Positions 1-64,000 of a stretch of DNA of 64,000 nt are shown in pieces. Made by a program: the position numbers and the translations under genes. Source of the DNA: a virus; the IMG/VR virus record IMGVR_UViG_3300013233_000093, positions 124,001-188,000 of that record; one strand, written 5' to 3'. Under the pieces are notes generated by a model that ran no database searches, was not told the origin of the DNA, and saw nothing but the letters and a program-made list of their open reading frames with translations. Position 1 is the first letter of the stretch. Every line of letters begins with the position of its first letter.

Positions 1-683
1 CACGCACCTCTAACTCCACTGTGACCAACATCCTTGCACAAGAACAAGCGATCATCTACGCAGCAGCCAACAGCGCTCCTGTCGGTGGATCCACCACCAT
101 CGGTGGAATGTATGTGCGTCCTACCTATTTGGTAGACAACATTGACGCTGCACTGAACGTCGTCTTCCAAAACTCCATCGCCATTGTCGAGAACTTGCGT
201 TCTGTGATGTACAATGCAATGGGCGTGATGGCTGACACCATGGCCATCAGTTCTGGTTACATCACTGCACTGGGCGAGTTCCCACAGGGCGAGCAAGAGT
301 ATGACATCATCGCCATCTGCGATCCTCGTCTGGCTCCTTTGTTCATGCGCTCCGGTGACGAACGTACTCTGGGTGCAAACAACAACTTGATCGTCGCATC
401 GCATTTGGACAAGCGCATGCGCGGTAAAGTATTGTTTTCATTCTCACGTCGTAAACGTGCAGGCGATTCCCAGATTGATCCATTGAGCTGGGGTGCTCGT
501 TACGTTAAGCCACCTATCGTGCATACCGCGAAAGGCATTGTGCGTAACGATGCGATCTTAGATGAGATCCATGTATTGCCACAAGAGCATCACATCAACG
601 TGTTGCCTATCCTGGGACGTATCAACGTCACCAACTTAGAGACTGTGTACAAACACATCTCTAAAACTACTGCACCTGCTTAA
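1..683 (+). CDS. Probable major capsid protein, C-terminal part (cut by window start)
   Basis: The frame is open to the left edge, so the GTG at position 21 is probably internal and this is the C-terminal ~227 residues of a larger protein. It is rich in beta/alpha mixed segments and has the phrase YDIIAICDPRLAPLF, in which a domain restates its own measured residues in the style of capsid shell proteins. It ends at a strong terminator. Two genes later comes a split RNA polymerase beta gene; in phiKZ the major capsid gene gp120 stands just upstream of the polymerase gene gp123. The capsid identity is an inference from position and general character, since no catalytic motif exists to confirm it. 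It could be another abundant virion protein. Confidence 0.5.
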   Translation, partial: RTSNSTVTNILAQEQAIIYAAANSAPVGGSTTIGGMYVRPTYLVDNIDAALNVVFQNSIAIVENLRSVMYNAMGVMADTMAISSGYITALGEFPQGEQEYDIIAICDPRLAPLFMRSGDERTLGANNNLIVASHLDKRMRGKVLFSFSRRKRAGDSQIDPLSWGARYVKPPIVHTAKGIVRNDAILDEIHVLPQEHHINVLPILGRINVTNLETVYKHISKTTAPA

Positions 684-699
684 GGTATATTAGTGACTT

Positions 700-751
700 A
701 CACCCACAGGCTTTACGGCCTGTGGGTGTATGCCGTCTTTTCTTTTCTTTT
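700..751 (+). terminator. Rho-independent terminator
   Basis: A 12-bp perfect stem (700-711 with 718-729) is followed by a T/C-rich tract. It directly follows the capsid-like gene and precedes a repeated promoter element. Confidence 0.9.
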
Positions 752-764
752 CCCTGTGTTGACC

Positions 765-816
765 GTTTATTCAAAACTATATCACTATTATGATAGATAA
801 CGTGTTGTTGTCTTTA
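765..816 (+). promoter_or_regulatory. Repeated phage promoter element, copy 1, with 5' stem-loop
   Basis: Contains the core CTATATCACTATTATGA preceded by TTATTCAAAA, then GATAAC-gtgtt-GTTGTC, which can fold with one G-U pair. The leader to the next ATG (TTTAACCAAAGAGAAATAG) is almost identical to that of the copy at 39.9 kb. phiKZ early promoters carry TATATTAC, so this is read as a promoter for a phage-encoded RNA polymerase. The start site cannot be placed from sequence alone. Confidence 0.65.
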
Positions 817-840
817 CTTTAACCAAAGAGAAATAGAATT

Positions 841-1413
841 ATGAGTAATTCCACCCAGTCACCTTCCGTCGGTAACCACGTAACCGATATTAAGACAATT
901 AAGATTCGACTGTCCAACGAGGGCGTGATCGAAAACACATGGTCAGATGTGATGAACCGCAAGGTAAGTCTGCCCGAGCCGTCTGATGCACGCCCGTTCT
1001 TAGGAGATAAGCGGGTGTTCGCCCCGCCCGTGTCGTATAGCGACGAACACCGCGTTACATCACAAGCCATCGCCATCATCGATGACTCGGATCAACTGTC
1101 CACAATTTCCAGCGACCCGGTGCATAATAGTGGGACTTTGATCTACGCGCTAGTTCCGTGGTGGATGGCAGGTCATCGGATCACAGACGACCAAGGTCTT
1201 GTCACCTATACAGCAGCAGACGTAATCAATACACTCACCCTACCACGCCTTGGGGAAATTGTAAAACGTTTTGGCGTGGATGTAATTGTAGTCGGGAAGT
1301 ATACATTCCTAACGCAGTCGGACTACGTTCACGACGGCAGTACGATTTGTCGCACAATCGGTGAAGACGGTAACCCTCATGGCGTGTTCTACGTGGCAAC
1401 GCGCGACCTTTAA
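841..1413 (+). CDS. Hypothetical protein, 190 aa
   Basis: I do not recognise this protein. It starts at an ATG preceded by the purine-rich AAAGAGAAATAG leader that recurs before other genes of this phage. The first ~70 residues are charged and serine-rich; the C-terminal half (EIVKRFGVDVIVVGKYTF) looks like a small alpha/beta core with hydrophobic strands. No signal peptide, membrane segment or cysteine cluster is visible. It stands alone between a promoter element and a strong terminator, so it is a single-gene transcript placed between the capsid-like gene and the polymerase gene, the place held by gp121 or gp122 in phiKZ. That position suggests, but does not show, an early or abundant product. 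Confidence 0.75.
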   Translation: MSNSTQSPSVGNHVTDIKTIKIRLSNEGVIENTWSDVMNRKVSLPEPSDARPFLGDKRVFAPPVSYSDEHRVTSQAIAIIDDSDQLSTISSDPVHNSGTLIYALVPWWMAGHRITDDQGLVTYTAADVINTLTLPRLGEIVKRFGVDVIVVGKYTFLTQSDYVHDGSTICRTIGEDGNPHGVFYVATRDL

Positions 1414-1436
1414 TTAGAAGAGGCGTTTAATTAACA

Positions 1437-1480
1437 GCCATCTCCCTCTAGAGGGAGATGGCTTACCATGTCTTTTTTAT
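1437..1480 (+). terminator. Rho-independent terminator
   Basis: A 12-bp perfect stem (1437-1448 with 1451-1462) with a T-run at 1472-1480. It ends the single-gene unit at 841-1413. Confidence 0.9.
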
Positions 1481-1483
1481 TTT

Positions 1484-1516
1484 CACCGTTTATTCAAAAC
1501 TATATCACTATTATGA
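1484..1516 (+). promoter_or_regulatory. Repeated phage promoter element, copy 2
   Basis: Has CACCGTTTATTCAAAA followed by CTATATCACTATTATGA. Unlike copy 1 it lacks the GTGTTGTTGTC stem-loop. It lies 26 bases upstream of the next start codon. Confidence 0.6.
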
Positions 1517-1542
1517 ATGATTAATCAATTGGGATTCTTTTA

Positions 1543-3003
1543 ATGATAAACAGAACTGCGAAATACACCTATGGTGAGATGGACGGTACTGACTATAAGA
1601 GAGAGTTGAGAAACACCACAGACCATGCACTGCGCGTTGTAGATGCAAGTGGGCGTACTCAGATACTATCTCCTATAGCCAGGACTCAGTTCGGTAAAAG
1701 TGACGGTTACTTTACCGTGAAGGAAAAACTGTTAGGCAGGGATGCCGGTTCTTATTTAGACATCCCTAAGTTAGACCCGCCTACTGGCGCGGAAACGTGG
1801 ATTGAGATCAAAACGGCGGTGGACGCCTGTACGGTCCTGCAGTCCACTAATGGCATGTATATCGAAGAAGTGGGTTTACATGTATCCACGGTAGACAGTC
1901 GTTCTAGAACCACACATCCGCGCTTTAGTGCGAATCCGTTTAAACAACTAAAGGACAAGCGCGGTGCAGGACTCTCGTTAGAGCTGCTGGATCCGAACTG
2001 TCAGTACGCCACCTACTACGCTAATGTGGGCGGTGTGGTATTTACAGTGATTCCACAGCGTTCACCGGTACCTTCTGAAGATTGCTTACGGCTTACGCGA
2101 TGGGACGGGCGCTCAGGCGACGCAGTCACCACCAAGACAGACGTCATGAAGGCGTTAACCGGTGAGGGCGAGCATGGGATACGGTTATACCAAACCAGTA
2201 TAGACGCCAAGGCGGATGTTAGAAATCCATTGGTCACGGGCAAGGTAAGCGAGTTAGAAACATCCATTGCTAAATCTCGCACCGATAACGAGAAGTTACG
2301 AGAGCTTATTGCTAAGAACAAAGCCAATGCAGAACAGCTTCGCGTAGAAGCAGCCGAGCGAATGGTGAAGTACGAGCAACGCGCTGGACGAGAAAAGGCA
2401 GAAGCGATCGCGGCACGTGAAACAGAGGCACGTAAACACGAAGCACTGATTGCCACAATGCAACACAAGGCATCGTTAGCCGAGTCACGCAGTGTGGAGG
2501 CGGCACGTGTGGCGTCAGAACGCGCTAAGCAGGACGAGGTCAAACGAGTCGAAGCCGTAGCTGCATTAGCAGAGGCGAAACGTGTGGCGGCCGACAAGGC
2601 CAGGCAGGATGAAGTAAAGAGAGCCGAAGCCGTAGCTGCGTTAGCAGAAGCCAAGGCAGAACATCAACGTCGCCATGAGGCGGCCATCAAGAAAGCAGAG
2701 GTGGATTATGAAGCACGATTGGCAAGAGTGACCGCTGAACAAAAACGTGAGGCGAAAGAGGCGCGTGAGAAGTTCGAGAAAGAGCGTGCAGAGATAATTG
2801 CAGCGGAAGTTGCAGAGCAGGTAAACGCAGTAAAAGACAGAGCCCGACGTGAGTTGGAAGCAGAACGCGCGAAACGCCATCGCGCCGAAGAGACCCTTAA
2901 AACCACAGCCCACGCGGTCAAGAAAGAACAGTGGGCCGTGGTTAAGGTTGCCTTAGGCGTGGTAGCAGCAGCATTCGCACTATGGAAAACGTTTGCCACG
3001 TAA
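1543..3003 (+). CDS. Coiled-coil protein with C-terminal membrane anchor, 486 aa
   Basis: Function unknown. Residues 1-210 form a non-repetitive, strand-rich domain. Residues ~230-460 are an almost uninterrupted Ala/Glu/Lys/Arg coiled coil with internal repetition: near-identical modules around VKRVEAVAALAEAKR occur twice at about residues 330-365. The last ~20 residues (VKVALGVVAAAFALWKTF) are a probable transmembrane helix at the very C-terminus, making this a tail-anchored rod-like protein. The layout (globular head, long rod, membrane foot) would suit a spacer or tether at a membrane. A long antisense open frame over the coiled coil reflects the GC-rich repeated codons and is not counted as a gene. 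It occupies the slot just before the RNA polymerase gene. Confidence 0.8.
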   Translation: MINRTAKYTYGEMDGTDYKRELRNTTDHALRVVDASGRTQILSPIARTQFGKSDGYFTVKEKLLGRDAGSYLDIPKLDPPTGAETWIEIKTAVDACTVLQSTNGMYIEEVGLHVSTVDSRSRTTHPRFSANPFKQLKDKRGAGLSLELLDPNCQYATYYANVGGVVFTVIPQRSPVPSEDCLRLTRWDGRSGDAVTTKTDVMKALTGEGEHGIRLYQTSIDAKADVRNPLVTGKVSELETSIAKSRTDNEKLRELIAKNKANAEQLRVEAAERMVKYEQRAGREKAEAIAARETEARKHEALIATMQHKASLAESRSVEAARVASERAKQDEVKRVEAVAALAEAKRVAADKARQDEVKRAEAVAALAEAKAEHQRRHEAAIKKAEVDYEARLARVTAEQKREAKEAREKFEKERAEIIAAEVAEQVNAVKDRARRELEAERAKRHRAEETLKTTAHAVKKEQWAVVKVALGVVAAAFALWKTFAT

Positions 3004-3063
3004 ATTATCATGCACGTTAGTATTCATTAGATCATACTAAGCATCGTAATAGGGAGCGTTTAT

Positions 3064-4647
3064 ATGTTACAATCCGGTTTTATGCAGAGATTAAGGGCAA
3101 CCAAGCCTGTGCTAAATCCTCGTTTATGCGAGGGGTTGGCGCATCATCAATCTCAGACTTATGAGGGGTACATCGACGCCGTGATGAGGGCGGCATCGTC
3201 AGCATGGCCTGAGGCCATAAAGTACATCGGTGCGCGTCGTGCCACCCCTTTGGAGCAACTAGCGGAAGCTTGCCGGGTAAAACGTAGAAAGCGTAACTTT
3301 GAAGTCGCACGCAGCGACTTGTATTTAATGGTGTACGAGTTGGAGTTACATGGTGAGAAACTGAAGCCTCGATTTATGCTGTTGCCCTACATTCGACGTG
3401 GGTCACTTATGCGCATTCGGGCAGCGACGTATCAGATATCACCAGTGGCAGCAGATAACATTCTAACCGTTGGGTTGGATAAGATCTACATGCCAGTAAC
3501 ACGCTCCAAGTTATACTTCCATAAAGTACACGTGCGGTTCAAGGCCAACGGCAAGTTGGTCTCGATGGATACAGTGCATTCGCTTGTCTACAATGTAGAC
3601 AAAAACACACGAAATACGAAGAGACATTCGTTATTAGTGCATTACATTCTTTGCAAAGCAGGCTTAATTGGAGGCCTGAAACGATACTTAGGTATTGATG
3701 TGGTTGTTGGCCACGCAGAGATAAATGAAACAACCTACCCAACAGACAAATGGGTGATATGTGAATCAACAGGCATTGCCCCTAAAGGCATGCGAGATTA
3801 CTATCCTTCAACCCTACGGATTGCTCTGCGTAAAGAAGACGCTACTACGACGAAGCTGAGTATCATCGGCGGGATCTTTTACATAGCGGATCACGAGCCA
3901 GCATTGGTTCTTGCAGAGGAATCTGAGAACATCGCCATGTGGCGAAGGTTGTTGCCACGCTTCATTATGAAGACAGTGGACTCAGAGAAGAAAGCAGCCG
4001 AAAAGATGGAACAGCATTTTGAATCGCTGAACCACTATATGGATGAGCTAGTAAAACAAAGACTTCAACGAGAGGGCATCGCGTGTGATGACATCTATGA
4101 CGTTTTTGCTGATATGTTAACCACTTTCGAAGCTCGGACCTCTTTCGCCTCACCGGCCAATTTGGGAGATAAGCATCTAGAGACCACACGGTTCGTTTTA
4201 TACGACCTGGTAGCTACGATCTTTCAAACAACATTTGCACTCGCTAAGCTCTCTGGGGAGAGGCTTAACAAAAAGAAGGTGGAACAAACACTTGATGGCA
4301 AGTTTCGGTCAGATGCGATCGAACGGCTTTACAAAGCTCATGGGGAAGTCGAGTCAGTAAGTACTCCGACAGACCTCATGGTAACTTCTACAACACGCAA
4401 CCTGGTGCTCCAACACCGGACAACAACTCGCAGCGGCAGCAAGAACGCCGAGATGAGTGATCGTGCGTATGCGTTGCATGCGTCACAAGGACCCGTATGT
4501 GGCTTTGGTCAAATTACCAAATCACAGCCATCTGGCAGGGGATCGATTAACCATTTCTTACCTCTAAGTGAACGTGACGAAGTTGTAATCTTACCCGAGT
4601 TTACAAAAGAGTTAGAAGATCTTGAGAAAAGCATTGGAGTGGAATAA
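3064..4647 (+). CDS. RNA polymerase beta subunit, N-terminal half (phiKZ gp123-like)
   Basis: Probably one piece of a phage-encoded non-virion RNA polymerase whose beta and beta' chains are split over several genes. Cellular beta subunits have a region with HKRR...HPTHYGRICPIETPEG near the middle. Here, near the C-terminus, LVLQHRTTTRSGS (about 447-459) is followed by YALHASQGPVCGFG (about 469-482) and SGRGSINHF, a plausible diverged counterpart where the split would fall. As I recall, phiKZ gp123 is the beta N-terminal half and sits three genes after the capsid gene, as here. The 527-residue length fits. No other polymerase subunit is seen in the window. The stop overlaps the next start (TAATG). 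The assignment rests on synteny and weak motif resemblance; a profile search would settle it. Confidence 0.6.
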   Translation: MLQSGFMQRLRATKPVLNPRLCEGLAHHQSQTYEGYIDAVMRAASSAWPEAIKYIGARRATPLEQLAEACRVKRRKRNFEVARSDLYLMVYELELHGEKLKPRFMLLPYIRRGSLMRIRAATYQISPVAADNILTVGLDKIYMPVTRSKLYFHKVHVRFKANGKLVSMDTVHSLVYNVDKNTRNTKRHSLLVHYILCKAGLIGGLKRYLGIDVVVGHAEINETTYPTDKWVICESTGIAPKGMRDYYPSTLRIALRKEDATTTKLSIIGGIFYIADHEPALVLAEESENIAMWRRLLPRFIMKTVDSEKKAAEKMEQHFESLNHYMDELVKQRLQREGIACDDIYDVFADMLTTFEARTSFASPANLGDKHLETTRFVLYDLVATIFQTTFALAKLSGERLNKKKVEQTLDGKFRSDAIERLYKAHGEVESVSTPTDLMVTSTTRNLVLQHRTTTRSGSKNAEMSDRAYALHASQGPVCGFGQITKSQPSGRGSINHFLPLSERDEVVILPEFTKELEDLEKSIGVE

Positions 4648-5132
4648 TGCAGGAACCTAGTTTTGCATGGGTTTTGCGCAGCGCCTTTAACGGCGTGCCC
4701 ATGGCAGAGATCCCTGATGAGGATAAGGTCTTTGTTCGCGCGTTCAGACTGGCCATTGTAATGATCGCAGGTCATTGTACCATTAGTATGGACTTGACAA
4801 AAGACGACCTAGCCGTCTTACTGGTTCAGTTTGAAGAAGAAGAATGGAAGGGATACTTATCTAAGAATCTTTTCCAAATACTGTACGTACGAATCCAACA
4901 TCACGTAGAAGTGGTGAAGGGCGGACTTACCGATGACATCTTGTCATACCTTGCGTACAGCAGCCTCGTTGCCACTTTGTGGAGGGGGAGAATACAATAC
5001 CCCTTAGATTCCATAAGGGCCGTAGGTAAAGCACACCTGGGATTTGCAAATGACGCATCTCAGGAACTGAAGAAAAAGAGGAAGTATGATGTATCCACAA
5101 ATACAGGGCTATCAAGGCCCGTTCCCGGCTGA
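4647..5132 (+). CDS. Hypothetical protein, 161 aa
   Basis: Not recognised. It is translationally coupled to the polymerase gene by a one-base TAATG overlap and overlaps the next gene by 47 bases. The sequence is alpha-helical and mildly acidic (FEEEEWKGYLSKNLFQILYVRIQHHVEVV), without membrane segments or cysteine motifs. Because it is co-translated with the beta-like subunit it may be a partner or accessory of the polymerase, but nothing in the sequence itself shows this. Confidence 0.7.
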   Translation: MQEPSFAWVLRSAFNGVPMAEIPDEDKVFVRAFRLAIVMIAGHCTISMDLTKDDLAVLLVQFEEEEWKGYLSKNLFQILYVRIQHHVEVVKGGLTDDILSYLAYSSLVATLWRGRIQYPLDSIRAVGKAHLGFANDASQELKKKRKYDVSTNTGLSRPVPG

Positions 5133-6549
5133 TGTGAACTACCAGGCGCCGTATTACCTGGACCCGAACAATGCGATCATTGACGCGGCGCAGTTGGCAG
5201 CAACATTGGTTCAACCGCAGCAAGTACAGCAACCCATGTACCCGCAGCAGCAATTGCAACAAACTCAGCAAGTACAGCAACCCATGTACCCGCAGCAGCA
5301 ATTGCAACAAACTCAGCAAGTACAGCAACCCATGTACCAGCAACCACAGCAGCAGATGCAGCAACCGCAACAGCCGCTTAATGCTAACGGGATGTGGCAG
5401 GGCAATGCGGCTATGCCCAATACACACGTGAACCACGAGGTACCGTCAGACGAGTTTCTGGACGACGTGGTTCTGGATTATGCACCGGTTCATGCACCTG
5501 TGCAGCAACCGCCAATGCAACAGGTATTAGAACCCCAGCAACAAGCCCCGCTATCTGAATATCCAATCAATGCGAAGGTATCTGGCTGCCAGTTAGCACA
5601 CGACGCAACTATCTCAACTGTAGTTGCAAAAACCGACTCTATGGGTAATGTTACTCACTACTACGAAGGTGATACAAAAATGCAAGAAAGTTCACACATC
5701 GAAGCTGAAGGTTACGTCATCGAACCCAGCTTCACCCCTGTACAAGATGTAGTTGATTCCAGCGGCAAAGAAAGCGTGGATATCGCACAGCCGTTACACG
5801 TGGAGAAAAAGCTGGTCATCGGTTGCGAGACGCACGTGGCAGGCGGGTTGATTCTAGGTTCACATGCACGCAATGCCAATCATCGCACTTGTGCAGCGTT
5901 GGTATCTATTACATCTCCAGTAATGGCGCTAGACGAGGAGCTAACCAAGCTAATGCTCACAGTGCCCAACGACGCCAAAGAAGGCGCCTTGTGGTTTAAT
6001 ACTCTACAGGGCGTTGGGTTTGAAGAGGGCAGTCGTGGCGCTAAGCTGCTCCGGTATGTGGACACGTTGCTGCTAGCAGAAGCCAACGACATCATTGGCG
6101 TTAACGTCGGACTTGACGTACACTCTGACGATACATACGCGTCCGACGCTGTCGATCTTCGGGAATGCGCTGAGTCTGCTGGTATGGGTGCGATGTACAC
6201 TGCCGGGATTTCCGACGTGTTCAAATACAAGCTGAATGCCGTTATGGATTCATTGCTTGATAACGATAAGAGGACATACTTGCAGCTGCACGAAAGCGCA
6301 CTGATGTGCTTTGTTGACACAAACGAGTTGGACGGGGATGTTCAGCCGGGTTACTTAGCACACGACCTGTTCCCTGAAGTACGCGCTGCTTGCTGTCATG
6401 CAGCCGATGCATTGCGTTCCCTGGACGTGCCACGTTCCTGGTTCTATGTAACCAATGGCGATGGCGTGGTGTTAAAGATCCGCAGAGATCAAACCATGTC
6501 AGAGCAAGTGGCCATGTACAAGATTGTGCGTGTCTACAGTAACAAGTAA
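5086..6549 (+). CDS. Glutamine-rich repeat protein, 487 aa
   Basis: Residues 1-110 are low complexity, with 17 or so Gln-Gln steps and a 16-residue unit (QQVQQPMYPQQQLQQTQ-like) repeated 2.5 times, encoded by 48-bp DNA repeats. Residues ~150-487 form an ordinary mixed alpha/beta domain with LVIGCETHVAGGLILGSH and an extended acidic stretch. The ATG at 5086 follows AAGAGGAAG. The overlap with the upstream gene is long but both frames look coding. No family is recognised. Disordered Q-rich leaders of this sort are found in scaffold, condensate-forming or virion proteins; the choice cannot be made here. Confidence 0.75.
   Translation: MMYPQIQGYQGPFPADVNYQAPYYLDPNNAIIDAAQLAATLVQPQQVQQPMYPQQQLQQTQQVQQPMYPQQQLQQTQQVQQPMYQQPQQQMQQPQQPLNANGMWQGNAAMPNTHVNHEVPSDEFLDDVVLDYAPVHAPVQQPPMQQVLEPQQQAPLSEYPINAKVSGCQLAHDATISTVVAKTDSMGNVTHYYEGDTKMQESSHIEAEGYVIEPSFTPVQDVVDSSGKESVDIAQPLHVEKKLVIGCETHVAGGLILGSHARNANHRTCAALVSITSPVMALDEELTKLMLTVPNDAKEGALWFNTLQGVGFEEGSRGAKLLRYVDTLLLAEANDIIGVNVGLDVHSDDTYASDAVDLRECAESAGMGAMYTAGISDVFKYKLNAVMDSLLDNDKRTYLQLHESALMCFVDTNELDGDVQPGYLAHDLFPEVRAACCHAADALRSLDVPRSWFYVTNGDGVVLKIRRDQTMSEQVAMYKIVRVYSNK
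5221..5338 (+). repeat. 48-bp direct tandem repeat inside the Q-rich gene
   Basis: Two perfect 48-bp copies (5221-5268 and 5269-5316) and a third partial copy to 5338. The perfect identity at DNA level shows recent expansion or slippage, and the period is a multiple of three, so the frame is kept. Confidence 0.95.
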
Positions 6550-6570
6550 CTCTTATTAACAGCATAGTAC

Positions 6571-6616
6571 CCAACCACGCCATTACGGCGTGGTTGGTCT
6601 ATGTCCCTTTTTTTTA
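6571..6616 (+). terminator. Terminator between convergent operons
   Basis: An 11-bp perfect stem (6571-6581 with 6587-6597) and a T-run at 6608-6615. It closes the plus-strand block; the minus-strand block ends at 6614, inside its tail. Confidence 0.85.
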
Positions 6617-7150
6617 TTTTCCCAACCTGCCGAGGGACAATTGTAAGTCATTTAGTAAGTACGTCATACTTACACTATCGGGGAAGACCGTCTGCAAAAA
6701 CACTCCTCCTCCGATTAACACCACCACTAATATAGACAGTGTTATTTTAAACAACGATTTTGTACCGTTCGACTTACACCCGCCAAGATCACTGTAGTTA
6801 TTATCATTGATCGCACCGAAGGTAATCGGTAGATCGCTGACGTCATCTCTGGGGCGATACTGCACGCTACTGGCGCGTTTACGCATACGACGCTTATACA
6901 TTCTCTCTGATAACTCATACAGCCCCGTTATCACAGTCACCATGATGGTCACGGATAGCAAGATAATGGATAAGATATCAGAAGCAGAAGCACCGAACAC
7001 ATGTAACTTTCCTGCAATGGTTGAGAATATCTCATGGTTTTCAGCTAGGCTTTGTAATGCCATAGCCAATGATTGATCTGGGGCAGGTGAAGTCTGCGTA
7101 AGGGACGCCGCAGCAACCGCTCCACCTGTACCCGTAACTGGCACGCTCAT
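6614..7150 (-). CDS. Two-helix membrane protein, 178 aa
   Basis: The N-terminal ~55 residues are Ala/Ser/Thr-rich. Two membrane helices are evident: ILSIILLSVTIMVTVITGLY (about 60-80) and ITLSILVVVLIGGGVFLQTV (about 135-155), separated by a basic loop (MYKRRMRKR) that should face the cytoplasm. It is the last gene of the minus-strand block and lies 10 bases after the RuvC-like gene. Function unknown. A role in the virion, lysis or membrane docking is possible, but there is no lysis-gene signature. Confidence 0.7.
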   Translation of the reverse strand: MSVPVTGTGGAVAAASLTQTSPAPDQSLAMALQSLAENHEIFSTIAGKLHVFGASASDILSIILLSVTIMVTVITGLYELSERMYKRRMRKRASSVQYRPRDDVSDLPITFGAINDNNYSDLGGCKSNGTKSLFKITLSILVVVLIGGGVFLQTVFPDSVSMTYLLNDLQLSLGRLGK

Positions 7151-7160
7151 AGTACGCCAC

Positions 7161-7733
7161 TCACCGGTTAGATTTATAGACCTCCTTCACTCCCCATAGA
7201 CCTACCGATATAGCATCAATGGAATGTTCATCCAATTCAGCTACGTTAGACGGTAACGTCCAGTCCACACCACTCATAACGGCCGAACGCATAGTCTCTT
7301 TTTGACTACCCTTCCCCGCAATACCCATCATCGCCTTCGGCTTTATAGGCGGAACTTGAATCAGTGGTATCCTCGGATCCCAGTCGTTAACCACACCAGT
7401 GAATATAATCATCAATTCACTAAGCGCCTTAAACGGCACAGGCATGCGTTTAAGGAATGGTGCTTCTGCTACAACAACAGTAGGCTGCCATTCCTCTAAC
7501 ATCGTACGCAATACCTTCCCGTACTCCACAACCACACTTGACCTCTCTCCACACATCTCCGCTTTCCAGGATAATTCACGCAACAAATCAGAGCGTTTAT
7601 AGGTCTTGGCAAACGGGACATTGGTTAGGCCACTGTCCACGCCATAATCAACAATCGCTAAGCCGGTACATGTAGTCCCCGGATCGAGTGATAATATCCT
7701 GGCCCTTTCTTCATAAGGGATATAGCTGTACAT
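7161..7733 (-). CDS. RuvC-like Holliday junction resolvase
   Basis: A 190-residue RNase H-fold nuclease of the RuvC type, which would cut branched DNA before packaging and in recombination. Visible motifs: SLDPGTTCTGLAIVD with the first acidic residue Asp17, VVVAEAPF with Glu90 on the second strand, and DEHSIDAISVG near the C-terminus with Asp168 and Asp173 as the last acidic ligands. These three sites are the expected metal-binding set and all are present, so the enzyme should be active. Start ATG follows AAGGAGAAACAC. It is flanked by structural genes on the same strand, a usual place for resolvases in large phages. Confidence 0.85.
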   Translation of the reverse strand: MYSYIPYEERARILSLDPGTTCTGLAIVDYGVDSGLTNVPFAKTYKRSDLLRELSWKAEMCGERSSVVVEYGKVLRTMLEEWQPTVVVAEAPFLKRMPVPFKALSELMIIFTGVVNDWDPRIPLIQVPPIKPKAMMGIAGKGSQKETMRSAVMSGVDWTLPSNVAELDEHSIDAISVGLWGVKEVYKSNR

Positions 7734-7760
7734 GTGTTTCTCCTTGAGTATCAGTCCTCT

Positions 7761-8597
7761 TTATGGGTTATAAAAGACCTCAGTACCCATTGAATACTGA
7801 ATGTCGAAGCCGTCAAGTGACAACGGCAGTGTTGTATTAGAAGGAATAAACACAGACACCTGTGCACCAATGGCCTCGTCGTAAGTCACGTTTACATTAC
7901 CGGCAGTACTGGTCACAGGTAAGATGTAAGACGTCACCACAGCGATTTCAGAGATAGAAGCGTATCGTGTATCTCCAAATAAGATGGTGGCCGAGTTAAT
8001 AAGCTCCTGTACCGTCGCAGCGTCCACAGGGATCGATGTAACGGTCTTTACGGAGATACTGGTACCTGTAGTAGCTGTGGCCACATCGTTCGCTAGGATC
8101 ACAGGAACGGGGTCTAATTGGGCAGGCGTGGGAACGTACTCCACGCTGGACACAATGTTATCCACAATCGTATTTACTTCAATCACCGTGTCTGTTTGAT
8201 CCGTGGCAGCGATCCGCTTTAAATAGTACGCGAAGTAATCCACGCCTGACACAGAGATCAGTTTACGTAATCCGTATTGAGTGCGCTGCACTGCAGTGAG
8301 ATCCGCATCGATAGGTCGTACGATAAAGGGCATGGCGTCGAACATATCCGCGTCAGTGGGTTTATGGTCAGCCACATCCACTACAAACAGGTTATTGCTG
8401 TCCAAGCTTCCACGATGAGCCCCGCGACCCACCATGATGTAACTCTCTGTGGGATACGAGCCTTGTGGCAATGGCTCGTCGGGATGAACGTCGTAGTGCT
8501 CGTTCAGAGTAGAGTAAACCATTGGCGCCCAAACGCCGCCTTTGTCACGTACTTGCTCTAAGTACGATCCGTATATTGTCTTAACTGGTTGAAACAT
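7761..8597 (-). CDS. Probable virion structural protein, 278 aa
   Basis: No enzymatic motif. The C-terminal 150 residues are beta-strand and Thr/Val/Ser-rich (VKTVTSIPVDAATVQELINSA; VTSYILPVTSTAGNVNVTYD), typical of tail or baseplate proteins. The start follows AAAGGATTCAC. Only 9 bases separate it from the larger upstream gene, so the two are co-transcribed and probably co-assembled. Exact part unknown. Confidence 0.6.
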   Translation of the reverse strand: MFQPVKTIYGSYLEQVRDKGGVWAPMVYSTLNEHYDVHPDEPLPQGSYPTESYIMVGRGAHRGSLDSNNLFVVDVADHKPTDADMFDAMPFIVRPIDADLTAVQRTQYGLRKLISVSGVDYFAYYLKRIAATDQTDTVIEVNTIVDNIVSSVEYVPTPAQLDPVPVILANDVATATTGTSISVKTVTSIPVDAATVQELINSATILFGDTRYASISEIAVVTSYILPVTSTAGNVNVTYDEAIGAQVSVFIPSNTTLPLSLDGFDIQYSMGTEVFYNP

Positions 8598-8606
8598 GTG
8601 AATCCT

Positions 8607-10691
8607 TTATAATGTAGTCACGGTTGATTCGCCTGGTATGCGACTTCCCATGGAAACGTGAAAGCTCAATTTCGACTTAAGCATAGATGTGGTCAAACCA
8701 CGATTGACGTGCGCCAGCGTTACGGTTCGGTTAATACGCACTGTATCCGCTACGCATTTTGGTACAAGAGCCGGTGTGTTTTTCAAAGGTGTGCAAGTCC
8801 CAAGACCCGTTGTGCCCGTGCGTATGTGATAGTTATCCGAATGGTGCAGCTGCACACCGTTAGGCGATTTATCCGCATACCCACTGGGCATCACCGCCCT
8901 GCGGTTAGCTGACTTTATATAGTTAACACCGTAACTCGTCAGTTCCTGCACTACGTTAACCAACGCACTTGATTTCGCACTCATGCCCACAGATTGGGAA
9001 TCTATGCCCACAACATTATCGAGTATGTTTTTAAATAACGTAGTATATTCATCGGTTGTTAAGTTACTAGGCAGCTTGCGACTGTACGCCCATTCGTCCC
9101 ATGTAACAACACCGTCCACAAAGGACACGTGCTTGCTTGGTATTAACAGTCGTACACAATTCCGTACCTGTGCCCTCCGGGACATGGACACCGCCTTAAC
9201 TTCCACGGAGTGCAGTTGGTAATAAGCTTTAACCACTGCGTCTACGTACTCAGATAGATCGGTCACACTGGTCACGTCAGGCGGTGCCGGTAATGTGGAC
9301 AACAGTGTATTGGCCACGCCCTCAGTCACCAGAGATTGTTCCATTAACGATTCTAACGCACTTACGTCCGGCACTGGGTACGCGGGCGACGAGTTAAGCA
9401 ATACGTCTGGAATTACAGCGGCTGTGTCCCCCGATTTCATGCGCAATACTGAGTAGAGTAACAACACTGCAGTATCTCGCATAGTCAGTACGATGCTTTC
9501 CCTGCCGTTAATAGGCACAGTAACCGTCTTACGATAACGTTGGTTGCCTGCCATGTCCAGCCATGTGTGCAGTTGCATGGTATCGGGTTGAGCTAGGCGC
9601 TCATCTAATGTGTACTTTTGCACCATTTCCACGAGGCCTGTTGGGACAACGTCAATGGTCGTGGCGCTGATTACCCGCTGAGCGTACCTAACGTCATCTT
9701 CCACGTCAACTCGATTGTAGATGGCGTTGTCGGCAGTCTCGTCGTACAGATGTGCAACTGACCGTCTGTTAACGGGATCGATGGATGTGGTAGGCGATGT
9801 GTAATCTGACACCACCATAGAGACGCCCGTCTTGCGGTCGTCTATAAGGTGTTCCTCTGTTTGCGTTATGCCGTAACGCATCGCAGCAATGTTATTAGGC
9901 TCGGTGATGTTTGCAAGCAGGGAAGTCATAGTAGACTCCTTACCCACGTTATGTCGTAAGTAATCTATGTTGCGGTATAAATACAACGCTTGTGCGTGAG
10001 ACAAATGCTTCTTGTATTTATCCAGACGTGCCTTAGAAGCCAGTCGTACCCATATATGAAAGTCAGATGCCTGTGGTGTCTGTGATGTACGCAGTCGTAT
10101 AGACATCACCGCAGGTACCATCTGTTGATATAAGGTACCTATACGCGCAGCCATATACAGCGGGTCTGTTACGCTGTAGGACGGGTTATGCCACCTAGAC
10201 ATCGTGGCCGCCACCCAGCCCTGCAACTCCGTTATAAGACTGCCCTCGCCCTCACCCACGTAGTTCGCGTTGTAATGCAGGATAGCATGGTCAGCAGCAG
10301 CGAACGCTTTATCGAAAGGTACCGGATTAAAGATGCTGCGAATTAGACTTGCGCTGGCGGGATTGGCCTCGAGCAGTTTAGCGTGCAACAGCCCGTTAGG
10401 ACCGTACTCGCTGGCAGTCAGTGGATGCGCCAGTAAATTATCCATCGACAGTAACACCTCTTCGCCTGTATCACTTGACGTCACGTACACAGGCGCATCT
10501 GTAAAGTGATACTCACCGCGCAAGTTGACGTAATACTTCCACTGTTCTGGGTCTTCTCCAGGCTCGTGTCCCAGCATTCTTAAATAATTATTAATAATTT
10601 CAATTGTGTGATCGGACTTAATCACAACGCTCCGCACCAAGGAGATGCATTTATTTATGTAATCTTCATATCTAGCATCCACGTTATACAT
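8607..10691 (-). CDS. Large probable virion structural protein, 694 aa
   Basis: First gene of the minus-strand block that starts in the 63-bp divergent region at 10.7 kb. The protein is soluble, with no signal peptide or membrane helix, and mixes alpha-helical N-terminal parts with Thr/Val-rich strands (residues ~380-560). The C-terminal ~80 residues are rich in basic residues and His (VRINRTVTLAHVNRGLTT). Size, soluble character and a neighbour of similar type suggest a baseplate, tail or neck component. I could not match it to a named family. Confidence 0.55.
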   Translation of the reverse strand: MYNVDARYEDYINKCISLVRSVVIKSDHTIEIINNYLRMLGHEPGEDPEQWKYYVNLRGEYHFTDAPVYVTSSDTGEEVLLSMDNLLAHPLTASEYGPNGLLHAKLLEANPASASLIRSIFNPVPFDKAFAAADHAILHYNANYVGEGEGSLITELQGWVAATMSRWHNPSYSVTDPLYMAARIGTLYQQMVPAVMSIRLRTSQTPQASDFHIWVRLASKARLDKYKKHLSHAQALYLYRNIDYLRHNVGKESTMTSLLANITEPNNIAAMRYGITQTEEHLIDDRKTGVSMVVSDYTSPTTSIDPVNRRSVAHLYDETADNAIYNRVDVEDDVRYAQRVISATTIDVVPTGLVEMVQKYTLDERLAQPDTMQLHTWLDMAGNQRYRKTVTVPINGRESIVLTMRDTAVLLLYSVLRMKSGDTAAVIPDVLLNSSPAYPVPDVSALESLMEQSLVTEGVANTLLSTLPAPPDVTSVTDLSEYVDAVVKAYYQLHSVEVKAVSMSRRAQVRNCVRLLIPSKHVSFVDGVVTWDEWAYSRKLPSNLTTDEYTTLFKNILDNVVGIDSQSVGMSAKSSALVNVVQELTSYGVNYIKSANRRAVMPSGYADKSPNGVQLHHSDNYHIRTGTTGLGTCTPLKNTPALVPKCVADTVRINRTVTLAHVNRGLTTSMLKSKLSFHVSMGSRIPGESTVTTL

Positions 10692-10754
10692 GCCCCTAAA
10701 GTTTGGTTAATTACCTATTCATAGGATAGTTCCCGTATATAGAGAGTAAAAACA
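10692..10754. promoter_or_regulatory. Divergent promoter region
   Basis: Sixty-three AT-rich bases separate two divergently transcribed blocks of structural genes and must hold promoters for both. A short dyad CCTATTCATAGG lies at about 10712-10723. The CTATATCAC element is absent, so these genes are probably driven by a different (later) promoter class. This is inference from gene orientation. Confidence 0.4.
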
Positions 10755-13169
10755 ATGGCTAAACGTAAAAAATCACCTAAGACTAAGGTGTCGAAGGCTG
10801 AGCTTAAAAACGCACTAAAGGTTTCGGCCAGCTTAATCGTCCCGCGTAAGAAAACCGCACCACGTAAAGGAAACGCAGGTGCATTGACGAGCGTCATTAC
10901 CAATGCACTGAACACCACAGGTAAGGGCGTCAGTGAGAACAAGTTAATGATGCGCTTGTTGCCAGACCTAGAGGTTGTAGCCAACATCACCGTGGGGTCT
11001 GTACTGGCGCCCAAGGATCTACTGGATCCCAGCTTACACTTCACGTTAGATATACCACCGGATAGAAAGGCACCTTCCCCAGAGGTATTGTCGTATGTAT
11101 CGAATCACTTCACAAACGAATCGGGTTACAACCTCCTGTCGAAGCTTCGTACGATCTTAAGAGACGCGTTGTTTGAGGAGGGCGCACATGCTTCCATTAT
11201 CTTGCCAGCTAAGACACTAGAAGATTTCTCTGCCATGGCCAGAGCTGAACTGGCAAAGGTACACGTAACGGAGAAGGGCGGTAAACTCGGTGCCCTGTCG
11301 TATGGCATGCAGTCACTGCAATTAGCAGCAACCTCCGCTGTAAATGAAATGATGCAGTACGGACTTGTGTCTGGAGATACAAAATACGGCTTCGATGTAT
11401 GTGACAATCCTGCAGTACTGCGAGCACCTGAAACTGTGACCAGTTCTGTAAGCGATATGTACGCCACTGCAGTAGGGACACAGTCCATCACTAAAGCAGG
11501 TGGATACACTTCAGTGACAGCGGGTAAAACTCCAGACGGCGAGCCGCTCGTGCTGCGCGTGCCTATGGACAGCATAGCGCCTGTTTACAGCAACGGCGAT
11601 ACGATTGGTTACTACCTGTTGTTAGACGATCAAGGCCGTCCTGTTTCAAAGATACAACACGGGGCAGCGGGGGAACGTGTTCAGCGCGAGTTAAATAGAA
11701 TGTCTAAGGAGAACATCCTTGGAGGCATACTGTCCGCCGTTGGCATTCGCCAGAGTACAGACACAAACAAACCCAATGCAGCCGTGATGTTAAACGAGTA
11801 TGAAAATGTACTTGACGCAGAATTGGCAGCGCAACTTAACAAGTCAGGTGTATTCGGTAAAGACGTGACGGTAAGTCATCCCACGGGTTTTGCCCGTACT
11901 ATGTTTTATCGCGCACTGCGCAGCACTAAAACGAGAATGCTATTTGTCCCGACGTCTCTGGTGGCCTACTATGCACACAGACGCAACGAGTTTGGTTTAG
12001 GCGAAAGCTTGCTGGAGTCCACCAAGGCGTACGGCGTCATGCGGGTAACATTGTTGCTTGCTCACGTCATGAGTGGCGTGAAGGCGTCCGTGGGCAGAAC
12101 CATACTTGACGTGACGTTAGACGAAGATGACAACGATCCTGAAGCTACTGTGTCGGCGTCAGTGGCCAACTATGCGTCATATCAAACAGATCTGGTGTCC
12201 TTTAACATGCAGCAGTTTGATGGCTTGGCTGCATCGCTTAACCGTGCATCATTAGATGTGAATGTAGACGGCGGAGATATCTTCCCCGGCACAAAAACCG
12301 AACTACGGGATGCATCAAGATCGCCCATTGATCCAGATACGGATACACTAGACGAGTTGAAGATGATGCAGTACATGGGCATAGGCGGCCTTTTACCCGA
12401 GTTGGTATCCAGTGTGATATCTGGAGACACCGCCACTGCAGTGACGACTCGCTCAGAACTCTTTGCAAAGACAATCATCGACATTGGCGATGGGTTTAGT
12501 GAGTACCTTACAGAGTTTGTGAGGAACTACATCAAGAACAGCGAACTGCTCACCAAAAAGATCAAAGAAGGTTTGGGTAAAGACATGGACGCAAGCGAAT
12601 GGATCGACTCGCTTAGAGTCAAGATCCCTCGACCTGACCTAGTTAAGATTAAGGCGCAGGGCGAGGCATTAAATGAGTTTAAGTCCTATGTGGAAGACGC
12701 CATCGAGGCCTTTGTCAGTGAAGACATGGTAGATTCGTTGTTCGACGGTGACGTCGACTCACGCATGATGGCCACCATACAAGAAGGCGCTAAGGGCGTG
12801 ATCATCCGTAACTGGATGGCTAAGCAAAACATGTTACCTGAAATGGTTAACGCCTTTAGTACGGACGGCGATGTGATGGGCGACGCGATCGTAGATCACA
12901 ACAACCTTCTTCTAGATGTACTCAAGCCGGTACTGCTCACCATGCTTAAGAAGGAAGTGAAACTTGCTAAGCGTATGGAGAAGGCTAAAGAAGATCCTGC
13001 TGAGGAAGAAGCAGCCGCAGAGGCGGAGGCTAATGATCCTGCCGCTGGCGGCGATGACGCTGGCGGCGAGACACCGCCCACTGACGACGCAGGCGGTGAC
13101 GCATCCGTTGAACCAGGCGCAGCCGACGACGGTGCCCCGGGCGGAGCTGATCCATTCGACATGGGGTAA
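10755..13169 (+). CDS. Large probable structural protein with basic head and acidic tail, 804 aa
   Basis: The N-terminus is strongly basic (MAKRKKSPKTKVSKAELKN, then IVPRKKTAPRKG), suitable for nucleic acid contact. The central ~650 residues are a folded, mainly helical region with no recognised motif. The last ~90 residues turn into EEEAAAEAEAND and then a Gly/Asp/Pro-rich disordered acidic tail ending DPFDMG. Such a layout (basic start, acidic tail) is seen in internal head and scaffold-like proteins, but it is not diagnostic. It leads the plus-strand block divergent from another virion gene and is followed after 6 bases by the propeller-like family. Confidence 0.6.
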   Translation: MAKRKKSPKTKVSKAELKNALKVSASLIVPRKKTAPRKGNAGALTSVITNALNTTGKGVSENKLMMRLLPDLEVVANITVGSVLAPKDLLDPSLHFTLDIPPDRKAPSPEVLSYVSNHFTNESGYNLLSKLRTILRDALFEEGAHASIILPAKTLEDFSAMARAELAKVHVTEKGGKLGALSYGMQSLQLAATSAVNEMMQYGLVSGDTKYGFDVCDNPAVLRAPETVTSSVSDMYATAVGTQSITKAGGYTSVTAGKTPDGEPLVLRVPMDSIAPVYSNGDTIGYYLLLDDQGRPVSKIQHGAAGERVQRELNRMSKENILGGILSAVGIRQSTDTNKPNAAVMLNEYENVLDAELAAQLNKSGVFGKDVTVSHPTGFARTMFYRALRSTKTRMLFVPTSLVAYYAHRRNEFGLGESLLESTKAYGVMRVTLLLAHVMSGVKASVGRTILDVTLDEDDNDPEATVSASVANYASYQTDLVSFNMQQFDGLAASLNRASLDVNVDGGDIFPGTKTELRDASRSPIDPDTDTLDELKMMQYMGIGGLLPELVSSVISGDTATAVTTRSELFAKTIIDIGDGFSEYLTEFVRNYIKNSELLTKKIKEGLGKDMDASEWIDSLRVKIPRPDLVKIKAQGEALNEFKSYVEDAIEAFVSEDMVDSLFDGDVDSRMMATIQEGAKGVIIRNWMAKQNMLPEMVNAFSTDGDVMGDAIVDHNNLLLDVLKPVLLTMLKKEVKLAKRMEKAKEDPAEEEAAAEAEANDPAAGGDDAGGETPPTDDAGGDASVEPGAADDGAPGGADPFDMG

Positions 13170-13175
13170 CGTAAC

Positions 13176-13706
13176 ATGACACCATTAGTAAACTTTGATA
13201 AGGTGTGTTACGTCATACCTGTAGTCGGTACTGCCACCGTGTACATAAAACACCCGGAGTGTGATGGGACGTTATCATTGCTTGTCGATGACCCGACCAT
13301 TGTAACGCCAGCTCTGTATATGGGGTTTACCGTAGACACGACACATTTGTTTGTGTTATCAGAAACCTCTGAAGGATGGACTGTGCAAGTGTATACCCAC
13401 GACACGGATGAATGGTCGTTTAAGCGTGCAGTGGCGCTGCCGACAGGCGACGCCCCTTTAGTAGAGTACCTTTATGCAATGAATCGGCTATTCGTGTGCG
13501 TTACGTACACCGATGTTATGACCGCGTACGATGTCTCTGTGGCTGGTACACAGCCAGCGACTGTGGATCGACGGGTTACTTCTGTGTGCGAATCCATTAG
13601 GTACGCCACAGATAACGAGGAGTGGCAGCGGAAAGAGATGGAGCTGCAAGCCTCCGCTAAGGAGATCCTTGTGGCGAAGTCTAAAGCGCAAGCAAAGGAG
13701 TCCTAG
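13176..13706 (+). CDS. Propeller-blade-like protein, 176 aa
   Basis: Strand-rich, with blade-like units in which a hydrophobic strand is followed by a short turn and an interaction phrase (HLFVLSETSEGWTVQVYTHD; RLFVCVTYTDVMTAYDV). The last 45 residues are a charged helix ending in Lys/Ser (ILVAKSKAQAKES), and unlike its neighbours it has no membrane anchor. It begins 6 bases after the large structural gene. It is the first of about a dozen genes sharing the SxDGxxxxV type of repeat; membership is a judgement from pattern, not from alignment. Confidence 0.6.
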   Translation: MTPLVNFDKVCYVIPVVGTATVYIKHPECDGTLSLLVDDPTIVTPALYMGFTVDTTHLFVLSETSEGWTVQVYTHDTDEWSFKRAVALPTGDAPLVEYLYAMNRLFVCVTYTDVMTAYDVSVAGTQPATVDRRVTSVCESIRYATDNEEWQRKEMELQASAKEILVAKSKAQAKES

Positions 13707-13730
13707 TTCAGTAATGGACAGGATATCACT

Positions 13731-14456
13731 ATGACTAAATCATACCAAACGGTCAACTCGGCATCTTGTGATAACACTATACAGGTAATGTCGGATCGTG
13801 GTGTGGATGGTGTAGTGGACGTGGTGCGGGTTGTAAAGCGCAGTGGCAAGTGTCTGGCGGAGATAGGTAAGGCTATGCCTCCTGTCACGTTAAGAGGCTT
13901 AATGGTGCCTGGTATTGAAGGGATTGTGCACACGCTGTTTGGCATGCATCAGACCCTCTCTCCTAACGGCGAGTGGTTATGTGTGTCAAGCGATGTAATG
14001 ATTGACGGGATTGATTCCGGCATGACGTTGCATATGTACACAGTAAGATCGGATGGCGTAGTCTATGTCGGAAGTTTTCAGCCATTGGCTAATGACTTTG
14101 AAGAAGTAGACGACGGCTATGTCTCTATCTGTCTTTCAGACGACGGTAATATTGTTTCGGTGAGTAATACAATAGACCACACCTATTCGGATGTGGAACT
14201 GTATTGCATTTACGAGAGGGATCGCGTTGGGACTGAATGGTCATTTGTTGAGGCTATTCCCAGCGTATCCATCACGGAAGCCGGATTAGGCTACGACGCG
14301 TACGCAGATGTAGTGTCTCGTACAGCTATAACCCGCTACACATACATTTGCGAGTTCAGCGAATGTAAGTTCTTTAAACAATGGTTACTGTACACTTGTG
14401 GTGCAGCAGCCCTTACAGTGCTCATTGTAATCCCGGTTATAATGTTCATACTCTAA
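13731..14456 (+). CDS. Tail-anchored propeller-blade protein, 241 aa
   Basis: Three blade-like repeats are readable: TLSPNGEWLCVSSDVMIDG (about residues 81-99), VSICLSDDGNIVSVSNTI (about 138-155) and the strand pair around ELYCIYERDRVGTEWSF. The [S/T]xDGxxxxV phrase is that of beta-propeller and FG-GAP repeats. The final residues (LLYTCGAAALTVLIVIPVIM) are one hydrophobic helix right at the C-terminus, so the protein is tail-anchored with the blades probably in the cytoplasm. Start follows GGACAGGATATCACT. Two or three blades cannot close a propeller, so several copies or several family members may assemble together. Confidence 0.65.
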   Translation: MTKSYQTVNSASCDNTIQVMSDRGVDGVVDVVRVVKRSGKCLAEIGKAMPPVTLRGLMVPGIEGIVHTLFGMHQTLSPNGEWLCVSSDVMIDGIDSGMTLHMYTVRSDGVVYVGSFQPLANDFEEVDDGYVSICLSDDGNIVSVSNTIDHTYSDVELYCIYERDRVGTEWSFVEAIPSVSITEAGLGYDAYADVVSRTAITRYTYICEFSECKFFKQWLLYTCGAAALTVLIVIPVIMFIL

Positions 14457-14465
14457 GGCGTGGAT

Positions 14466-14657
14466 ATGAAGCGGAGAGATAAGGTGTTTGTTATGTTCAT
14501 TGGCGTTACATTTAGCGTCATCGTGATGCTTACTACGGTGTTGGTCAATGTTAACATACGCAATGCAGCTAATGTGGAGTTGGAACGATCCGCAGCACGC
14601 GAGGCATGTTTAAATGTCTTACGTGATGTGGGTAATACTACTGGGTCAGCGAATTGA
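14466..14657 (+). CDS. Small single-helix membrane protein, 63 aa
   Basis: The ATG at 14466 is chosen because AAGGCG lies seven bases upstream; a GTG at 14460 is the alternative. A basic start (MKRRDKV) is followed by one membrane helix (FVMFIGVTFSVIVMLTTVLV) and a polar 30-residue tail. It sits between two tail-anchored blade proteins with almost no gap and has no blade of its own. Function unknown, perhaps a membrane partner of its neighbours. Confidence 0.6.
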   Translation: MKRRDKVFVMFIGVTFSVIVMLTTVLVNVNIRNAANVELERSAAREACLNVLRDVGNTTGSAN

Positions 14658-14678
14658 CCTGCTCTTTAGGAGCAAGAT

Positions 14679-15266
14679 ATGCACAACCATATGTCAGAAA
14701 CATCCACCAGAACCTGCGTTTACGGCGGAGACGTCAGAGCGCAATCTGATCCATCACGAGCCAGTGGCTCTGGTAAAGTGGAGATTTCGAGGCGTGGTGA
14801 TAACGGTGCGTGGAAGCCAGTAGCGGAGCTAAGGAGTAACGTCTCCAATGATGCGTTTTTCGGTACCTCCATCGGCATAACCCGAGACGGTAAATTTCTG
14901 GTTGTGGCCTCCACTGTGGTGAATCGTCACTCAGCTATGAAGGGCATAGTCAGTATTTTTGAAAACGCTAAGGCAAATGCATGGGTGCAGGTCGGCGGGA
15001 TCTCTATAGATCTCAGTCCGTATAAGCAAAGCACCACGGCATTCGATGACGCGTTGTTTCTTTCCGATGATAGAAGGCTTATCTCAATTGGAGGAGACAC
15101 GGGGGATCGTATACGCACACCTTTAATTTACGAGTACAGTTACACACAACGAAGCTGGGTACGGCGTTCAGGTGAGGCACCTGCCGAACCGTTAAGACGC
15201 AAGCTTACGTCATGGCATATTCTACTGGGGTGTGTTCTCGTTGTACCGTTGCTGTATTACGTTTAG
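14679..15266 (+). CDS. Tail-anchored propeller-blade protein, 195 aa
   Basis: Two clear blades: FFGTSIGITRDGKFLVVAST (about 63-82), which is nearly a textbook FG-GAP repeat, and ALFLSDDRRLISIGGDTGD (about 128-146). The N-terminal ~45 residues are polar and probably flexible. The C-terminus (WHILLGCVLVVPLLYYV) is a membrane helix that ends within a residue of the stop. Start follows TTTAGGAGCAAGAT. The stop codon TAG lies within the ribosome-binding site of the next gene, so the two are tightly coupled. Confidence 0.7.
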   Translation: MHNHMSETSTRTCVYGGDVRAQSDPSRASGSGKVEISRRGDNGAWKPVAELRSNVSNDAFFGTSIGITRDGKFLVVASTVVNRHSAMKGIVSIFENAKANAWVQVGGISIDLSPYKQSTTAFDDALFLSDDRRLISIGGDTGDRIRTPLIYEYSYTQRSWVRRSGEAPAEPLRRKLTSWHILLGCVLVVPLLYYV

Positions 15267-15274
15267 GAGGTACT

Positions 15275-15808
15275 GTGTACGATTTCTATTCGCGCGTTAT
15301 TTTAGCCGCACAACGCGGCAAGCCTGATCCAAACGTCACTATAGTGTTTACCTCTGACGGGGCGCACGCTGCAATGGGGTTATATGGGTATAAAGGTGGG
15401 GAAGGGGCACTGCATTTGTTTAAGAGTGCGGACAGTGACTGGATACGGTGTTCTACGGTTACCGGCGGAGATACGTCCCTTACTTTAGCTAAACACCTAG
15501 CAATGTCTCCCAACGGCAGGTATCTGGCATGTACGTTATCGGACGTCAGTACAGGCAGTTGGCATGCGGTACGGTTGTTTCGCGTTACCCCCACGCACAA
15601 GCTCGTGTTGTGTGGCGAGACGTCGTTGACAGCAAACGATGAATGTGCGCTGTCTGTGACAGATGACGGCGAGTACGTCAACGTCTGTCATATAGGGACG
15701 TCGGAGTCGGTGTGCATGTGCACGCCACGGCAAAGTACTGGATACGGGACATTACCGTATTTGTTTGCTGGCGCGTTGGTGTCAGCAGCGGCTTTGTTGT
15801 TTATTTAA
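15275..15808 (+). CDS. Tail-anchored propeller-blade protein, 177 aa
   Basis: The GTG at 15275 is chosen because a perfect TAGGAGGT lies just before it; an upstream in-frame ATG (15212) would overlap the previous gene by 55 bases. Blades: VFTSDGAHAAMGLYGYKGG (about 24-42), HLAMSPNGRYLACTLSDVS (about 73-91) and ALSVTDDGEYVNVCHIGTS (about 127-145). A C-terminal helix (LPYLFAGALVSAAALLFI) reaches the last residue. Same architecture as its neighbours, little sequence identity: an old duplicated family. Confidence 0.7.
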   Translation: MYDFYSRVILAAQRGKPDPNVTIVFTSDGAHAAMGLYGYKGGEGALHLFKSADSDWIRCSTVTGGDTSLTLAKHLAMSPNGRYLACTLSDVSTGSWHAVRLFRVTPTHKLVLCGETSLTANDECALSVTDDGEYVNVCHIGTSESVCMCTPRQSTGYGTLPYLFAGALVSAAALLFI

Positions 15809-15826
15809 CATGCACGGTTTACGCTT

Positions 15827-16339
15827 ATGAACAATTTAGTAGACGATAATCGGAGGATATTTAAACATTCACCGGACCGGCCTTTGTCGGTGTCGAACAA
15901 TGGGAGATACGTAATCACTTCAGATCCTTACAATCTCCGTTTCGGAAACGTGATGATCTATCGTGACGTGGACAATTCGTATGAAGTTGTGGGTGAGATT
16001 CCCAATCCCAAGTCCGTAAGTGGTGTAGGAGTGGCGTTAGCGATATCGGATAGTGGTGTGTGGGCAGTCGTGGGCGTGCAGTTAGAAGGTTGTCTTCACT
16101 GTGATAGGTACACGTATTTGAATAAGCAGTGGGTGGCGAGTACACCTATTGTGATAACAAATGCAAGTGGTTGCAGAACCACAGTACAGGTCACAGATGA
16201 CGGCGGCTTGATATGTTACTCCAGAGACCCTCTTGGGTTTCCGGCGAGTAAGCGCGTACTTACGCCGATTTTTATAGGCGGTGCAGTGACGGCGACATTG
16301 TTGTTGACCTGTTCCATCTTAGTCGGATACTTTCTTTAG
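15827..16339 (+). CDS. Tail-anchored propeller-blade protein, 170 aa
   Basis: Blades: LSVSNNGRYVITSDPYN (about 20-36), ALAISDSGVWAVVGVQLEG (about 69-87) and QVTDDGGLICYSRDP (about 121-135). The C-terminal helix (IFIGGAVTATLLLTCSILVG) is the membrane anchor. The ribosome-binding site is weak, suggesting coupling to the upstream gene 18 bases away. Fourth blade protein of this tail-anchored set. Confidence 0.7.
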   Translation: MNNLVDDNRRIFKHSPDRPLSVSNNGRYVITSDPYNLRFGNVMIYRDVDNSYEVVGEIPNPKSVSGVGVALAISDSGVWAVVGVQLEGCLHCDRYTYLNKQWVASTPIVITNASGCRTTVQVTDDGGLICYSRDPLGFPASKRVLTPIFIGGAVTATLLLTCSILVGYFL

Positions 16340-16354
16340 ACAGGAGTATGCATT

Positions 16355-16570
16355 ATGCAAAAACGTTCCAAGTTGGGCGTTGTACTACATAAAGCTTTTC
16401 GTGATAACTTAAAGAAATCCCTGGCAGGTGCCAGCGTAGCGGTCATCGCGTTGGCCTGGTGTTTAAACGCCGGGTACGAATGGCAGTGTGTCCGTGACCC
16501 ATCCTTTGCAGGCTGTCAGTACATTACTGTCGCGCCATTGGTGGAAGTCGACGCCATACCAAGGGGTTAA
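16355..16570 (+). CDS. Small membrane protein, 71 aa
   Basis: A basic N-terminus (MQKRSKLGVVLHKAFRDNLKK) precedes one helix (SLAGASVAVIALAWCLNAGY) and a short tail holding two cysteines (CVRDPSFAGCQY). By the positive-inside rule the tail faces the periplasm, where the cysteines could form a disulphide. Good ribosome-binding site (CAGGAG). It is the last gene before the terminator that closes the tail-anchored cluster. Confidence 0.65.
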   Translation: MQKRSKLGVVLHKAFRDNLKKSLAGASVAVIALAWCLNAGYEWQCVRDPSFAGCQYITVAPLVEVDAIPRG

Positions 16571-16601
16571 ACGAAGCACACATTTTCATTGACGATGTAT
16601 T

Positions 16602-16635
16602 ATAGTAGCCGGGTAATCCGGCTACTATCCTTTTA
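16602..16635 (+). terminator. Terminator after the tail-anchored cluster
   Basis: An 11-bp perfect stem (16602-16612 with 16618-16628) followed by CCTTTTATG. It divides the tail-anchored blade genes from the soluble ones. Confidence 0.75.
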
Positions 16636-16681
16636 TGCCGTCTACTATGTTTTGTATACATCACTAACTATGGATTAAACA

Positions 16682-17569
16682 ATGAACATCAGTTGCGCAC
16701 TTAACGGCATTTTAGGCCACGTGGGAGTAGACGAGTCAGGCATGCATGCCGTGGTGTCCGTCGAGGGTAAGATAGCTACATATCGCTTAGGCGACCCCGA
16801 CACAGTAGTGGACGGAGCACAGCTCACTTGTGACGGCGAGTACTTCATCGTGGCAATTACAGCTAACGCACAAACCGACCTGTTGACCTTACGTGTCCAT
16901 AAGCAACCAGGGGCGATCGATCTTACATTACAACACCGGCAGGAAATATCGTGCGTGTCTATAGACATGCGCCAGACCAGCGGGTCAGTGGCAGTAAACA
17001 TTACGCAGCGGAACTATTTGTCCAACAGCTTTAGTAAGTCCACTTATGTTATTTACTCAGGTGATTTGATTGCGGTTACTGTGGGACTGGATTACGTATT
17101 TGATTACGATAAAAACGGTTATGTACTGGGCATGTGCGATGGTGTATTAACGCGGACACATACAGACAGTAATGGCTTCACAAACATCAACTCACTGATC
17201 CCTGACATTATTGAAGGTTACAACATAGCAGGGTTACGCATCAATGACAACGATTTGGTCAGTATTGCGCTAAGCTCACCATGTCCTGGAGGTGTTTGGC
17301 ATTCCATTCTAATCGTTAACTACGTTACAGGCGAGGTGTACGACGATTCCTACATCCCATCTGTCCATTCTGAAGACACACTGGCCATACCTGCCTCTTC
17401 GCCCAATACGTTTATCTACACAAACGACTATCACGTGAAGGAAGGCAGAATGGATACCTTTATAGGGTTGAACTCGTGGGCGTATATTAACCTGGAGAAG
17501 ATAGGCGTCATTAGGGAAAACACCGGACTGGCTGCGTTGGAAGCAAAGAAACGAGTAGTGATGCAATAA
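16682..17569 (+). CDS. Soluble propeller-like protein, 295 aa
   Basis: Blade-like phrases: GHVGVDESGMHAVVSVEGKI (about 12-31), QLTCDGEYFIVAITAN (about 48-63), GLRINDNDLVSIALSS (about 185-200). No membrane helix or signal peptide. The start ATG has no clear ribosome-binding site. The gene lies between a terminator and promoter element copy 3, so it forms its own transcription unit. Function unknown; the family call rests on repeat rhythm. Confidence 0.6.
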   Translation: MNISCALNGILGHVGVDESGMHAVVSVEGKIATYRLGDPDTVVDGAQLTCDGEYFIVAITANAQTDLLTLRVHKQPGAIDLTLQHRQEISCVSIDMRQTSGSVAVNITQRNYLSNSFSKSTYVIYSGDLIAVTVGLDYVFDYDKNGYVLGMCDGVLTRTHTDSNGFTNINSLIPDIIEGYNIAGLRINDNDLVSIALSSPCPGGVWHSILIVNYVTGEVYDDSYIPSVHSEDTLAIPASSPNTFIYTNDYHVKEGRMDTFIGLNSWAYINLEKIGVIRENTGLAALEAKKRVVMQ

Positions 17570-17573
17570 ACCT

Positions 17574-17629
17574 CACCGTTTATTCAAAACTATATCACTA
17601 TTATGATGGACAACGTGTTGTTGTCTTTA
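17574..17629 (+). promoter_or_regulatory. Repeated phage promoter element, copy 3, with 5' stem-loop
   Basis: CTCACCGTTTATTCAAAAC, then CTATATCACTATTATGA, then GACAAC-gtgtt-GTTGTC, a 6-bp Watson-Crick stem. It begins a few bases after the preceding stop codon. The first ~30 bases, from AACCTCACCG onward, match copy 4 at 29.4 kb. Confidence 0.65.
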
Positions 17630-17662
17630 CAGCCCTGGCATTTAACAAGAGTATTATAGGTT

Positions 17663-18235
17663 ATGAGCAAGCGATCCGCCCAAGTAAGGGTGCAGGATGC
17701 ATTAGCGATATTAAACCCTGGCGGGTCTTTGCATGCATCCGTATTTTCAGAAGACGGCAGTACATTCGTTACTGCTCGTAACGTTCGTGGCAATAAGAAG
17801 CGTGTTGTACGCATCTTCTACAACGAGGGCAGGGGGTTTGTAGAAGCGCCTATGTTAATGATGTCCAATACGCGTGATAAAAACGTGGTCTTGGGCGAGC
17901 GCGTTGGCGTGTCCGCTAAGGGCGATGTAATCGCGGTAGGTGGAATCTTAACAGACGGCACGGCTAAGTATCACATTTACGTATACGAGAAGCAGCTTAA
18001 GGGTCCGGAGTGGATACTTACTTCTGACGTAGAAATAGTAGGATCGTTTCGAACTCAGCTGCAACTCACGAGCATAACAGTGGCATCATCCACCAGCATT
18101 TTCGCTGATCGTAAACACACCACGGGCAATCTTGTCACGCGGTTTAACATTACCAAAGATGAAGAAGGTGTATGGGACGTAACAAGCCTAGCGCATACTT
18201 CTTTAACAACAGGAGTAAACTATGAAGCACAGTGA
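17663..18235 (+). CDS. Soluble propeller-like protein, 190 aa
   Basis: Blades: SVFSEDGSTFVTARNVRG (about 30-47, followed by KRVVRIFYNEG) and RVGVSAKGDVIAVGGILTDG (about 80-99, followed by HIYVYEKQ). The order 'DG - valine strand - variable loop - VxxY' is that of FG-GAP or WD-like blades. No membrane anchor. The last 14 bases overlap the next gene. First gene behind promoter copy 3. Confidence 0.65.
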   Translation: MSKRSAQVRVQDALAILNPGGSLHASVFSEDGSTFVTARNVRGNKKRVVRIFYNEGRGFVEAPMLMMSNTRDKNVVLGERVGVSAKGDVIAVGGILTDGTAKYHIYVYEKQLKGPEWILTSDVEIVGSFRTQLQLTSITVASSTSIFADRKHTTGNLVTRFNITKDEEGVWDVTSLAHTSLTTGVNYEAQ

Positions 18236-19082
18236 ATTACTTGAGTATGCACGTAAGGTATTCGACGGGGAAGTAAACGCAGGTACGAGTGAAGATTCTA
18301 ATGCCGTGTATGTAGCTGTATCTAAACGCCATCGCTTTGGTGTAAACTTCTATCTCTATCAAGACGGTGTATTTACACACGTCTGTGATTACGATAAAGG
18401 TTTTGTGGATCTTGATATCCATAACAACATCGCGTACATCGTAACGGGTACCCGGTCTACCATGGATGGCGATGGTGGCACAACAATCATTCGCTTTGAC
18501 GTGTCCACAGGTAAGGAATTAGGGACGATCGTCGCACCCCTACCCATTACACTAACTGCCATCGAAGTCTCCGGTAGCGGGCTCTATGCCTTCGTAGGCG
18601 TGGTTATGAAGGATGGTGAAACCGAAAGTCACATCTACACCTATGACATATCGGAACAAGACGGTGATTTGTCAGAACGTATCGCTGTGGTAAAGGGCAA
18701 GGTTGTAGAGATCCGGTATACGTATGGACTGCTGTTATACAGCGCAGTAGTAAACGACTCATTAGAAGTCTACGTATGTTACAACCAGCCGGACACGGCC
18801 ATGTGGGTCAATCTAAGAACACCCGCTATTCTTGGTCGCGAACATAACACCGCTAGACATCCGCTGTCTGGAGGAATGGTTATGCCACTCAAGTCAGAAG
18901 GTTACTGCGTAATCGCCACTGTAGGGGACACTGCATTAGTCTGGGTGGATCCTATCCAGGAAGCAACCAGCGTCATGATCGTTGGGCCAGGTACCGTAAC
19001 GGTACCAAACGTACTCATTGCGGGTAACCGCTTTGACGGTAAAGTCATCCTCGTAAACGGAGTACTGCATCATGACCGATAA
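18222..19082 (+). CDS. Soluble propeller-like protein, 286 aa
   Basis: Start ATG follows AACAGGAGTAAACT inside the end of the previous gene. Blade-like units: AVYVAVSKRHRFGVNFYLYQD (about 27-47), AIEVSGSGLYAFVGVVMKDG (about 121-140) and the stretch GYCVIATVGDTALVWVD (about 227-243). The C-terminal part carries one copy of a 47-bp DNA repeat whose other copy lies out of frame in the next gene. No membrane helices. Function unknown. Confidence 0.65.
   Translation: MKHSELLEYARKVFDGEVNAGTSEDSNAVYVAVSKRHRFGVNFYLYQDGVFTHVCDYDKGFVDLDIHNNIAYIVTGTRSTMDGDGGTTIIRFDVSTGKELGTIVAPLPITLTAIEVSGSGLYAFVGVVMKDGETESHIYTYDISEQDGDLSERIAVVKGKVVEIRYTYGLLLYSAVVNDSLEVYVCYNQPDTAMWVNLRTPAILGREHNTARHPLSGGMVMPLKSEGYCVIATVGDTALVWVDPIQEATSVMIVGPGTVTVPNVLIAGNRFDGKVILVNGVLHHDR
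18863..18909 (+). repeat. 47-bp dispersed repeat, copy A
   Basis: 46 of 47 bases match copy B at 19325-19371 in direct orientation, the only difference being T/C at 18902. Here it encodes LSGGMVMPLKSEGYC in the propeller-like gene. Confidence 0.95.
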
Positions 19083-19449
19083 GAAAGATGAACAAGCGTT
19101 TAACCAGCCTACCGCCGACGAGCTCGCGTTATATAGTACGAGCGCGTTACTTGAACAGACACTAACATCGCGTTGTGCTGTAAAGGACGAGGACTATGTG
19201 AATAATTGGTTACGTGAAAACGATTCCGCAGCTCGTGACCATTTACAACGTACGCAGGCGTACAACCTTAATGGCATTTCAGGTAGTACCGGGCCTGGGC
19301 GCGGAATGACCCAACCAAGTATCGGCTGTCTGGAGGAATGGTTATGCCACTCAAGTCAGAAGGCTACTGCGCGGGGAATGACCCCTGGGGTCGTACAATG
19401 CGACGAGACGGCTTACGTATCGCGTTTACCGGAGGGTGATGATGACTAA
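19072..19449 (+). CDS. Hypothetical protein with chimeric C-terminus, 125 aa
   Basis: The first ~85 residues are polar and helical (ALYSTSALLEQTLTSRCAVK). From residue ~85 on the frame runs through copy B of the 47-bp repeat in a different frame from copy A, giving CLEEWLCHSSQKAT instead of SGGMVMPLKSEG. The remainder to the stop looks non-native. The simplest view is that a duplication fused foreign codons to the end of this gene. A 33-codon frame starting at 19338 behind GGAGGA reads copy B as in copy A. Function unknown. Confidence 0.5.
   Translation: MTDKKDEQAFNQPTADELALYSTSALLEQTLTSRCAVKDEDYVNNWLRENDSAARDHLQRTQAYNLNGISGSTGPGRGMTQPSIGCLEEWLCHSSQKATARGMTPGVVQCDETAYVSRLPEGDDD
19325..19371 (+). 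repeat. 47-bp dispersed repeat, copy B
   Basis: Matches 18863-18909 at 46 of 47 bases but lies in another reading frame of its host gene. It carries a TGGAGGAATGGTTATG segment that could act as a ribosome-binding site and start. Confidence 0.9.
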
Positions 19450-19735
19450 CCCACTTAAGAAGTTTTTAGATGAGCAGATACAGGGTAAACGTATGAAGTC
19501 TCTTCGTAAGGGTATTGTACACGACGCAACGAAGAAGGCGGCTGAAGACGAGATGTTACCACCAGCGGCCTTTTTGAGTTTGCACGGAGGACCATCAGAC
19601 CATCCCAATGATGTCGCGTCACAACGCAGTACTCCAAATAACCACGACACCACGCCCACCACACACGATGACAGTGATTCCTCCGACTCAGACTCGGGAG
19701 GGTGTGTTCGTGACAGCGGCGGAGGAGGGGATTAA
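19439..19735 (+). CDS. Small protein with Ser/Asp/Gly-Cys tail, 98 aa
   Basis: ATG at 19439 or 19442 follows CCGGAGGGTG. Residues 1-50 are a basic helical part (LKKFLDEQIQGKRMKSLRKG). The C-terminal ~45 residues are low complexity: HDDSDSSDSDSGGC and then a glycine run. The tail resembles that of the protein at 24200-25246 (SSSYDGSSGGCD). Function unknown; the shared tail suggests a common targeting or binding role for the two. Confidence 0.55.
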   Translation: MMTNPLKKFLDEQIQGKRMKSLRKGIVHDATKKAAEDEMLPPAAFLSLHGGPSDHPNDVASQRSTPNNHDTTPTTHDDSDSSDSDSGGCVRDSGGGGD

Positions 19736-19892
19736 AAGAACGTTGTGGCATGACCGGCTTGATTGGACATACCACAGGTACACCAAACCGGGATTATACA
19801 ATCCCGATACTAAACCGGAGGTAAATATAAATGTTGAAAAGATTAAGATCCAGACTGTGGGCGATTTATCACGGTTCAGAAGAAGTACCTGA
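19710..19892 (+). CDS. Possible small overlapping gene, 60 aa
   Basis: A GTG at 19710 follows CGGGAGGG with good spacing and opens a frame (MTAAEEGIKRTLWHDRLDWTYH...) that fills the otherwise empty 95 bases between two genes and overlaps the next gene by 62 bases. Aromatic and charged residues look protein-like. The rival view is that the gap is untranslated and holds only a hairpin at 19792-19809. Not recognised. Confidence 0.35.
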   Translation: MTAAEEGIKRTLWHDRLDWTYHRYTKPGLYNPDTKPEVNINVEKIKIQTVGDLSRFRRST

Positions 19893-20496
19893 GAAGAAGT
19901 CACCTTGGGAATCGCTTGCACCTAACACCAATGTTACTGAATGGGTGTCTAACGGCGGAGACCCGCTTATACCGGGACAGGGTGTGGCTAACTTAGACCA
20001 TCGTGTTATGGTGTCAGAACAGTTTAAAGACGACGATGCGGGTAATCAGATACCAGGAGATATCGGCGTTAGCGTGTTCTTTAGAAGTAAGGCAAAGACA
20101 CCCACAACGTATAAAACGGTTCCGATGTGCATGGCGTTAAAGGACGACTCGTTGATTACGGTTTCTGAGGATCATGTCGCAACACGGTATAACTTACACT
20201 GTGGATGTGTGGAGCATCATAGACTGGGCTTTACGGGCGACGACGTTGTTCGTTACTTCTGGGTTAGCGAGTTATCCGCGGTAGTGGTGGTCGGCACAGG
20301 CGCATCCCGGACAAGGGCATACGGCATCACGATGAACGGCGTGGCCACGATCGCCATTGCAGATCATTACGGGGCGGTATCCGTACACAGTCCAGGTGAC
20401 GGCACAGTACTCGTAAAGATAGGAGACCTGTCTTATCCATTGGACGTCACAAAGTACCATACGAAGCATTACGCTAAAGGAACCGGTTACGCGTAA
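19831..20496 (+). CDS. Propeller-like protein, 221 aa
   Basis: Start ATG follows ACCGGAGGTAAATATAA. The N-terminus is basic (MLKRLRSRLWAIYHGSEEV). Repeats: MCMALKDDSLITVSEDHVATRY (about 90-111), YFWVSELSAVVVVGTGAS (about 134-151), AVSVHSPGDGTVLVKIGD (about 176-193). These follow the family rhythm though the DG positions are eroded. No membrane segment. The N-terminal MFKWLRK/MLKRLRS type of start recurs in the 24200 gene. Confidence 0.55.
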   Translation: MLKRLRSRLWAIYHGSEEVPEKKSPWESLAPNTNVTEWVSNGGDPLIPGQGVANLDHRVMVSEQFKDDDAGNQIPGDIGVSVFFRSKAKTPTTYKTVPMCMALKDDSLITVSEDHVATRYNLHCGCVEHHRLGFTGDDVVRYFWVSELSAVVVVGTGASRTRAYGITMNGVATIAIADHYGAVSVHSPGDGTVLVKIGDLSYPLDVTKYHTKHYAKGTGYA

Positions 20497-20532
20497 TTCA
20501 TGTAACAAACAACCAACCAGAAGGTATAAACC

Positions 20533-21792
20533 ATGAAGAACAAAAACACACTTACACCCATTGCCACGCATGCATACAAAGACGATTCGCTTGTAATCAG
20601 TCTTCAGTATCCAGACACAGGCATTGAGACAGTCCGTGGTACAATCGATGTACCAGCTATGCTAGAAGGTATGGAGGGCACCCCTGATATACAAGTGACC
20701 ACCCACGGCACCTTTGTGCTTTTGATCGTGGAGAACAAAGTCAAGGTATTCGACGCCATGTCCGCACAGGACGTGTTCAGTGCTGAACTGACCAAACCAG
20801 TAAGTGGATCGGTCATCATGTCCACTGCGTTGTATCTCTTGACTGAGACGGACAGTTGCAAATGGCTGATGGCAGTTGACTTAGGTACCGGCAAGTTTAA
20901 TAATTACACAGTGTCTCCTAAGGCATACGATGAGATTTTAAACAAGTGGATGAAGACCACTCCAGACGGCAAGGCACGACTGCTTTCTCGGTATCCTTCA
21001 GCACCCACTACTATGGACTACAACAGCGTACACGTACGACTACCAAATGAAACACAGGCGTCTAACTCATTTGGGGAAATCGAGATCACCCCGACTGGCT
21101 TTGAGTACAAAATGCCCAATAGCGAAGACTGGCAGGTCGTAGCGGTGGATGAGTTGTCGTATGTGGATCGCACTAAGACATGTATTTTCTACACCACTAC
21201 TGCAGGTGCTGTGTATTGCATTGATCTAGACGCGACTGAGTTGTCACGCCTTACTGACTTACAGGTCGATTTAAAGCACGGTCTTGCAGGCATTGCTTCG
21301 ACCGCAGGCAGTGACGACGTCTTAATGGTGACCAGCAGCAGCGGTCGTTATCTACGTGTCTACGCGAAGGGCGTAGTAGCGGAGGACTATCCAGTAACCT
21401 ATCCGATTGTAAATGCCGCAGTTATTAACTCGACCACAGCACTCGTTGCTTTGGACAAATCCCGCCCAGGGCAAGAGACATTGCCAAGACTATACCTTTG
21501 CGATCTCGCCACTGGCACAGTGCTTACTAAATCGTCAAGTCCTGTGCGTGTGTTAAACGAGTCTATGGATTACATTGTGAGCGCTGCTCTAGGTGGTGTG
21601 GACGGTAAGACACTGGTCGTAGTCAACACAGAAGGCGAATACATGACACTACTGGAAAAGAAAGCCGCTTCCAGCAGCGAGTATGTCGCAAAGGGCACCA
21701 CCATGCATGCATGGTACCAATGCGATTCAGAAGGCATTCCCACAGAAGATGAGTCTGGGGACACAGAGGGCGACGCAGTAAGCGTCGTATAA
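20533..21792 (+). CDS. Large propeller-like protein, 419 aa
   Basis: Longest soluble member of the 13-25 kb family. The chain is beta-rich throughout with repeated 'TFVLLIVENKVKVFDAMSAQ', 'TALYLLTETDSCKWLMAVDL', 'KTCIFYTTTAGAVYCIDLDA', 'DVLMVTSSSGRYLRVYAKG' and 'KTLVVVNTEGEYMTLLEK' units. These are five or more blades, enough in principle for a closed propeller, and of the WD/PQQ style 'value - variable - label'. C-terminus acidic (DESGDTEGDAVSVV). Ribosome-binding site AGAAGG. No signal peptide, so it acts in the cytoplasm or in the virion. Confidence 0.65.
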   Translation: MKNKNTLTPIATHAYKDDSLVISLQYPDTGIETVRGTIDVPAMLEGMEGTPDIQVTTHGTFVLLIVENKVKVFDAMSAQDVFSAELTKPVSGSVIMSTALYLLTETDSCKWLMAVDLGTGKFNNYTVSPKAYDEILNKWMKTTPDGKARLLSRYPSAPTTMDYNSVHVRLPNETQASNSFGEIEITPTGFEYKMPNSEDWQVVAVDELSYVDRTKTCIFYTTTAGAVYCIDLDATELSRLTDLQVDLKHGLAGIASTAGSDDVLMVTSSSGRYLRVYAKGVVAEDYPVTYPIVNAAVINSTTALVALDKSRPGQETLPRLYLCDLATGTVLTKSSSPVRVLNESMDYIVSAALGGVDGKTLVVVNTEGEYMTLLEKKAASSSEYVAKGTTMHAWYQCDSEGIPTEDESGDTEGDAVSVV

Positions 21793-21801
21793 CGTAAACA
21801 A

Positions 21802-21824
21802 GCACCGTCCATTATGGACGGTGC
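21802..21824 (+). terminator. Hairpin, probable weak terminator
   Basis: Nine-bp perfect stem (21802-21810 with 21816-21824), without a good T-run. It ends the propeller gene unit 22 bases before the next start. Confidence 0.5.
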
Positions 21825-21845
21825 TATGCTGTAATAGGAGGAGTC

Positions 21846-22016
21846 ATGTTAAAGTATTTGGCCATACTAAAGAACGACGGGATACCGTTGTTAACGGACA
21901 TCGTGGATGAGTCAGGTTATCGCTTCTATACGAGATCGGGGTTTAGCAGGTTTTGGAGGTATGGGCTTTTAGCGTATTTGATTACCGTATTAACGGTACT
22001 CGTAATTTTGCAGTGA
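21846..22016 (+). CDS. Small tail-anchored membrane protein, 56 aa
   Basis: ATG follows AATAGGAGGAGTC. Thirty-five polar residues lead to a single helix (YGLLAYLITVLTVLVILQ) that ends at the stop, the same tail-anchor layout as the blade proteins upstream but without blades. Function unknown. Confidence 0.65.
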   Translation: MLKYLAILKNDGIPLLTDIVDESGYRFYTRSGFSRFWRYGLLAYLITVLTVLVILQ

Positions 22017-22034
22017 AATAGTAAGGTGGGTAGT

Positions 22035-22214
22035 ATGAAATGTGGACTAATGATTTACACGCACAGCGGACTGTGGTCTAGGCCTGTAATGCGGATGTGT
22101 AACGCGTGTAAACAGTTTAACACGTGTACGATAACAGCACTCGAAGTGCGTAACTACAGAAGGAATCGGTTACATGAAGAATCAAACAATCGCGTCTCTG
22201 GAAAACATGCTTAA
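22035..22214 (+). CDS. Small cysteine-containing protein, 59 aa
   Basis: ATG at 22035 follows AAGGTGGG. Residues MKCGLMIYTHSG ... CNACKQFNTC hold a CxxC-x4-C set that could bind zinc, with an Arg/Asn-rich C-terminus. The last 41 bases overlap the ligase gene. It may be translationally linked to the ligase. No family recognised. Confidence 0.5.
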   Translation: MKCGLMIYTHSGLWSRPVMRMCNACKQFNTCTITALEVRNYRRNRLHEESNNRVSGKHA

Positions 22215-24153
22215 GCAGTTAACGCGCGAGTACACAGAGAACGGCAAGACAGATTTATCCGACGCGGCATTCGACGTGTTGCGTTCTAAGCTGGTGGCAT
22301 TGTACGACGGCAAGGTACCTGCTAAATCCGTGCTAAACGCAGTAGGTGCACCGCCTGCGTTGGGTGTGACTAAAACAGTCACTCGTAAGATTCCCATGGA
22401 GTCGTTAGCGAATGCGTTCTCAGACGAAGACATTCAAACGTTTTGTGATAAGGTACAGCAAGCGTACATAGAAGTACACGGCAAGAACGCTCGTCCAAAG
22501 TACCTTGTGGAGCCTAAGTGGGACGGACTGGCTTGTGAGTTAACATACGAGCCTGGGAAAGAAGTGCGTGCGTCTACACGAGGAGACGGCACGATAGGTG
22601 AGGATATCTCTATCACAGTCGGTAAAATGACTGATTCGATACCCCGTACAATCAAGTTCGATAAGACTTTGACTATTCGAGGCGAGATTGTCATGACCCG
22701 TGCTGACATGGATAAATGGAACAACGACCAGACTTGGGCGCGTAATAAACCATTGGTGTCTCCAAGGTCTGCGGCATCCGGGTCTGTCAAAAAGATGAAC
22801 GATCCGATGTCTAACGAGATAAGACCCTTGAAGTTCATGCCATACGCTTATGTTATCGATGGGTTAGTGCATACCACAGACGTATCCATCACGGATGCGT
22901 TTCCAGCCACTAAAGCACTTACTGCCTTCGGTGGCCACGAGTCCGTAGTGACTGCGTGTCTTACAACACTGTCGTACGCCGGTACTACCGACGATGTGCC
23001 CGATACTGACGGTGTAGTGATAAAGGTAAAGTGTCCTAAGGTACGAGCCTACATGGGGTCTACGTCGCATCACCCCAGATGGGCGATTGCACGTAAATGG
23101 GCACCTGCTAAATCCATTACTCCGTTATTAAGCGTTAGATGGAGCGTAGGTCAGTCTGGCGATATTACACCGGTGGCAGTCCTAGCACCTGTGCAGGTAG
23201 GTGACGTGATGGTGTCGTCCGCACAGTTGTTTAACATGGCACACATCAAGGCGCTTGACTTGATGATCGGCCAAGACGTATACATCCACAGAGCCGGAGA
23301 AGTCGTGCCTGAATTAATCGGCCCTGTCCCTGACACGATTCATAACGATTGTCGTGAGATCAAAGCTCCGATTCGCTGTCCCAGCTGTGGCAGTAAGGTG
23401 GTGGTGGAACCTAAGTCTAGCGTGGTCTCGTGTCCGTATACAGAAGGTTGTCCAGAACAGGTCATTGGTAGATTGTATCGTGCGTTCGGCAAGCATGGCT
23501 TGGATGTAAAAGGCCTCGGAGTCAAAACCTTGCAGCGCTTCTATTTAGAATGTGAGGTTATGCATCCAATAGACTTGCTGGAGTTAGATACGGATGAGTT
23601 GATAAAGGGGTTTGGATCGGCATTGGAGGCGACTAAGTACGTCACCTACTTGATCGCACATGAAGTGCCGTACAACAAGTTTATCTTCGCGTTAGCTATT
23701 CCAGGCGTGGGCAAAAGTTTGTCACTTACTTTGGCAAAACGGTTTAAGACCATCGCCGGTTTATTCACAGCCACTGTAGAAGAGTTAGCGGATCTGCCTG
23801 ACGTAAGTAAGGAATCCGCCGTGAGAATATCGGAGTTTCTACAGGACGAAGATAATTGCGTAACTGCAAATGCAATAACAGACCACGTTCGACTTTCGTA
23901 TACCACGTATCGGGATAACGCATTTTCTCATAAACGGGTGTGTGTAACAGGGTCGTTCTCAGGAGCGTCTAGATCCGAGGTGACTACTGCACTGGAAAAC
24001 TCCAACGCTAAGGTTATGTCTTCTTTAAGCAAACGTGCCGACTACCTTATCATGGGTTCGTCTGGAGTGGGCAAGAAGAAAACCAAAGCGGCTTTGGATT
24101 ATGGCATAGAACTTATCACAGAAGACGAGGTCTATAAGATTTTAGATCTTTAA
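22174..24153 (+). CDS. ligA: NAD-dependent DNA ligase
   Basis: Seals nicks in duplex DNA, using NAD+ to adenylate its active-site lysine and releasing NMN. The 659 residues carry the normal LigA order: the Ia and adenylation domain with EPKWDGLA (active-site Lys115 in KxDG), the later adenylation motif DGVVIKVK (about 280), an OB fold, a four-cysteine zinc finger (CPSCG and CPYTEGC, about 401-430), helix-hairpin-helix repeats (about 480-570) and a BRCT domain (from about 586, VCVTGSFSGASRSEV). Length matches cellular LigA (about 670). It sits in the middle of the propeller block and is unlike T4-type ATP ligases. The NAD+ demand links it to the salvage genes at 31-33.5 kb. Confidence 0.95.
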   Translation: MKNQTIASLENMLKQLTREYTENGKTDLSDAAFDVLRSKLVALYDGKVPAKSVLNAVGAPPALGVTKTVTRKIPMESLANAFSDEDIQTFCDKVQQAYIEVHGKNARPKYLVEPKWDGLACELTYEPGKEVRASTRGDGTIGEDISITVGKMTDSIPRTIKFDKTLTIRGEIVMTRADMDKWNNDQTWARNKPLVSPRSAASGSVKKMNDPMSNEIRPLKFMPYAYVIDGLVHTTDVSITDAFPATKALTAFGGHESVVTACLTTLSYAGTTDDVPDTDGVVIKVKCPKVRAYMGSTSHHPRWAIARKWAPAKSITPLLSVRWSVGQSGDITPVAVLAPVQVGDVMVSSAQLFNMAHIKALDLMIGQDVYIHRAGEVVPELIGPVPDTIHNDCREIKAPIRCPSCGSKVVVEPKSSVVSCPYTEGCPEQVIGRLYRAFGKHGLDVKGLGVKTLQRFYLECEVMHPIDLLELDTDELIKGFGSALEATKYVTYLIAHEVPYNKFIFALAIPGVGKSLSLTLAKRFKTIAGLFTATVEELADLPDVSKESAVRISEFLQDEDNCVTANAITDHVRLSYTTYRDNAFSHKRVCVTGSFSGASRSEVTTALENSNAKVMSSLSKRADYLIMGSSGVGKKKTKAALDYGIELITEDEVYKILDL

Positions 24154-24156
24154 CAA

Positions 24157-24180
24157 CCCCAGGTGTCCATACGGACACCT
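24157..24180 (+). terminator. Hairpin after ligase gene
   Basis: Eight-bp perfect stem at 24161-24168 with 24173-24180 (AGGTGTCC and its complement). It lacks a T-run, so it may be a processing or stabilising hairpin rather than a true terminator. Confidence 0.45.
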
Positions 24181-24199
24181 AACACAGAGGTATTTAGAA

Positions 24200-25246
24200 A
24201 TGTTTAAATGGTTACGTAAGTTTTTCACCTTCCCAGAAGACGCAGTGAACACCTACATACCGGAGGAACGGGTGGCGTTCCGTCAATACACGTACGACCA
24301 AAGCGATAGTGCCGAGGAAAACAAATACCGATTGCCTATCGGAGGGTATTCAACACACGAAGACAGGTTTATATGCAATTTAGGCGGCACGGTCTATATA
24401 GGGGACAGGCACGAGCTCCGTAATTCGTTAAGCGTGTCAGGTGATTTAGCCAACATAGATGTGTCTAAACTAACACGGATTACAAGCAACCAAGTCCTCA
24501 TCGCACATGTACACAGTTACTCAGACTACAGCTCCGTAGTGGTGTGTAAGAACGGGGATGTATTGCATCATTCGTTTTATAGACCTACACGCGTTGGTTT
24601 TGAAGGTACAAATGACGATCGTGTAAACACCAAGGTGGGATGGGTTAAAGACGGCTTGCTTCTGGATGCAACGGCGAATGAGTTTGACACTGGAGTGTAC
24701 CTTCTTAGAGGAGGAACGCACTGGTGTGGCGTGGTGATGGTAATACCGGAGGGACACAGCGCTACACGCTTGCATGGTGCGATAACAGACCCCGACGAAA
24801 TAGCCACGGCACGAATAGAAACAAACATGCCTAGAACGTGCGAGGTCATTACCCGTAATTACCACGCATTGCTCAGTTTTAAGTCTAATGCGTGTTGTAT
24901 CGTAAAACGCACGGGCAATCGTGATAAAATGTCGTGGACGTCACACGATGTTGCTGCATTGCATAACCGTGGCGAGTTGTTGCCTGATAATTATAAAGTG
25001 TTACTGCTTGAAGAACTTCGCGCTGGGTTTAATGACATGGTTGATGCAGGTACGCGCTCTGGCAATAAGTCGGACTACGCATTCGTAATATCACCAACCA
25101 TGGACAACTGCACTATCTACGGCGTCCAACATCGCACTGAATCACATGTAAGTCATGATTCATCCCATAGTAGCGATCACGGATCGTCGCACTGTTCCCC
25201 GGACACGAGTTCAAGTTACGACGGGTCATCCGGTGGTTGCGATTAG
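24200..25246 (+). CDS. Propeller-like protein with Ser/Asp/His tail, 348 aa
   Basis: Start follows CACAGAGGTATTTAGAA. N-terminus MFKWLRKFF is amphipathic and could touch membranes. The centre has blade-like units: FICNLGGTVYIGDRHEL, QVLIAHVHSYSDYSSVVVCKNG and GLLLDATANEFDTGVYLLRGG. The C-terminal ~35 residues are low complexity (HDSSHSSDHGSSHCSPD, then SSSYDGSSGGCD), like the tail of the 19439 protein. No enzymatic motif. Function unknown. Confidence 0.6.
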   Translation: MFKWLRKFFTFPEDAVNTYIPEERVAFRQYTYDQSDSAEENKYRLPIGGYSTHEDRFICNLGGTVYIGDRHELRNSLSVSGDLANIDVSKLTRITSNQVLIAHVHSYSDYSSVVVCKNGDVLHHSFYRPTRVGFEGTNDDRVNTKVGWVKDGLLLDATANEFDTGVYLLRGGTHWCGVVMVIPEGHSATRLHGAITDPDEIATARIETNMPRTCEVITRNYHALLSFKSNACCIVKRTGNRDKMSWTSHDVAALHNRGELLPDNYKVLLLEELRAGFNDMVDAGTRSGNKSDYAFVISPTMDNCTIYGVQHRTESHVSHDSSHSSDHGSSHCSPDTSSSYDGSSGGCD

Positions 25247-25391
25247 CCCGCATAAAGCCTTTGTTAAACCCCCACTTCCTAAACCGGTAGTAGTTAGGAC
25301 TGTGAGGATAACAAAGGTTAGGATACAAAGAGTTTATTCACAGTACGGCGCATTACGCGCAAACAACAAGAGGATTCAACATGAGCATTAA
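25155..25391 (+). CDS. Possible overlapping gene, 78 aa
   Basis: An open frame that overlaps the previous gene by 92 bases, fills the 134-base gap and runs 11 bases into the next gene. Its C-terminal part (FVKPPLPKPVVVRTVRITKV) is Pro/Val/Arg-rich. No good ribosome-binding site is seen at the ATG, so it may be chance. Overlaps of this type are, however, common in this genome. Confidence 0.25.
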   Translation: MIHPIVAITDRRTVPRTRVQVTTGHPVVAISPHKAFVKPPLPKPVVVRTVRITKVRIQRVYSQYGALRANNKRIQHEH

Positions 25392-25977
25392 AAGTTATAA
25401 CTTCTGGATGGGCGAGGTTTACTGTGGCGCGGTTACACACTTACGTCATTACGACGGTGACACTGCACCCGTGTACGAGCTGTTACAATACACCAACGGT
25501 GTAGTGGCTATGCCCTTTAACCCCAATAACAAGGCACGACCTAAGCAGAACGCACGGTTTAAGTTGTTTCATGACACACTTGCCAGTGCGATCACAGCAG
25601 GTGACTGGGAGGATGTCGATGAATTACACGACCAGCTGAAAAACATCGCAGCGGATAACCCCTCACACATTACCGAGTACCTCGGATACAATCCATACAT
25701 GGCACTGTTCGAGGACGACGCGGACGGTAACATGGCCTTTAACTTATGTGAGGCGGTTCGTGTCATGACGTGTCACGATTGGGGCTGTGACAAACAGAGC
25801 ATGTTAGATGAGTTACAACAGTTCATTTACACCGGTGTCTCTGATCGTGCATGGACAGATATGGTGATTGATCACATTGATGTTAATCCACCAACCGTAC
25901 ACATTGTACCGACTAATGCAATCGAGTCCATTGTGGCGGAATTGCAGAACGAAGGCTATACCGTCCAAGAGGCATAA
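25381..25977 (+). CDS. Hypothetical protein, 198 aa
   Basis: Start follows AAGAGGATTCAAC. A beta-strand-rich first third (MGEVYCGAVTHLRHYDGDTA) leads into helical, acidic sequence (LVDELHDQLKNIAAD-like and LCEAVRVMTCHDWGCDKQS). Two cysteine-histidine pairs (CHDWGC) are visible. No family recognised. It is followed by a strong terminator, ending the block that started at promoter copy 3. Confidence 0.7.
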   Translation: MSIKSYNFWMGEVYCGAVTHLRHYDGDTAPVYELLQYTNGVVAMPFNPNNKARPKQNARFKLFHDTLASAITAGDWEDVDELHDQLKNIAADNPSHITEYLGYNPYMALFEDDADGNMAFNLCEAVRVMTCHDWGCDKQSMLDELQQFIYTGVSDRAWTDMVIDHIDVNPPTVHIVPTNAIESIVAELQNEGYTVQEA

Positions 25978-25985
25978 CTCAACTA

Positions 25986-26015
25986 CAGGGTGTCGTTACA
26001 CCCTGTTTTTTTTTT
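25986..26015 (+). terminator. Strong rho-independent terminator
   Basis: Eight-bp stem (25986-25993 with 25998-26005), CGTT loop and a run of nine to ten T. Confidence 0.92.
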
Positions 26016-26026
26016 AAGGATTTAGA

Positions 26027-26551
26027 ATGGATAAGTTTGAAGTATCGCGTAAAAAGTTAATAGAGATAAGTAGGTTATGTGTGCGTGTGGCACCGGTACT
26101 GGTTACCGACCATGTAACGGTAGACCAACATGTGATCGCGGCCATACACAAACACACTGGCAGATACAAAACCCCTGAAGATAACGCTAAGGCGGTTACC
26201 ACGGCAGTGTTCGCGTCCGTACTTATCGCACTGGGCTCGCATAGCAAGGAAGACTCAGACGCGTTCATACAGTGTTTACAAGACGTAGGCGGACTGCATG
26301 GCATCTACCTACCAATGGATGCCCGTGACGTACAGTTACTTGGCAGCGGCAGCTGTGCCATGGCCATTCAACTGGTTACATACTTGTATTTCCAAACACA
26401 AGCACATCGAAACTTCATACTGAGTATTGTATTGAGATCGCTCTGCGCTAGATCCGCTACTCTGGGCAAGTGCACTGGAGATACGGCATTGGAATACCTA
26501 AGAAACGATAAGGCGATGTTAGATGAATATTTTCGAAAGATGGATACGTAA
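26027..26551 (+). CDS. Hypothetical helical protein, 174 aa
   Basis: Start follows TTTAAGGATTTAGA. An alpha-helical protein with VAPVLVTDHVTVDQHVIAAI and a Gly-Ser-rich turn (LLGSGSCAMAIQLVTYL). No signal peptide, catalytic motif or family recognised. First of a run of five closely spaced genes that includes a dUTPase. Confidence 0.7.
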   Translation: MDKFEVSRKKLIEISRLCVRVAPVLVTDHVTVDQHVIAAIHKHTGRYKTPEDNAKAVTTAVFASVLIALGSHSKEDSDAFIQCLQDVGGLHGIYLPMDARDVQLLGSGSCAMAIQLVTYLYFQTQAHRNFILSIVLRSLCARSATLGKCTGDTALEYLRNDKAMLDEYFRKMDT

Positions 26552-26681
26552 CTGGATCAATCAGCGGCCGATCACACTCCCCAGTAACAAACCTGTGGCG
26601 GAGCTATCCAGCGATGAACTCAGTCTACGGACTAAACAAAACCTTACCAGCTTAAAGAGAGAATTAGAAGATGGCAAATAG
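26523..26681 (+). CDS. Small overlapping gene, 52 aa
   Basis: The frame MNIFERWIRNWINQRP... overlaps the previous gene by 29 bases and the next by 11 and closes the 119-base gap between them. The second half is an amphipathic helix (LSLRTKQNLTSLKRELEDG). Function unknown; the coupled arrangement supports it. Confidence 0.55.
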   Translation: MNIFERWIRNWINQRPITLPSNKPVAELSSDELSLRTKQNLTSLKRELEDGK

Positions 26682-27345
26682 CACACTTACATTAACAGAA
26701 GAAACGGTAAGTATCTTCTTAGACATGTTACGCAAGCAAGAAGCAATGAACGATGATGTAATGGCAAGACGCGCTATGTCAGAAACACTTTCTACTAGGC
26801 TGGTGGTTTGGTCGGATGCCATTCTAACCGAAGCAGTGGAGTGCATGGGCTATCTTGGATGGGAGTGGTGGAAACTCACTGAGGAAAATACATACCAAGC
26901 TATGCTAGAGGCGGTGGACATTCTGCATTTTGTATTAGCGGATATGATTACATCACACGGAGTAGACAAAGCATCGGTTTATCTGTCAGCAGCATACCTG
27001 GACATGGAAGACCTCGATTGCGTGGTGATAGATCCGATGTGCGTCATTAACCAAATTGTTATAGAAGCCGTATGTGGTAATCCAGATGTTGAAATCATTG
27101 TACCTCTGATGGAACTCTTTCATTACTTTGATATGGATCTACAGGATGTCCATAGATGGTACGTGGCTAAACATACGCTGAACAACTTTAGACAAGCTAC
27201 TGGTTACAGTAAGGGCGCGTATACGAAGATTTGGAATGGTGTGGAAGACAACGTGTATCTCGCACGGTACATGACTGAGAACGATACAAGTCCTTTGGAC
27301 ACGGCAAAACTTACCGAATGGCTTTCCTTTAACTACCCAGGGTAG
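26671..27345 (+). CDS. Dimeric all-alpha dUTPase (dUTPase-2 / MazG-like fold)
   Basis: Hydrolyses dUTP (possibly dCTP) to the monophosphate and pyrophosphate, keeping uracil out of DNA and feeding dTMP synthesis. The metal-binding pattern of the all-alpha NTP pyrophosphatases is present: ILTEAVECMGYLGWEWWK with Glu54, and AMLEAVDILHFVLADM with Glu80 and Asp83. The C-terminal signature of dimeric dUTPases, FRQATGYSKGAYTKIWNG followed by VEDN (about 172-194), is also clear. Length (224) is typical. A second, more divergent family member lies at 36060-36716. The thymidylate kinase at 42284-42916 would use the resulting dTMP. Confidence 0.85.
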   Translation: MANSTLTLTEETVSIFLDMLRKQEAMNDDVMARRAMSETLSTRLVVWSDAILTEAVECMGYLGWEWWKLTEENTYQAMLEAVDILHFVLADMITSHGVDKASVYLSAAYLDMEDLDCVVIDPMCVINQIVIEAVCGNPDVEIIVPLMELFHYFDMDLQDVHRWYVAKHTLNNFRQATGYSKGAYTKIWNGVEDNVYLARYMTENDTSPLDTAKLTEWLSFNYPG

Positions 27346-27354
27346 ACTACGATT

Positions 27355-27972
27355 ATGTTTAAGAAATTGATGGACAAGTACAACCTAAAACAACGCTTGC
27401 CGTTTTTCAGTGTGTATGTAAATAAGCAATATGGCAATAGCTACATTAGTAACGATGTACTATTCCAACGGCCAGGGCTGCCGCAGCAGCTAATAGATAA
27501 GACGACGTTAGATGAAGCGAGTGAATCGTTACCGCTGTACTATCATCCGGTGATCTGCTTTAAGTATACGGGGCACAAGAACGCAGTGTTTGCAGAACTT
27601 GTAATCCGTGCTAAATCTTTAACGTTACTTGCAAAAACCGTCTGCGTTACACAAGGTGTGCCGAACAAACCTGTGGTAGACGGGCACACGTCCGTCTTAT
27701 ATCAAACGCCCATTCAGGACTTTCACAAGTTATACAAAGTGGACACGGATATTAACGCGTACGTCATTGAGCTAGTCGACGGCACAGGGTACTGCATAAC
27801 GTTCGAACGGGACGGTCAATGCTTGGAGCTTGTTTTAGAACGAGACGATGATTACAAGGCGTATATCCCTGGGGCTGAATTGCTGTTCACCAATATACTA
27901 GGCGACGCCGTTGCGGTGTCCATTTCCAATACACAAGTCATGGTTGCAGACGCAGCACTGTCACACTGGTAG
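27355..27972 (+). CDS. Hypothetical beta-rich protein, 205 aa
   Basis: Begins with a basic amphipathic segment (MFKKLMDKYNLKQRLPFF) similar to the starts of other proteins here. The rest is strand-rich, ending with GDAVAVSISNTQVMVADAAL, which has the rhythm of a single blade. A remote link to the propeller family is possible but not shown. It has a weak ribosome-binding site and follows the dUTPase by 9 bases. Confidence 0.65.
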   Translation: MFKKLMDKYNLKQRLPFFSVYVNKQYGNSYISNDVLFQRPGLPQQLIDKTTLDEASESLPLYYHPVICFKYTGHKNAVFAELVIRAKSLTLLAKTVCVTQGVPNKPVVDGHTSVLYQTPIQDFHKLYKVDTDINAYVIELVDGTGYCITFERDGQCLELVLERDDDYKAYIPGAELLFTNILGDAVAVSISNTQVMVADAALSHW

Positions 27973-27991
27973 TAATCAAGAGGATAACAAG

Positions 27992-28096
27992 GTGGATGTT
28001 AAACAGTTAACAGACATCCAAGAAGGCGGGTGGTCAAATATAGAAGATGTTGACCTGGACTTACACGCGGTGTGCGCCACAGCCGAAATCAAATGA
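27992..28096 (+). CDS. Possible small gene with GTG start, 34 aa
   Basis: GTG follows AAGAGGATAACAAG with good spacing. The frame reads VDVKQLTDIQEGGWSNIEDV and ends CATAEIK. It lies alone in the 181-base gap before the next gene. Size is too small to claim a function. Confidence 0.4.
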   Translation: MDVKQLTDIQEGGWSNIEDVDLDLHAVCATAEIK

Positions 28097-28153
28097 CCAT
28101 TATCAAGCAATAGCTAACCCACCCTGCATTAACCGCACTAAGGAACCCGTAAA

Positions 28154-28540
28154 ATGAAGGTTAAGGACTTAAGGAAGCTCTTATATGAACTAGCGGAGAT
28201 CTATCGATGTTCTCCGGTGGGATTACCTAACTTCGGAGGTAATGGGATTTTTGGATACCCGACTGGAAGTGCACTTCCATATAACAGCCGTGGCAGGGCA
28301 CTCTATAGCAACCACACATATGCAGACACACCAAGTAACGATAATGAGGTGTACATACGGGCTAGGTGTGGATCATTACCAATGCCAGTTAGCTTACTTT
28401 TTTTAGCAGACCAGTTATTTTATAACGAAGACGAGGCACGAGTCATGGTCCACAATTCTCAAACTGGCACTTTATCGAGAGTGACGGGCGCACGTTGGAA
28501 TAAGCAGTATAACTGTATCGAGTTAATAACTAGGAGATAA
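28154..28540 (+). CDS. Hypothetical protein, 128 aa
   Basis: Start follows TAAGGAACCCGTAAA. A helical start (KVKDLRKLLYELAEIYRC) is followed by a Gly/Asn/Tyr-rich loop region and a hydrophobic strand set (MPVSLLFLADQLFYNEDEA). No family recognised. It is adjacent (2 bases) to the next gene. Confidence 0.65.
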   Translation: MKVKDLRKLLYELAEIYRCSPVGLPNFGGNGIFGYPTGSALPYNSRGRALYSNHTYADTPSNDNEVYIRARCGSLPMPVSLLFLADQLFYNEDEARVMVHNSQTGTLSRVTGARWNKQYNCIELITRR

Positions 28541-28542
28541 AA

Positions 28543-29352
28543 ATGAAGACTAATGAAATACACGGTTACGAAGTTGGCACTGGTAGCGCGCACGTATACA
28601 CTTCGCATGAAGTTGCTCTTTCAGATATGGCACAGGCACTCGTTAACGCACACGCAACGTCGTGTGCCGGGGGCAATGTCACGGTAAGTATCGACGCTGT
28701 ATTGGTTAACGCAGACACAGTCGCTGCCCGTTTATCTGAAAACGTAAAACATTGTGGGAACTACGTGCACATGGCACAATGTTACCGTAATCGCATTGAG
28801 TCCGTGTTAAGAGTAATGCACCGTGTGTATCCGGAGTTCGACGAATCGTATTTGATGGTCGATGGCGGTGACTACGTTACTGTCAAGTATGACGGCGAGG
28901 AATCGCCAATTGACAGTCTTCCCGCGGGCGTGTTAGCAATACTAAACATAGTGACTGAAATTATAGAAAGCATGCCACTCACTGGTTATGCGTATAAATC
29001 TGAAGAAGAGTCGGTCACGGTATGCATCTACCGTCTCGGATCAGGACTTCTGTCAAAAGACCAGCCCTTGATTGTACGAAAGTTAGCACAGGCGTTTCCA
29101 AATACAGATTTTTACATTACGACCGATTCCGTATTGATTATCTCTAGGTTAATCACCGGCGAGCTTAAGGTGGTAAGGAAAACACCTCGTGGATTGGAAT
29201 ACGAAGAGGTCGAATCTCCGTATGCGATGAGTACCGGTGACCTAATAAAGGCCGCATTTGGCGTGGATATGAATCAGGTCAAGGTTAAGAATGCTTCTGC
29301 CGCTGGACAGCTAGCTGCAAAGAAAGCATTGCTTAGGCTTATAGAAAGATAA
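28543..29352 (+). CDS. Hypothetical protein, 269 aa
   Basis: Start follows CTAGGAGATAAAA. Mixed alpha/beta with no membrane helix; the C-terminus is a basic helix (VKNASAAGQLAAKKALLRLI). Its stop is immediately followed by promoter copy 4. No function can be read. Confidence 0.7.
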   Translation: MKTNEIHGYEVGTGSAHVYTSHEVALSDMAQALVNAHATSCAGGNVTVSIDAVLVNADTVAARLSENVKHCGNYVHMAQCYRNRIESVLRVMHRVYPEFDESYLMVDGGDYVTVKYDGEESPIDSLPAGVLAILNIVTEIIESMPLTGYAYKSEEESVTVCIYRLGSGLLSKDQPLIVRKLAQAFPNTDFYITTDSVLIISRLITGELKVVRKTPRGLEYEEVESPYAMSTGDLIKAAFGVDMNQVKVKNASAAGQLAAKKALLRLIER

Positions 29353-29360
29353 ACCTCACC

Positions 29361-29412
29361 GTTTATTCAAAACTATATCACTTAAGGGATAGATAACGTG
29401 TTGTTGTCTTTA
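29361..29412 (+). promoter_or_regulatory. Repeated phage promoter element, copy 4, with 5' stem-loop
   Basis: GTTTATTCAAAAC then CTATATCACTTAAGGGATA: the second half of the core differs from other copies, while GATAAC-gtgtt-GTTGTC is kept. This shows that TATATCAC and the stem-loop are the best conserved parts. Confidence 0.6.
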
Positions 29413-29433
29413 GACTAGAAGAGAGAATGTGAT

Positions 29434-29910
29434 ATGATAACCATTGATGTGGATATCGATTTTGGATATATGCCAGTTGGTATATTTCGAAGCGACGGTG
29501 TCTGTAGTGCACAGGAGTTTTCAGAAGACTTGCTTGTGCCTGCGCTGAAAACGGGAGACGTGGTGACGGTAGTCTTTGATGGGTTCGTCGTGACTCCGTC
29601 AGCTGCCTGGTTACGCGCGGTGTTCGAGGGACTTGTCACAGTGCACGGGTTCTGTAAAGAGGACTTATTGAAAACCCTGTACGTGACCTCCACCTTTAAG
29701 TCTATTGCCTCGCTGTCTTACGCGTACATGGAACTTGCAGGCGTGGACATGGGCGATATGTACACCGGCCAATACCTCATGGCGAATAAGATATCCCTGG
29801 ACAACTGGCATGACAGAAAGCCCGTAGACGAAGAATACAGCAAAACAAGTTTTATCCAACGCTTGCGCATTCGTGTACGTAACTACCTAAGAAGGATGTA
29901 TATATGTTAG
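29434..29910 (+). CDS. STAS-like (DUF4325-type) protein, 158 aa
   Basis: Residues 1-105 match the layout of STAS-like DUF4325 proteins: VDIDFGYMPVGIFRSDGVC, a helix (EFSEDLLVPALKTG), the central strand VVTVVFDGFVVTPSAAWLRA and a further FEGLVTVHG. In bacteria this fold acts as a switch beside ATPases or kinases; no such partner is adjacent here. The last 50 residues are a basic tail (FIQRLRIRVRNYLRRMYIC). Lies just behind promoter copy 4, and overlaps the next start by 7 bases. Confidence 0.6.
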   Translation: MITIDVDIDFGYMPVGIFRSDGVCSAQEFSEDLLVPALKTGDVVTVVFDGFVVTPSAAWLRAVFEGLVTVHGFCKEDLLKTLYVTSTFKSIASLSYAYMELAGVDMGDMYTGQYLMANKISLDNWHDRKPVDEEYSKTSFIQRLRIRVRNYLRRMYIC

Positions 29911-30458
29911 ATCGATTGAAAGCCCTGGACTCACGCCAACGGTTTATAGCGCTTGTCACAGCAGGCGTTCTGTTGCTTGGCTGGTTTATATACGCAGGTT
30001 TTGATACCCGCGCATACCGTGTGGCAAACTGCACTACCAGGTCAACGTCATACTTAGTGGCGCATTATTCTGAACCTAAGGTCGAAGTAGGGGTTGATGC
30101 TGACGGCACGCCTTACGCGAATTATTACGACGACACATGGAGTGAACGCGTTTCTATGACGTCTAAGGCATCTCGTCGTAACGACGAGGGCGTGGTGCAT
30201 ACTGGAGGGTTTATAATGACACACGGTTATCCTGTGGCTAAGCGTCCTGAACTCTACGATGACTTTGTACGTGGACGATGGTTTGTGCGGATCACAGAAA
30301 GAAGAACCAGAGATTTGACCGTGGGTTTGATCTCGGGCGACGACAAGATGGATGTGGGCAACGACATAGAAGACTATGGTCGTTGTATGGCTAAACGAGG
30401 CGGCTTAATAAACCTCAAAACGTGGTGGGGATTGGCCTCCGACGTAAAGTTTAACTAA
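29904..30458 (+). CDS. Signal-anchored protein, 184 aa
   Basis: ATG lies within ATATATATG at the end of the previous gene. A basic start (MLDRLKALDSRQR) and one helix (FIALVTAGVLLLGWFIYAGF, about 14-33) make a signal anchor, so the 150-residue remainder, with two cysteines (NCTTRS, YGRCMAKRG), is likely in the periplasm. It contains EPKVEVGVDADGTPYANYYD, a strand region. Function unknown. Confidence 0.65.
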   Translation: MLDRLKALDSRQRFIALVTAGVLLLGWFIYAGFDTRAYRVANCTTRSTSYLVAHYSEPKVEVGVDADGTPYANYYDDTWSERVSMTSKASRRNDEGVVHTGGFIMTHGYPVAKRPELYDDFVRGRWFVRITERRTRDLTVGLISGDDKMDVGNDIEDYGRCMAKRGGLINLKTWWGLASDVKFN

Positions 30459-30471
30459 CAGGAACAATACG

Positions 30472-30921
30472 ATGAACGTAAGAAATGTGAAAGACATGAA
30501 GTTAACGCGCATTAGCGATAATGCATTCGACCCTAGCAAGTTTCAGCCTGTTTCAATGGTGGATTTGCACAAGCCCGTGAACGGTCTCTGGCTGTCACCT
30601 ACAGACAGTGATTATGGATGGGCGGACTGGTGTAAGCGCGAAGACTATTACACGGGAGATCGTGTAGAGGAGTTTTTGTACACAGGTAAAACCGCAGTCA
30701 TTGACTGTGACGACGATTACGAGTCATTTGCCTGGCGGTACCCGAGAAACGACGGGAGCTCTTACATTGATTATGTCTCTATGTCCGAGCACTTCGATGC
30801 AGTGCATTTGACCAGCAACGGTCTTAAGGAAATGCGTTGGGAGAACTCAGACATTTATCTTTGGGATTGCGAAACCGTGTTGATTTTCAATATCTCTACG
30901 ATTACGTTAAACGCCAAGTAA
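30472..30921 (+). CDS. Protein of a GLWxS...YGWxxWC family, 149 aa
   Basis: Carries KPVNGLWLSPTDSDYGWADW then C (about 39-58), and a C-terminal IYLWDCETVLIFN. I recall a scattered family of bacterial and phage hypothetical proteins with the same 'GLW.S ... YGW..WC ... WDC' pattern; its function is not known to me. A resemblance to ADP-ribosyltransferase-like folds has crossed my mind but cannot be supported here. Good ribosome-binding site (CAGGAACAATACG). Confidence 0.55.
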   Translation: MNVRNVKDMKLTRISDNAFDPSKFQPVSMVDLHKPVNGLWLSPTDSDYGWADWCKREDYYTGDRVEEFLYTGKTAVIDCDDDYESFAWRYPRNDGSSYIDYVSMSEHFDAVHLTSNGLKEMRWENSDIYLWDCETVLIFNISTITLNAK

Positions 30922-30929
30922 CGTAAATC

Positions 30930-30972
30930 GTAAAATAGGCTACTGTTTATACAGCAGCTTATTTTTTTTTTA
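30930..30972 (+). terminator. Probable terminator
   Basis: An imperfect stem around GCTACTGT/ACAGCAGC (30938-30960 region) followed by a run of T. It separates the upstream genes from the NAD salvage pair. Confidence 0.6.
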
Positions 30973-31050
30973 ACCACGCAGTAACCTATGGACGCCGCGG
31001 GTGAAATCGTATGTATCCATAGCACATCAAACAACTTAGAGGGTTCTAAG

Positions 31051-32064
31051 ATGACAAATGACAAAAAGCTTTTGGTTTTAATCGGGAGATTTCAACCAAC
31101 CACCAACGCACACGTGGAGCTTATCAAGCAATCCATTAAGCCGGGTGAAGATCTGTTAATCGTGATAGGCAGTGCATACGCACCACGCACGGTGAAAAAT
31201 CCGTTCACGGCTCAAGAACGTGCGGGCATGCTGGAACACGCATTACGGGCAGCAGGGATCGGATGTGGTATTCACATAGCGTACGTTCGGGATCAACGGT
31301 ATAGTCCCGCGCAGTGGATATCCGACGTACAGGTAAAGATCAGTATGTACCCGACCTCTGTAGATAACGTGACCTTGCTAGGACATCATAAGGACTCGTC
31401 GTCTCAATATCTTGACGATTTTCCAGATTATGGATATCGGGAAGGTACAAAGTTTGGCGACAACCTTAGCGCCACGACCATTCGAGATGGGTATTTCGAG
31501 TACGGCCTGGTGTTTGACGATGTACCGCTTAACGTGAAGGTGTTCATGCGTGACTTTAAAAGGACGCCTGAATACGACGCTCTTCGAACAGCGTGGACGG
31601 ACAACAAACTTTACCAAGCGTCATGGTCACGTAGCCCATACCCGCCCACGTTCATTACAGGCGATGCAGTGGTGATACAATCCAGTCACGTATTGCTTGT
31701 TAAACGCCGTGATAATCCAGGCAAGGGCTTGTTAGCATTACCTGGAGGATTCTTAGATCCTATTGAAACAGTAGAGGACTGTATACTACGAGAACTTAAG
31801 GAAGAGACTCGTATTAACTTGCCGGTGAGATTACTGCGTGACAAGCTAAAGCACATCCGTGTGTTTGATGCACCCGATCGATCGCTTCGCGGTCGTACGG
31901 TAACACACGCAGGATTATTTCTTCTGCAAGGTAAAGAGATGCCAAAGGTCAAAGGATCTGACGACGCTGAAGTCGCATCATGGGTACCACTGGCGTCATT
32001 GGACCCGGGTGTGATGTACGAAGACCATTACGACATTATCAAGGCCTTAACGGGTAACTTGTAA
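31051..32064 (+). CDS. nadM: Bifunctional NMN adenylyltransferase / Nudix hydrolase (NadM-Nudix)
   Basis: Makes NAD+ from NMN and ATP; the Nudix half cleaves ADP-ribose-type compounds. The ATG at 31051 is used because TAGAGGGTTCTAAG precedes it, as it does for the next gene. Residues 8-150 are a nucleotidyltransferase domain: GRFQPTTNAH (12-21, with the H/TxxH-type site) and LSATTIRDGY (139-148, the ISxTxxR motif). Residues ~200-337 are a Nudix domain with PGGFLDPIE, VEDCILRELKEET (about 231-253), the GX5EX7REUXEE box intact, Thr replacing the usual Gly. The same fusion is known from vibriophage KVP40. Next to NadV, 31 bases downstream. Confidence 0.9.
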   Translation: MTNDKKLLVLIGRFQPTTNAHVELIKQSIKPGEDLLIVIGSAYAPRTVKNPFTAQERAGMLEHALRAAGIGCGIHIAYVRDQRYSPAQWISDVQVKISMYPTSVDNVTLLGHHKDSSSQYLDDFPDYGYREGTKFGDNLSATTIRDGYFEYGLVFDDVPLNVKVFMRDFKRTPEYDALRTAWTDNKLYQASWSRSPYPPTFITGDAVVIQSSHVLLVKRRDNPGKGLLALPGGFLDPIETVEDCILRELKEETRINLPVRLLRDKLKHIRVFDAPDRSLRGRTVTHAGLFLLQGKEMPKVKGSDDAEVASWVPLASLDPGVMYEDHYDIIKALTGNL

Positions 32065-32095
32065 GTCGTTCATTAACTTAATAGAGGGTTCTATT

Positions 32096-33532
32096 ATGAG
32101 AGATATATACGCACGTAACATGAGTGTTAACACCGATTCATACAAGGTCACCATGCCACCGCAGTACCCACCAGGTACTACTAACATTTGGGACTACATT
32201 GAATCTCGAGGCGGTCTGTACGATGCCACTTTGTTTTGCGGTATCCAGGCGTACCTCAAAGAGTATCTATCCATTCCCGTGACTAAGGAAATGGTGGATT
32301 TCTCCGAGGTCTTTTGGAAGGCACATGGTGTGCGCTATGATCGTGCCCAGTGGGATTACGTTGTAGAAAACCATGATGGCTTACTGCCTCTGGAGATCAG
32401 AGCGCTTCCAGAAGGCACCGTCTTGAAAACCCGTAACATTCTTGTCAGTGTGGTAAACACAGATGAGAAATGTAAATGGGCTACTACGTGGATCGAGAAG
32501 TCTTTACTGCGTGCTGTATGGTACGCGACATCTGTCGCTACTGTGTCGTACAACATCAAGAAAGACATCGCGCGGTTCTTACGTGACACCTCAGATGCAG
32601 GCATGATGGATCTGCGTTACATGTTACATGACTTTGGTGGACGGGGCGTAAGCTCCTTTGAATCCGCCGGTCTTGGCAGCATGGCGCATGGCTTATGTTT
32701 CGGTGGTACAGATACCCCTGAAGGCATCTTGGCTTCTATGGAGTATTATAACTCCGATGTAGCCAGTCACTCTTTATGGGGGGCTATGGAGCACAGTACG
32801 GTTACGTCTTGGGGCCGCGAAAACGAACGCCTGTCGTATGCAAACATGATCGATGAGTTTGCCGTCCCTAACGGTAAGTTTGCGATGCTGATCGATTCGT
32901 ACGATGTGTTCCACGCTGCACGGGTGATTATCGGTGAAGAGCTTCGCCAAAAGATCATCGACTGCGGCGCGCAGGTGATACTACGTCCTGACTCGGGAGA
33001 TCCTGTAACAGTGATGTTAGAGCTTCTGGAGATCCTGGGTGAGAAGTTTGGATACGACGTCAACAGTAAGGGGTATAAGATGCTCCGTACGGTGAGTTTG
33101 ATCCAAGGCGATGGCGTTTGTCACGATACCATCCTTAAGATGCTACAGGCCATTAAGGACGCTGGATGGGCTACGCTTAATGTAAGTTACGGCATGGGCG
33201 GTGCGCTACTGCAGATTCCAGATCGTGACATGCAGAAGTTTGCCATGAAGTGCAGCGCCATTAAAGTAAACGGTGAGTGGCGTACCGTGTATAAAGATCC
33301 TATCACAGATAAGGGCAAGCGTTCTAAAGCAGGACGTCTCGATCTTGTCAAGGGATGGGATGATACTGCGCGTGACAACTACTTTACCGATGTCATCGGC
33401 GATGAACCGCGCCCCAATAGTCTTTTGCGGACTGTCTGGCGTAACGGCAAGTTGCTGGTGGATGACGATTATAAGATGCTTCGTGATCGCGCCGGGTGGA
33501 ACGACTCCATAGAAGACTTTATAACTCGTTAG
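32096..33532 (+). CDS. nadV: Nicotinamide phosphoribosyltransferase (NadV)
   Basis: Joins nicotinamide to PRPP to give NMN, the substrate of the upstream gene product, completing a two-step route from nicotinamide to NAD+. The 478-residue protein has the type-II phosphoribosyltransferase form: SVNTDSYKVTMPPQYPPGTT at the start, the central MLHDFGGRGVSSFESAG (about 178-194), ILRPDSGDPV (about 299-308) and NVSYGMGGALLQ (about 362-373). All are characteristic of NAMPT/NadV. The pair matches the phage NAD+ reconstitution route (NARP2) reported to defeat NAD-depleting defences. It is closed by a terminator. Confidence 0.95.
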   Translation: MRDIYARNMSVNTDSYKVTMPPQYPPGTTNIWDYIESRGGLYDATLFCGIQAYLKEYLSIPVTKEMVDFSEVFWKAHGVRYDRAQWDYVVENHDGLLPLEIRALPEGTVLKTRNILVSVVNTDEKCKWATTWIEKSLLRAVWYATSVATVSYNIKKDIARFLRDTSDAGMMDLRYMLHDFGGRGVSSFESAGLGSMAHGLCFGGTDTPEGILASMEYYNSDVASHSLWGAMEHSTVTSWGRENERLSYANMIDEFAVPNGKFAMLIDSYDVFHAARVIIGEELRQKIIDCGAQVILRPDSGDPVTVMLELLEILGEKFGYDVNSKGYKMLRTVSLIQGDGVCHDTILKMLQAIKDAGWATLNVSYGMGGALLQIPDRDMQKFAMKCSAIKVNGEWRTVYKDPITDKGKRSKAGRLDLVKGWDDTARDNYFTDVIGDEPRPNSLLRTVWRNGKLLVDDDYKMLRDRAGWNDSIEDFITR

Positions 33533-33543
33533 ACAATAAGACA

Positions 33544-33579
33544 CGAAGCTGGGATTTCCAGCTTCGGTCTTTTATTTTT
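33544..33579 (+). terminator. Rho-independent terminator after nadV
   Basis: Nine-bp stem (33544-33552 with 33558-33566) followed by TCTTTTATTTTT. Confidence 0.88.
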
Positions 33580-33593
33580 GCTGTGTTGACTAA

Positions 33594-33643
33594 ATATTTA
33601 AAACTATATCACTATTATGATAGATAACGTGTTGTTGTCTTTA
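33594..33643 (+). promoter_or_regulatory. Repeated phage promoter element, copy 5, with 5' stem-loop
   Basis: CTGTGTTGAC then ATATTTAAAAC, the core CTATATCACTATTATGA, and GATAAC-gtgtt-GTTGTC. The TGTGTTGAC upstream block is shared with copy 1. Confidence 0.65.
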
Positions 33644-33694
33644 GACTAAGGATACGTCCCGGGCATTTAACTAGCCCATAACAGGAGCAATAGA

Positions 33695-34045
33695 ATGAGT
33701 GATTTATACGATGTAAATGGTAAAGAAGCAGCGGAGTCTATCTATACCAGATTGACTTGGTTAAGTCATGAATGGGATCAATACGCACCCGATCTTGCAA
33801 GTGCATTTGGTATAAGCCGCTCTGAAATTATTACATGTCCCTCTATAACGGAATGTGATGATTTATCAGAAACTGACCTGGTCTACACTGATAACGTATC
33901 GTCCGCCTTGAAAGCATACAAACACGGCGCTGGTATAGTTTTGATAAATCGATACAGGCCGTATGGTGGCATAGCTAAGATAACCGTGGAAACAATCCAT
34001 GGTAGTTGTGTATACATGAGCTTAGATCAATATCCAGACGCTTAA
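33695..34045 (+). CDS. Hypothetical protein, 116 aa
   Basis: Start follows AACAGGAGCAATAGA. Helical first half (AAESIYTRLTWLSHEWDQY) and strand-rich second half (GIVLINRYRPYGGIAKITVE). No motif recognised. First gene behind promoter copy 5. Confidence 0.65.
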   Translation: MSDLYDVNGKEAAESIYTRLTWLSHEWDQYAPDLASAFGISRSEIITCPSITECDDLSETDLVYTDNVSSALKAYKHGAGIVLINRYRPYGGIAKITVETIHGSCVYMSLDQYPDA

Positions 34046-34060
34046 CAGAGGTTTATTAGT

Positions 34061-34459
34061 ATGTTTAAGAAAGATTTAGATCGGTTACTAGCGGCACCTA
34101 CACTGCGCAAACTTGCGTTGTTCATTTCGGAACAGGCGTCATCTGAAGAGACACTGATTTCGTTCCTGGCGTATAACGACAACGGAGTGCCGATGGCGAA
34201 ACGTTATGGACTTCCGGAAATGCCCTTTGAAGCAGGCATCGCAATATCCACCACGGTAACGCATAAATTGGTAGATGATGTGAAACGTACAGCAGTGCAC
34301 GTACACCTTACCACCGCTGACGAGGATGTGTTTACAATCCAGTTGACGTACAAGCGGGATAAGACGTTTATCGAACCACAAGTCTGGCGCACTGGCGAAC
34401 ATTTAAACATTCCATTTATGGATAAAGATATTCTAAACCAAACAGGAGCAATTGCATGA
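34061..34459 (+). CDS. Hypothetical protein, 132 aa
   Basis: Starts with a basic helix (MFKKDLDRLLAAPTLRKLAL) and continues in strands (TAVHVHLTTADEDVFTIQLT). Its stop overlaps the start of the HTH gene by four bases (ATGA), so the two are translated together. No toxin fold is recognised. Function unknown. Confidence 0.65.
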   Translation: MFKKDLDRLLAAPTLRKLALFISEQASSEETLISFLAYNDNGVPMAKRYGLPEMPFEAGIAISTTVTHKLVDDVKRTAVHVHLTTADEDVFTIQLTYKRDKTFIEPQVWRTGEHLNIPFMDKDILNQTGAIA

Positions 34460-34824
34460 GTAAATTTGTTACCGAGTTGATGCAAGACTTTGCATCTAAA
34501 GAATATAGCGAGGGCTACACACAAGAGTATCTGACATCCAGGCTGGGTGCACAGATCTCCGTGGTGCGTAAAGATCGGGGCATGGGTCTGGATGAACTTG
34601 CTAACCTTGCAGAGGTAACGTTAGAGGTACTATCCGACATCGAGTCTGGCAATATGTCTCACGCCACACCAGCTATTCTATTGCGGATCGCAAGCGAGTT
34701 AGACGTGTGCTTTGACTTCCGCTTAACGAGTTACAGGTCTGTGGCTGAGGACATCGATGCGTTGTCAGAGGACGCATTGCACGTGCCCAGTCGTATGGAT
34801 GATGTGGCTAACGATAATGATTGA
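34456..34824 (+). CDS. XRE-family HTH protein, 122 aa
   Basis: Residues ~29-85 form a helix-turn-helix domain: LGAQISVVRKDRGMGLDELA, VTLEVLSDIESGNMSHATPA, LLRIASELDVCFDFRL. The order (QISxxRxxxGxxxxELA...xxIExGxxxxxxxxLxxIAxxL) is that of XRE/Cro and HigA-type proteins. Likely DNA-binding regulator. Good ribosome-binding site (CAGGAGCAATTGC). Its upstream partner is not a recognised toxin. Confidence 0.8.
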   Translation: MSKFVTELMQDFASKEYSEGYTQEYLTSRLGAQISVVRKDRGMGLDELANLAEVTLEVLSDIESGNMSHATPAILLRIASELDVCFDFRLTSYRSVAEDIDALSEDALHVPSRMDDVANDND

Positions 34825-34911
34825 CTGGCTACCATCGGCTAAAACGGTTACAACTTCCTCAGAAGGAGTATAGATTAATGCACACGTCAACAGAGACCAT
34901 TTAACACACAC

Positions 34912-34956
34912 CTACCCACTGGCATTGCCAGTGGGTAGTATGCAGGTTTTATTTTT
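34912..34956 (+). terminator. Rho-independent terminator
   Basis: Twelve-bp perfect stem (34912-34923 with 34927-34938) and a T-rich tail from 34947. It lies in the 177-base gap between genes, which otherwise holds no credible frame. Confidence 0.9.
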
Positions 34957-35001
34957 ACCATCGCCACTGTACTATGAACCTATTATAGAAGGATTAATAA
35001 A

Positions 35002-35934
35002 ATGTCAGATTTAACCACAGCAATACAAGTTAAGCATGAACGACACTACGGCAATTACCCATTCAAGGCACGGGGATTTATTGTTAAGTTCGAAAATGAC
35101 TGCATCGTAGTATCAACAGATGACAGTTATGCGGATGATCCTAAAATAGAGGTATGGGGCGTATCAAGCCTTTGCGAAGACAGCACATTAATCAGGGTCA
35201 ATGTCTGTAACCCCGACGGCAGAAATTCGTTCACTAGCGAGTGGGTTATGCCAAACAGCCTTTATCCAGAGGGGTTTCGTAACCCTAACGATCTTTGGGC
35301 AGATGATGCGAATTACTGGGAAGTGCATTACCAGGCAGGCCACCAATTAGCCGTCGGGATTGAGTTTCAAGATAACGTTAAGCTTATTGATGCTACAAAC
35401 ACTAACCCGCTCTACAAGTTATTGACTTGCATTGCTAACGGTGATTTTAGCATAGCACCTTTAGACGAGGATGTCGCTACACATGCAAGGCTATTAGCCA
35501 CGTATCACGCATTATCTGATAAAACACGGTCTATGGTTAAAGAAGAGTTAGTTACGCTGGGTATACCTTGCATGGCGGCGCTAGATGAGTTTGACATCCA
35601 CGCTCTTTCTACCTACGACGATCATTACGAAGCCATACGTAAAGTAGTATCGAAGGGCAAGCAAGATGGCGTCCTTCTATCTGATAACGATTCGACGAAG
35701 GTGAAAATGCAAACGTTTCGTTATATGACGGAAGGACTTGCGCTTATCGCCCTATACCCTTCCGTAAGCAATGATTTATACAAACTGTTGCGTACTCATA
35801 ACAAAACACGTCTATGTGATTTGTCAGAAGCCCGCACCGAGTACGTTTTACAGGAAGCGATGGCGTTATGCAACTGGCTTATGAAATACAATCCACTAAT
35901 CCAACAAGTATCAGGAGATGCTAATAATGTTTAA
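35002..35934 (+). CDS. Hypothetical protein, 310 aa
   Basis: Start follows TAGAAGGATTAATAAA. The first ~130 residues are strand-rich (GFIVKFENDCIVVSTDD); the remaining 180 are helical (ALIALYPSVSNDLYKLLRTH). No catalytic or nucleotide-binding motif, signal or membrane helix. Single-gene unit between a terminator and promoter copy 6. Confidence 0.7.
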   Translation: MSDLTTAIQVKHERHYGNYPFKARGFIVKFENDCIVVSTDDSYADDPKIEVWGVSSLCEDSTLIRVNVCNPDGRNSFTSEWVMPNSLYPEGFRNPNDLWADDANYWEVHYQAGHQLAVGIEFQDNVKLIDATNTNPLYKLLTCIANGDFSIAPLDEDVATHARLLATYHALSDKTRSMVKEELVTLGIPCMAALDEFDIHALSTYDDHYEAIRKVVSKGKQDGVLLSDNDSTKVKMQTFRYMTEGLALIALYPSVSNDLYKLLRTHNKTRLCDLSEARTEYVLQEAMALCNWLMKYNPLIQQVSGDANNV

Positions 35935-35983
35935 CTTATTTGACATGCCTTAATGCACCACTGGGCCGTCGTCAGTGATCGTC

Positions 35984-36036
35984 GGTTATTCAAAACTATA
36001 TCACTATTATGATAACGATCGTGTTATCTAACCTTT
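35984..36036 (+). promoter_or_regulatory. Repeated phage promoter element, copy 6, with compensated stem-loop
   Basis: GGTTATTCAAAAC, core CTATATCACTATTATGA, then GATAAC-gatcgt-GTTATC. Compared with copies 1 and 3, both arms of the stem have changed together, which supports a real RNA hairpin. Followed by AACCAAAGAGA as in copies 1 and 7. Confidence 0.7.
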
Positions 36037-36059
36037 AAACAACCAAAGAGATTCGAACT

Positions 36060-36716
36060 ATGAGTACCGATTTAAACGCGTTTGTTGTTATGCATGATAC
36101 GATTGACCGTCTCGTAAAGTTCGGTCTGGAAGGCCGTGATGGCACCATCAAACGGATGGTGGAACGCAACGAAGACTTTTGGCGCTATGCACTTGTTGAG
36201 GAATGTGCGGAGGTGTTGAACGAACTGGGATACAAGCCTTGGAAGTCCGCCGACGTTATCAAGGCCATGCTGGAGCTGGGTGACGTGTGGTACTACGTCG
36301 TAGTAGGCTTTGGCAGGGATAGTCGTGACGACAAAATGCCTGGGGAGTTGACTGAGCTTATGCTTGGAGACGTACGTCCACGTGAAAAGACATTGCCGGA
36401 TGCAGCCGTAGAGCTTATTTCGTACGCGGCGCGAAAGAAGTTACCGGAAGTGGTAACGCAAATGCGTTGCATGGTGAAGATGATGGGGTATTCCACGAAC
36501 GAGTTCTTTAAGATGCAGATGTGGAAATCTGCGTTGGTAGAGCGTCGTTACGCGTACACCGACACTCACGCCGCTAAACAGGTAACTTATCGTGGCAACG
36601 AGATGACGGATGACGCGGCACTTGCCAGTTGGCTTGGAGAGGGCACCTGGCGTGAGTCAGATGCAGAGATGGACAAGACTGAAATGCGCGACTTTCTCAT
36701 GAGTATCATGAGCTAG
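36060..36716 (+). CDS. All-alpha NTP pyrophosphatase (MazG / dUTPase-2-like)
   Basis: The MazG-type metal site is seen in RYALVEECAEVLNELGYKPW (Glu47, Glu48, Glu51) and AMLELGDVWYYVVVG (Glu72, Asp75). The spacing is the same as in the dUTPase at 26671, and both have the 'GYxxW' turn. The dUTPase C-terminal signature is absent, so the substrate may be another nucleotide. The fold also occurs in phage enzymes that remove signalling or defence nucleotides, such as ppGpp. 218 residues. Single-gene unit behind promoter copy 6. Confidence 0.7.
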   Translation: MSTDLNAFVVMHDTIDRLVKFGLEGRDGTIKRMVERNEDFWRYALVEECAEVLNELGYKPWKSADVIKAMLELGDVWYYVVVGFGRDSRDDKMPGELTELMLGDVRPREKTLPDAAVELISYAARKKLPEVVTQMRCMVKMMGYSTNEFFKMQMWKSALVERRYAYTDTHAAKQVTYRGNEMTDDAALASWLGEGTWRESDAEMDKTEMRDFLMSIMS

Positions 36717-36731
36717 TCGTAAAATTACATC

Positions 36732-36758
36732 AACGCACAGACACTCCGTTTGTGCGTT
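36732..36758 (+). terminator. Hairpin, probable terminator
   Basis: Eight-bp stem at 36732-36739 with 36751-36758; no long T-run. Confidence 0.5.
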
Positions 36759-36790
36759 TACATTAGAACCACCCATAGAAGGATAGAAAT

Positions 36791-37600
36791 ATGTACATTC
36801 AAACCATGTTTACAGAGTACAAGATCACCAAGAAATTCGCTGCGGAAGCTGCTGCCATTATTGGCCGTGACCCAGTGTGGTTATTAAACGTGCTGAAGCG
36901 CAAAACCGACCTGCCAAAGAACGTGCTGACAACCACGATTGACGAGCTAGGCACTATCGCGGGACTGGGCAATTTTTCACGGGCATTTATCACCAATGAA
37001 CAGGCGGCGACCGCAACGCATCAGTTGCTGGCATGGCTACGCTTTAACGGCATTTCTATCACCCAGCTGTCAGTTGCATTGGAGTGCTCGCGAAACGCGC
37101 TTTATAAGGCTTTTCAAGACTCCAAGTTATCTGTGTCAATGCTCGGTAAGCTAGAGGAGTTTCTGACAAACATCCCCAAGTTACAATGCAGTACACAGGG
37201 GTTTCGTTTGTTACGTTCGATGAAAAACACCACGCCGCAAGGACGTGCACACACCTCTGCATCAAGGCGGTTAAACCGCACAACCTTGTCGGATTACTTC
37301 GACGATGTAATTCCATGGTGTGAGGTCCGGCATGCCGCAGGCAAGGCAGATACATCCATGCACCAGTATCGCAGCGGTGCCGTAGCGCTGGTAGGCAAGT
37401 CCGCCGCAAGGGCACGTGCAATGGTGGAACAGTTAAACCCCGATTGCCTAGAAGAGTTTGACCGACTGCTTGTAATCCGCGATCGTGGTCATACATCGAG
37501 ACGCGTATCAGAAATGTCTGTATTAACCCGGGAGCTCTCCACGTTAGACGACGAGGAATTTGAGCGCGTGTTAGCCAAGTGTCTTGCGTCTTTTAGCTAG
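36791..37600 (+). CDS. HTH-type regulator, 269 aa
   Basis: Start follows AGAAGGATAGAAAT. An XRE-like helix-turn-helix is read at about 80-120: LAWLRFNGISITQLSVALEC, SRNALYKAFQDSKLSVSMLG. The N-terminal section (KKFAAEAAAIIGRDPVWLLN) matches the start of the next gene (YKAIARTTGRDAFWCKGVMN), showing the two are paralogues. The C-terminal ~130 residues are unassigned. First of three HTH genes in a row. Confidence 0.7.
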   Translation: MYIQTMFTEYKITKKFAAEAAAIIGRDPVWLLNVLKRKTDLPKNVLTTTIDELGTIAGLGNFSRAFITNEQAATATHQLLAWLRFNGISITQLSVALECSRNALYKAFQDSKLSVSMLGKLEEFLTNIPKLQCSTQGFRLLRSMKNTTPQGRAHTSASRRLNRTTLSDYFDDVIPWCEVRHAAGKADTSMHQYRSGAVALVGKSAARARAMVEQLNPDCLEEFDRLLVIRDRGHTSRRVSEMSVLTRELSTLDDEEFERVLAKCLASFS

Positions 37601-37614
37601 GCCATAACTTACAG

Positions 37615-37636
37615 CGACGGTTCATGTGAACCGTCG
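37615..37636 (+). terminator. Hairpin between HTH genes
   Basis: Ten-bp perfect stem (37615-37624 with 37627-37636) with a two-base loop; no T-run. Confidence 0.45.
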
Positions 37637-37658
37637 TAATTACCAAAGGATCGTTTTT

Positions 37659-38441
37659 ATGTATTTACAACTGAAGTACGTTACACAGACACTGCCTGAT
37701 TATAAGGCCATTGCACGCACCACGGGTCGTGATGCATTTTGGTGCAAGGGGGTTATGAATGGCCTCTCCATACCAGTGGGTATCGCCAGAGAGTTCGTAC
37801 GTGAGCTGGCTACCTGTGATCCGATATACAAGAAAGCATATCTCTCTATAGGAGAGCGTATGACGTTAGGCGAGGAAGTCCGTGCCTGGATGAAAGCCTA
37901 TGGAGTCACACGCAAGGAGTTTGGTCGTCTGTGTGGGCATAGCGGTCCATGGGTGGGTAAGGTACTCATGGGTGAGTACATCGACCCTCTGGCATCACAG
38001 GCGGCAGTAAGGCTTATCAACAAACTTAACCCACAGAACAAGTCTTTAATGCAAAGACTTATCTCCGCTTCTAGCAAGAAGCGGAGCAACAAACATATGT
38101 ATCCCTTCCGGGACAGCTGGTGTTTGTTTATTGAGAAAGTTATGCATGAGGAGGGTTTGTCGTGCGCTGATGTAGAACGTATCTGTGATAAAGCTACGGG
38201 TTGGCTGCATCCCCGATTGTCTGGGAGAGAAGTGGGGTCTGCTATCATGATGCGTGATTTAGAAGACATTATTCCAGAACGTCACATGCGTCCATACCGG
38301 ACACATTGCGTTAATCGACTCAAGCGGTTCTCACCGGAACGACTTGAGACATGGAGCGAAAGCTCGTCCTTATTATTCAATCTGGATGATGATAAAATGA
38401 AAGACGTATTGAAACAACTGCGATTTGACTTAAGGAGTTAA
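37659..38441 (+). CDS. HTH-type regulator, 260 aa
   Basis: The ATG at 37659 follows CCAAAGGATCG; the frame is open further upstream but runs through a hairpin. HTH at about 80-120: VRAWMKAYGVTRKEFGRLCG, SGPWVGKVLMGEYIDPLA. Paralogous to the gene before it, with the same N-terminal DPxW/DAFW helix and similar length. DNA binding is inferred from the fold. Confidence 0.7.
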   Translation: MYLQLKYVTQTLPDYKAIARTTGRDAFWCKGVMNGLSIPVGIAREFVRELATCDPIYKKAYLSIGERMTLGEEVRAWMKAYGVTRKEFGRLCGHSGPWVGKVLMGEYIDPLASQAAVRLINKLNPQNKSLMQRLISASSKKRSNKHMYPFRDSWCLFIEKVMHEEGLSCADVERICDKATGWLHPRLSGREVGSAIMMRDLEDIIPERHMRPYRTHCVNRLKRFSPERLETWSESSSLLFNLDDDKMKDVLKQLRFDLRS

Positions 38442-38445
38442 AAAC

Positions 38446-38715
38446 ATGCGACCAGAAACAACTTTCGGAATCAACCTCCGAGCTTGGAGAAAGAAACACG
38501 GCATTACCCCACGTACAGTGGCGTTTAAAACCGACATCAGTCTAGGGCATTACCGTCACATTGAGCAATCAAAACGACGCTTTAGTGAAGACTGGGCTAA
38601 CGCGTTAATGGTATACATGACGGGCGTCGATGCGTCAGTGAGCACCAAGTACTTCGGTGGCACCCTAGAAGGGGCTGTAACGTACGAACGCACTGCACGA
38701 GGAGGAAACCCATGA
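38446..38715 (+). CDS. Small HTH protein, 89 aa
   Basis: LRAWRKKHGITPRTVAFKTD followed by ISLGHYRHIEQSKRRFSEDW is a compact XRE/Cro helix-turn-helix. Start follows TAAGGAGTTAAAAAC. It overlaps the next gene by four bases. Likely a regulator acting with the two HTH proteins upstream. Confidence 0.75.
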   Translation: MRPETTFGINLRAWRKKHGITPRTVAFKTDISLGHYRHIEQSKRRFSEDWANALMVYMTGVDASVSTKYFGGTLEGAVTYERTARGGNP

Positions 38716-39188
38716 AGTCATTTAGCAATCAGCTCCGTGGCCTCTTTGGCGGGAACACAGAGACACGCGACGAGTTAGACGATCTCATTGATCTGCTGGA
38801 ACCGTTGAACGTGTTGCCGGGCGATGTCACCGACCTGCATTTAATGCAGCCGATGGTGCAGCAGATTGTCCGCGATCGAATCCGTCCCATTTCCATGGCG
38901 CGCTGTGATAGTTCAGAGGTGTGTAATATCACCGCTGGCGTCATGCATGTGGTGGACAACCATCGTAATAAACAAGACATGGCTGTGTCTACTGTAGAGA
39001 TGATACTGGGCATGACCATCTCCATGCAAGAGGATTTAATCGCCTCTTTCTTAGAGCGGTCAAATCCTCGCATTCACACATATGTACGTGCCACTGCGTA
39101 CGACGCGAAGCATTTAGTCAACGTGCCATTACACGCGCTGACCGAAGATAACAACTACGTGAAAGAGTTCATCTCTAATCGCAGTTAA
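38712..39188 (+). CDS. Hypothetical helical protein, 158 aa
   Basis: Start ATG lies four bases inside the previous gene, behind CGAGGAGGAAACCC. Helical, acidic start (ETRDELDDLIDLLEPLNVL), two cysteines (CDSSEVC), no motif recognised. Closed by a strong terminator. Confidence 0.65.
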   Translation: MKSFSNQLRGLFGGNTETRDELDDLIDLLEPLNVLPGDVTDLHLMQPMVQQIVRDRIRPISMARCDSSEVCNITAGVMHVVDNHRNKQDMAVSTVEMILGMTISMQEDLIASFLERSNPRIHTYVRATAYDAKHLVNVPLHALTEDNNYVKEFISNRS

Positions 39189-39199
39189 CCACTAACTAC

Positions 39200-39248
39200 A
39201 CCATGCCTAATTTAGGCATGGTGCTCTATACCACTTTTTATTTTTATA
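39200..39248 (+). terminator. Rho-independent terminator
   Basis: An 11-bp stem (39200-39210 with 39214-39224) and a T-rich tract at 39236-39247. Confidence 0.88.
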
Positions 39249-39259
39249 GGATTTTTAGC

Positions 39260-39913
39260 ATGTGGAACAATCTTAAATACCACCTTGGGTTTGCGAGCGA
39301 GGCTTATCTCAGGGATAGACTATCTGCGATACACGCCGAAGTTAAGGAATACTACGACCCTGTGGACGCGTTAGAATACATCTATCCGTATATGAAGAAG
39401 GGCCGTACCACGGTATCTGATGTCAAGGCAGTCGAAGAACGGCAGTGTATATGGAAGCTCAAAGTCTCAGTTATAATGGAGATTGTAGCAGACGTCGCGT
39501 GCATGCGTCATGAGTGGCGCGATACGCTAAACACTGCGTTACAGGAAGAACACCTCTTTGTAGCGGATAAGTTATACGACCATGACCGTGCGTTTATATT
39601 GTCAGACCTACATATACTGGAGGAAATCAAGTCGGTTGTAAAACACGTACGGCTTTTAGAACACAACTCGCCCAAAGCCTTCACGCCATCGCCGACCAAA
39701 AAGACGGCGTCTAAAAAGAATAACGCGGAACTACGTGGGTTTATTGCAGGGACGCTAACGGATAGGCAGCTTAATATGCCATGCCTCGCTTCCGGTGCGA
39801 TAAAAAACCTTGCGGGGTTGTTACACCATGAGACGGAGTTTAACAATGCCTGTAACTCATTAAAGCATTACAACGAAGTTTACATCGAGGCGAAGGTGTA
39901 TTTCATGCGATGA
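39260..39913 (+). CDS. Hypothetical helical protein, 217 aa
   Basis: The ATG at 39260 behind ATAGGATTTTTAGC is chosen; the open frame starts earlier, inside a terminator hairpin. Helical throughout, with a polar basic linker (SPTKKTASKKNNAE) near residue 150. No motif recognised. Single-gene unit between a terminator and promoter copy 7. Confidence 0.65.
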   Translation: MWNNLKYHLGFASEAYLRDRLSAIHAEVKEYYDPVDALEYIYPYMKKGRTTVSDVKAVEERQCIWKLKVSVIMEIVADVACMRHEWRDTLNTALQEEHLFVADKLYDHDRAFILSDLHILEEIKSVVKHVRLLEHNSPKAFTPSPTKKTASKKNNAELRGFIAGTLTDRQLNMPCLASGAIKNLAGLLHHETEFNNACNSLKHYNEVYIEAKVYFMR

Positions 39914-39939
39914 GGCTGTACTCAGTTTCTGTGTTTACC

Positions 39940-39991
39940 AAATATTCAAAACTATATCACTATTATGATGGACAACGTGTTGTTGTCTTTA
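39940..39991 (+). promoter_or_regulatory. Repeated phage promoter element, copy 7, with 5' stem-loop
   Basis: AATATTCAAAAC, core CTATATCACTATTATGA, stem GACAAC-gtgtt-GTTGTC. From the core through the start codon it is nearly identical to copy 1 (781-843), about 65 bases, although the genes that follow are unrelated. Confidence 0.7.
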
Positions 39992-40015
39992 CTTTAACCA
40001 AAGAGAAATAGAACT

Positions 40016-40663
40016 ATGAACATCGCACAAATCGACAGCAGCGCAGAGCATCCACATCACAGCATTCCGGTGCTAACAACACTGCACTACGTGCTGTCTA
40101 AAATGAAAGACGGTGAAACAATGACCGCTAAGAAGCTGCATTTAGTAACCGGTATTACAGTTACTGGATGGGGTGCGCTAGCGAATGATGTAGAAAAGGT
40201 GACACAGGAAGAGATCTACAATGTGGCACGTAATTGGCGGCAAGCAACCGACCTGGATGCGGGACGGTGCGTTACAGCAGTGCCCGTAGGTCAGAACCAG
40301 TTATACCTGCAGGTGGATACAAAATCCACCAGCGGCGGGAGCGTCGTGCACTTCGGCCACGAAAGCTGTGATGACATGGGCGAGTTCCTTGGCATCATGA
40401 CAAACGAGGACGTGTTAGTGGTAATGTATGAAAACGGCATTACAGTACTACGTATGTTGCAAGGCGGGTTCCGTAAAGTTTGCGCCGCTATCTCTAAAGA
40501 CACTCACCGTATGGAGATGCTCTATAACATGATCGTCACCGACGGCGGCGTTGTGATTTACTATTACGCTTCTGGTGAGCGTATGTTGATACTTATCCCA
40601 AATGAGGATATTGCCGCCACGGGCGTCGTGCACGAGATGCCCGACACTGCCGTGATGCATTAA
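40016..40663 (+). CDS. Hypothetical protein, 215 aa
   Basis: Behind a leader shared with the 841 gene (AACCAAAGAGAAATAG). A helical first half (ALANDVEKVTQEEIYNVARN) precedes repeated strand units (EDVLVVMYENGITVLRMLQG and GGVVIYYYASGERMLILI), which have the 'value-turn-label' rhythm of propeller blades. Weak relation to the propeller family is possible. Single-gene unit with its own terminator. Confidence 0.65.
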   Translation: MNIAQIDSSAEHPHHSIPVLTTLHYVLSKMKDGETMTAKKLHLVTGITVTGWGALANDVEKVTQEEIYNVARNWRQATDLDAGRCVTAVPVGQNQLYLQVDTKSTSGGSVVHFGHESCDDMGEFLGIMTNEDVLVVMYENGITVLRMLQGGFRKVCAAISKDTHRMEMLYNMIVTDGGVVIYYYASGERMLILIPNEDIAATGVVHEMPDTAVMH

Positions 40664-40674
40664 CAGTTGAACAG

Positions 40675-40711
40675 GGAGTCCTCGATGGAGGACGCCTTTT
40701 TCTTTTTTATT
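40675..40711 (+). terminator. Rho-independent terminator
   Basis: Stem GTCCTC/GAGGAC (40678-40683 with 40688-40693), extended by GG/CC, followed by T/C-rich TTTTTCTTTTTTA. Confidence 0.8.
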
Positions 40712-40755
40712 ATATCGAACAGTATTACTTGACTATAACTACGAGAGCTTATAAC

Positions 40756-41280
40756 ATGCAAAACGAAAAACAGATCCGTGCTACGTTACGCGGTATTATC
40801 AGAGACCACTTAAAATCCGTAAAGCATCTTAAGTGTGACCCCATGTACTTTACATCAGATATACTGATCTCAAAACTTGGACTGGATCTACTGGTCAATG
40901 GCCGCAGTCACGATCTGCAAATGAAGATGAACGCATTGGACACTAAGTCGTTGCAGTCACTGGCGACGCAGTTACATTGGTGTGTTACTAATTACAACAT
41001 GAAGCTTAAACTCATTGCCATTACGAGATCCATGGTAATGTGCAGCACTAAGTTTAGTAGCGATGCTGTCATCGACTTTGATGCGGAACGACAAGCGTTG
41101 TATTTAAACGCTACGGGCGTATTGTTAAAGATGCCGTTATTGTTACTGCGCACCGACTTCCACGTAGCAAAACGTTGTATCTCCGGCGCATGTCACCAAA
41201 TCATCTTTGGTAAAGAGTTTACACCGTGCACAGAGGAAGACTTCAACACGCCGTGGGCACGTGAGTGGAGTGTCCAATGA
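40756..41280 (+). CDS. Hypothetical protein, 174 aa
   Basis: The ATG at 40756 is preferred over a TTG 27 bases earlier. Basic helical start (KQIRATLRGIIRDHLKSVKH), then mixed. Four cysteines are scattered. No family recognised. It overlaps the next small gene by four bases. Confidence 0.65.
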   Translation: MQNEKQIRATLRGIIRDHLKSVKHLKCDPMYFTSDILISKLGLDLLVNGRSHDLQMKMNALDTKSLQSLATQLHWCVTNYNMKLKLIAITRSMVMCSTKFSSDAVIDFDAERQALYLNATGVLLKMPLLLLRTDFHVAKRCISGACHQIIFGKEFTPCTEEDFNTPWAREWSVQ

Positions 41281-41399
41281 ACCTTCGAACGCTGTTGTTA
41301 CTGACGTGTCTTGGCACTGCGTGGCTGTACGGATCCAATCACAACTGGTTTACTGACGGTGAGATTAAGCCCATGAGTTCGTTGTTCTACGGAGAATAG
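41277..41399 (+). CDS. Small signal-anchored peptide, 40 aa
   Basis: ATGA overlap with the previous gene. MNLRTLLLLTCLGTAWLYGS is one hydrophobic helix followed by ~20 polar residues. It might be a signal anchor or signal peptide; the cysteine lacks a good lipobox. Function unknown. Confidence 0.5.
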   Translation: MNLRTLLLLTCLGTAWLYGSNHNWFTDGEIKPMSSLFYGE

Positions 41400-41401
41400 C
41401 C

Positions 41402-41818
41402 ATGCACAGCAAAGACGGGGTAGAAATGGCCATTAACGTTATAATGAGAATAATGTTAGTTGGTGTTGGATGGGTTATTCACGCAGCACACATGTCGGAC
41501 GCACAAGCGCTGACGTTCACTGTTTGCGCGGTGTTGGTTACGTCCATGCCGGACATACTCGCATACACATTTACCGTGATGCCCGAACTGCGTAAGCGCA
41601 GGCGCAGTGAGCGGTTGAAGGGGATGTTCACTATGGCCACGTTGATGCACAACGCAGGTAAGCGCAGTAAGTGCCTCGGCTATCAGTTTGCAAAAGACGC
41701 GGGGTTTCAAAGACCCTCGTTCACACACAGTTTTAGAGATTTTGACGACGATGAACTGAAAGAACAGCACGCGCTTCTTAAAGACGTCGTTAACAAATTG
41801 GGGATTACGGTAAAATGA
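41402..41818 (+). CDS. Membrane protein, 138 aa
   Basis: Start follows GGAGAATAGCC. Two membrane helices (VIMRIMLVGVGWVIHAAHM and LTFTVCAVLVTSMPDILAY) in the first 60 residues, then a basic segment (LRKRRRSERLKG) and a charged cytoplasmic tail. Overlaps the next gene by four bases. Part of a small membrane-protein operon ending with thymidylate kinase. Confidence 0.65.
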   Translation: MHSKDGVEMAINVIMRIMLVGVGWVIHAAHMSDAQALTFTVCAVLVTSMPDILAYTFTVMPELRKRRRSERLKGMFTMATLMHNAGKRSKCLGYQFAKDAGFQRPSFTHSFRDFDDDELKEQHALLKDVVNKLGITVK

Positions 41819-42003
41819 ACGACTATATTAACAACGAGTTTGCTAATGCTACTTCGTGGACTAAGCTAAAACTATTATACAAACTTATCAGTACAATGCC
41901 TGCGTTAAAGTGGACGCTGGTGGTTTTTGTGGTACCCAGTCTGCTGGGCACCATCATGGGCGTTGCAGGGTTAATCGGCGTCATAGGGAGTATACTACCA
42001 TGA
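41815..42003 (+). CDS. Small membrane protein, 62 aa
   Basis: One helix in the second half (WTLVVFVVPSLLGTIMGVAG), extended by a short hydrophobic end. Coupled to both neighbours through ATGA overlaps. Function unknown. Confidence 0.6.
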   Translation: MNDYINNEFANATSWTKLKLLYKLISTMPALKWTLVVFVVPSLLGTIMGVAGLIGVIGSILP

Positions 42004-42281
42004 TCGACTTTATATTAGCGGCGGTAATTGGAGCGGCCACCGTGTATGCATGTCCCATAATGCTTCACGTCAGCATGGTGCCCGTCGTGATATACCGTAC
42101 ATTGAGATTGTTAGTAACACCATTATCAGTGGCCTTTGTGGCCTTTGTCGCATTTAGTAATTACCAAGGACTATACAAGATGACAAGATACGAAACCAGC
42201 GTCTTAGCCATAGCGACGATCGCGTTCGCTGTAATCAACATTGTTATTTGGCTTGTTGTAAAATCCAAGAAGGATGAGTAA
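42000..42281 (+). CDS. Three-helix membrane protein, 93 aa
   Basis: Starts within the stop of the previous gene (ATGA at 42000). Helices: FILAAVIGAATVYACPIML, LLVTPLSVAFVAFVAFSN and SVLAIATIAFAVINIVIWLV, ending KSKKDE in the cytoplasm. Function unknown; two bases before thymidylate kinase. Confidence 0.65.
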   Translation: MIDFILAAVIGAATVYACPIMLHVSMVPVVIYRTLRLLVTPLSVAFVAFVAFSNYQGLYKMTRYETSVLAIATIAFAVINIVIWLVVKSKKDE

Positions 42282-42283
42282 CT

Positions 42284-42916
42284 ATGTTTATCGTAGTAGA
42301 AGGATCTGACGGCTCCGGTAAATCCACCGTATGCCAATACATTGTGAAGTACCTTACCGCGAATAAGATACCTTGCATATCGGTATCCGACTTAGACGGT
42401 AATCGATACGGTGCTATGTTTAGAGATATGCTGGAAAATCCGAGGGTACCGCCACCCTCGCTGATTACCAAGACATTGTTGTTACTAACGTCCCGCTCTG
42501 AAAACGTTAATAACACTATCTTACCCGCGTTAGACGACGGCAAGGTCGTTGTATCAGATCGTTATATAGACAGCACTGTTGTGTATCAAGGAGCAGAAGG
42601 GCTGGATGTGGGCACCTTACGCACACTAAACTCGTTTGCAACCGATAACCTGGTGCCGGATTTGACCATCCTATTACAAGTGGAACCTGATATAGCCAAG
42701 GCTAGAATACTATCGAGCGGGGCACCCGATGAGATGGAAGCCAGTATGATGAGTCGGATATCTGAACTCAACGATCGGTATGTTAACGAGATACGACACA
42801 CTACGGTATTGATTGACGCTAATCAACCCGTGACACAGGTGCTGGAAACGATACGGGAAGTGTTGGTGTCTGCGCTAGCTGACCATGTACTGGGCGACGT
42901 GATGGATTCGCAATAA
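42284..42916 (+). CDS. tmk: Thymidylate kinase
   Basis: Phosphorylates dTMP to dTDP with ATP. P-loop GSDGSGKS (7-14), the DRYIDSTVVYQG substrate segment (about 92-103, with the DR[Y/F] motif of dTMP kinases) and a LID-like stretch (AKARILSSGAPDEME). Length 210 matches the family. Bacterial type I enzymes have an Arg in the P-loop (ExxxGxGKT/DR); here it reads VEGSDGSGKST, close to type II. Works downstream of the dUTPase. It ends the small membrane-protein operon. Confidence 0.9.
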   Translation: MFIVVEGSDGSGKSTVCQYIVKYLTANKIPCISVSDLDGNRYGAMFRDMLENPRVPPPSLITKTLLLLTSRSENVNNTILPALDDGKVVVSDRYIDSTVVYQGAEGLDVGTLRTLNSFATDNLVPDLTILLQVEPDIAKARILSSGAPDEMEASMMSRISELNDRYVNEIRHTTVLIDANQPVTQVLETIREVLVSALADHVLGDVMDSQ

Positions 42917-42918
42917 CT

Positions 42919-42950
42919 ATAATGACTGCTGCTTGTGTGGCGGTCATTAT
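42919..42950 (+). terminator. Hairpin after thymidylate kinase
   Basis: Eight-bp stem (42919-42926 with 42943-42950), extendable past a mismatch, without a T-run. Confidence 0.5.
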
Positions 42951-42962
42951 GCTGTTCTCCAG

Positions 42963-42995
42963 ATTTATTCAAAACTATATCACTATTATGATACT
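42963..42995 (+). promoter_or_regulatory. Repeated phage promoter element, copy 8
   Basis: TTTATTCAAAAC with core CTATATCACTATTATGA, then GATACTTAGGTAAT instead of the usual stem-loop. The same GATACTTAGGTAAT is found behind the variant promoter at 58.5 kb. Confidence 0.65.
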
Positions 42996-43009
42996 TAGGT
43001 AATGTATTG

Positions 43010-43117
43010 ATGGTGTATTTAGTTGTAACGGCGTTTGTGTTGTGGGTACTTGCACTCGCAGTAGGCGTGGTATTCGAGGCGTTTATGTGGGCGTACGATA
43101 AGTTAACAAATCGTTAA
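43010..43117 (+). CDS. Small membrane protein, 35 aa
   Basis: Frame MVYLVVTAFVLWVLALAVGV followed by VFEAFMWAYDKLTNR: one membrane helix and a short tail. It lies 15 bases behind promoter copy 8. Ribosome-binding site weak (TAGGTAATGTATTG). Plausible by position and hydrophobic profile. Confidence 0.5.
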   Translation: MVYLVVTAFVLWVLALAVGVVFEAFMWAYDKLTNR

Positions 43118-43167
43118 CGTGTAATCAACCAGCGACAATCATGTCGCTAAACAGAAGGTATGAAAAA

Positions 43168-43263
43168 ATGAACGAAGTGGTTTTTGGCGTGGTAATAATT
43201 GTGATGGCTTTGTCCATCATATCACTGGCCGGTATTGCTTATAAGGCGAGTGATGATGTTTAA
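43168..43263 (+). CDS. Small membrane protein, 31 aa
   Basis: ATG follows ACAGAAGGTATGAAAAA. MNEVVFGVVIIVMALSIISL and then AGIAYKASDDV: one helix. A 7-bp hairpin (GCGACA/TGTCGC, around 43132-43147) precedes it. Overlaps the start of the next gene. Confidence 0.5.
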   Translation: MNEVVFGVVIIVMALSIISLAGIAYKASDDV

Positions 43264-43924
43264 TCCAAGATGTGAGTTTGGGCGGGCGTGCGCCACAGTA
43301 GTGCTGGAAGAAGGTATTTCCTTCATCGTGTTAACGGCCAAGCTTGAGATGGCCAACGATGTACGTTATACGTACGGGGGCAATCACACACAGTTGCCCA
43401 CCAACATGGCGGGTAGGATCATTAGATCTGATTTGTCAGACCGCAGTAAGCGCGTCCTGTATCTGGCATACATGTTAGAATGTCCAGCACCCATCCTTCA
43501 TCTAGCAGGGCTGTCTGTGGAAGGCAGGAGACGTTTGGCTTCTGTGTATGCACCGGTGTCCTACACGCACCGTGTACCGTCCGCACGGAAATTGATTGCT
43601 GGTAGAAACATAAGTCTGCCTAGCAAGGCGCCGTTTAACACATTCCACAATGCCATTACCGAGCACCGTGTTAAAATGGGCGTGACCGTCACCCATTTAG
43701 CGGAACGCGTTGGCTATAGTCGTCGTCACTTTGATAAGCTGATGCATTTATCCCACGGCTTTAAACTCGATATCTGCAGTGTGCTTGCCGATCTCATGCA
43801 TCTTGACGTAGATCAAGATCATGATCTGGTGCACTGTTACTTCGAGTCTACTGATGTGCCGGTGGTTACGTTGCCGGTGTTCGAAGAAGTGGTGGACCTA
43901 TTACTAGAGGAGCATGCTAAATGA
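43253..43924 (+). CDS. HTH-type regulator, 223 aa
   Basis: Start at 43253 or 43256 behind AAGGCGAGTG. The HTH is at about 138-165 (VKMGVTVTHLAERVGYSRRH and FDKLMHLSHG). The middle (RVLYLAYMLECPAPILHLAG, LSVEGRRRLASVYA) matches the next gene closely (RMYEAYLLQCKSPMIDIGHL, NSEQKKLLADVYS), so they are tandem paralogues. Both share SKxPF just before the HTH. Likely a DNA-binding regulator. Confidence 0.75.
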   Translation: MMFNPRCEFGRACATVVLEEGISFIVLTAKLEMANDVRYTYGGNHTQLPTNMAGRIIRSDLSDRSKRVLYLAYMLECPAPILHLAGLSVEGRRRLASVYAPVSYTHRVPSARKLIAGRNISLPSKAPFNTFHNAITEHRVKMGVTVTHLAERVGYSRRHFDKLMHLSHGFKLDICSVLADLMHLDVDQDHDLVHCYFESTDVPVVTLPVFEEVVDLLLEEHAK

Positions 43925-44487
43925 ACGTCAATTATGTAATGTCATTGTTCATATCGGACATCATAAAGCCGTGTGCGGGTAAAGCTGTTTTACGCTGTGA
44001 CGAGGTAGACAAGCCCAGTACCGTGCGCATGTACGAGGCTTACCTTTTGCAGTGCAAAAGTCCAATGATTGACATTGGTCATTTGAACAGCGAGCAGAAG
44101 AAGTTACTTGCGGACGTATACAGTTCATGTAACATGCATCATGCGCTTGGTAAATACCCCTTGGCATTAGGGGACACGCATTATGCGAGATCAAAAACAC
44201 CGTTTGGTGAGATGGTCAATCGTATCCGCATTAGCAATAACGTGGATATACATGAGTTTGTAAAGGGACTTAGCATCAGTCGGTCTCACTTCCGCGGGGT
44301 TTGTCAAGGCACATACACACCTCGCGTCGATTATGCCACGCGCATTGCCACCATGATGCGCCTGGGTGATGACGAGTACAAGGCCCTAGTGCGGACGTAT
44401 TTTGATTCATACGATCGATTAGCAGTACGCCCTAACACTGGCTTTGCTGCTTACGCCGCCGAGTTGATCGTGAACGCATACGACTAA
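43921..44487 (+). CDS. HTH-type regulator, 188 aa (paralogue of previous)
   Basis: ATGA overlap with the previous gene. HTH at about 105-145: VNRIRISNNVDIHEFVKGLS, ISRSHFRGVCQGTYTPRVDY. Paralogous to its neighbour over ~150 residues, with conserved helix pairs, shorter at the N-terminus. Followed by a very strong terminator. Confidence 0.75.
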   Translation: MNVNYVMSLFISDIIKPCAGKAVLRCDEVDKPSTVRMYEAYLLQCKSPMIDIGHLNSEQKKLLADVYSSCNMHHALGKYPLALGDTHYARSKTPFGEMVNRIRISNNVDIHEFVKGLSISRSHFRGVCQGTYTPRVDYATRIATMMRLGDDEYKALVRTYFDSYDRLAVRPNTGFAAYAAELIVNAYD

Positions 44488-44497
44488 CCACTTACAG

Positions 44498-44545
44498 CAT
44501 ATACTGCATGGCTATGTGCCATGCAGTATATGTATCTTTTTTTAT
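44498..44545 (+). terminator. Strong terminator between convergent genes
   Basis: Fifteen-bp perfect stem (44498-44512 with 44518-44532) followed by a T-run. The longest terminator stem in the window. Confidence 0.92.
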
Positions 44546-44787
44546 TTTTTATTGTAAAGCCATTTATACAACACCGCTTTGAAGTCACTGTCTAATAGTA
44601 ACGAATCGTGATGCTTGCCCTTTAATGGCGCAGACAGTCCGTTATAATCAAGACCGCGCAGCCATCGTTCTCGTATCGTAGCTATGCTCAACACGCCATA
44701 CGATTCCAGGTGTATCTGGTTAGGCGTGGTGTATTTACCATCATTGTCTTTTATCTTGCTGTGTATGCTAAACGAAGTGCGTCTCAT
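44542..44787 (-). CDS. Small lone minus-strand protein, 81 aa
   Basis: The only minus-strand gene between 11 and 57 kb. SIATIRERWLRGLDYNGLSA (about 34-53) resembles the 'TIxxRxxRGxxxxxAL' HTH segment often found next to phage homing endonucleases, but no endonuclease is seen here. Start follows AATAGGACTTATT. It may be a remnant or a moron-like insertion because it runs against the surrounding genes. Confidence 0.55.
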   Translation of the reverse strand: MRRTSFSIHSKIKDNDGKYTTPNQIHLESYGVLSIATIRERWLRGLDYNGLSAPLKGKHHDSLLLDSDFKAVLYKWLYNKK

Positions 44788-44828
44788 AATAAGTCCTATT
44801 GTAAGTCACACAATAACATTCTCAATGA

Positions 44829-44872
44829 TTAATCAAGACTATATTACTACTATGATAACACTTTTGTTATTG
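44829..44872 (+). promoter_or_regulatory. Variant promoter element, copy 9, with stem-loop
   Basis: TTAATCAAGA then CTATATTACTACTATGA and ATAACA-cttt-TGTTAT. The TATATTAC spelling equals the phiKZ early motif. The stem has a different sequence yet still pairs. Confidence 0.6.
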
Positions 44873-44896
44873 TTACGGATAAAGGTTTGAAGTAAT

Positions 44897-45322
44897 ATGC
44901 TGAACTCAGACGACATTACCGCCTTGATGTTAGAGGTCATTACACATCTTGGTATTCGCCAGGATGAATTGTGGGTTGGTGCGGGGAGCGCCATGTGTCT
45001 AGCAGACTCAAGTCTGCGAAAGGAAACTGCAGACGTGGACACGGGTTGTTTGCCTGAACTGTACGATCGTATCGCCAAGTCTTCCCTGGTGACCGATAGT
45101 CACATTGACAAGCGGTATAGCGAGTATCCCATCGTAACGTTACTGGATTACGTCGACGTGCATCGCGAGGAAGAAAAGCCTGACGACTTGGTATCTACTG
45201 GGAGCGTTACATACGCTTCTATGGAAAGCGTGCTGGAGTTTAAACGCGGGTTAAACCGTTCAAAAGACCAGCGCGACATTCGCGCGTTGGAAGTCTACAT
45301 TGCATTGAAAGGAAGGATTTAA
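44897..45322 (+). CDS. Nucleotidyltransferase-fold protein, 141 aa
   Basis: WVGAGSAMCLADSSLRKETA followed by DVD (about 26-48) fits the GSxxxL...R.T.D[V/I]D motif of the polymerase-beta-like nucleotidyltransferases (MNT, AbiEii-type). A later KRGLNRSKDQRDIRALE matches their C-terminal 'K..R.RDK.DI..L'. It may transfer a nucleotide to a protein or tRNA; no partner HEPN or antitoxin gene is adjacent. Codes several short hairpins. Behind the variant promoter. Confidence 0.65.
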   Translation: MLNSDDITALMLEVITHLGIRQDELWVGAGSAMCLADSSLRKETADVDTGCLPELYDRIAKSSLVTDSHIDKRYSEYPIVTLLDYVDVHREEEKPDDLVSTGSVTYASMESVLEFKRGLNRSKDQRDIRALEVYIALKGRI

Positions 45323-45363
45323 AGGACCGGCGCCGATTAATCCTTAGTATCGCGGCGATATTA

Positions 45364-45389
45364 TACAGTGATGCAACCGTATCACTGTA
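45364..45389 (+). promoter_or_regulatory. Leader hairpin upstream of 45412 gene
   Basis: Nine-bp perfect stem (45364-45372 with 45381-45389) right after CGATATTATAC. The following AACCAAAGAGA is the leader found after promoter copies 1, 6 and 7, so this may be another promoter plus hairpin module with a diverged core. Confidence 0.5.
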
Positions 45390-45411
45390 ACAACCAAAGA
45401 GAGTAACTATT

Positions 45412-46410
45412 ATGAACATCAGTATGATGGACAACGTGTTGGCACTTAAGATGTTTGATGAATGTGAGTTCATCGTGCATCTGGAATCCGATGAGGATAA
45501 CAATCCCACAAGCATTGGCTTTAGCTACTACGGGGAAAACATTTTAATCAATGCGTATAAGAAACAGTTGAACATGACGGAGTCGTGTATCGAATGGCGG
45601 TATGACAGCAAGTACGACTTTGAATCGGTGACACGCACCACCAAAGGATTATTCGATCTAATCCACATCACCAAGGAAGCACACGCTTTATTTTTGAAGC
45701 TTGTGTCTCAACAGCTTGTGGTATTACGTACCATTACACCCTTGCTGAAGAACGTCACTAGCCTGGTAAAGAATAATGTCGGGAGCGGTGACAATAAGGT
45801 CGGTGATGTACTGGCGCTAGCCGCGCTCATTGCTTTGGAGGCCTCTGAAGAAGATCTGTTAGCAATCGATCACAACCCGTCCACTGTAAAGGATACAGTG
45901 ACCATGGGACGGGTTATCACCGCATCAGGTAATAACCGCGATATGCTGACTCGCTGTGTGGGCAAGCCGTGGTTGTTTGACACTACCACGTTTGATGCCG
46001 CATGCATGACAACCACGCACACGGACAGAGGCATCGCAGTGTCTCTGATCGAAAGCAGTCCTGGTGAGATGTCTGCACACATTCTTTCGTACGACAAGAT
46101 TGACGACAGCGTTATCTTGACGCGAGAGTTTGAGTCGGCACTGTTGAAGGCGGGTGGTGTGGACACACGTCTCACTGCGGTATCTGTGTTAATCTACGCC
46201 ATGTCAAAAGTGGGCATGGATACTGTAACATACGAGATGTATGTAGACGAAGTAAATCGAATGGTGTCGATTGCAGCGTGTACAGAAGACTTCATTCCTC
46301 TGTACGACGACATCGAATCGCTGGAAGGCATTAACAAGGAGTCGTTCCGGTTAAACCACGAGCTGTATCCCTTGGCACTACACGATGTTAAGATGGCGGT
46401 ATTGGGTTAA
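45412..46410 (+). CDS. Hypothetical protein, 332 aa
   Basis: Start follows AAAGAGAGTAACTATT. Two halves: 1-130 with strands and a helical pair (KLVSQQLVVLRTITPLLKNV), and a C-terminal region with a serine-rich, strand-forming part (IAVSLIESSPGEMSAHILSY). No motif recognised. No membrane helices. Confidence 0.7.
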   Translation: MNISMMDNVLALKMFDECEFIVHLESDEDNNPTSIGFSYYGENILINAYKKQLNMTESCIEWRYDSKYDFESVTRTTKGLFDLIHITKEAHALFLKLVSQQLVVLRTITPLLKNVTSLVKNNVGSGDNKVGDVLALAALIALEASEEDLLAIDHNPSTVKDTVTMGRVITASGNNRDMLTRCVGKPWLFDTTTFDAACMTTTHTDRGIAVSLIESSPGEMSAHILSYDKIDDSVILTREFESALLKAGGVDTRLTAVSVLIYAMSKVGMDTVTYEMYVDEVNRMVSIAACTEDFIPLYDDIESLEGINKESFRLNHELYPLALHDVKMAVLG

Positions 46411-46445
46411 ACTTGTTTTACCAACAAACATAAGAGGTAACATTT

Positions 46446-47132
46446 GTGAAGAAGACAAAGCTCGCGCTAGAGTCATGGCATCCCACCGCTATGCGTCGTC
46501 GGTCGGTCGTAGCGAACGTAGGGGAGGGCTATCCTGTCCCAGGCATACTGGGTGTGCTAGGCCTGTACATCCAATCGTTTTGTGATGCGCAGGGTGTTTC
46601 CATTCGATCGTTCACCACACGGGTGGGCATCGCGCCGCCAAGGATGTGTAAGATCTTGGAAGGCAAAGTGGTGGTAAGCCGTACACACTTGGGACTTATC
46701 CATGACTACATGCGATCCAGGGCAGGGGATGACTTTGACCAGCGTGACTGGAGAAAGATGGTCGCGGTGATAACGGGCAAGGAGGAACATCCGGTAGGCA
46801 AGTTGGTACGCAGTCTATTAGCGCCCACCGAGGCCGACATGCGGAAGCTCGCGAGCTATATGATGATTACCACAGGTTATCTGCATCGCATATGCGCTGG
46901 ATCAGAGGCGTTGAATTACAGCAACTCGGTGAAGATCCGTCGCTATGCGAAATCGATAGGTGTGGATAGCGCAGAGTTAACAGAGGTGTTGCAGGTTAAC
47001 ACCTCTCAGTTATCAGCCAGCTCCATGGAAGACCGGTTTAAAGCCCTGTCTTCTGATCAACAAGCCACGATCGTTAAGATCATGGCTTGTATGGAGGTGG
47101 ATAACGATGCCCCAGTACACAAACGTACGTAA
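46446..47132 (+). CDS. HTH-type regulator, 228 aa
   Basis: GTG start behind AAGAGGTAACATTT. HTH at about 38-75: LYIQSFCDAQGVSIRSFTTR, VGIAPPRMCKILEGKVVVSR. A second HTH-like helix set follows at 130-165 (LASYMMITTGYLHRICAGSE). Sixth HTH gene of this phage family in the window. Overlaps the next gene by 26 bases. Confidence 0.7.
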   Translation: MKKTKLALESWHPTAMRRRSVVANVGEGYPVPGILGVLGLYIQSFCDAQGVSIRSFTTRVGIAPPRMCKILEGKVVVSRTHLGLIHDYMRSRAGDDFDQRDWRKMVAVITGKEEHPVGKLVRSLLAPTEADMRKLASYMMITTGYLHRICAGSEALNYSNSVKIRRYAKSIGVDSAELTEVLQVNTSQLSASSMEDRFKALSSDQQATIVKIMACMEVDNDAPVHKRT

Positions 47133-47385
47133 GCCGTTTAGGGACTTCGCTATTGACAACTGCAGCATCATCATCATCGTCGACGGTGTACGGTGTAACA
47201 TCGGATACCAGGAGATGACAATGACCACGTTAAACGCCAACGTGACTCATGCGTACAAGGTAACTGATGGATATGTGGACATATGCTTGTTTACGCTTAC
47301 ACACCGTACGAGGATTGTATCACAGCGTAATGCAGATCGGTATTACGTAACCCACTCACTCATTTCGGAACAGGAAAGATCCTAA
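47107..47385 (+). CDS. Hypothetical protein, 92 aa
   Basis: Start ATG behind TGGAGGTGGATAACG, overlapping the HTH gene. Strand-rich (CSIIIIVDGVRCNIGYQEM). TAATG overlap with the next gene. No family recognised. Confidence 0.6.
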   Translation: MPQYTNVRKPFRDFAIDNCSIIIIVDGVRCNIGYQEMTMTTLNANVTHAYKVTDGYVDICLFTLTHRTRIVSQRNADRYYVTHSLISEQERS

Positions 47386-48176
47386 TGAATACAAAAGGTT
47401 TTATCACTTGCAATGCCCACTCCATGTGGTCTGAAAACGACATACGCGGTGCCTTAGAGCCGTATCTAAATGTGGCAGTAACGCATACGAATGCTCTGCG
47501 GTCTACCGTCATGCTGTGTGTGTTTCGCACAGACGGCACTATCCTAGCACGACAGTCGTTGAGTACCGGCACTGTATCCTACACACCAGAGTCAAAAATC
47601 TGGTCTAAGTACATGCTGGACACGTCTACCGACGTAATGGCAGTGACCAGTTCTGTACGGAGTCTACGTGCGTTACTGAAACCGGTTAGTCCTGATGGGT
47701 TAAACAGCTTGGCGTTTTTAAAGATCAGTACCTTTCGCATGAGGGGCAGTGTATCTGAACGTGCGTTAAGTCAGTTGCAATCCATCGTCATTAATGGTGA
47801 TGGTGATGGTGGCAATCCGGATTGCGGTAAGTTGACGACGGACGTGGATAGCAGTGGCGCCATGACTGTTACGTCAAGTTCTGCTCAAGCTGGGTTTGAA
47901 ACGCCCGGGCGTACGCGAAAGGGAGAATACATAATCGTCTCTTCGTCGGACAGTCACGTCATCACCGCTTCTAACATTGTCAATGCTAAGCACAAGTGTA
48001 GCTTACACATGACAGTCGTGTCAAACGGCAAATGTCCTACCGGTACGTGGACGTATGGCATTGGTACGTACCGAGCTGATTTATCAACTCCGTGCGGATT
48101 TGATGAGATAGTCTCTCAAGTAACTCCGATAGCAGGACAGCTCTCTAATTGGGCAGATCGCTATCTAGGAAAATAA
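47385..48176 (+). CDS. Hypothetical protein, 263 aa
   Basis: One-base overlap with the previous gene and behind CAGGAAAGATCC. Strand-rich with STVMLCVFRTDGTILARQSL, which has one blade-like turn, and a Gly/Asp-Ser-rich centre (NGDGDGGNPDCG). The second half has Ser-rich strands (ITASNIVNAKHKCSLHMTVV). A distant tie to the propeller family is possible, not shown. Confidence 0.65.
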   Translation: MNTKGFITCNAHSMWSENDIRGALEPYLNVAVTHTNALRSTVMLCVFRTDGTILARQSLSTGTVSYTPESKIWSKYMLDTSTDVMAVTSSVRSLRALLKPVSPDGLNSLAFLKISTFRMRGSVSERALSQLQSIVINGDGDGGNPDCGKLTTDVDSSGAMTVTSSSAQAGFETPGRTRKGEYIIVSSSDSHVITASNIVNAKHKCSLHMTVVSNGKCPTGTWTYGIGTYRADLSTPCGFDEIVSQVTPIAGQLSNWADRYLGK

Positions 48177-48179
48177 TAA

Positions 48180-48205
48180 CCCTTCAACCCTTCAACCCTT
48201 CAACC
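48180..48205 (+). repeat. 8-bp tandem repeat CCCTTCAA
   Basis: Three perfect copies and a partial fourth in the gap just before the next gene's ribosome-binding site. Not coding. Perfect period suggests recent slippage; copy number could tune the leader. Confidence 0.9.
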
Positions 48206-48223
48206 TTCTCTAGGAGAGAAACA

Positions 48224-48370
48224 ATGTTTAACTGTTTAACTGAGTATCGCGTAGCGTCATCCCGTATTGCATTGGGCTTCTTTGTATTTGGCGTGGCAAG
48301 CGTCGTGTATAAATACCGTTATCCCGTGGCAATCATTGCGGCATACGCCGCGTTATACCAGTTGGTTTAA
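48224..48370 (+). CDS. Small membrane protein, 48 aa
   Basis: ATG behind TCTAGGAGAGAAACA. Two short hydrophobic stretches (RIALGFFVFGVASVVYKYR and PVAIIAAYAALYQLV). Function unknown; ended by a terminator. Confidence 0.6.
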   Translation: MFNCLTEYRVASSRIALGFFVFGVASVVYKYRYPVAIIAAYAALYQLV

Positions 48371-48381
48371 CAACCCCTTTA

Positions 48382-48411
48382 GCAGTCGGCGTTTTACGCC
48401 GACTGCCTTTA
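48382..48411 (+). terminator. Terminator hairpin
   Basis: Ten-bp perfect stem (48382-48391 with 48397-48406), then CTTTATA. Confidence 0.75.
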
Positions 48412-48426
48412 TACAGGATTATCAAA

Positions 48427-48609
48427 ATGAGATTACACATATTGCTGCTTATCGCGCTGGCAGTCGCCACGGGCATTTGGATAAACGCGCTTTTGGCCAG
48501 TCACAGCGTATCCATAAGCGGGTACCAAGATCCACACAAAGACTTCAAGCCGGGTCTATGTCAGGCATGTCACCCACTGCCACCACGGTACCCTGGACGC
48601 GTAACATGA
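48427..48609 (+). CDS. Small exported protein with CxxCH, 60 aa
   Basis: Signal-peptide-like start (MRLHILLLIALAVATGIWIN) then a short periplasmic part with GLCQACHPLPPRYPG. CQACH is the haem-attachment pattern of c-type cytochromes, and the export signal is of the right kind, but 60 residues leave no room for a normal cytochrome fold. ATGA overlap with the first of six four-helix proteins. Function unknown. Confidence 0.55.
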   Translation: MRLHILLLIALAVATGIWINALLASHSVSISGYQDPHKDFKPGLCQACHPLPPRYPGRVT

Positions 48610-49085
48610 TTATGACACCGGATGCACACAGTGTACGAGAATCACACGGAGCTGATGTAATAGCAATCATTGGAATGGCGGGGTTTGTGGTGTTCGACAT
48701 CACATGGATACAGTCGCATCTAACCGCTATGATGGTGCCCGTGGTTGTGCTCGCGTCGCTGATCGCAGCGGCATTGATTAACAAAGCTTCCTCTCATATA
48801 CTTATGGATGGGTTAATCCGTGGCAATGAGCAAAGAGCTTACTGGGCAGTAGCACGATCTGTGTCACACGATCACGGACTGCTTGCCACCTTATACGCCG
48901 CAGTGGGTTTGGTCGTGGGCTGTAACATTTACTTCTACTCCATAGACGCGACGTTTATGTCTGACGTGTTTATAGGGACGTGTGTGTATGCGAGTATCAT
49001 GCACGGCAGGTACGCAGCTGTGCGATCGGTACAGCCTTACTTTATCGTTAGCACGGAACAGGAGCAGTCATGCGATACACTATGA
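48606..49085 (+). CDS. Four-helix membrane protein 1, 159 aa
   Basis: The ATG at 48606 is chosen by the ATGA overlap with the previous gene. Helices: VIAIIGMAGFVVFDITWI, MMVPVVVLASLIAAALIN, a polar loop of ~35 residues with charged residues, then LLATLYAAVGLVVGCNIYFY and VFIGTCVYASIMHGRYAAV. First of six proteins with the same 2+2 topology. Overlaps the next gene by 16 bases. Confidence 0.65.
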   Translation: MIMTPDAHSVRESHGADVIAIIGMAGFVVFDITWIQSHLTAMMVPVVVLASLIAAALINKASSHILMDGLIRGNEQRAYWAVARSVSHDHGLLATLYAAVGLVVGCNIYFYSIDATFMSDVFIGTCVYASIMHGRYAAVRSVQPYFIVSTEQEQSCDTL

Positions 49086-49510
49086 AGCGGCAAGATTTGG
49101 AGTATGCTAAAAAGGACGTGGTGATGGCAGGTGTATACAACGCATCCGGCATTACGGCATTTACCCTGGTGGACATATTGATGCACGCGGGCGGGTATAC
49201 GTACCACTTGATGGCGATCGCGGCATTGGTGATACTTACCATGGTTATCGTAGATTATTATGCCAGTCAGTTACATGACCTTGTGTCTGTCGACGATATC
49301 GCCACCTTCGATACCGACATCCTTGTGCATTACGTTAAGTTTGTCATTTATGCGTGCACTGCTATAAGCGGTTTCTGCTTCTTATGGCTTACGTTACAAC
49401 CAAACCATTTTGCGCCGCCGCTGGTGGCGATCGTTTACTTTACACACATGCGTCTATTCTGGATGGTGTGGTTTGTAAAAATAAAAAAGGAGTCTTCTGA
49501 TGAATCTTAA
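49070..49510 (+). CDS. Four-helix membrane protein 2, 146 aa
   Basis: Start behind AACAGGAGCAGTC. Helices near 20-40 (VYNASGITAFTLVDILMH) and 48-66 (LMAIAALVILTMVIVDYY), loop with DLVSVDDIATFDTD, then VKFVIYACTAISGFCFLWLT and PPLVAIVYFTHMRLFWMVWF. Charged C-terminus KIKKESSDES faces the cytoplasm. Confidence 0.65.
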   Translation: MRYTMKRQDLEYAKKDVVMAGVYNASGITAFTLVDILMHAGGYTYHLMAIAALVILTMVIVDYYASQLHDLVSVDDIATFDTDILVHYVKFVIYACTAISGFCFLWLTLQPNHFAPPLVAIVYFTHMRLFWMVWFVKIKKESSDES

Positions 49511-49534
49511 AGAGCTTAAAGAGGATTGTGCACT

Positions 49535-49954
49535 ATGTACACCGACGAAAGCTTAGAAGATAGGGCTGCGTTTCTACACAACTTTACACAGGCGTATGTA
49601 ATGGGAATGGCTATTTATACGACATTTTATTACATCATATCAGGATCTGCAATGGCATTGCTCCCGCTTGCTTGCTTAACTGCACCAAGCTTTGTCGTAA
49701 TATGGTGGAAGGCGGAGGTGCGGCGACAGCCGCTTATTACGGATGGGTATAAAAAACGTGTGAGTATTGCAAGAAGTATATTCGACATTAGCTTACATTG
49801 CGTGTTAGCGTACTACGCGATCGCAGCGGTGCGTGCAGGATTTACGCCAGAGTCGTTTACGCACGTGGTTATAATGGCGTTAACTTACACTGTGGCTGCA
49901 GGGGCGTCTGAGATATCGCTGCCGGGCGACGACTTGACGTCTACGCCGAAATAA
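49535..49954 (+). CDS. Four-helix membrane protein 3, 139 aa
   Basis: ATG at 49535 behind AAGAGGATTGTGCACT. Helices MGMAIYTTFYYIISGSAMAL and LPLACLTAPSFVVIWWK, basic loop (AEVRRQPLITDGYKKRVS), then ISLHCVLAYYAIAAVRAGF and THVVIMALTYTVAAGASE. Same topology as neighbours with little identity. Confidence 0.65.
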   Translation: MYTDESLEDRAAFLHNFTQAYVMGMAIYTTFYYIISGSAMALLPLACLTAPSFVVIWWKAEVRRQPLITDGYKKRVSIARSIFDISLHCVLAYYAIAAVRAGFTPESFTHVVIMALTYTVAAGASEISLPGDDLTSTPK

Positions 49955-50013
49955 AGGTTTGCGGTAACTAAGCAAGTAATGTCACATGCTTATCATTAAT
50001 GAGGAATGGTGTT

Positions 50014-50439
50014 ATGAGTAAAACAGATCCATTACGAGGCTATACCGGACTTGGGTTTCAGGACGTTATTTGGTTCGCGTATACCGTGTACACGGTAAAT
50101 ACAATGACGACTGATATACCCATAATAATGTCGTGGGCGTTTGCCACTGCATTAACTGGATGGGTTTTTGGCTTGCACTACAGCACAGCTGCATACACGA
50201 GTCGGATTAACCTTCACGCCGCGCGTCAGGCAACGGATAGGAATATGGCGATGACTGTAAAGGCGTGCGTCATAACACACGCCATATTTTTACTGTCTGC
50301 ATTGGCGACCTCCGTACTCGTTATCGGATACGCAGACGACATTAACAAAATGCATATCGGTTACCTAATCGTATCAGGTATTTACATGCTACTTAACGCA
50401 CTCTTTGCCGTGCTAATCATGGGGGACGTTAAGCGATGA
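50014..50439 (+). CDS. Four-helix membrane protein 4, 141 aa
   Basis: ATG behind ATGAGGAATGGTGTT. Helices DVIWFAYTVYTVNTMTTD, IMSWAFATALTGWVFGLHY, loop (SRINLHAARQATDRN), then VKACVITHAIFLLSALATSV and YLIVSGIYMLLNALFAVLIM. Overlaps the next gene by four bases. Confidence 0.65.
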   Translation: MSKTDPLRGYTGLGFQDVIWFAYTVYTVNTMTTDIPIIMSWAFATALTGWVFGLHYSTAAYTSRINLHAARQATDRNMAMTVKACVITHAIFLLSALATSVLVIGYADDINKMHIGYLIVSGIYMLLNALFAVLIMGDVKR

Positions 50440-50867
50440 ATAAACCATTTGCGGTGATTGCCAAGTTCGTGTTTATTTGGATGATCTTGACGTGGTTTAC
50501 CCATGAGACTGTCGTGCCCATAGTAAAGGCGGGTTTAGAAGTGAGTGGGGATCAGCTGCTCGTGTTTGGATTTATGTTAGTCTACATGACCATAGCGTAT
50601 ATTCTAACACACCGCTGCAGCACACTCGTCTATTTAATGGAAGACCGTCCGTGTGTTGATGTACGTAAATCCTTGATTAGAACTATGTCAGTGGATGTGA
50701 TTGTACAAGTGTTGTTTATAGTAACTGCGTGGTACCTGCTTCCGTCTACACCTGTAGAAGTATTGTTACTTACTTGTGGTCTACTTATCGTGTACGTATC
50801 AGTGCTTTACATTAACATACGCCGCATGGACAAAGCTAGGGTGTCGTTGCAAGGAGACGTCAAATAA
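50436..50867 (+). CDS. Four-helix membrane protein 5, 143 aa
   Basis: ATGA overlap with member 4. Helices AVIAKFVFIWMILTWFTH and LLVFGFMLVYMTIAYILTHR, loop (EDRPCVDVRKSLIR), then VDVIVQVLFIVTAWYLL and VLLLTCGLLIVYVSVLYIN, with a basic C-terminus (RRMDKARVS). Confidence 0.65.
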   Translation: MNKPFAVIAKFVFIWMILTWFTHETVVPIVKAGLEVSGDQLLVFGFMLVYMTIAYILTHRCSTLVYLMEDRPCVDVRKSLIRTMSVDVIVQVLFIVTAWYLLPSTPVEVLLLTCGLLIVYVSVLYINIRRMDKARVSLQGDVK

Positions 50868-50868
50868 A

Positions 50869-51345
50869 ATGGATACACCAGGTATGGTGGTGATAGAATG
50901 TGAGTCAGTGGTGCTGGATGCTATGACAGGACTGTCATTTGGCATAATGTGCATGGCAATGGCTAACTACCTATTCGTGGGTAGCTGGCACCTGACGTTC
51001 CTTTTAGTAGTCGGGGTACTGATAAGTAATTACCGGCTACGTGGCGTCTTATCTCGATACCGTTGTTTGTTACAGCAAGATTATACATCAAGCATGGACT
51101 ACATGACAAGCAACGTTGTGTCATCCACCTCTTCAATTGCACTGCTGTTCATACTGTTTAGCGTGGCCACTGCGTACACAGCAGTGCATACAGTCATGTG
51201 GCCTGCGTTACTCATTACTTATATAGTGACTGCATTACTATACTGGAAGGTCAACAACGCACTGAGTTATTACACACTCTCGGTGAATCACCACAGATCC
51301 CAGTTTATACGTAATACAGTCACGGGTAGGTACGAACGTGTGTAA
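50869..51345 (+). CDS. Four-helix membrane protein 6, 158 aa
   Basis: The ATG at 50869 lies one base after the previous stop; the frame is open upstream within member 5. Helices LSFGIMCMAMANYLFVGS and LTFLLVVGVLISNYRLRG, loop (SRYRCLLQQDYTSSMDYM), then SSIALLFILFSVATAYTAVH and PALLITYIVTALLYWKV. Last of the six. Confidence 0.65.
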   Translation: MDTPGMVVIECESVVLDAMTGLSFGIMCMAMANYLFVGSWHLTFLLVVGVLISNYRLRGVLSRYRCLLQQDYTSSMDYMTSNVVSSTSSIALLFILFSVATAYTAVHTVMWPALLITYIVTALLYWKVNNALSYYTLSVNHHRSQFIRNTVTGRYERV

Positions 51346-51368
51346 TTTGCGTTCGTCTGTATGATAAC

Positions 51369-51456
51369 GCTATATTACCTTAGTGAGGCATGCGACCTTG
51401 CATGTTGTAACCATAGGTGCCATAACCTACAAAGATAGGTATGGTAAGTGAAGAGT
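51369..51456 (+). promoter_or_regulatory. Variant promoter (copy 10) and structured leader with competing hairpins
   Basis: CTATATTACCTTAGTGA is followed at once by CATGC-gacctt-GCATG (51389-51404), then by a segment where ACCTA (51425-51429) can pair with TAGGT on either side (51414-51418 or 51436-51440), enclosed by ACCATA/TATGGT (51410-51415 with 51440-51445). Two mutually exclusive folds just before a start codon are the layout of an attenuator or translational switch. The function is inferred. Confidence 0.55.
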
Positions 51457-51630
51457 ATGAAATTAGATGTAGAGTCTCTACTGATCGCCGTTGTGGCGGT
51501 CGTTGTTCTTGTCGGGTGTTTTGCACCTGACGCTTCCACAGGTCGTACTTATAAAGAGTACGGCCCTTCTGAAACAGAAGCGGCGCAGTTGCGTCGCGAT
51601 TATGGGCCTGCGAGGCCCAAAGGATATTAA
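51457..51630 (+). CDS. Small predicted lipoprotein, 57 aa
   Basis: ATG behind GTGAAGAGT. MKLDVESLLIAVVAVVVLVG then C: LVGC is a normal lipobox, so the protein should be lipidated at Cys21 (approximately) and placed in the envelope. The mature part of ~35 residues is polar and Pro/Tyr-containing (TYKEYGPSETEAAQLRRDYG). Size and type would suit an outer-membrane spanin, but no inner-membrane spanin is recognised beside it. The gene contains several perfect short hairpins, continuing the chain of the next gene. Confidence 0.65.
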   Translation: MKLDVESLLIAVVAVVVLVGCFAPDASTGRTYKEYGPSETEAAQLRRDYGPARPKGY

Positions 51631-51632
51631 AA

Positions 51633-52442
51633 ATGTTTGTTGCCCGTAACTACAACGCCAAGGCTAGCATTAGCCTTGGCGTATTAACCAGTGAGGGGGA
51701 TGTGTCTGTTGCACTGTCCCCCTCACTGAGAGGAGTGGAACACGGCTACGCAGTGATCGCCACTCTGCGGGGAGGTGCCATGAAAGCACTAGCCCCAGCT
51801 GGCCGTGTGCTGGAAGCCTGCACAGGTTTCCAGGTATTTACCAGAGATGGTAAATACCTTGTTCTAGGCACTGCTGTCGGTGACGACAGTGCTTATATCC
51901 GTCTCTTCAACCGCTATGGTAAAAACATAGCGGCCGTGTTCGAGGCGGGAGACGTAGATTCTTTTACGTTCTCCTCCTCATTTCTGGAGTCCATTATTAA
52001 TGGACTCTTGGTGGCCTCTGGGAATTTTCCCAGAGAGTCACAGTGGGGGCGCAAGTCCTTCTCTTCCAAGACCAGCGATGGCTTGGATCCATGCATGCCC
52101 AAACTGGGCACCCAGAGCACCCAGGCGGGTACAATGCAGGTAAACGGTGATATGAAGAATATCACCATCGACATCACCACCCGTGAGGGGAAAGTGATGG
52201 CGTTGAAAGCGCTTAAGAAGCACACCCGCACCGCCTACAGTGTGTCCGACGATCTGTCCATGGTAGTATGTGCACAGCAAAACGCTGCGGGAGATCATTT
52301 CCGCAGTAAACTGTCAGTCTACACCTTCGGTGATGGAGAGTATCTCCACACCGCTACGGTGTGGCTGCCCGTCGATCACGACGGGGTTATGGGTCACACA
52401 GAAATGTGTGACCGGGTCGGCCACATGTTAAGAGGAGGCTAA
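51633..52442 (+). CDS. Propeller-like protein encoded by a chain of stem-loops, 269 aa
   Basis: Blade-like units: FQVFTRDGKYLVLGTAVGDD (about 68-87), AYSVSDDLSMVVCAQQNAAG (about 204-223) and SKLSVYTFGDGEYLHTATVW. The mRNA is exceptional: perfect or nearly perfect stems follow one another (51656-51681, 51689-51728, 51833-51858, 51868-51892, 51911-51933, 51987-52007, 52016-52035, 52146-52166, 52285-52306, 52346-52364, 52368-52385, 52392-52413), several of 8 to 12 bp. The neighbouring propeller genes lack this. The protein is otherwise an ordinary soluble member of the family. Start follows AAAGGATATTAAAA. Confidence 0.65.
   Translation: MFVARNYNAKASISLGVLTSEGDVSVALSPSLRGVEHGYAVIATLRGGAMKALAPAGRVLEACTGFQVFTRDGKYLVLGTAVGDDSAYIRLFNRYGKNIAAVFEAGDVDSFTFSSSFLESIINGLLVASGNFPRESQWGRKSFSSKTSDGLDPCMPKLGTQSTQAGTMQVNGDMKNITIDITTREGKVMALKALKKHTRTAYSVSDDLSMVVCAQQNAAGDHFRSKLSVYTFGDGEYLHTATVWLPVDHDGVMGHTEMCDRVGHMLRGG
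51656..52413 (+). repeat. Chain of inverted repeats within coding sequence
   Basis: At least nine perfect stems of 8 bp or more lie in ~760 bases. With 4 to the minus 8 per position and about 14 loop sizes, chance would give well below one. The longest are 11 bp (51656-51666 with 51671-51681) and 12 bp (51689-51700 with 51717-51728). Confidence 0.9.
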
Positions 52443-52460
52443 ATATTGATGTTGGTTAGA

Positions 52461-52508
52461 TAGGTTGACGTTACATACGTCAACCTAGCCTATGTCTTTA
52501 TTTTTTAT
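52461..52508 (+). terminator. Rho-independent terminator
   Basis: Eleven-bp perfect stem (52461-52471 with 52477-52487) followed by a T-rich tail. Ends the lipoprotein and stem-loop-chain unit. Confidence 0.88.
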
Positions 52509-52513
52509 TTTTT

Positions 52514-53596
52514 ATGAGTACATACTTACAAGGCATCATAGACGGGGAACCTGCGAAGTTCTTTACGTCTGCATCTAAAAACGGTGACTGTGTTGTAACC
52601 TACGATAACACAAGTGTCGGCGTATTGCACACTAAGTGCATCGTAAATTCCAGTTGGACTGCGTTACCTGATGTCACTGTCCCGACCGTTACGGGTGATA
52701 AGTTCAGTGGGCTGTTTGCAATAAGCGGAGACGGGCAGCGACTATTCACTGCGGGATACGCCGCGACAGGCACTGTAAACATTTACGTGCGTCAGAGAAT
52801 CACGGCAGGTTGGGCATCTCCAATAAGCGTAATAACCACGGTTACTGCGTATGATTTACACACACAGCTTATTGTTTCTTATGACGGATCGTTAGTCGTT
52901 ATCAACAGCATAGACAATCTGACAAAGGCGTCTGAGTTCTATCTGTTTAAAGCCACTACGGCATGGCCTGCGATACCACACGTTATCACAGCAGATAGGA
53001 TAAGTTGTAGTAACGATGGCACCCGTGTCGTCTGTGGCACTGCATGCGGGTTAACTGCTCGAGGTAAGGCAGACTTGCTTTACTACGATAATGGAACATG
53101 GCTTCCTCCTGTAAGTCTCGATGCCAAGCTCACTGGGCGATCGTCCACGCGGGACGGTTTAGTGACGATATCAGGGGACGGACTCACTGTGGTGTGCGCT
53201 GCGCTGTTAAACCCACCCAGGGGATCCACAGTAGGGACTTATTCACTTGTGCGATATCAACTGGCTGAAATCGGGAACGTCGCTTACGCGGGCGTTATAG
53301 GCGCCAGAACGGGATGCGGTATACAAGAGCTACCAGCAATCATCCAGAACATTGTGATCTGCACTCGCGGGGAGAACGTCCTTGTGTATGGAGTAGATGC
53401 TGCAGGCGGGATGGTCTCTGATCTGTACACGATGAAAGACGCGTTATGGCGGGTGATAAAAGCACCTGCTACCGTGGAACTTATTACCCTGCAATCTGTA
53501 TCTGCACCCAGAGCTTACGTATGCAATAACGCCGATGCGTACATGATTACCTATGCCACACCGAATGGTGTAGAACGATCCAGTATACTAAAGTGA
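52514..53596 (+). CDS. Propeller-like repeat protein, 360 aa
   Basis: Repeats: SKNGDCVVTYDNTSVGVLH, AISGDGQRLFTAGYAATGTV (about 69-88), LIVSYDGSLVVINSIDN, SCSNDGTRVVCGTACGL and VTISGDGLTVVCAALLNPPR (about 216-235). At least five blades, as in FG-GAP or seven-blade propellers. No ribosome-binding site at the ATG. First of four similar proteins before the spike gene. Confidence 0.7.
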   Translation: MSTYLQGIIDGEPAKFFTSASKNGDCVVTYDNTSVGVLHTKCIVNSSWTALPDVTVPTVTGDKFSGLFAISGDGQRLFTAGYAATGTVNIYVRQRITAGWASPISVITTVTAYDLHTQLIVSYDGSLVVINSIDNLTKASEFYLFKATTAWPAIPHVITADRISCSNDGTRVVCGTACGLTARGKADLLYYDNGTWLPPVSLDAKLTGRSSTRDGLVTISGDGLTVVCAALLNPPRGSTVGTYSLVRYQLAEIGNVAYAGVIGARTGCGIQELPAIIQNIVICTRGENVLVYGVDAAGGMVSDLYTMKDALWRVIKAPATVELITLQSVSAPRAYVCNNADAYMITYATPNGVERSSILK

Positions 53597-53607
53597 GGTA
53601 AATAAGA

Positions 53608-54759
53608 ATGAGTATCTTTTATAAGCACCAAGTGTTTGAAGGTAATGCTGAAGTACAGGACATGGCCGTCTCCACCGACGGCACAATGTTGGTGATTGGT
53701 CGACCTGACCTGTCCAGTGTATCCATTTATGAGAAACTGGCTACTGTACCGACCTTTGATGTCCCTGTATCATTAGACATGCCTGAAAGAAGAAACTTCG
53801 GCTATGCAGTGGCGCTATCAGGTGATCTTAATACCATTGCAGTGGGTTACTCAGAAATAGCCGTAGAGGACACCTACATGGCTCCTGAGTTCACCCACGT
53901 GGTTATGTTTATCCGCAATGATCTCGGCAACTGGATTGAAGACGGTGAGGTATCGGTAGGCTTAAACGGAGTAACTCCCGATACGATACGACTGTCGTTC
54001 GACGGACTTACGTTAACCGTGGGCGGCAGTGACCTTGTGTATACACTTATAAAGGATCCCGTGAACGGCGATGTGTTGGATACGGAAGATCTTCCGCTTA
54101 CCGCTCAGTTGTTTGAGCGATCGTTGGCTGATCCTTGGCATGCCGTAAAGGCGGTGCGGGCAGGCAACATAGACGGGCTACAGCAAGCGTTTGGCGGGAA
54201 TGCGTGGACAGTGAATAACGTCGCTGGTGCAGTGGATGAGATGATGGTCTCTACTGAATGGCGTCATGGACCTGTGGCAGGCTGTCGTATGTACAGAGTA
54301 ACGAAGAAAGCCGGTATTTGGACCGCGCCGGTTTTGGATGTATCCGCTATGGGCAGCGACATTGTTATGTCAGACGACATGACTGTAATGATCGTGTCTG
54401 TCACGTCTAACGTGCCACAGGCCGGTTTGTTTCATATGTACGCACGCACTCCAGGCGGTGCGTGGAGTGTGCCTACCGTGATCCTAAAGCCTCCTCTGGC
54501 AGATGACCTGTTGTTTGCCCTTAACCTAGGAATGAGTTCTGATGGATTATGGCAGTCCGCTACAGCAAGGCATTACGATGCGCCATCAGGTAACGTATAC
54601 GTATATAAAGCAGGTGTGTATAACGGACGCATTGTAACCGGAGATGTCACGCGGACTTCGTTTGGTAAAATTACCAGATTGCCCTCATTACCACAGCCCG
54701 TAGTCTACGTGTCGGACGGTTCTAATGTAAACCAGTATACTACTGTATTACCATTATAA
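53608..54759 (+). CDS. Propeller-like repeat protein, 383 aa
   Basis: Repeats: MAVSTDGTMLVIGRPDLSSV (about 19-38), AVALSGDLNTIAVGYSEIAV (about 69-88), IRLSFDGLTLTVGGSDLVY, DIVMSDDMTVMIVSVTSNV and LGMSSDGLWQSATARHYDAP. These are FG-GAP-type blades. Behind GTGAGGTAAATAAGA. Paralogous in layout to both neighbours. Confidence 0.72.
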   Translation: MSIFYKHQVFEGNAEVQDMAVSTDGTMLVIGRPDLSSVSIYEKLATVPTFDVPVSLDMPERRNFGYAVALSGDLNTIAVGYSEIAVEDTYMAPEFTHVVMFIRNDLGNWIEDGEVSVGLNGVTPDTIRLSFDGLTLTVGGSDLVYTLIKDPVNGDVLDTEDLPLTAQLFERSLADPWHAVKAVRAGNIDGLQQAFGGNAWTVNNVAGAVDEMMVSTEWRHGPVAGCRMYRVTKKAGIWTAPVLDVSAMGSDIVMSDDMTVMIVSVTSNVPQAGLFHMYARTPGGAWSVPTVILKPPLADDLLFALNLGMSSDGLWQSATARHYDAPSGNVYVYKAGVYNGRIVTGDVTRTSFGKITRLPSLPQPVVYVSDGSNVNQYTTVLPL

Positions 54760-54780
54760 CAATATAAAATCGGAGAGAAG

Positions 54781-55896
54781 ATGACTTACGCAGACAACGT
54801 CCGCAAATGCATAGACATGGACATGAGCGCAGACGGACGCAGTTGCGTTACGCTGGACAGAGTGATGGATAATAAAGACGCCATCGGTACCCTACATCAC
54901 CACACTTTGTTGGGCGGTGAATGGCACAACACCCGTACCTTTCAAATACCCACGTTGTTCAAGACATCTGTGTCGTATGAAACGGTACAGGCCGTGTGTA
55001 TATCAGGAGACGGTAACGTAATGGCTGTGACGACCAATTTCAGTTATCGTGTATACGTCAAATCCTTATACGACGGCAACATTTGGATGCCTGTTATAAC
55101 GCACTCTTATCGATACGATAAGATCGCCACGACACGAGGCGCCAGACCTACGCTAAGTTATACGGGCAACAAGCTTATGCTTTCCCCGATAGGACATACT
55201 CCTAAACGATGTAGGTTAAAACTGGTATACCTCACGGCTAAGTTTGATTACAACCAAGTAGGTAAGTATAATGACTTATCCATAAACCCCACGTTTTACT
55301 GGGATGTAACTAACGTGGCCGTGAGTGAGATAAGTACGAGTTACATCGTCGGGATTATCACAGAAGCCACTGTACGTCAGGCGCGACATAAGGGCAATGG
55401 CGTGTTGCGTGTAGAGGACATCACAGGTCACCTGCAGAAAAAGATCCGTGATGTACGTCTGTACGGACTGTATGTGGAACCACGCAACATTTGCCATCAT
55501 CAAGATGAACGTGAAATGGCGTACATCAATGGCTTAGAAGGTGCGTTACACGTACTGCCATATGACACACAGAAGCAAGTCATCGTGACAGACATGCCGG
55601 ACAATACTGTCGCCACAGGCACGGTGTCTTCCAGCTTAGACGGTGATATCATCGCAGTGAGTGTGTGCAGATCCGGTACATACGGTTTACTCATATTTAA
55701 ACGACGCGGTAGGGTATACGATGTGGCAAGGTTTGTGGATACCAATTCCAACGACGCCATTAACCCGATCGCTGTCTATAAGGTAAGTCCTTGTGGTAAT
55801 CACTTGGACTACAGCGTCCCCACTAAAATAGACCCTGCTACAGGGGAACGTGGGGACTGGACACGCTTACAACTTAACATTGTTGAAAAGGATTAA
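54781..55896 (+). CDS. Propeller-like repeat protein, 371 aa
   Basis: Repeats: DMSADGRSCVTLDRVMDN (about 17-34), AVCISGDGNVMAVTTNFSYR (about 77-96), TLSYTGNKLMLSPIGHTP and SSLDGDIIAVSVCRSGTYGL (about 282-301). The middle is more basic and diverged. Behind CGGAGAGAAG. Function as for its neighbours: a probable propeller, with no enzymatic motif. Confidence 0.68.
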   Translation: MTYADNVRKCIDMDMSADGRSCVTLDRVMDNKDAIGTLHHHTLLGGEWHNTRTFQIPTLFKTSVSYETVQAVCISGDGNVMAVTTNFSYRVYVKSLYDGNIWMPVITHSYRYDKIATTRGARPTLSYTGNKLMLSPIGHTPKRCRLKLVYLTAKFDYNQVGKYNDLSINPTFYWDVTNVAVSEISTSYIVGIITEATVRQARHKGNGVLRVEDITGHLQKKIRDVRLYGLYVEPRNICHHQDEREMAYINGLEGALHVLPYDTQKQVIVTDMPDNTVATGTVSSSLDGDIIAVSVCRSGTYGLLIFKRRGRVYDVARFVDTNSNDAINPIAVYKVSPCGNHLDYSVPTKIDPATGERGDWTRLQLNIVEKD

Positions 55897-55898
55897 AC

Positions 55899-56891
55899 AT
55901 GCATACAGAATCAATTCGCATTACCGAGTTAGCTGAGTTCGCAAGTGATACGTTCAGCAGTAATGCAATGGATTTATCCAGTGACGGTAAAACCGTGGTG
56001 ACGATTACACCCGACCAGAAACACGCGGTTGTATTGGTTGTGATGAATAAGCACAGGCGTAAATGGTCTAAGGTCGCAGAAGTGACACTGCACGGATGTA
56101 ACTATGACGATGCCAGTGTAAGCATCAGTCCGGATGGATTGCGTGTTGCGGTGGGTCTACCTGGAGATGACGTTGTGTATGTCTATCGCTTATACGTGCA
56201 CGGCGTGAAACCACTTACATGCATATGTCGTCTACATCGTCCGAACTCCATGATCGTACACGGATTTGGTTGCGTCGTAGCCATTCGATTGGTTAACGAA
56301 AAGTATCGTTTGTTTACGACTGCGTACTGCATGCAAATGCATGCGTATGAATTCGATGATAAAGATGCCGCTAAGTGCGTTCGTACTGGGACGCTGCAAG
56401 CACCTATGACACCTAACGCGTACTACGACATCTTTGCCAATCATGACGGGTCACGTGTCACAGTTATAACAGGATCTACTGCTACCGTGATGACCGGCGA
56501 ATTGATGACATTGGAGATGATTGCGTTACCATCGACTGTGGATCGTGCGTGTGCAGCAGACAGTGACGTGGCCGTGGTCTCTTCTGGAGATAACCTGTAT
56601 CATACACGCTATAATGCAGAGAGCAAGGAGGCCAAGGAGGTGCTAGACGATCCACTGGCCATCAGTGTGGATGTGTCTGCCAACTACGATGGCACGGTCT
56701 TAATAAACGCCATGCGCAGTAAGATGGTGGTGTACGATTATAAAGCCGATCTCGTCACCCATGTGGGGTTGTTACGCCCAGATGTGAACGGGATGACGGG
56801 TAGATGTACTATGGCAGGTGCATCACGTGCATGTGCTGGCATGCATCAGTTACGTGCTGGCGGAAGTGTGTTATCAATAGCGGAATGGTGA
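55899..56891 (+). CDS. Propeller-like repeat protein, 330 aa
   Basis: Repeats: AMDLSSDGKTVVTITPDQKH (about 25-44), VSISPDGLRVAVGLPGDDVV (about 69-88, followed by YVYRLYV), FANHDGSRVTVITGSTAT and VSANYDGTVLINAMRSKMVV. Behind AAAAGGATTAAAC, and one base before the spike-like gene, so it may be co-assembled with the baseplate. Confidence 0.7.
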   Translation: MHTESIRITELAEFASDTFSSNAMDLSSDGKTVVTITPDQKHAVVLVVMNKHRRKWSKVAEVTLHGCNYDDASVSISPDGLRVAVGLPGDDVVYVYRLYVHGVKPLTCICRLHRPNSMIVHGFGCVVAIRLVNEKYRLFTTAYCMQMHAYEFDDKDAAKCVRTGTLQAPMTPNAYYDIFANHDGSRVTVITGSTATVMTGELMTLEMIALPSTVDRACAADSDVAVVSSGDNLYHTRYNAESKEAKEVLDDPLAISVDVSANYDGTVLINAMRSKMVVYDYKADLVTHVGLLRPDVNGMTGRCTMAGASRACAGMHQLRAGGSVLSIAEW

Positions 56892-56892
56892 T

Positions 56893-57810
56893 ATGGATTC
56901 TCAAGTAAGACGCAAGTCCCTTGCTGTGGTGGCGATGAACAAAAAGTTATCGTCTAACATCATCGAGTGCTCCCCCGTAGAACAGATCCGTCTTATGGAC
57001 GGTGAGTTAGACGTGGGCACGGAAGATGTGGTCAGCAGTGGGATCGACCGGGATAACAATGTATACACTGCCAGTATAAAGATGGGTGTGACTGTGGAGG
57101 CGGAATGGTGGCCTGAGACCAACCGTCCCACACCGCCTGACGTCCGCCGTGGAGAGACTGTATGGCTATGGCATACCGGAGACAGTAATAAGTTTTACTG
57201 GGAGTCTACGGGAGCCTATGACGACCTCAGACGTCTAGAGACCATCGTCTTTCGCTTATCTGGATTACCCGATAACGCAGATGAGAAGTTAGATGCCAGT
57301 AATACGTACTGGATAGAATGGTCTACTCATAAGAAGATGGTGACGTTACATACTTCTATGCGTAACGGTGAGAAGGCAGGTTACACATTACAACTTAACA
57401 CGGGTGATGGTCAGGCTACGCTGGAGGATAATGAAGGTAATATAGTTCAGTTGGATACAGCAGCCACACACATCTGGGCGCGTAACATAAAAGACAGCAT
57501 CTTTGAGTTACTTAAAGGTGATATACGCGCGTCCGTCCCAGGCGGGTCGGAGATCTTTATGAAGGACGGAGACATCCTTACTCATAACGGCCATGGCGTA
57601 GAGTTTAACATGGTAGGTGGAAACACAATCCACAAGATGCCAGGTAACTACATCATAAACGCGACGAACATGATCGTGAATGCAAAGACCATGCACAACA
57701 AACCTGTAATTGGCGGAAAGGCCACTTACGGTAAGATCAGTGTAGGAAGCATCTCTGGTGGTAAGGGGTCATTTGGCCTGTTGCTTGCTGGTAAGTTTAA
57801 CTATCCATAG
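56893..57810 (+). CDS. Baseplate spike / gp5-like protein, 305 aa
   Basis: An N-terminal OB-like region (residues ~1-110, with AEWWPETNRPTPPDVRRGET) and VWLWHTGDSNKFYWE are followed by LQLNTGDGQATLEDNEGNIV, HIWARNIKDSIFELLKGDIR and the repeating MKDGDILTHNGHGVEFNMVG, ATNMIVNAKTM. This short-repeat beta helix with charged and Gly turns is that of the T4 gp5 C-terminal needle and similar central spikes. It would pierce the host outer membrane. Last gene of the plus block, closed by a bidirectional terminator. Confidence 0.7.
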   Translation: MDSQVRRKSLAVVAMNKKLSSNIIECSPVEQIRLMDGELDVGTEDVVSSGIDRDNNVYTASIKMGVTVEAEWWPETNRPTPPDVRRGETVWLWHTGDSNKFYWESTGAYDDLRRLETIVFRLSGLPDNADEKLDASNTYWIEWSTHKKMVTLHTSMRNGEKAGYTLQLNTGDGQATLEDNEGNIVQLDTAATHIWARNIKDSIFELLKGDIRASVPGGSEIFMKDGDILTHNGHGVEFNMVGGNTIHKMPGNYIINATNMIVNAKTMHNKPVIGGKATYGKISVGSISGGKGSFGLLLAGKFNYP

Positions 57811-57854
57811 ACGGCATACACAGTACCGCATTGCGGTACTGTGTCTTATGCCGT
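57811..57854. terminator. Bidirectional terminator
   Basis: A nested pair of perfect stems, outer ACGGCATA/TATGCCGT and inner 12 bp ACACAGTACCGC with its complement, lying between convergent genes. Confidence 0.8.
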
Positions 57855-57862
57855 GTATTGTA

Positions 57863-58399
57863 CTACTGTGATATATGCGCCATCAGTTCTTCCAGCTCTT
57901 CCGGATGGTGTATGTTAAACACCGGGATCTTAGCATGATTGGCGACTCGCATCTCTAAGAAGGTGATTGTAGGACTGTACGCGACCACGAATTCAGAACG
58001 TGACTGTGCGCCTACTAACTCTTCATCTCCTAATACAGATAACGTTTTAGCTACTGACTTAAGACGATCTTCTTTAGACCCCCGTAGCAGATTACTGTCA
58101 AGCTTGTTGCTGTCCAAGTGTCGGACTACTTGATGTTCTTCTGTTGTGGTGGGCACCCAGCAATGTGCATTGTGTTGATTCTTGATTCGAGGCGCTGTCT
58201 TAGAATAACTCCATATCTCGTGACTGCCGTTGGCCATTAATGCGCCGTTGACAAACTCCTCTGCGACGCCTTCTGTGCCGTTATGTCTAAGAGTGTAACC
58301 CATCTTAGCCAACCGACTTGAAATGCCGTGTATGGCCTCTGTGATGTGCTTAGGGGCAGACGTCGCGCATCCTGCACCTGTATAGAATTTTTCACTCAT
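57863..58399 (-). CDS. SLOG / DprA-like Rossmann protein, 178 aa
   Basis: YTGAGCATSAPKHITEAIHG and RLAKMGYTLRHNGTEGVAEE (about 6-50) match the SLOG family ('YTGxGSR...P', 'LxxxGxxLRSGGAxGAD'), here with a His/Asn version of the glycine motif. SLOG folds bind nucleotides or sense ADP-ribose-like ligands. FNIHHPEELEELMAHI closes the sheet. It stands alone on the minus strand; its start is weak (CGCAGTAA). Function in the phage is unknown. Confidence 0.7.
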   Translation of the reverse strand: MSEKFYTGAGCATSAPKHITEAIHGISSRLAKMGYTLRHNGTEGVAEEFVNGALMANGSHEIWSYSKTAPRIKNQHNAHCWVPTTTEEHQVVRHLDSNKLDSNLLRGSKEDRLKSVAKTLSVLGDEELVGAQSRSEFVVAYSPTITFLEMRVANHAKIPVFNIHHPEELEELMAHISQ

Positions 58400-58468
58400 T
58401 TACTGCGTGCTCCATATGTGGATTTATTAGACATACGATACTTAACTGTGTTCGCTACTATCTACTAT

Positions 58469-58556
58469 CTATATTACTTTAGTGATACTTAGGTAATAAT
58501 ACTTAGGTGCACTGTTATAACTAATAGATCTCTTACTAGAGATCAAAGGATAAAGA
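58469..58556 (+). promoter_or_regulatory. Variant promoter (copy 11) and leader hairpin
   Basis: CTATATTACTTTAGTGA, one base from the variant at 51369. GATACTTAGGTAAT and ATACTTAGGTGCA repeat behind it. A 7-bp stem GATCTCT/AGAGATC (58527-58533 with 58538-58544) stands just before the ribosome-binding site AAAGGATAAAGATT. Confidence 0.6.
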
Positions 58557-58558
58557 TT

Positions 58559-59428
58559 ATGTTTAAAATGATTAAAAGGTTGTTTGCCTGGATTAAGAAA
58601 CTTCCAGTAATTGTACAAATTATGGTATTGGTTGTAGCCCTGCCCCTGGCTGCCGCGGCAGCTGTGGCATATGCAGTAACAATTGCAATGGTTTTAGTTT
58701 GGACATGCACGGTTACACTCGCACAATTGTGTGCGAGTGTAACTGCCAAGGGACACCTCTACAGAGTAACCACACCAGACGGCATGGTCGGGTACATCGG
58801 AGGTACCGTCCACAGTATGGTGCAGGCGCCGATGAAGTATATCCGCGCCGTCCGCGCAACTGGTAATTTGCTGGTGGAATACCGGGGATGTTGGGTTAAG
58901 GAAAACGCTGTCGAAATTGCGGGGCTTAAGCAGAAGTTCTCTCCGGAGATTCCGGTCGAGCATTTGGTTGAAATGGAGGTAGAGAATGCTATTGCCCCTT
59001 TAACCCAGCTCCTGTTTGGCGGGTTGTTGACAATGGAGCGTACCCTTGAACGACATGCTGATAGCAAGTCGGCTGAGGTAGAGGACTTGCCTTCTATGGC
59101 CATGCACTTGGATAGCATCCAGTGCCTAACGCCGCTGTACGCGGCGCGTACAGCGGCCATCGGCGCGTTTGCGAGCACAGCGGCGTTTGTAAAGACGGCG
59201 TATGCCATTACGTACAAGGGCACAACGCCATTAGGCACCCATCTTTGTATGGGTGAGTCGTACGGCCTTAACAGCCGCAGCGCCATTCAGGCGCTGCGGC
59301 TGATGGACGAGCTGGATGCCGGCCGTCCAGCCACTTTGATGGTCGGCGTGCTCCACCTGTACGCAGGAGGCCCATTCGCCTGCCTTGAGGTCTTAAAAGA
59401 CAGAGGCTGCAAAATCGAACGCATGTAA
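58559..59428 (+). CDS. TraB/GumN-family protein encoded by a stem-loop chain, 289 aa
   Basis: TraB/PrgY/GumN proteins are putative metallo-peptidases with a GTxH motif near the start and a GHLxG-type motif at the end. Here LYRVTTPDGMVGYIGGTVHS (about 67-86, GTVH 82-85) and MVGVLHLYAGGPFACLEVLK (about 261-280) are visible. The N-terminus is basic with one or two membrane helices (about 15-58). The mRNA has perfect stems at 58712-58743 (14 bp), 59064-59090 (7), 59104-59125 (9 with a bulge), 59131-59157 (12), 59236-59255 (7), 59273-59301 (12), 59416-59437 (8, crossing the stop codon). A phage version of this family is unusual. Confidence 0.65.
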   Translation: MFKMIKRLFAWIKKLPVIVQIMVLVVALPLAAAAAVAYAVTIAMVLVWTCTVTLAQLCASVTAKGHLYRVTTPDGMVGYIGGTVHSMVQAPMKYIRAVRATGNLLVEYRGCWVKENAVEIAGLKQKFSPEIPVEHLVEMEVENAIAPLTQLLFGGLLTMERTLERHADSKSAEVEDLPSMAMHLDSIQCLTPLYAARTAAIGAFASTAAFVKTAYAITYKGTTPLGTHLCMGESYGLNSRSAIQALRLMDELDAGRPATLMVGVLHLYAGGPFACLEVLKDRGCKIERM

Positions 59429-59437
59429 GTGCGTTCG
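58712..59437 (+). repeat. Chain of inverted repeats in coding sequence, second locus
   Basis: Stems of 14, 12 and 12 bp and several of 7 to 9 bp in ~725 bases, far above chance. Same kind of structure as at 51656-52413, with no sequence similarity between the two sets. Confidence 0.88.
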
Positions 59438-59438
59438 T

Positions 59439-59479
59439 AGATCTCCTCCGTTTAGGCGGGGGAGATCTTTTTTTTTTTT
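59439..59479 (+). terminator. Strong rho-independent terminator
   Basis: Eight-bp AGATCTCC stem (59439-59446 with 59461-59468) followed by a run of about 12 T. Confidence 0.92.
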
Positions 59480-59498
59480 GCGTTTACAGCATAGACTC

Positions 59499-59526
59499 CT
59501 ATACACAAGCGATCGCTTGTGTATAG
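59499..59526. repeat. 28-bp perfect palindrome
   Basis: CTATACACAAGCGA and its exact complement without a spacer, centred on GCGATCGC. It lies between convergent genes and next to a terminator. Could be a cruciform, a binding site for a dimeric protein, or a terminator hairpin for the minus strand. Confidence 0.95.
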
Positions 59527-59543
59527 ATGACGTATACTTATAT

Positions 59544-60806
59544 TTACAAGACTCCGCAATCCACAGGTCCGACGTATATCGTGTCGGGGTATACCGGTGG
59601 TGCACGGTTTGGATCTATTGGCAAACAGTTTACAATGTCGCTGTCTACGAATGGGAATCCGCCGATAACGCTGCTGCTGTCTGTAACGTCTCCGCTATCT
59701 GTGCTGTCGCCTGAGCTATCGTCGGTGCTGTCGGTGGTGTCTACCACCACAGAGTCATCACTGATAACGCTGCTGCTGTCACTCTCGGTAGCTGTGTCTG
59801 CGACGACCGTGTCGTCCACACCGGCCTCTACCAGGATGTCGTCTCCAGATACAACCTCGGCAGTACCGCTAGTTGTGTCTGTGGAGGTGCTGTCCGTAGA
59901 AGTACTGTCTGTGCTATCTGTACTGTCACTTGACGTACTATCGGTACTATCCGTAGTGTCAGTAGTGGTGTTATCTGTAACCGTTTCCACCGTGTTATCG
60001 GACGTCTCTACTGTGTCAGTGGTCACTGTAGAAGAACCGTCTGCCTCCACCACCGTGGTTACGGTCTCTGTGGTATACACAGTAGTGACTGGATGATTTG
60101 CCAAATGCGCTGCCAGTGATTCTTCAGCAGCGATCACCCTAGCAGTAAGCTTAACGTTCTCTTCCACACATGCATGGATGGCAGAAAACATCTGACTCAT
60201 GTCTTCCCGCAACCGTCCCATAATTTTTATGGTTCTGCTGTCCTGCTCTTTAAGGGCAAGTCCAGCTAGATTTAACGGGCGTGACTCCACAAGCGATTGC
60301 TGCAGTCCCAACACACTGTCCCGTAACGGATTAAGGTGCGTGATTTGCGATAGTGGATGCGTGTGATCCTCTGGTGTAAACCCGCCGGGTATCTCAGTTA
60401 GATTGTTAAACGAGACGGACGTGGTTTTAACCGCATCGATCGTGGCACGCAGATCCATGATCAGTTGGTTACTGCGACCTTCCACACCACCGACTGCCTG
60501 ATAGGTTAACAGTACTTTACTGTATACTCCGGGGTTTGTGATGTGGATTGCCGTGGCGGTTTCTATGCCAGTGGCCAAGGTGATGTCTGCATCTATGCTG
60601 TAAAAGTCATAGTCCGTACCAAGTAACAGAGGGACGCTAACGCCTTCTGCTCGCAGTATCAACCCTGGCGTGTACATGAGACCGTGGTTGGCCACGATAA
60701 TGTACGCCGTAGTGGCAGATACCTCATGTAACTCATCTACGATGTAGTTGGAGGGGTTAGCCGCCGTACCATCGTATCTGTATTTTAAGGCGTTTACGAC
60801 AGACAT
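59544..60806 (-). CDS. Tail fibre-like protein with Ser/Thr/Asp linker, 420 aa
   Basis: The N-terminus (1-130) is a fibre-base-like beta domain (GLMYTPGLILRAEGVSVPLL). GGFTPEDHTHPLSQITHLNP (about 145-164) is the 'HxHxLxxI' fibre phrase found in tail fibre proteins. Residues ~165-235 are helical. Residues ~240-390 are low complexity Ser/Thr/Asp with Val (TDSTDSTSSDSTDSTDSTST), and the last ~40 form a small end domain. Behind GAGGGCACGATACA. Probably a tail or receptor fibre part. Confidence 0.7.
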   Translation of the reverse strand: MSVVNALKYRYDGTAANPSNYIVDELHEVSATTAYIIVANHGLMYTPGLILRAEGVSVPLLLGTDYDFYSIDADITLATGIETATAIHITNPGVYSKVLLTYQAVGGVEGRSNQLIMDLRATIDAVKTTSVSFNNLTEIPGGFTPEDHTHPLSQITHLNPLRDSVLGLQQSLVESRPLNLAGLALKEQDSRTIKIMGRLREDMSQMFSAIHACVEENVKLTARVIAAEESLAAHLANHPVTTVYTTETVTTVVEADGSSTVTTDTVETSDNTVETVTDNTTTDTTDSTDSTSSDSTDSTDSTSTDSTSTDTTSGTAEVVSGDDILVEAGVDDTVVADTATESDSSSVISDDSVVVDTTDSTDDSSGDSTDSGDVTDSSSVIGGFPFVDSDIVNCLPIDPNRAPPVYPDTIYVGPVDCGVL

Positions 60807-60821
60807 TGTATCGTGCCCTCA

Positions 60822-61199
60822 TTAAATAATATCGTCAAAGAAATGCGTACGTATGTACCCGTATACCCTCGTGCCTAATTGCATGGCGGATGCTCTACGA
60901 GGCTTCACCTCGCAAGCAGCCAGTGCCATTTTAAAGTGTTCGTTAGCCACTGTCCAACCGTGCCCGTTTACCAATAGCCAGTCGTGAACTACTGCAGCAA
61001 GAAAGTACTTATCTACAGGAGGGTAAAGTCCCCACAGCCATCTTGGCACTGAAGCGCCGTCCGTCACAAACCCTGCTTCTATATCGTAACCCAAGATCGT
61101 AATCTTATCGCGCAGTCGATAGCGCACCGTCGGGTTATCCACAGAAGGGAGTAAGATGTCGACAGCGACGCATTTGATGTCTTTAAGCGTGGATTGCAT
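60822..61199 (-). CDS. DUF1353-family phage protein, 125 aa
   Basis: GFVTDGASVPRWLWGLYPPV and FLAAVVHDWLLVNG (about 41-82) match the DUF1353 signature 'F.TD.AS.P......P..G.Y..AA..HD.L'. The Asp/His residues suggest a metal site. DUF1353 proteins are common in phage genomes near tail or lysis genes; their role is uncertain. Behind AAAAAGGAGTAGGTA. Confidence 0.85.
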   Translation of the reverse strand: MQSTLKDIKCVAVDILLPSVDNPTVRYRLRDKITILGYDIEAGFVTDGASVPRWLWGLYPPVDKYFLAAVVHDWLLVNGHGWTVANEHFKMALAACEVKPRRASAMQLGTRVYGYIRTHFFDDII

Positions 61200-61385
61200 T
61201 ACCTACTCCTTTTTAAAACCGCCGAGCACTCTTATAAAAGAACCCGGTAAATAAATTAGCCATCCGTGGTATACTCACGCTAACATGAGCTCCCTTTCCC
61301 TCTAAACGCGATGTGACCGTGCGGCTAGGCACAGCCCCTACACCATGCCTTTGCCGCAGCAAGCGGATGGCATCGCGTTCCTCCT
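61200..61385 (-). other. Gap with open frame lacking a clear start
   Basis: This 186-base gap follows the FG-GAP gene on the minus strand. AAAGGAGG lies behind its stop, but the ATG after it opens only 11 codons. Another frame is open for 56 codons (EERDAIRLLRQRHGVGAVPS ... GFFYKSARRF) without a usual start. It may be a decayed or frameshifted small gene. No terminator or repeat is seen. Confidence 0.4.
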
Positions 61386-63119
61386 TTAACCCAGCACGTG
61401 TACTAAGCCGGTGTTCAAACCAGCCGCGTCGTTCCCTGTGCTACCGGCCAACCCACGAATGCCAGACAAGTCAACAGACACGTCGTGTCCGAAACTGTCC
61501 CCGCTCAGTGAACTGGCTGATACGATAGACGCAGTGTTGCCCCAGACAGAAGCTGTATTTAGATACACTAAAACCATGCCTGTTTCAACGGCTGCGTTAT
61601 CTTGAAACGGAGCGCCAACAAGTAACGTCAAACCGTCACCTGATAGTGCCACCGAGGTCCCAAAGTTTGCACCCAGCTCAACGGTGGGCGCTTCTATCTT
61701 TGTAACTGCAGTCCATACGGACGTTGTGTTACTGTAAATGTACACACCACCGGCACCGGCCAGTGTAGCGTCATCTGCATTAGCGCCAATGGCACACGTA
61801 AGCCCGTCGTTTGAGATGGACACCGCAAAGCCAAAGTGATCGTTAGCGGTTACGCTTAGATCTGTCAATTCAGACGTAAGGCTCCATGCACCAGCAGCCA
61901 GTGTGTATACTTCCGCTTTACCTGCACCTACTCCTGCAGTAGAGTCATAGGGAGACCCCACTACCAGATTGTTGGCGAGGCCGTCGACGTCGACTGCGTG
62001 ACCAAAGTACCCGTCAGCGATAGCCACTGGCGGTGCAATACCTGCGGTCTGTGTCCACACACCTAAGGCGTCTTTCGTGAACACGTACACATAGCCCGCC
62101 GTCGTGACCGGGATCACGCCCACTGTTTTAGTAGGTGATCCAATTACCACGCAGTTACCTGCGGTGTTTACACTCACACTGTAGCCGAACCATCCGATGT
62201 CTGTGTGATCCAATGGCACCAGTGATGTATCCAGTGTCCAGACACTGCCTGTGCGTTTATACACATGTACCGCACCAGCACCGACTACGTTATTGACATT
62301 ACTGTTACCATACGCACCCACGGTTAAAACATCGCCCGTTTCGTTAAGAGACACGTCACAACCAAAGTATGCGCTGGCTTGTCCAAGCGGATGCATGAGT
62401 TTTTCTTTCTCTACCCAAATACCTGCGACTTGTTCATAAAGAAACACGGCGCCTGAGTCTAGTCCGAGTGTGTCGTCCAGATACATACCTACAGCTGCGT
62501 ACACGCCGTTTCCAGAGATAGCAGTGGCATTGCCATACTGACCGCCTAAAGACGGCGTAGAGGGCACCAGCGTCCCTACAGTGCCTGTGATGTCCAACGC
62601 TTCCACGGTGAACGACGTCACAGGACCAAACTCAGAGACCACGCCGTTACTGCCTTCGTAACTTACACGAGCAAAGTATTGAGTGGTGGCGTTTAGTGTA
62701 ACGCCCAGCGCACCCAAATCCACTGTGTTACTGGTACTCACGGTTCTACCACTGTCGTACACTACGTTGGTAAATGTAACGTCTAACGCAAGCACCAGGC
62801 GATAAGCCACTTGGGTGTCTGAGTTATAGTTTACATCCACGCCCGTAAAGGAAGACAGTGTGATGATTGGAGAGGGCACTACGTTTAACGCACCGTTAAC
62901 TGGCACCGTTACCTTGGGAGGCGCCACGCCTGTTAAGATAGACGAGGTAATCGCCTGACCACCGGGTGTACTGCCGTCGTGAATGTGAATCACGGGCGCC
63001 GCTGTATCGGTATAATCAATCACCATTTCATTTAGAGGACCTGTGTAGGCGCCGTTAGCGCCTGCCGTAAACGTGCGTTTCCACAGCCACGGCTCGGTCA
63101 TTTGTTTTTCGCCAGCCAT
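61386..63119 (-). CDS. FG-GAP repeat tail fibre, 577 aa
   Basis: The N-terminal ~60 residues (MVIDYTDTAAPVIHIHDGST) have the 'HDG(S/T)TPGG' phrase of fibre base proteins. Residues ~60-175 are a fibronectin-like strand domain. Then come at least six FG-GAP repeats, e.g. YGNATAISGNGVYAAVGMYL, YFGCDVSLNETGDVLTVGAY, HFGFAVSISNDGLTCAIGAN, NFGTSVALSGDGLTLLVGAP. This forms an integrin-alpha-like propeller, likely for receptor binding. Behind TTAGGAGAGGTTA. The classical sequence here shows what the diverged plus-strand family derives from. Confidence 0.85.
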   Translation of the reverse strand: MAGEKQMTEPWLWKRTFTAGANGAYTGPLNEMVIDYTDTAAPVIHIHDGSTPGGQAITSSILTGVAPPKVTVPVNGALNVVPSPIITLSSFTGVDVNYNSDTQVAYRLVLALDVTFTNVVYDSGRTVSTSNTVDLGALGVTLNATTQYFARVSYEGSNGVVSEFGPVTSFTVEALDITGTVGTLVPSTPSLGGQYGNATAISGNGVYAAVGMYLDDTLGLDSGAVFLYEQVAGIWVEKEKLMHPLGQASAYFGCDVSLNETGDVLTVGAYGNSNVNNVVGAGAVHVYKRTGSVWTLDTSLVPLDHTDIGWFGYSVSVNTAGNCVVIGSPTKTVGVIPVTTAGYVYVFTKDALGVWTQTAGIAPPVAIADGYFGHAVDVDGLANNLVVGSPYDSTAGVGAGKAEVYTLAAGAWSLTSELTDLSVTANDHFGFAVSISNDGLTCAIGANADDATLAGAGGVYIYSNTTSVWTAVTKIEAPTVELGANFGTSVALSGDGLTLLVGAPFQDNAAVETGMVLVYLNTASVWGNTASIVSASSLSGDSFGHDVSVDLSGIRGLAGSTGNDAAGLNTGLVHVLG

Positions 63120-63128
63120 TAACCTCTC

Positions 63129-64000
63129 CTAAGCGTATGTGTATACCGCACCGGCTTCGTTACCGTTAGTGCCTTCACCGAAAGCACCCACTGCACCGAC
63201 AGAACCGTCTGCTGATAATGATGTTGAAATACCCACGTAATCGTAGGACGTTGCGTTACTTGCGGAAACAGAGGTGCCAGCTTGCACCCACGTGCCTGTG
63301 GCTTTAGAGAAAATACTAAAGTCACCTGCGTACACGTTAGCCCCATACGCACCTGCAATGATTAACAGCCCGTCACCTGAGATGGCAACCGAACGACCAA
63401 ACGCATCGCTTGCAGATAACCCGGAAGGCACCAGTCGTGTACCACTGTCCCATGCACCGTTAACGGTATCGTAAGTGAATACGTATATCGCGCCTGCAGA
63501 AGTCGCAGTGGCATCTTCACCGTACGCACCGATTACAACAGTATTACCGTCAGTAGACGAATCCACCGAGTAACCAAAGTATCCGTAAAGCTCGGGAGTG
63601 GGTGGGTAGAGTACATCGTCTTCGTTATAACCACCACCGCCATCGGGTGAGAATACGAACACGGCACCTGCGTCGGTTTGACCTGCATCGTCGGACAAAT
63701 AAGCGCCCACGAACAAGCGTGACGCATCCCCCGCCATAGACACAGACGTCCCAAAGCGATCGCCGGTAGTGGTGTTATTAGCCAACACTTCGTTTTCTTT
63801 GCCGTCTGTAAAATCGCGGTTATCGGGATCCCACGTATAAACAGCACCGCTGGAGTTACCATTAGCTGGATTAAGGTCGGAACCTGCTGCTAACCATAAA
63901 CCGTCATCAGAGATGGATACTGAAATGCCTAACTGGTCATCTTGATTACCCGTAGCCAGCATTTTTACATCTTCACTCCAGTTGTTCCCGCCGCCGCCGT
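63129..64000 (-). CDS. FG-GAP repeat tail protein, C-terminal part (cut by window end)
   Basis: The frame is open past the window edge (GGGGNNWSEDVKMLATGNQD), so the ATG at 63962 is internal. About five full FG-GAP repeats, such as QLGISVSISDDGLWLAAGSD, RFGTSVSMAGDASRLFVGAY, YFGYSVDSSTDGNTVVIGAY and AFGRSVAISGDGLLIIAGAY, run up to the C-terminus AGAVYTYA. Paralogue of the previous gene, 10 bases upstream. The presumed N-terminal fibre part lies outside. Confidence 0.85.
   Translation of the reverse strand, partial: GGGGNNWSEDVKMLATGNQDDQLGISVSISDDGLWLAAGSDLNPANGNSSGAVYTWDPDNRDFTDGKENEVLANNTTTGDRFGTSVSMAGDASRLFVGAYLSDDAGQTDAGAVFVFSPDGGGGYNEDDVLYPPTPELYGYFGYSVDSSTDGNTVVIGAYGEDATATSAGAIYVFTYDTVNGAWDSGTRLVPSGLSASDAFGRSVAISGDGLLIIAGAYGANVYAGDFSIFSKATGTWVQAGTSVSASNATSYDYVGISTSLSADGSVGAVGAFGEGTNGNEAGAVYTYA

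Follow-up and report, generated by a model that had tools for sequence, protein, structure and literature searches.

The 64,000-nt window analyzed here (record positions 124,001-188,000 of the virus record IMGVR_UViG_3300013233_000093) raises the question of why one protein-coding gene, 51633-52442, is spelled as a succession of perfect stem-loops, and whether the cause lies with its RNA, its DNA, or the way in which the sequence arose. Coordinates without a prefix refer to the window, and "genome" denotes positions of the record, a DNA contig of 222,906 bp (~223 kb) with 241 predicted genes. Judged by its gene content, the virus is a phiKZ-like jumbo phage that encodes its own RNA polymerase: RNA polymerase beta-type subunits are present (PHROG families phrog_3148, 3295, 2987, and 3015). 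Phages of the phiKZ type are known for a nucleus-like compartment. The virus does not belong to the RNA phages (Leviviricetes), as a 223-kb DNA contig carries the gene and 110 phage genes have a homologue in one of two relatives, G002 or G003. Gene calls followed a simple longest-ORF rule, and at least two units (98455 and 198928) were mis-called by it. All structures are computational predictions; folding energies were computed on 90-nt tiles and compared with shuffles that preserve the protein and the codon usage, but not the dinucleotides across codon borders.

The nine perfect stems of 8-12 bp described in the initial annotation were all recovered at the positions given there, whereas 0.45 would be expected from codon-preserving shuffles of the gene (stems >=8 bp, loops <=20). 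In the coding sequence of the whole phage, 96 stems of this class were observed vs 55 expected. Local folding of the gene reaches -37.2 kcal/100 nt vs -26.0 expected (z = -10.9; -10.4 to -12.0 in reruns), and in the comparison with the other phage genes, which had been named as a check, it is the most extreme of the 241 (mean z -1.4, SD 1.6). The third rank belongs to the lipoprotein ORF directly upstream, for which structure had also been reported correctly (z -4.1 from the ATG start at 51457, -6.6 for the longer ORF). The neighboring propeller genes had been described as free of the pattern; they are indeed far less structured (genome 176514: -0.7; genome 177608: -3.6 to -4.4), although a mild excess is phage-wide. 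In 51633-52442, 67% of bases are paired, the median pair span is 19 nt vs 35 in shuffles, and the longest unpaired run is 11 nt vs 17. Such short spans and short unpaired runs point to many local hairpins in series instead of a single large fold. Codon usage equals the phage average in frame 1 and is far lower in the other frames, so the reading frame is real. The codon phase of the stems (codon-to-codon in six of the nine) was discarded as a signal because shuffles of the gene favor the same phase.

By folding energy, the gene exceeds all 1,937 predicted genes of seven other phiKZ-like phages. No comparable stem set occurs among the 1,528 predicted genes of phiKZ, 201phi2-1, BONAISHI, VP4B, and Proteus phage 10, and the strongest excess in these five is -8.9 kcal/100 nt (a 213-nt ORF) vs about -11.2 here. 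The corresponding maximum in G002 and G003 is -9.6 kcal/100 nt, in a 195-nt ORF (L190:4083-4277, that is, G003 44083-44277). Set against the RNA phage MS2, the gene folds as RNA-phage genes do (z -10.4 vs -4.2 to -10.3), with a similar share of G-U pairs (9.2% vs 7-11%); its energy excess is larger (about -11.3 kcal/100 nt vs -4.8 to -7.3 for three MS2 genes), and perfect stems of >=8 bp number nine here but 0-1 in each MS2 gene. The codon-preserving nulls, the comparison phages, and the MS2 control thus strongly support the earlier proposal of a constraint beyond the protein, and we regard it as nearly certain that some extra constraint or special origin exists.

The structure has definite limits. 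A sliding folding profile stays at background until ~51500, is strongly negative to ~52000, becomes negative again at ~52280-52500 with a gap at 52160-52280, and lies at background beyond 52520. The structured region matches a single transcription unit: promoter, lipoprotein gene, 269-aa gene, and terminator (Table 1). This match was missing from the initial annotation, as were gene 58559-59428 and the promoter common to both units. A hairpin with a U-tract, as in intrinsic terminators, stands at the end of each unit. Along the transcript, no 25-nt window is more open than the lipoprotein start region, and a ribosome-site-like AAAGGAT precedes the ATG of 51633-52442. An assembly artefact was considered and rejected, as many short unrelated stems matched to one transcription unit are unlike chimeric inverted repeats. 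The propeller fold of the 269-aa protein is suggested by FTRDGKYL and SDD-type motifs only, with no significant match in Pfam, and its AlphaFold2 models (pLDDT 43.7 and 34.7) are too low in confidence to interpret.

Table 1. Predicted features of the two structured units (window coordinates)
Feature	Position	Strand	Basis
Early-type promoter core CTATATTACCTTAGTGA of the structured unit	51370-51386	+	core common to five other units
5'-proximal transcript hairpin	51387-51406	+	MFE fold, mean pair probability 0.93
57-aa lipoprotein gene, lipobox LVGC	51457-51630	+	ORF, translation; z -4.1
Lipoprotein-gene hairpins	51482-51502, 51511-51531, 51541-51565, 51567-51579, 51580-51597, 51603-51619	+	fold
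269-aa gene, chain of local hairpins	51633-52442	+	z -10 to -12
12-bp perfect hairpin, loop GCAT	51655-51682	+	stem search, fold
12-bp perfect stem, 17 pairs in fold	51689-51728	+	stem search, fold
8-bp hairpin, one G-U pair	51812-51831	+	fold
12-bp perfect hairpin, GAGA (GNRA) loop; codes for propeller-like conserved motif QVFTRDGKYL	51832-51859	+	
13-pair hairpin	51865-51895	+	fold
8-bp perfect hairpin	51911-51933	+	stem search, fold
10-pair hairpin	51949-51973	+	fold
11-pair hairpin, 10-bp perfect core 51987-52007	51984-52010	+	stem search, fold
13-pair hairpin, 9-bp perfect core 52016-52035	52011-52041	+	stem search, fold
8-bp perfect hairpin	52146-52166	+	stem search, fold
9-pair hairpin, two G-U pairs	52284-52307	+	fold
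8-bp perfect hairpin, in competition with larger fold 52315-52367	52346-52364	+	
7-bp hairpin CCCGTCG/CGACGGG	52368-52385	+	fold
9-bp perfect hairpin, GAAA (GNRA) loop	52392-52413	+	stem search, fold
Terminator-like 11-bp hairpin (52461-52487), then T-rich tract; unit end	52461-52512	+	
Promoter core CTATATTACTTTAGTGA of the second structured unit, in near-identical ~90-bp leader	58469-58485	+	
289-aa gene, second most structured in the phage	58559-59428	+	z -6 to -7.6
Terminator of the second unit, GC-rich stem and T-tract	59439-59480	+	

Searches for homologues of the 269-aa protein by tblastn (phages, plasmids) and in Pfam, PHROGs, PDB, and viral or bacterial contigs gave none. The relatives G002 and G003 were found through alignment of the virion polymerase. 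Both keep the gene order of the propeller region and, one gene upstream of its first gene, encode homologues of 302 and 278 aa, respectively. The similarity is weak but consistent (pairwise E 0.002 and 9e-6 to the 269-aa protein, 1e-4 mutually); the proteins are ~20% identical to the 269-aa product, and the stems are not alignable. A 61-aa lipoprotein-like ORF precedes the G002 homologue in the same arrangement as 51457-51630, and the G002 lipoprotein gene is the second of 207 by excess. A profile of the three homologues was run against 40 other related contigs and gave no additional member. Another candidate relative, G001, first chosen for its nicotinamide phosphoribosyltransferase (NAMPT), was dropped, as only three genes are in common: its NAMPT is 47% identical to that encoded at 32096-33532, and this otherwise unrelated large virus gave two further weak matches only.

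The initial annotation had proposed conserved stems in relatives as a check on the constraint, and the outcome goes partly against it: neither homologue contains the chain, the G002 gene being modestly structured (z -3.7) and the G003 gene ordinary (z -1.5). Because the syntenic homologues lack the chain, the hairpins arose in this lineage; the chain is lineage-specific and results mostly from the re-spelling of a conserved protein gene. The gene, at 269 aa, is shorter than both homologues, and only two of its residues have no aligned partner; therefore, the stems were not inserted. Thus, within the earlier interpretation the extra constraint stands, whereas an origin by inserted inverted duplication is disfavored. 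Nor is there a private insertion of the Rickettsia palindromic element type relative to the homologues.

Another route is mutational: template switching or quasipalindrome repair may have written perfect inverted repeats into the existing gene, leaving a folded RNA without benefit. Several observations agree with it, namely stems longer and more perfect than in MS2, near-equal folding of both strands, an SbcC-like palindrome-nuclease subunit encoded by the phage, and left arms of strong stems that are less homologue-like (mean BLOSUM -0.01+-0.24) than the rest (0.71+-0.18). However, with homologues no shorter than the gene, nothing was inserted, and the derived arm is inconsistent, as amino-acid scores point to the right arm and conservation to the left. 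Moreover, the conserved motif VFTRDGKYL is spelled by a 12-bp stem, the gaps are filled by many weaker G-U-containing hairpins, and the effect on genes with a common promoter is left unexplained. We consider a purely mutational origin unlikely, although it is the most probable of the alternatives.

The published promoter motifs are TATATTAC for phiKZ and BTATATTACDWHDGTG for 201phi2-1 (PMC7058600). The sequence CTATATTACyTTAGTGA occurs at 51370 and 58469, and by this motif both promoters are probably of the early type. Five other units have the 51370-type core (genome 16191, 64231, 98455, 121452, and 182470, the last being window 58470), and the leader around the core is near-identical among these five. 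The only other unit in the window with such a promoter contains the second most structured gene, 58559-59428, with stems at 58712-58743 (14 bp), 59131-59157 (13 bp), and 59272-59302 (13 bp). The GTVH...GVLHL pattern of its product recalls the TraB/GumN family; a Pfam search with this protein gave no match. A weakly similar protein is encoded at G003 97340-97942 (phmmer E 0.0012), also behind a repeated leader.

The z-scores of the seven coding sequences behind this first core are -0.6, -3.7, -4.2, -2.4, -4.1, -10.6, and -6.4. The main early-like core, TTCAAAACTATATCACTATTATGAT, has ~24 sites genome-wide (e.g., window 778, 17591, 33605, 35997, and 39953), and the genes behind it have a mean z of -1.4; the first-core class is more structured (p = 0.002, a post hoc comparison with n = 7 coding sequences). 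As three of the seven were first noticed via their hairpins, the fair test concerns the other four, for which p = 0.04 by z and 0.009 by excess. Outside the two structured units, most first-core units are likewise raised, but one coding sequence (genome 16282) is ordinary in folding. In G003, structure is also raised in four genes behind a repeated leader (p = 0.005 by excess, 0.05 by z), and in G002 the 14 genes behind the ordinary early leader are not (p = 0.44). The association between the first-core promoter and coding-sequence structure is therefore suggestive.

The ~90-bp leaders contain ATACTTAGGTAATAATACTTAGGT, a AGATCTCT-AGAGATC hairpin, and AAAGGA, and the genes behind them are small and unrelated or weakly related. 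Leaders of this kind, but with the other core, also stand at genome 34642 and 198928, and in G003 a short, strongly structured ORF (127855-128172, that is, L194:7855-8172; excess -8.9 kcal/100 nt) follows a repeated leader. The leader-bearing small genes, most of which end with a GC stem and a T-tract, form a family of self-contained units. At most TTCAAAACTATATCACTATTATGAT sites, a variable 5'-proximal hairpin follows (e.g., GGACAACGTGTTGTTGTC), and early transcripts may accordingly be hairpin-capped. The phage also has a multi-copy gene family (genome 36765, 66926, 68622, 91497, 199554, and 201043); several copies match at 80% identity or more in part of their length, and an upstream palindrome, AGATCAGCTCCTTAAGGAGCTGATCT or a close variant, and a GTATATTAC site are common to at least four. 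Viral contigs searched for the promoter leaders and a repeated palindrome gave no match.

Both strands of 51633-52442 fold strongly (z -12.0 sense vs -9.7 antisense; antisense range -9.3 to -9.9). The strongest stems contain Watson-Crick pairs alone, a pattern that a cause at the DNA level would produce as well. MS2, which is selected as RNA, likewise shows near strand symmetry, so the weak asymmetry here is no argument against RNA. Two weak signs favor the sense RNA: (i) the sense z is more negative than the antisense z in all seven first-core coding sequences vs 62% of background genes, and (ii) GNRA loops account for three of the eight stable tetraloops on the sense strand of the gene, five of 96 in background genes, and none of five on the antisense strand. 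The remaining promoter-class genes lack GNRA loops. A strand test on interrupted helices had almost no data, as the strong stems are uninterrupted. On balance, the constraint probably acts on RNA.

The remaining alternatives are given in order of decreasing probability. Hairpins could tune translation by slowing ribosomes or limiting the output of a low-need or slow-folding protein. The dense stems do lie within the reading frame, and strong-stem codons score below the gene average (synonymous score), but structure also covers the lipoprotein gene while the start of this first gene is kept open, and we find such tuning distinctly unlikely. It is quite improbable that the folded mRNA has a second role in binding of phage or host proteins, in transport or localization, or as a decoy: a structure level above that of MS2 genes, which belong to a packaged RNA genome, and the GNRA loops would fit, but no stem or loop sequence recurs among the hairpins, and a search of Rfam 15 for a structured RNA family gave 22.7 bits at best, on the opposite strand, vs 39 needed. 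A function at the DNA level (cruciforms, a hairpin-recognizing polymerase, or packaging signals) would accord with the near strand symmetry, but is very improbable given the lack of a recurring sequence, the coincidence of the structured limits with a transcription unit, and the sense-strand hints.

We favor, tentatively and at a little less than an even chance, the explanation that the sense mRNA was selected for dense local hairpins, which most plausibly protect an early transcript. The stretch 51370-52512 would be a self-contained early-type unit whose coding sequence was re-spelled in this lineage, mostly via codon choice. Its mRNA would fold during synthesis into short local hairpins that follow one another almost without gaps, with the start region of the first gene kept open for ribosomes. 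The chain, together with the hairpins at the 5' and 3' ends, may make the early transcript longer-lived or nuclease-resistant. What computation shows directly is the excess of structure, where it begins and ends, and that the homologues lack it; from this we infer that selection acts on the sense RNA and, with less support, that a longer-lived or nuclease-resistant transcript is the benefit. Protection as the benefit is itself a tentative choice, somewhat short of even. It is preferred because hairpins also mark both transcript ends and, by analogy, because structured coding sequence lengthens half-life elsewhere (PMC6883848). Among the causes listed in the initial annotation, mRNA protection is the best option. 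It is a point against protection that RNase E-type RNWUU sites in 51633-52442 show neither specific depletion nor concealment (8 vs 9.7+-2.5).

Selection for structure within coding sequences usually shows up as a weak statistical trend across many genes, or in RNA viruses. Here, the signal of a single DNA-phage gene is stronger than that of MS2, and it is missing from the homologues encoded by related phages. The gene and its homologues provide a clean natural comparison for the role of dense mRNA hairpins in a bacterial cell, the candidate roles being transcript lifetime, translation, resistance to RNA-targeting defenses, and the handling of early transcripts. In a broader and more doubtful version, a dsDNA phage may have re-spelled a conserved cassette so that its early mRNA became an armored, RNA-virus-like folded molecule within a promoter-defined, hairpin-rich transcript class. 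If so, the mRNA fold would be a selected trait of particular phage transcripts.

Known systems share parts of this picture. Phage morons are self-contained promoter-gene-terminator units, and the 58559 unit resembles them in having its own promoter and terminator and no homologue between its syntenic neighbors in G002 or G003. The 51633 cassette, in contrast, is not an insertion, as a homologue occupies the same place in both relatives. With the early units of phiKZ-like phages (virion RNA polymerase), the structured units share the TATATTAC core, a short leader, and an adjacent terminator, and the phage likewise encodes beta-type multisubunit phage RNA polymerase subunits; the published promoters were defined upstream of the gene, whereas hairpins across a whole coding sequence are undescribed in the searchable literature. 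In designed eGFP mRNAs, a structured coding sequence can lengthen the functional half-life (PMC6883848); there, too, in-frame structure is set by synonymous spelling, but those mRNAs were designed and used outside bacteria, whereas the phage case is natural. The RNA itself resembles that of RNA phages (MS2, Leviviricetes), whose coding sequence is also under strong added constraint for dense local hairpins with a similar G-U share; here, however, the hairpins are confined to one or two units of a dsDNA phage, with longer and more perfect stems and a larger excess.
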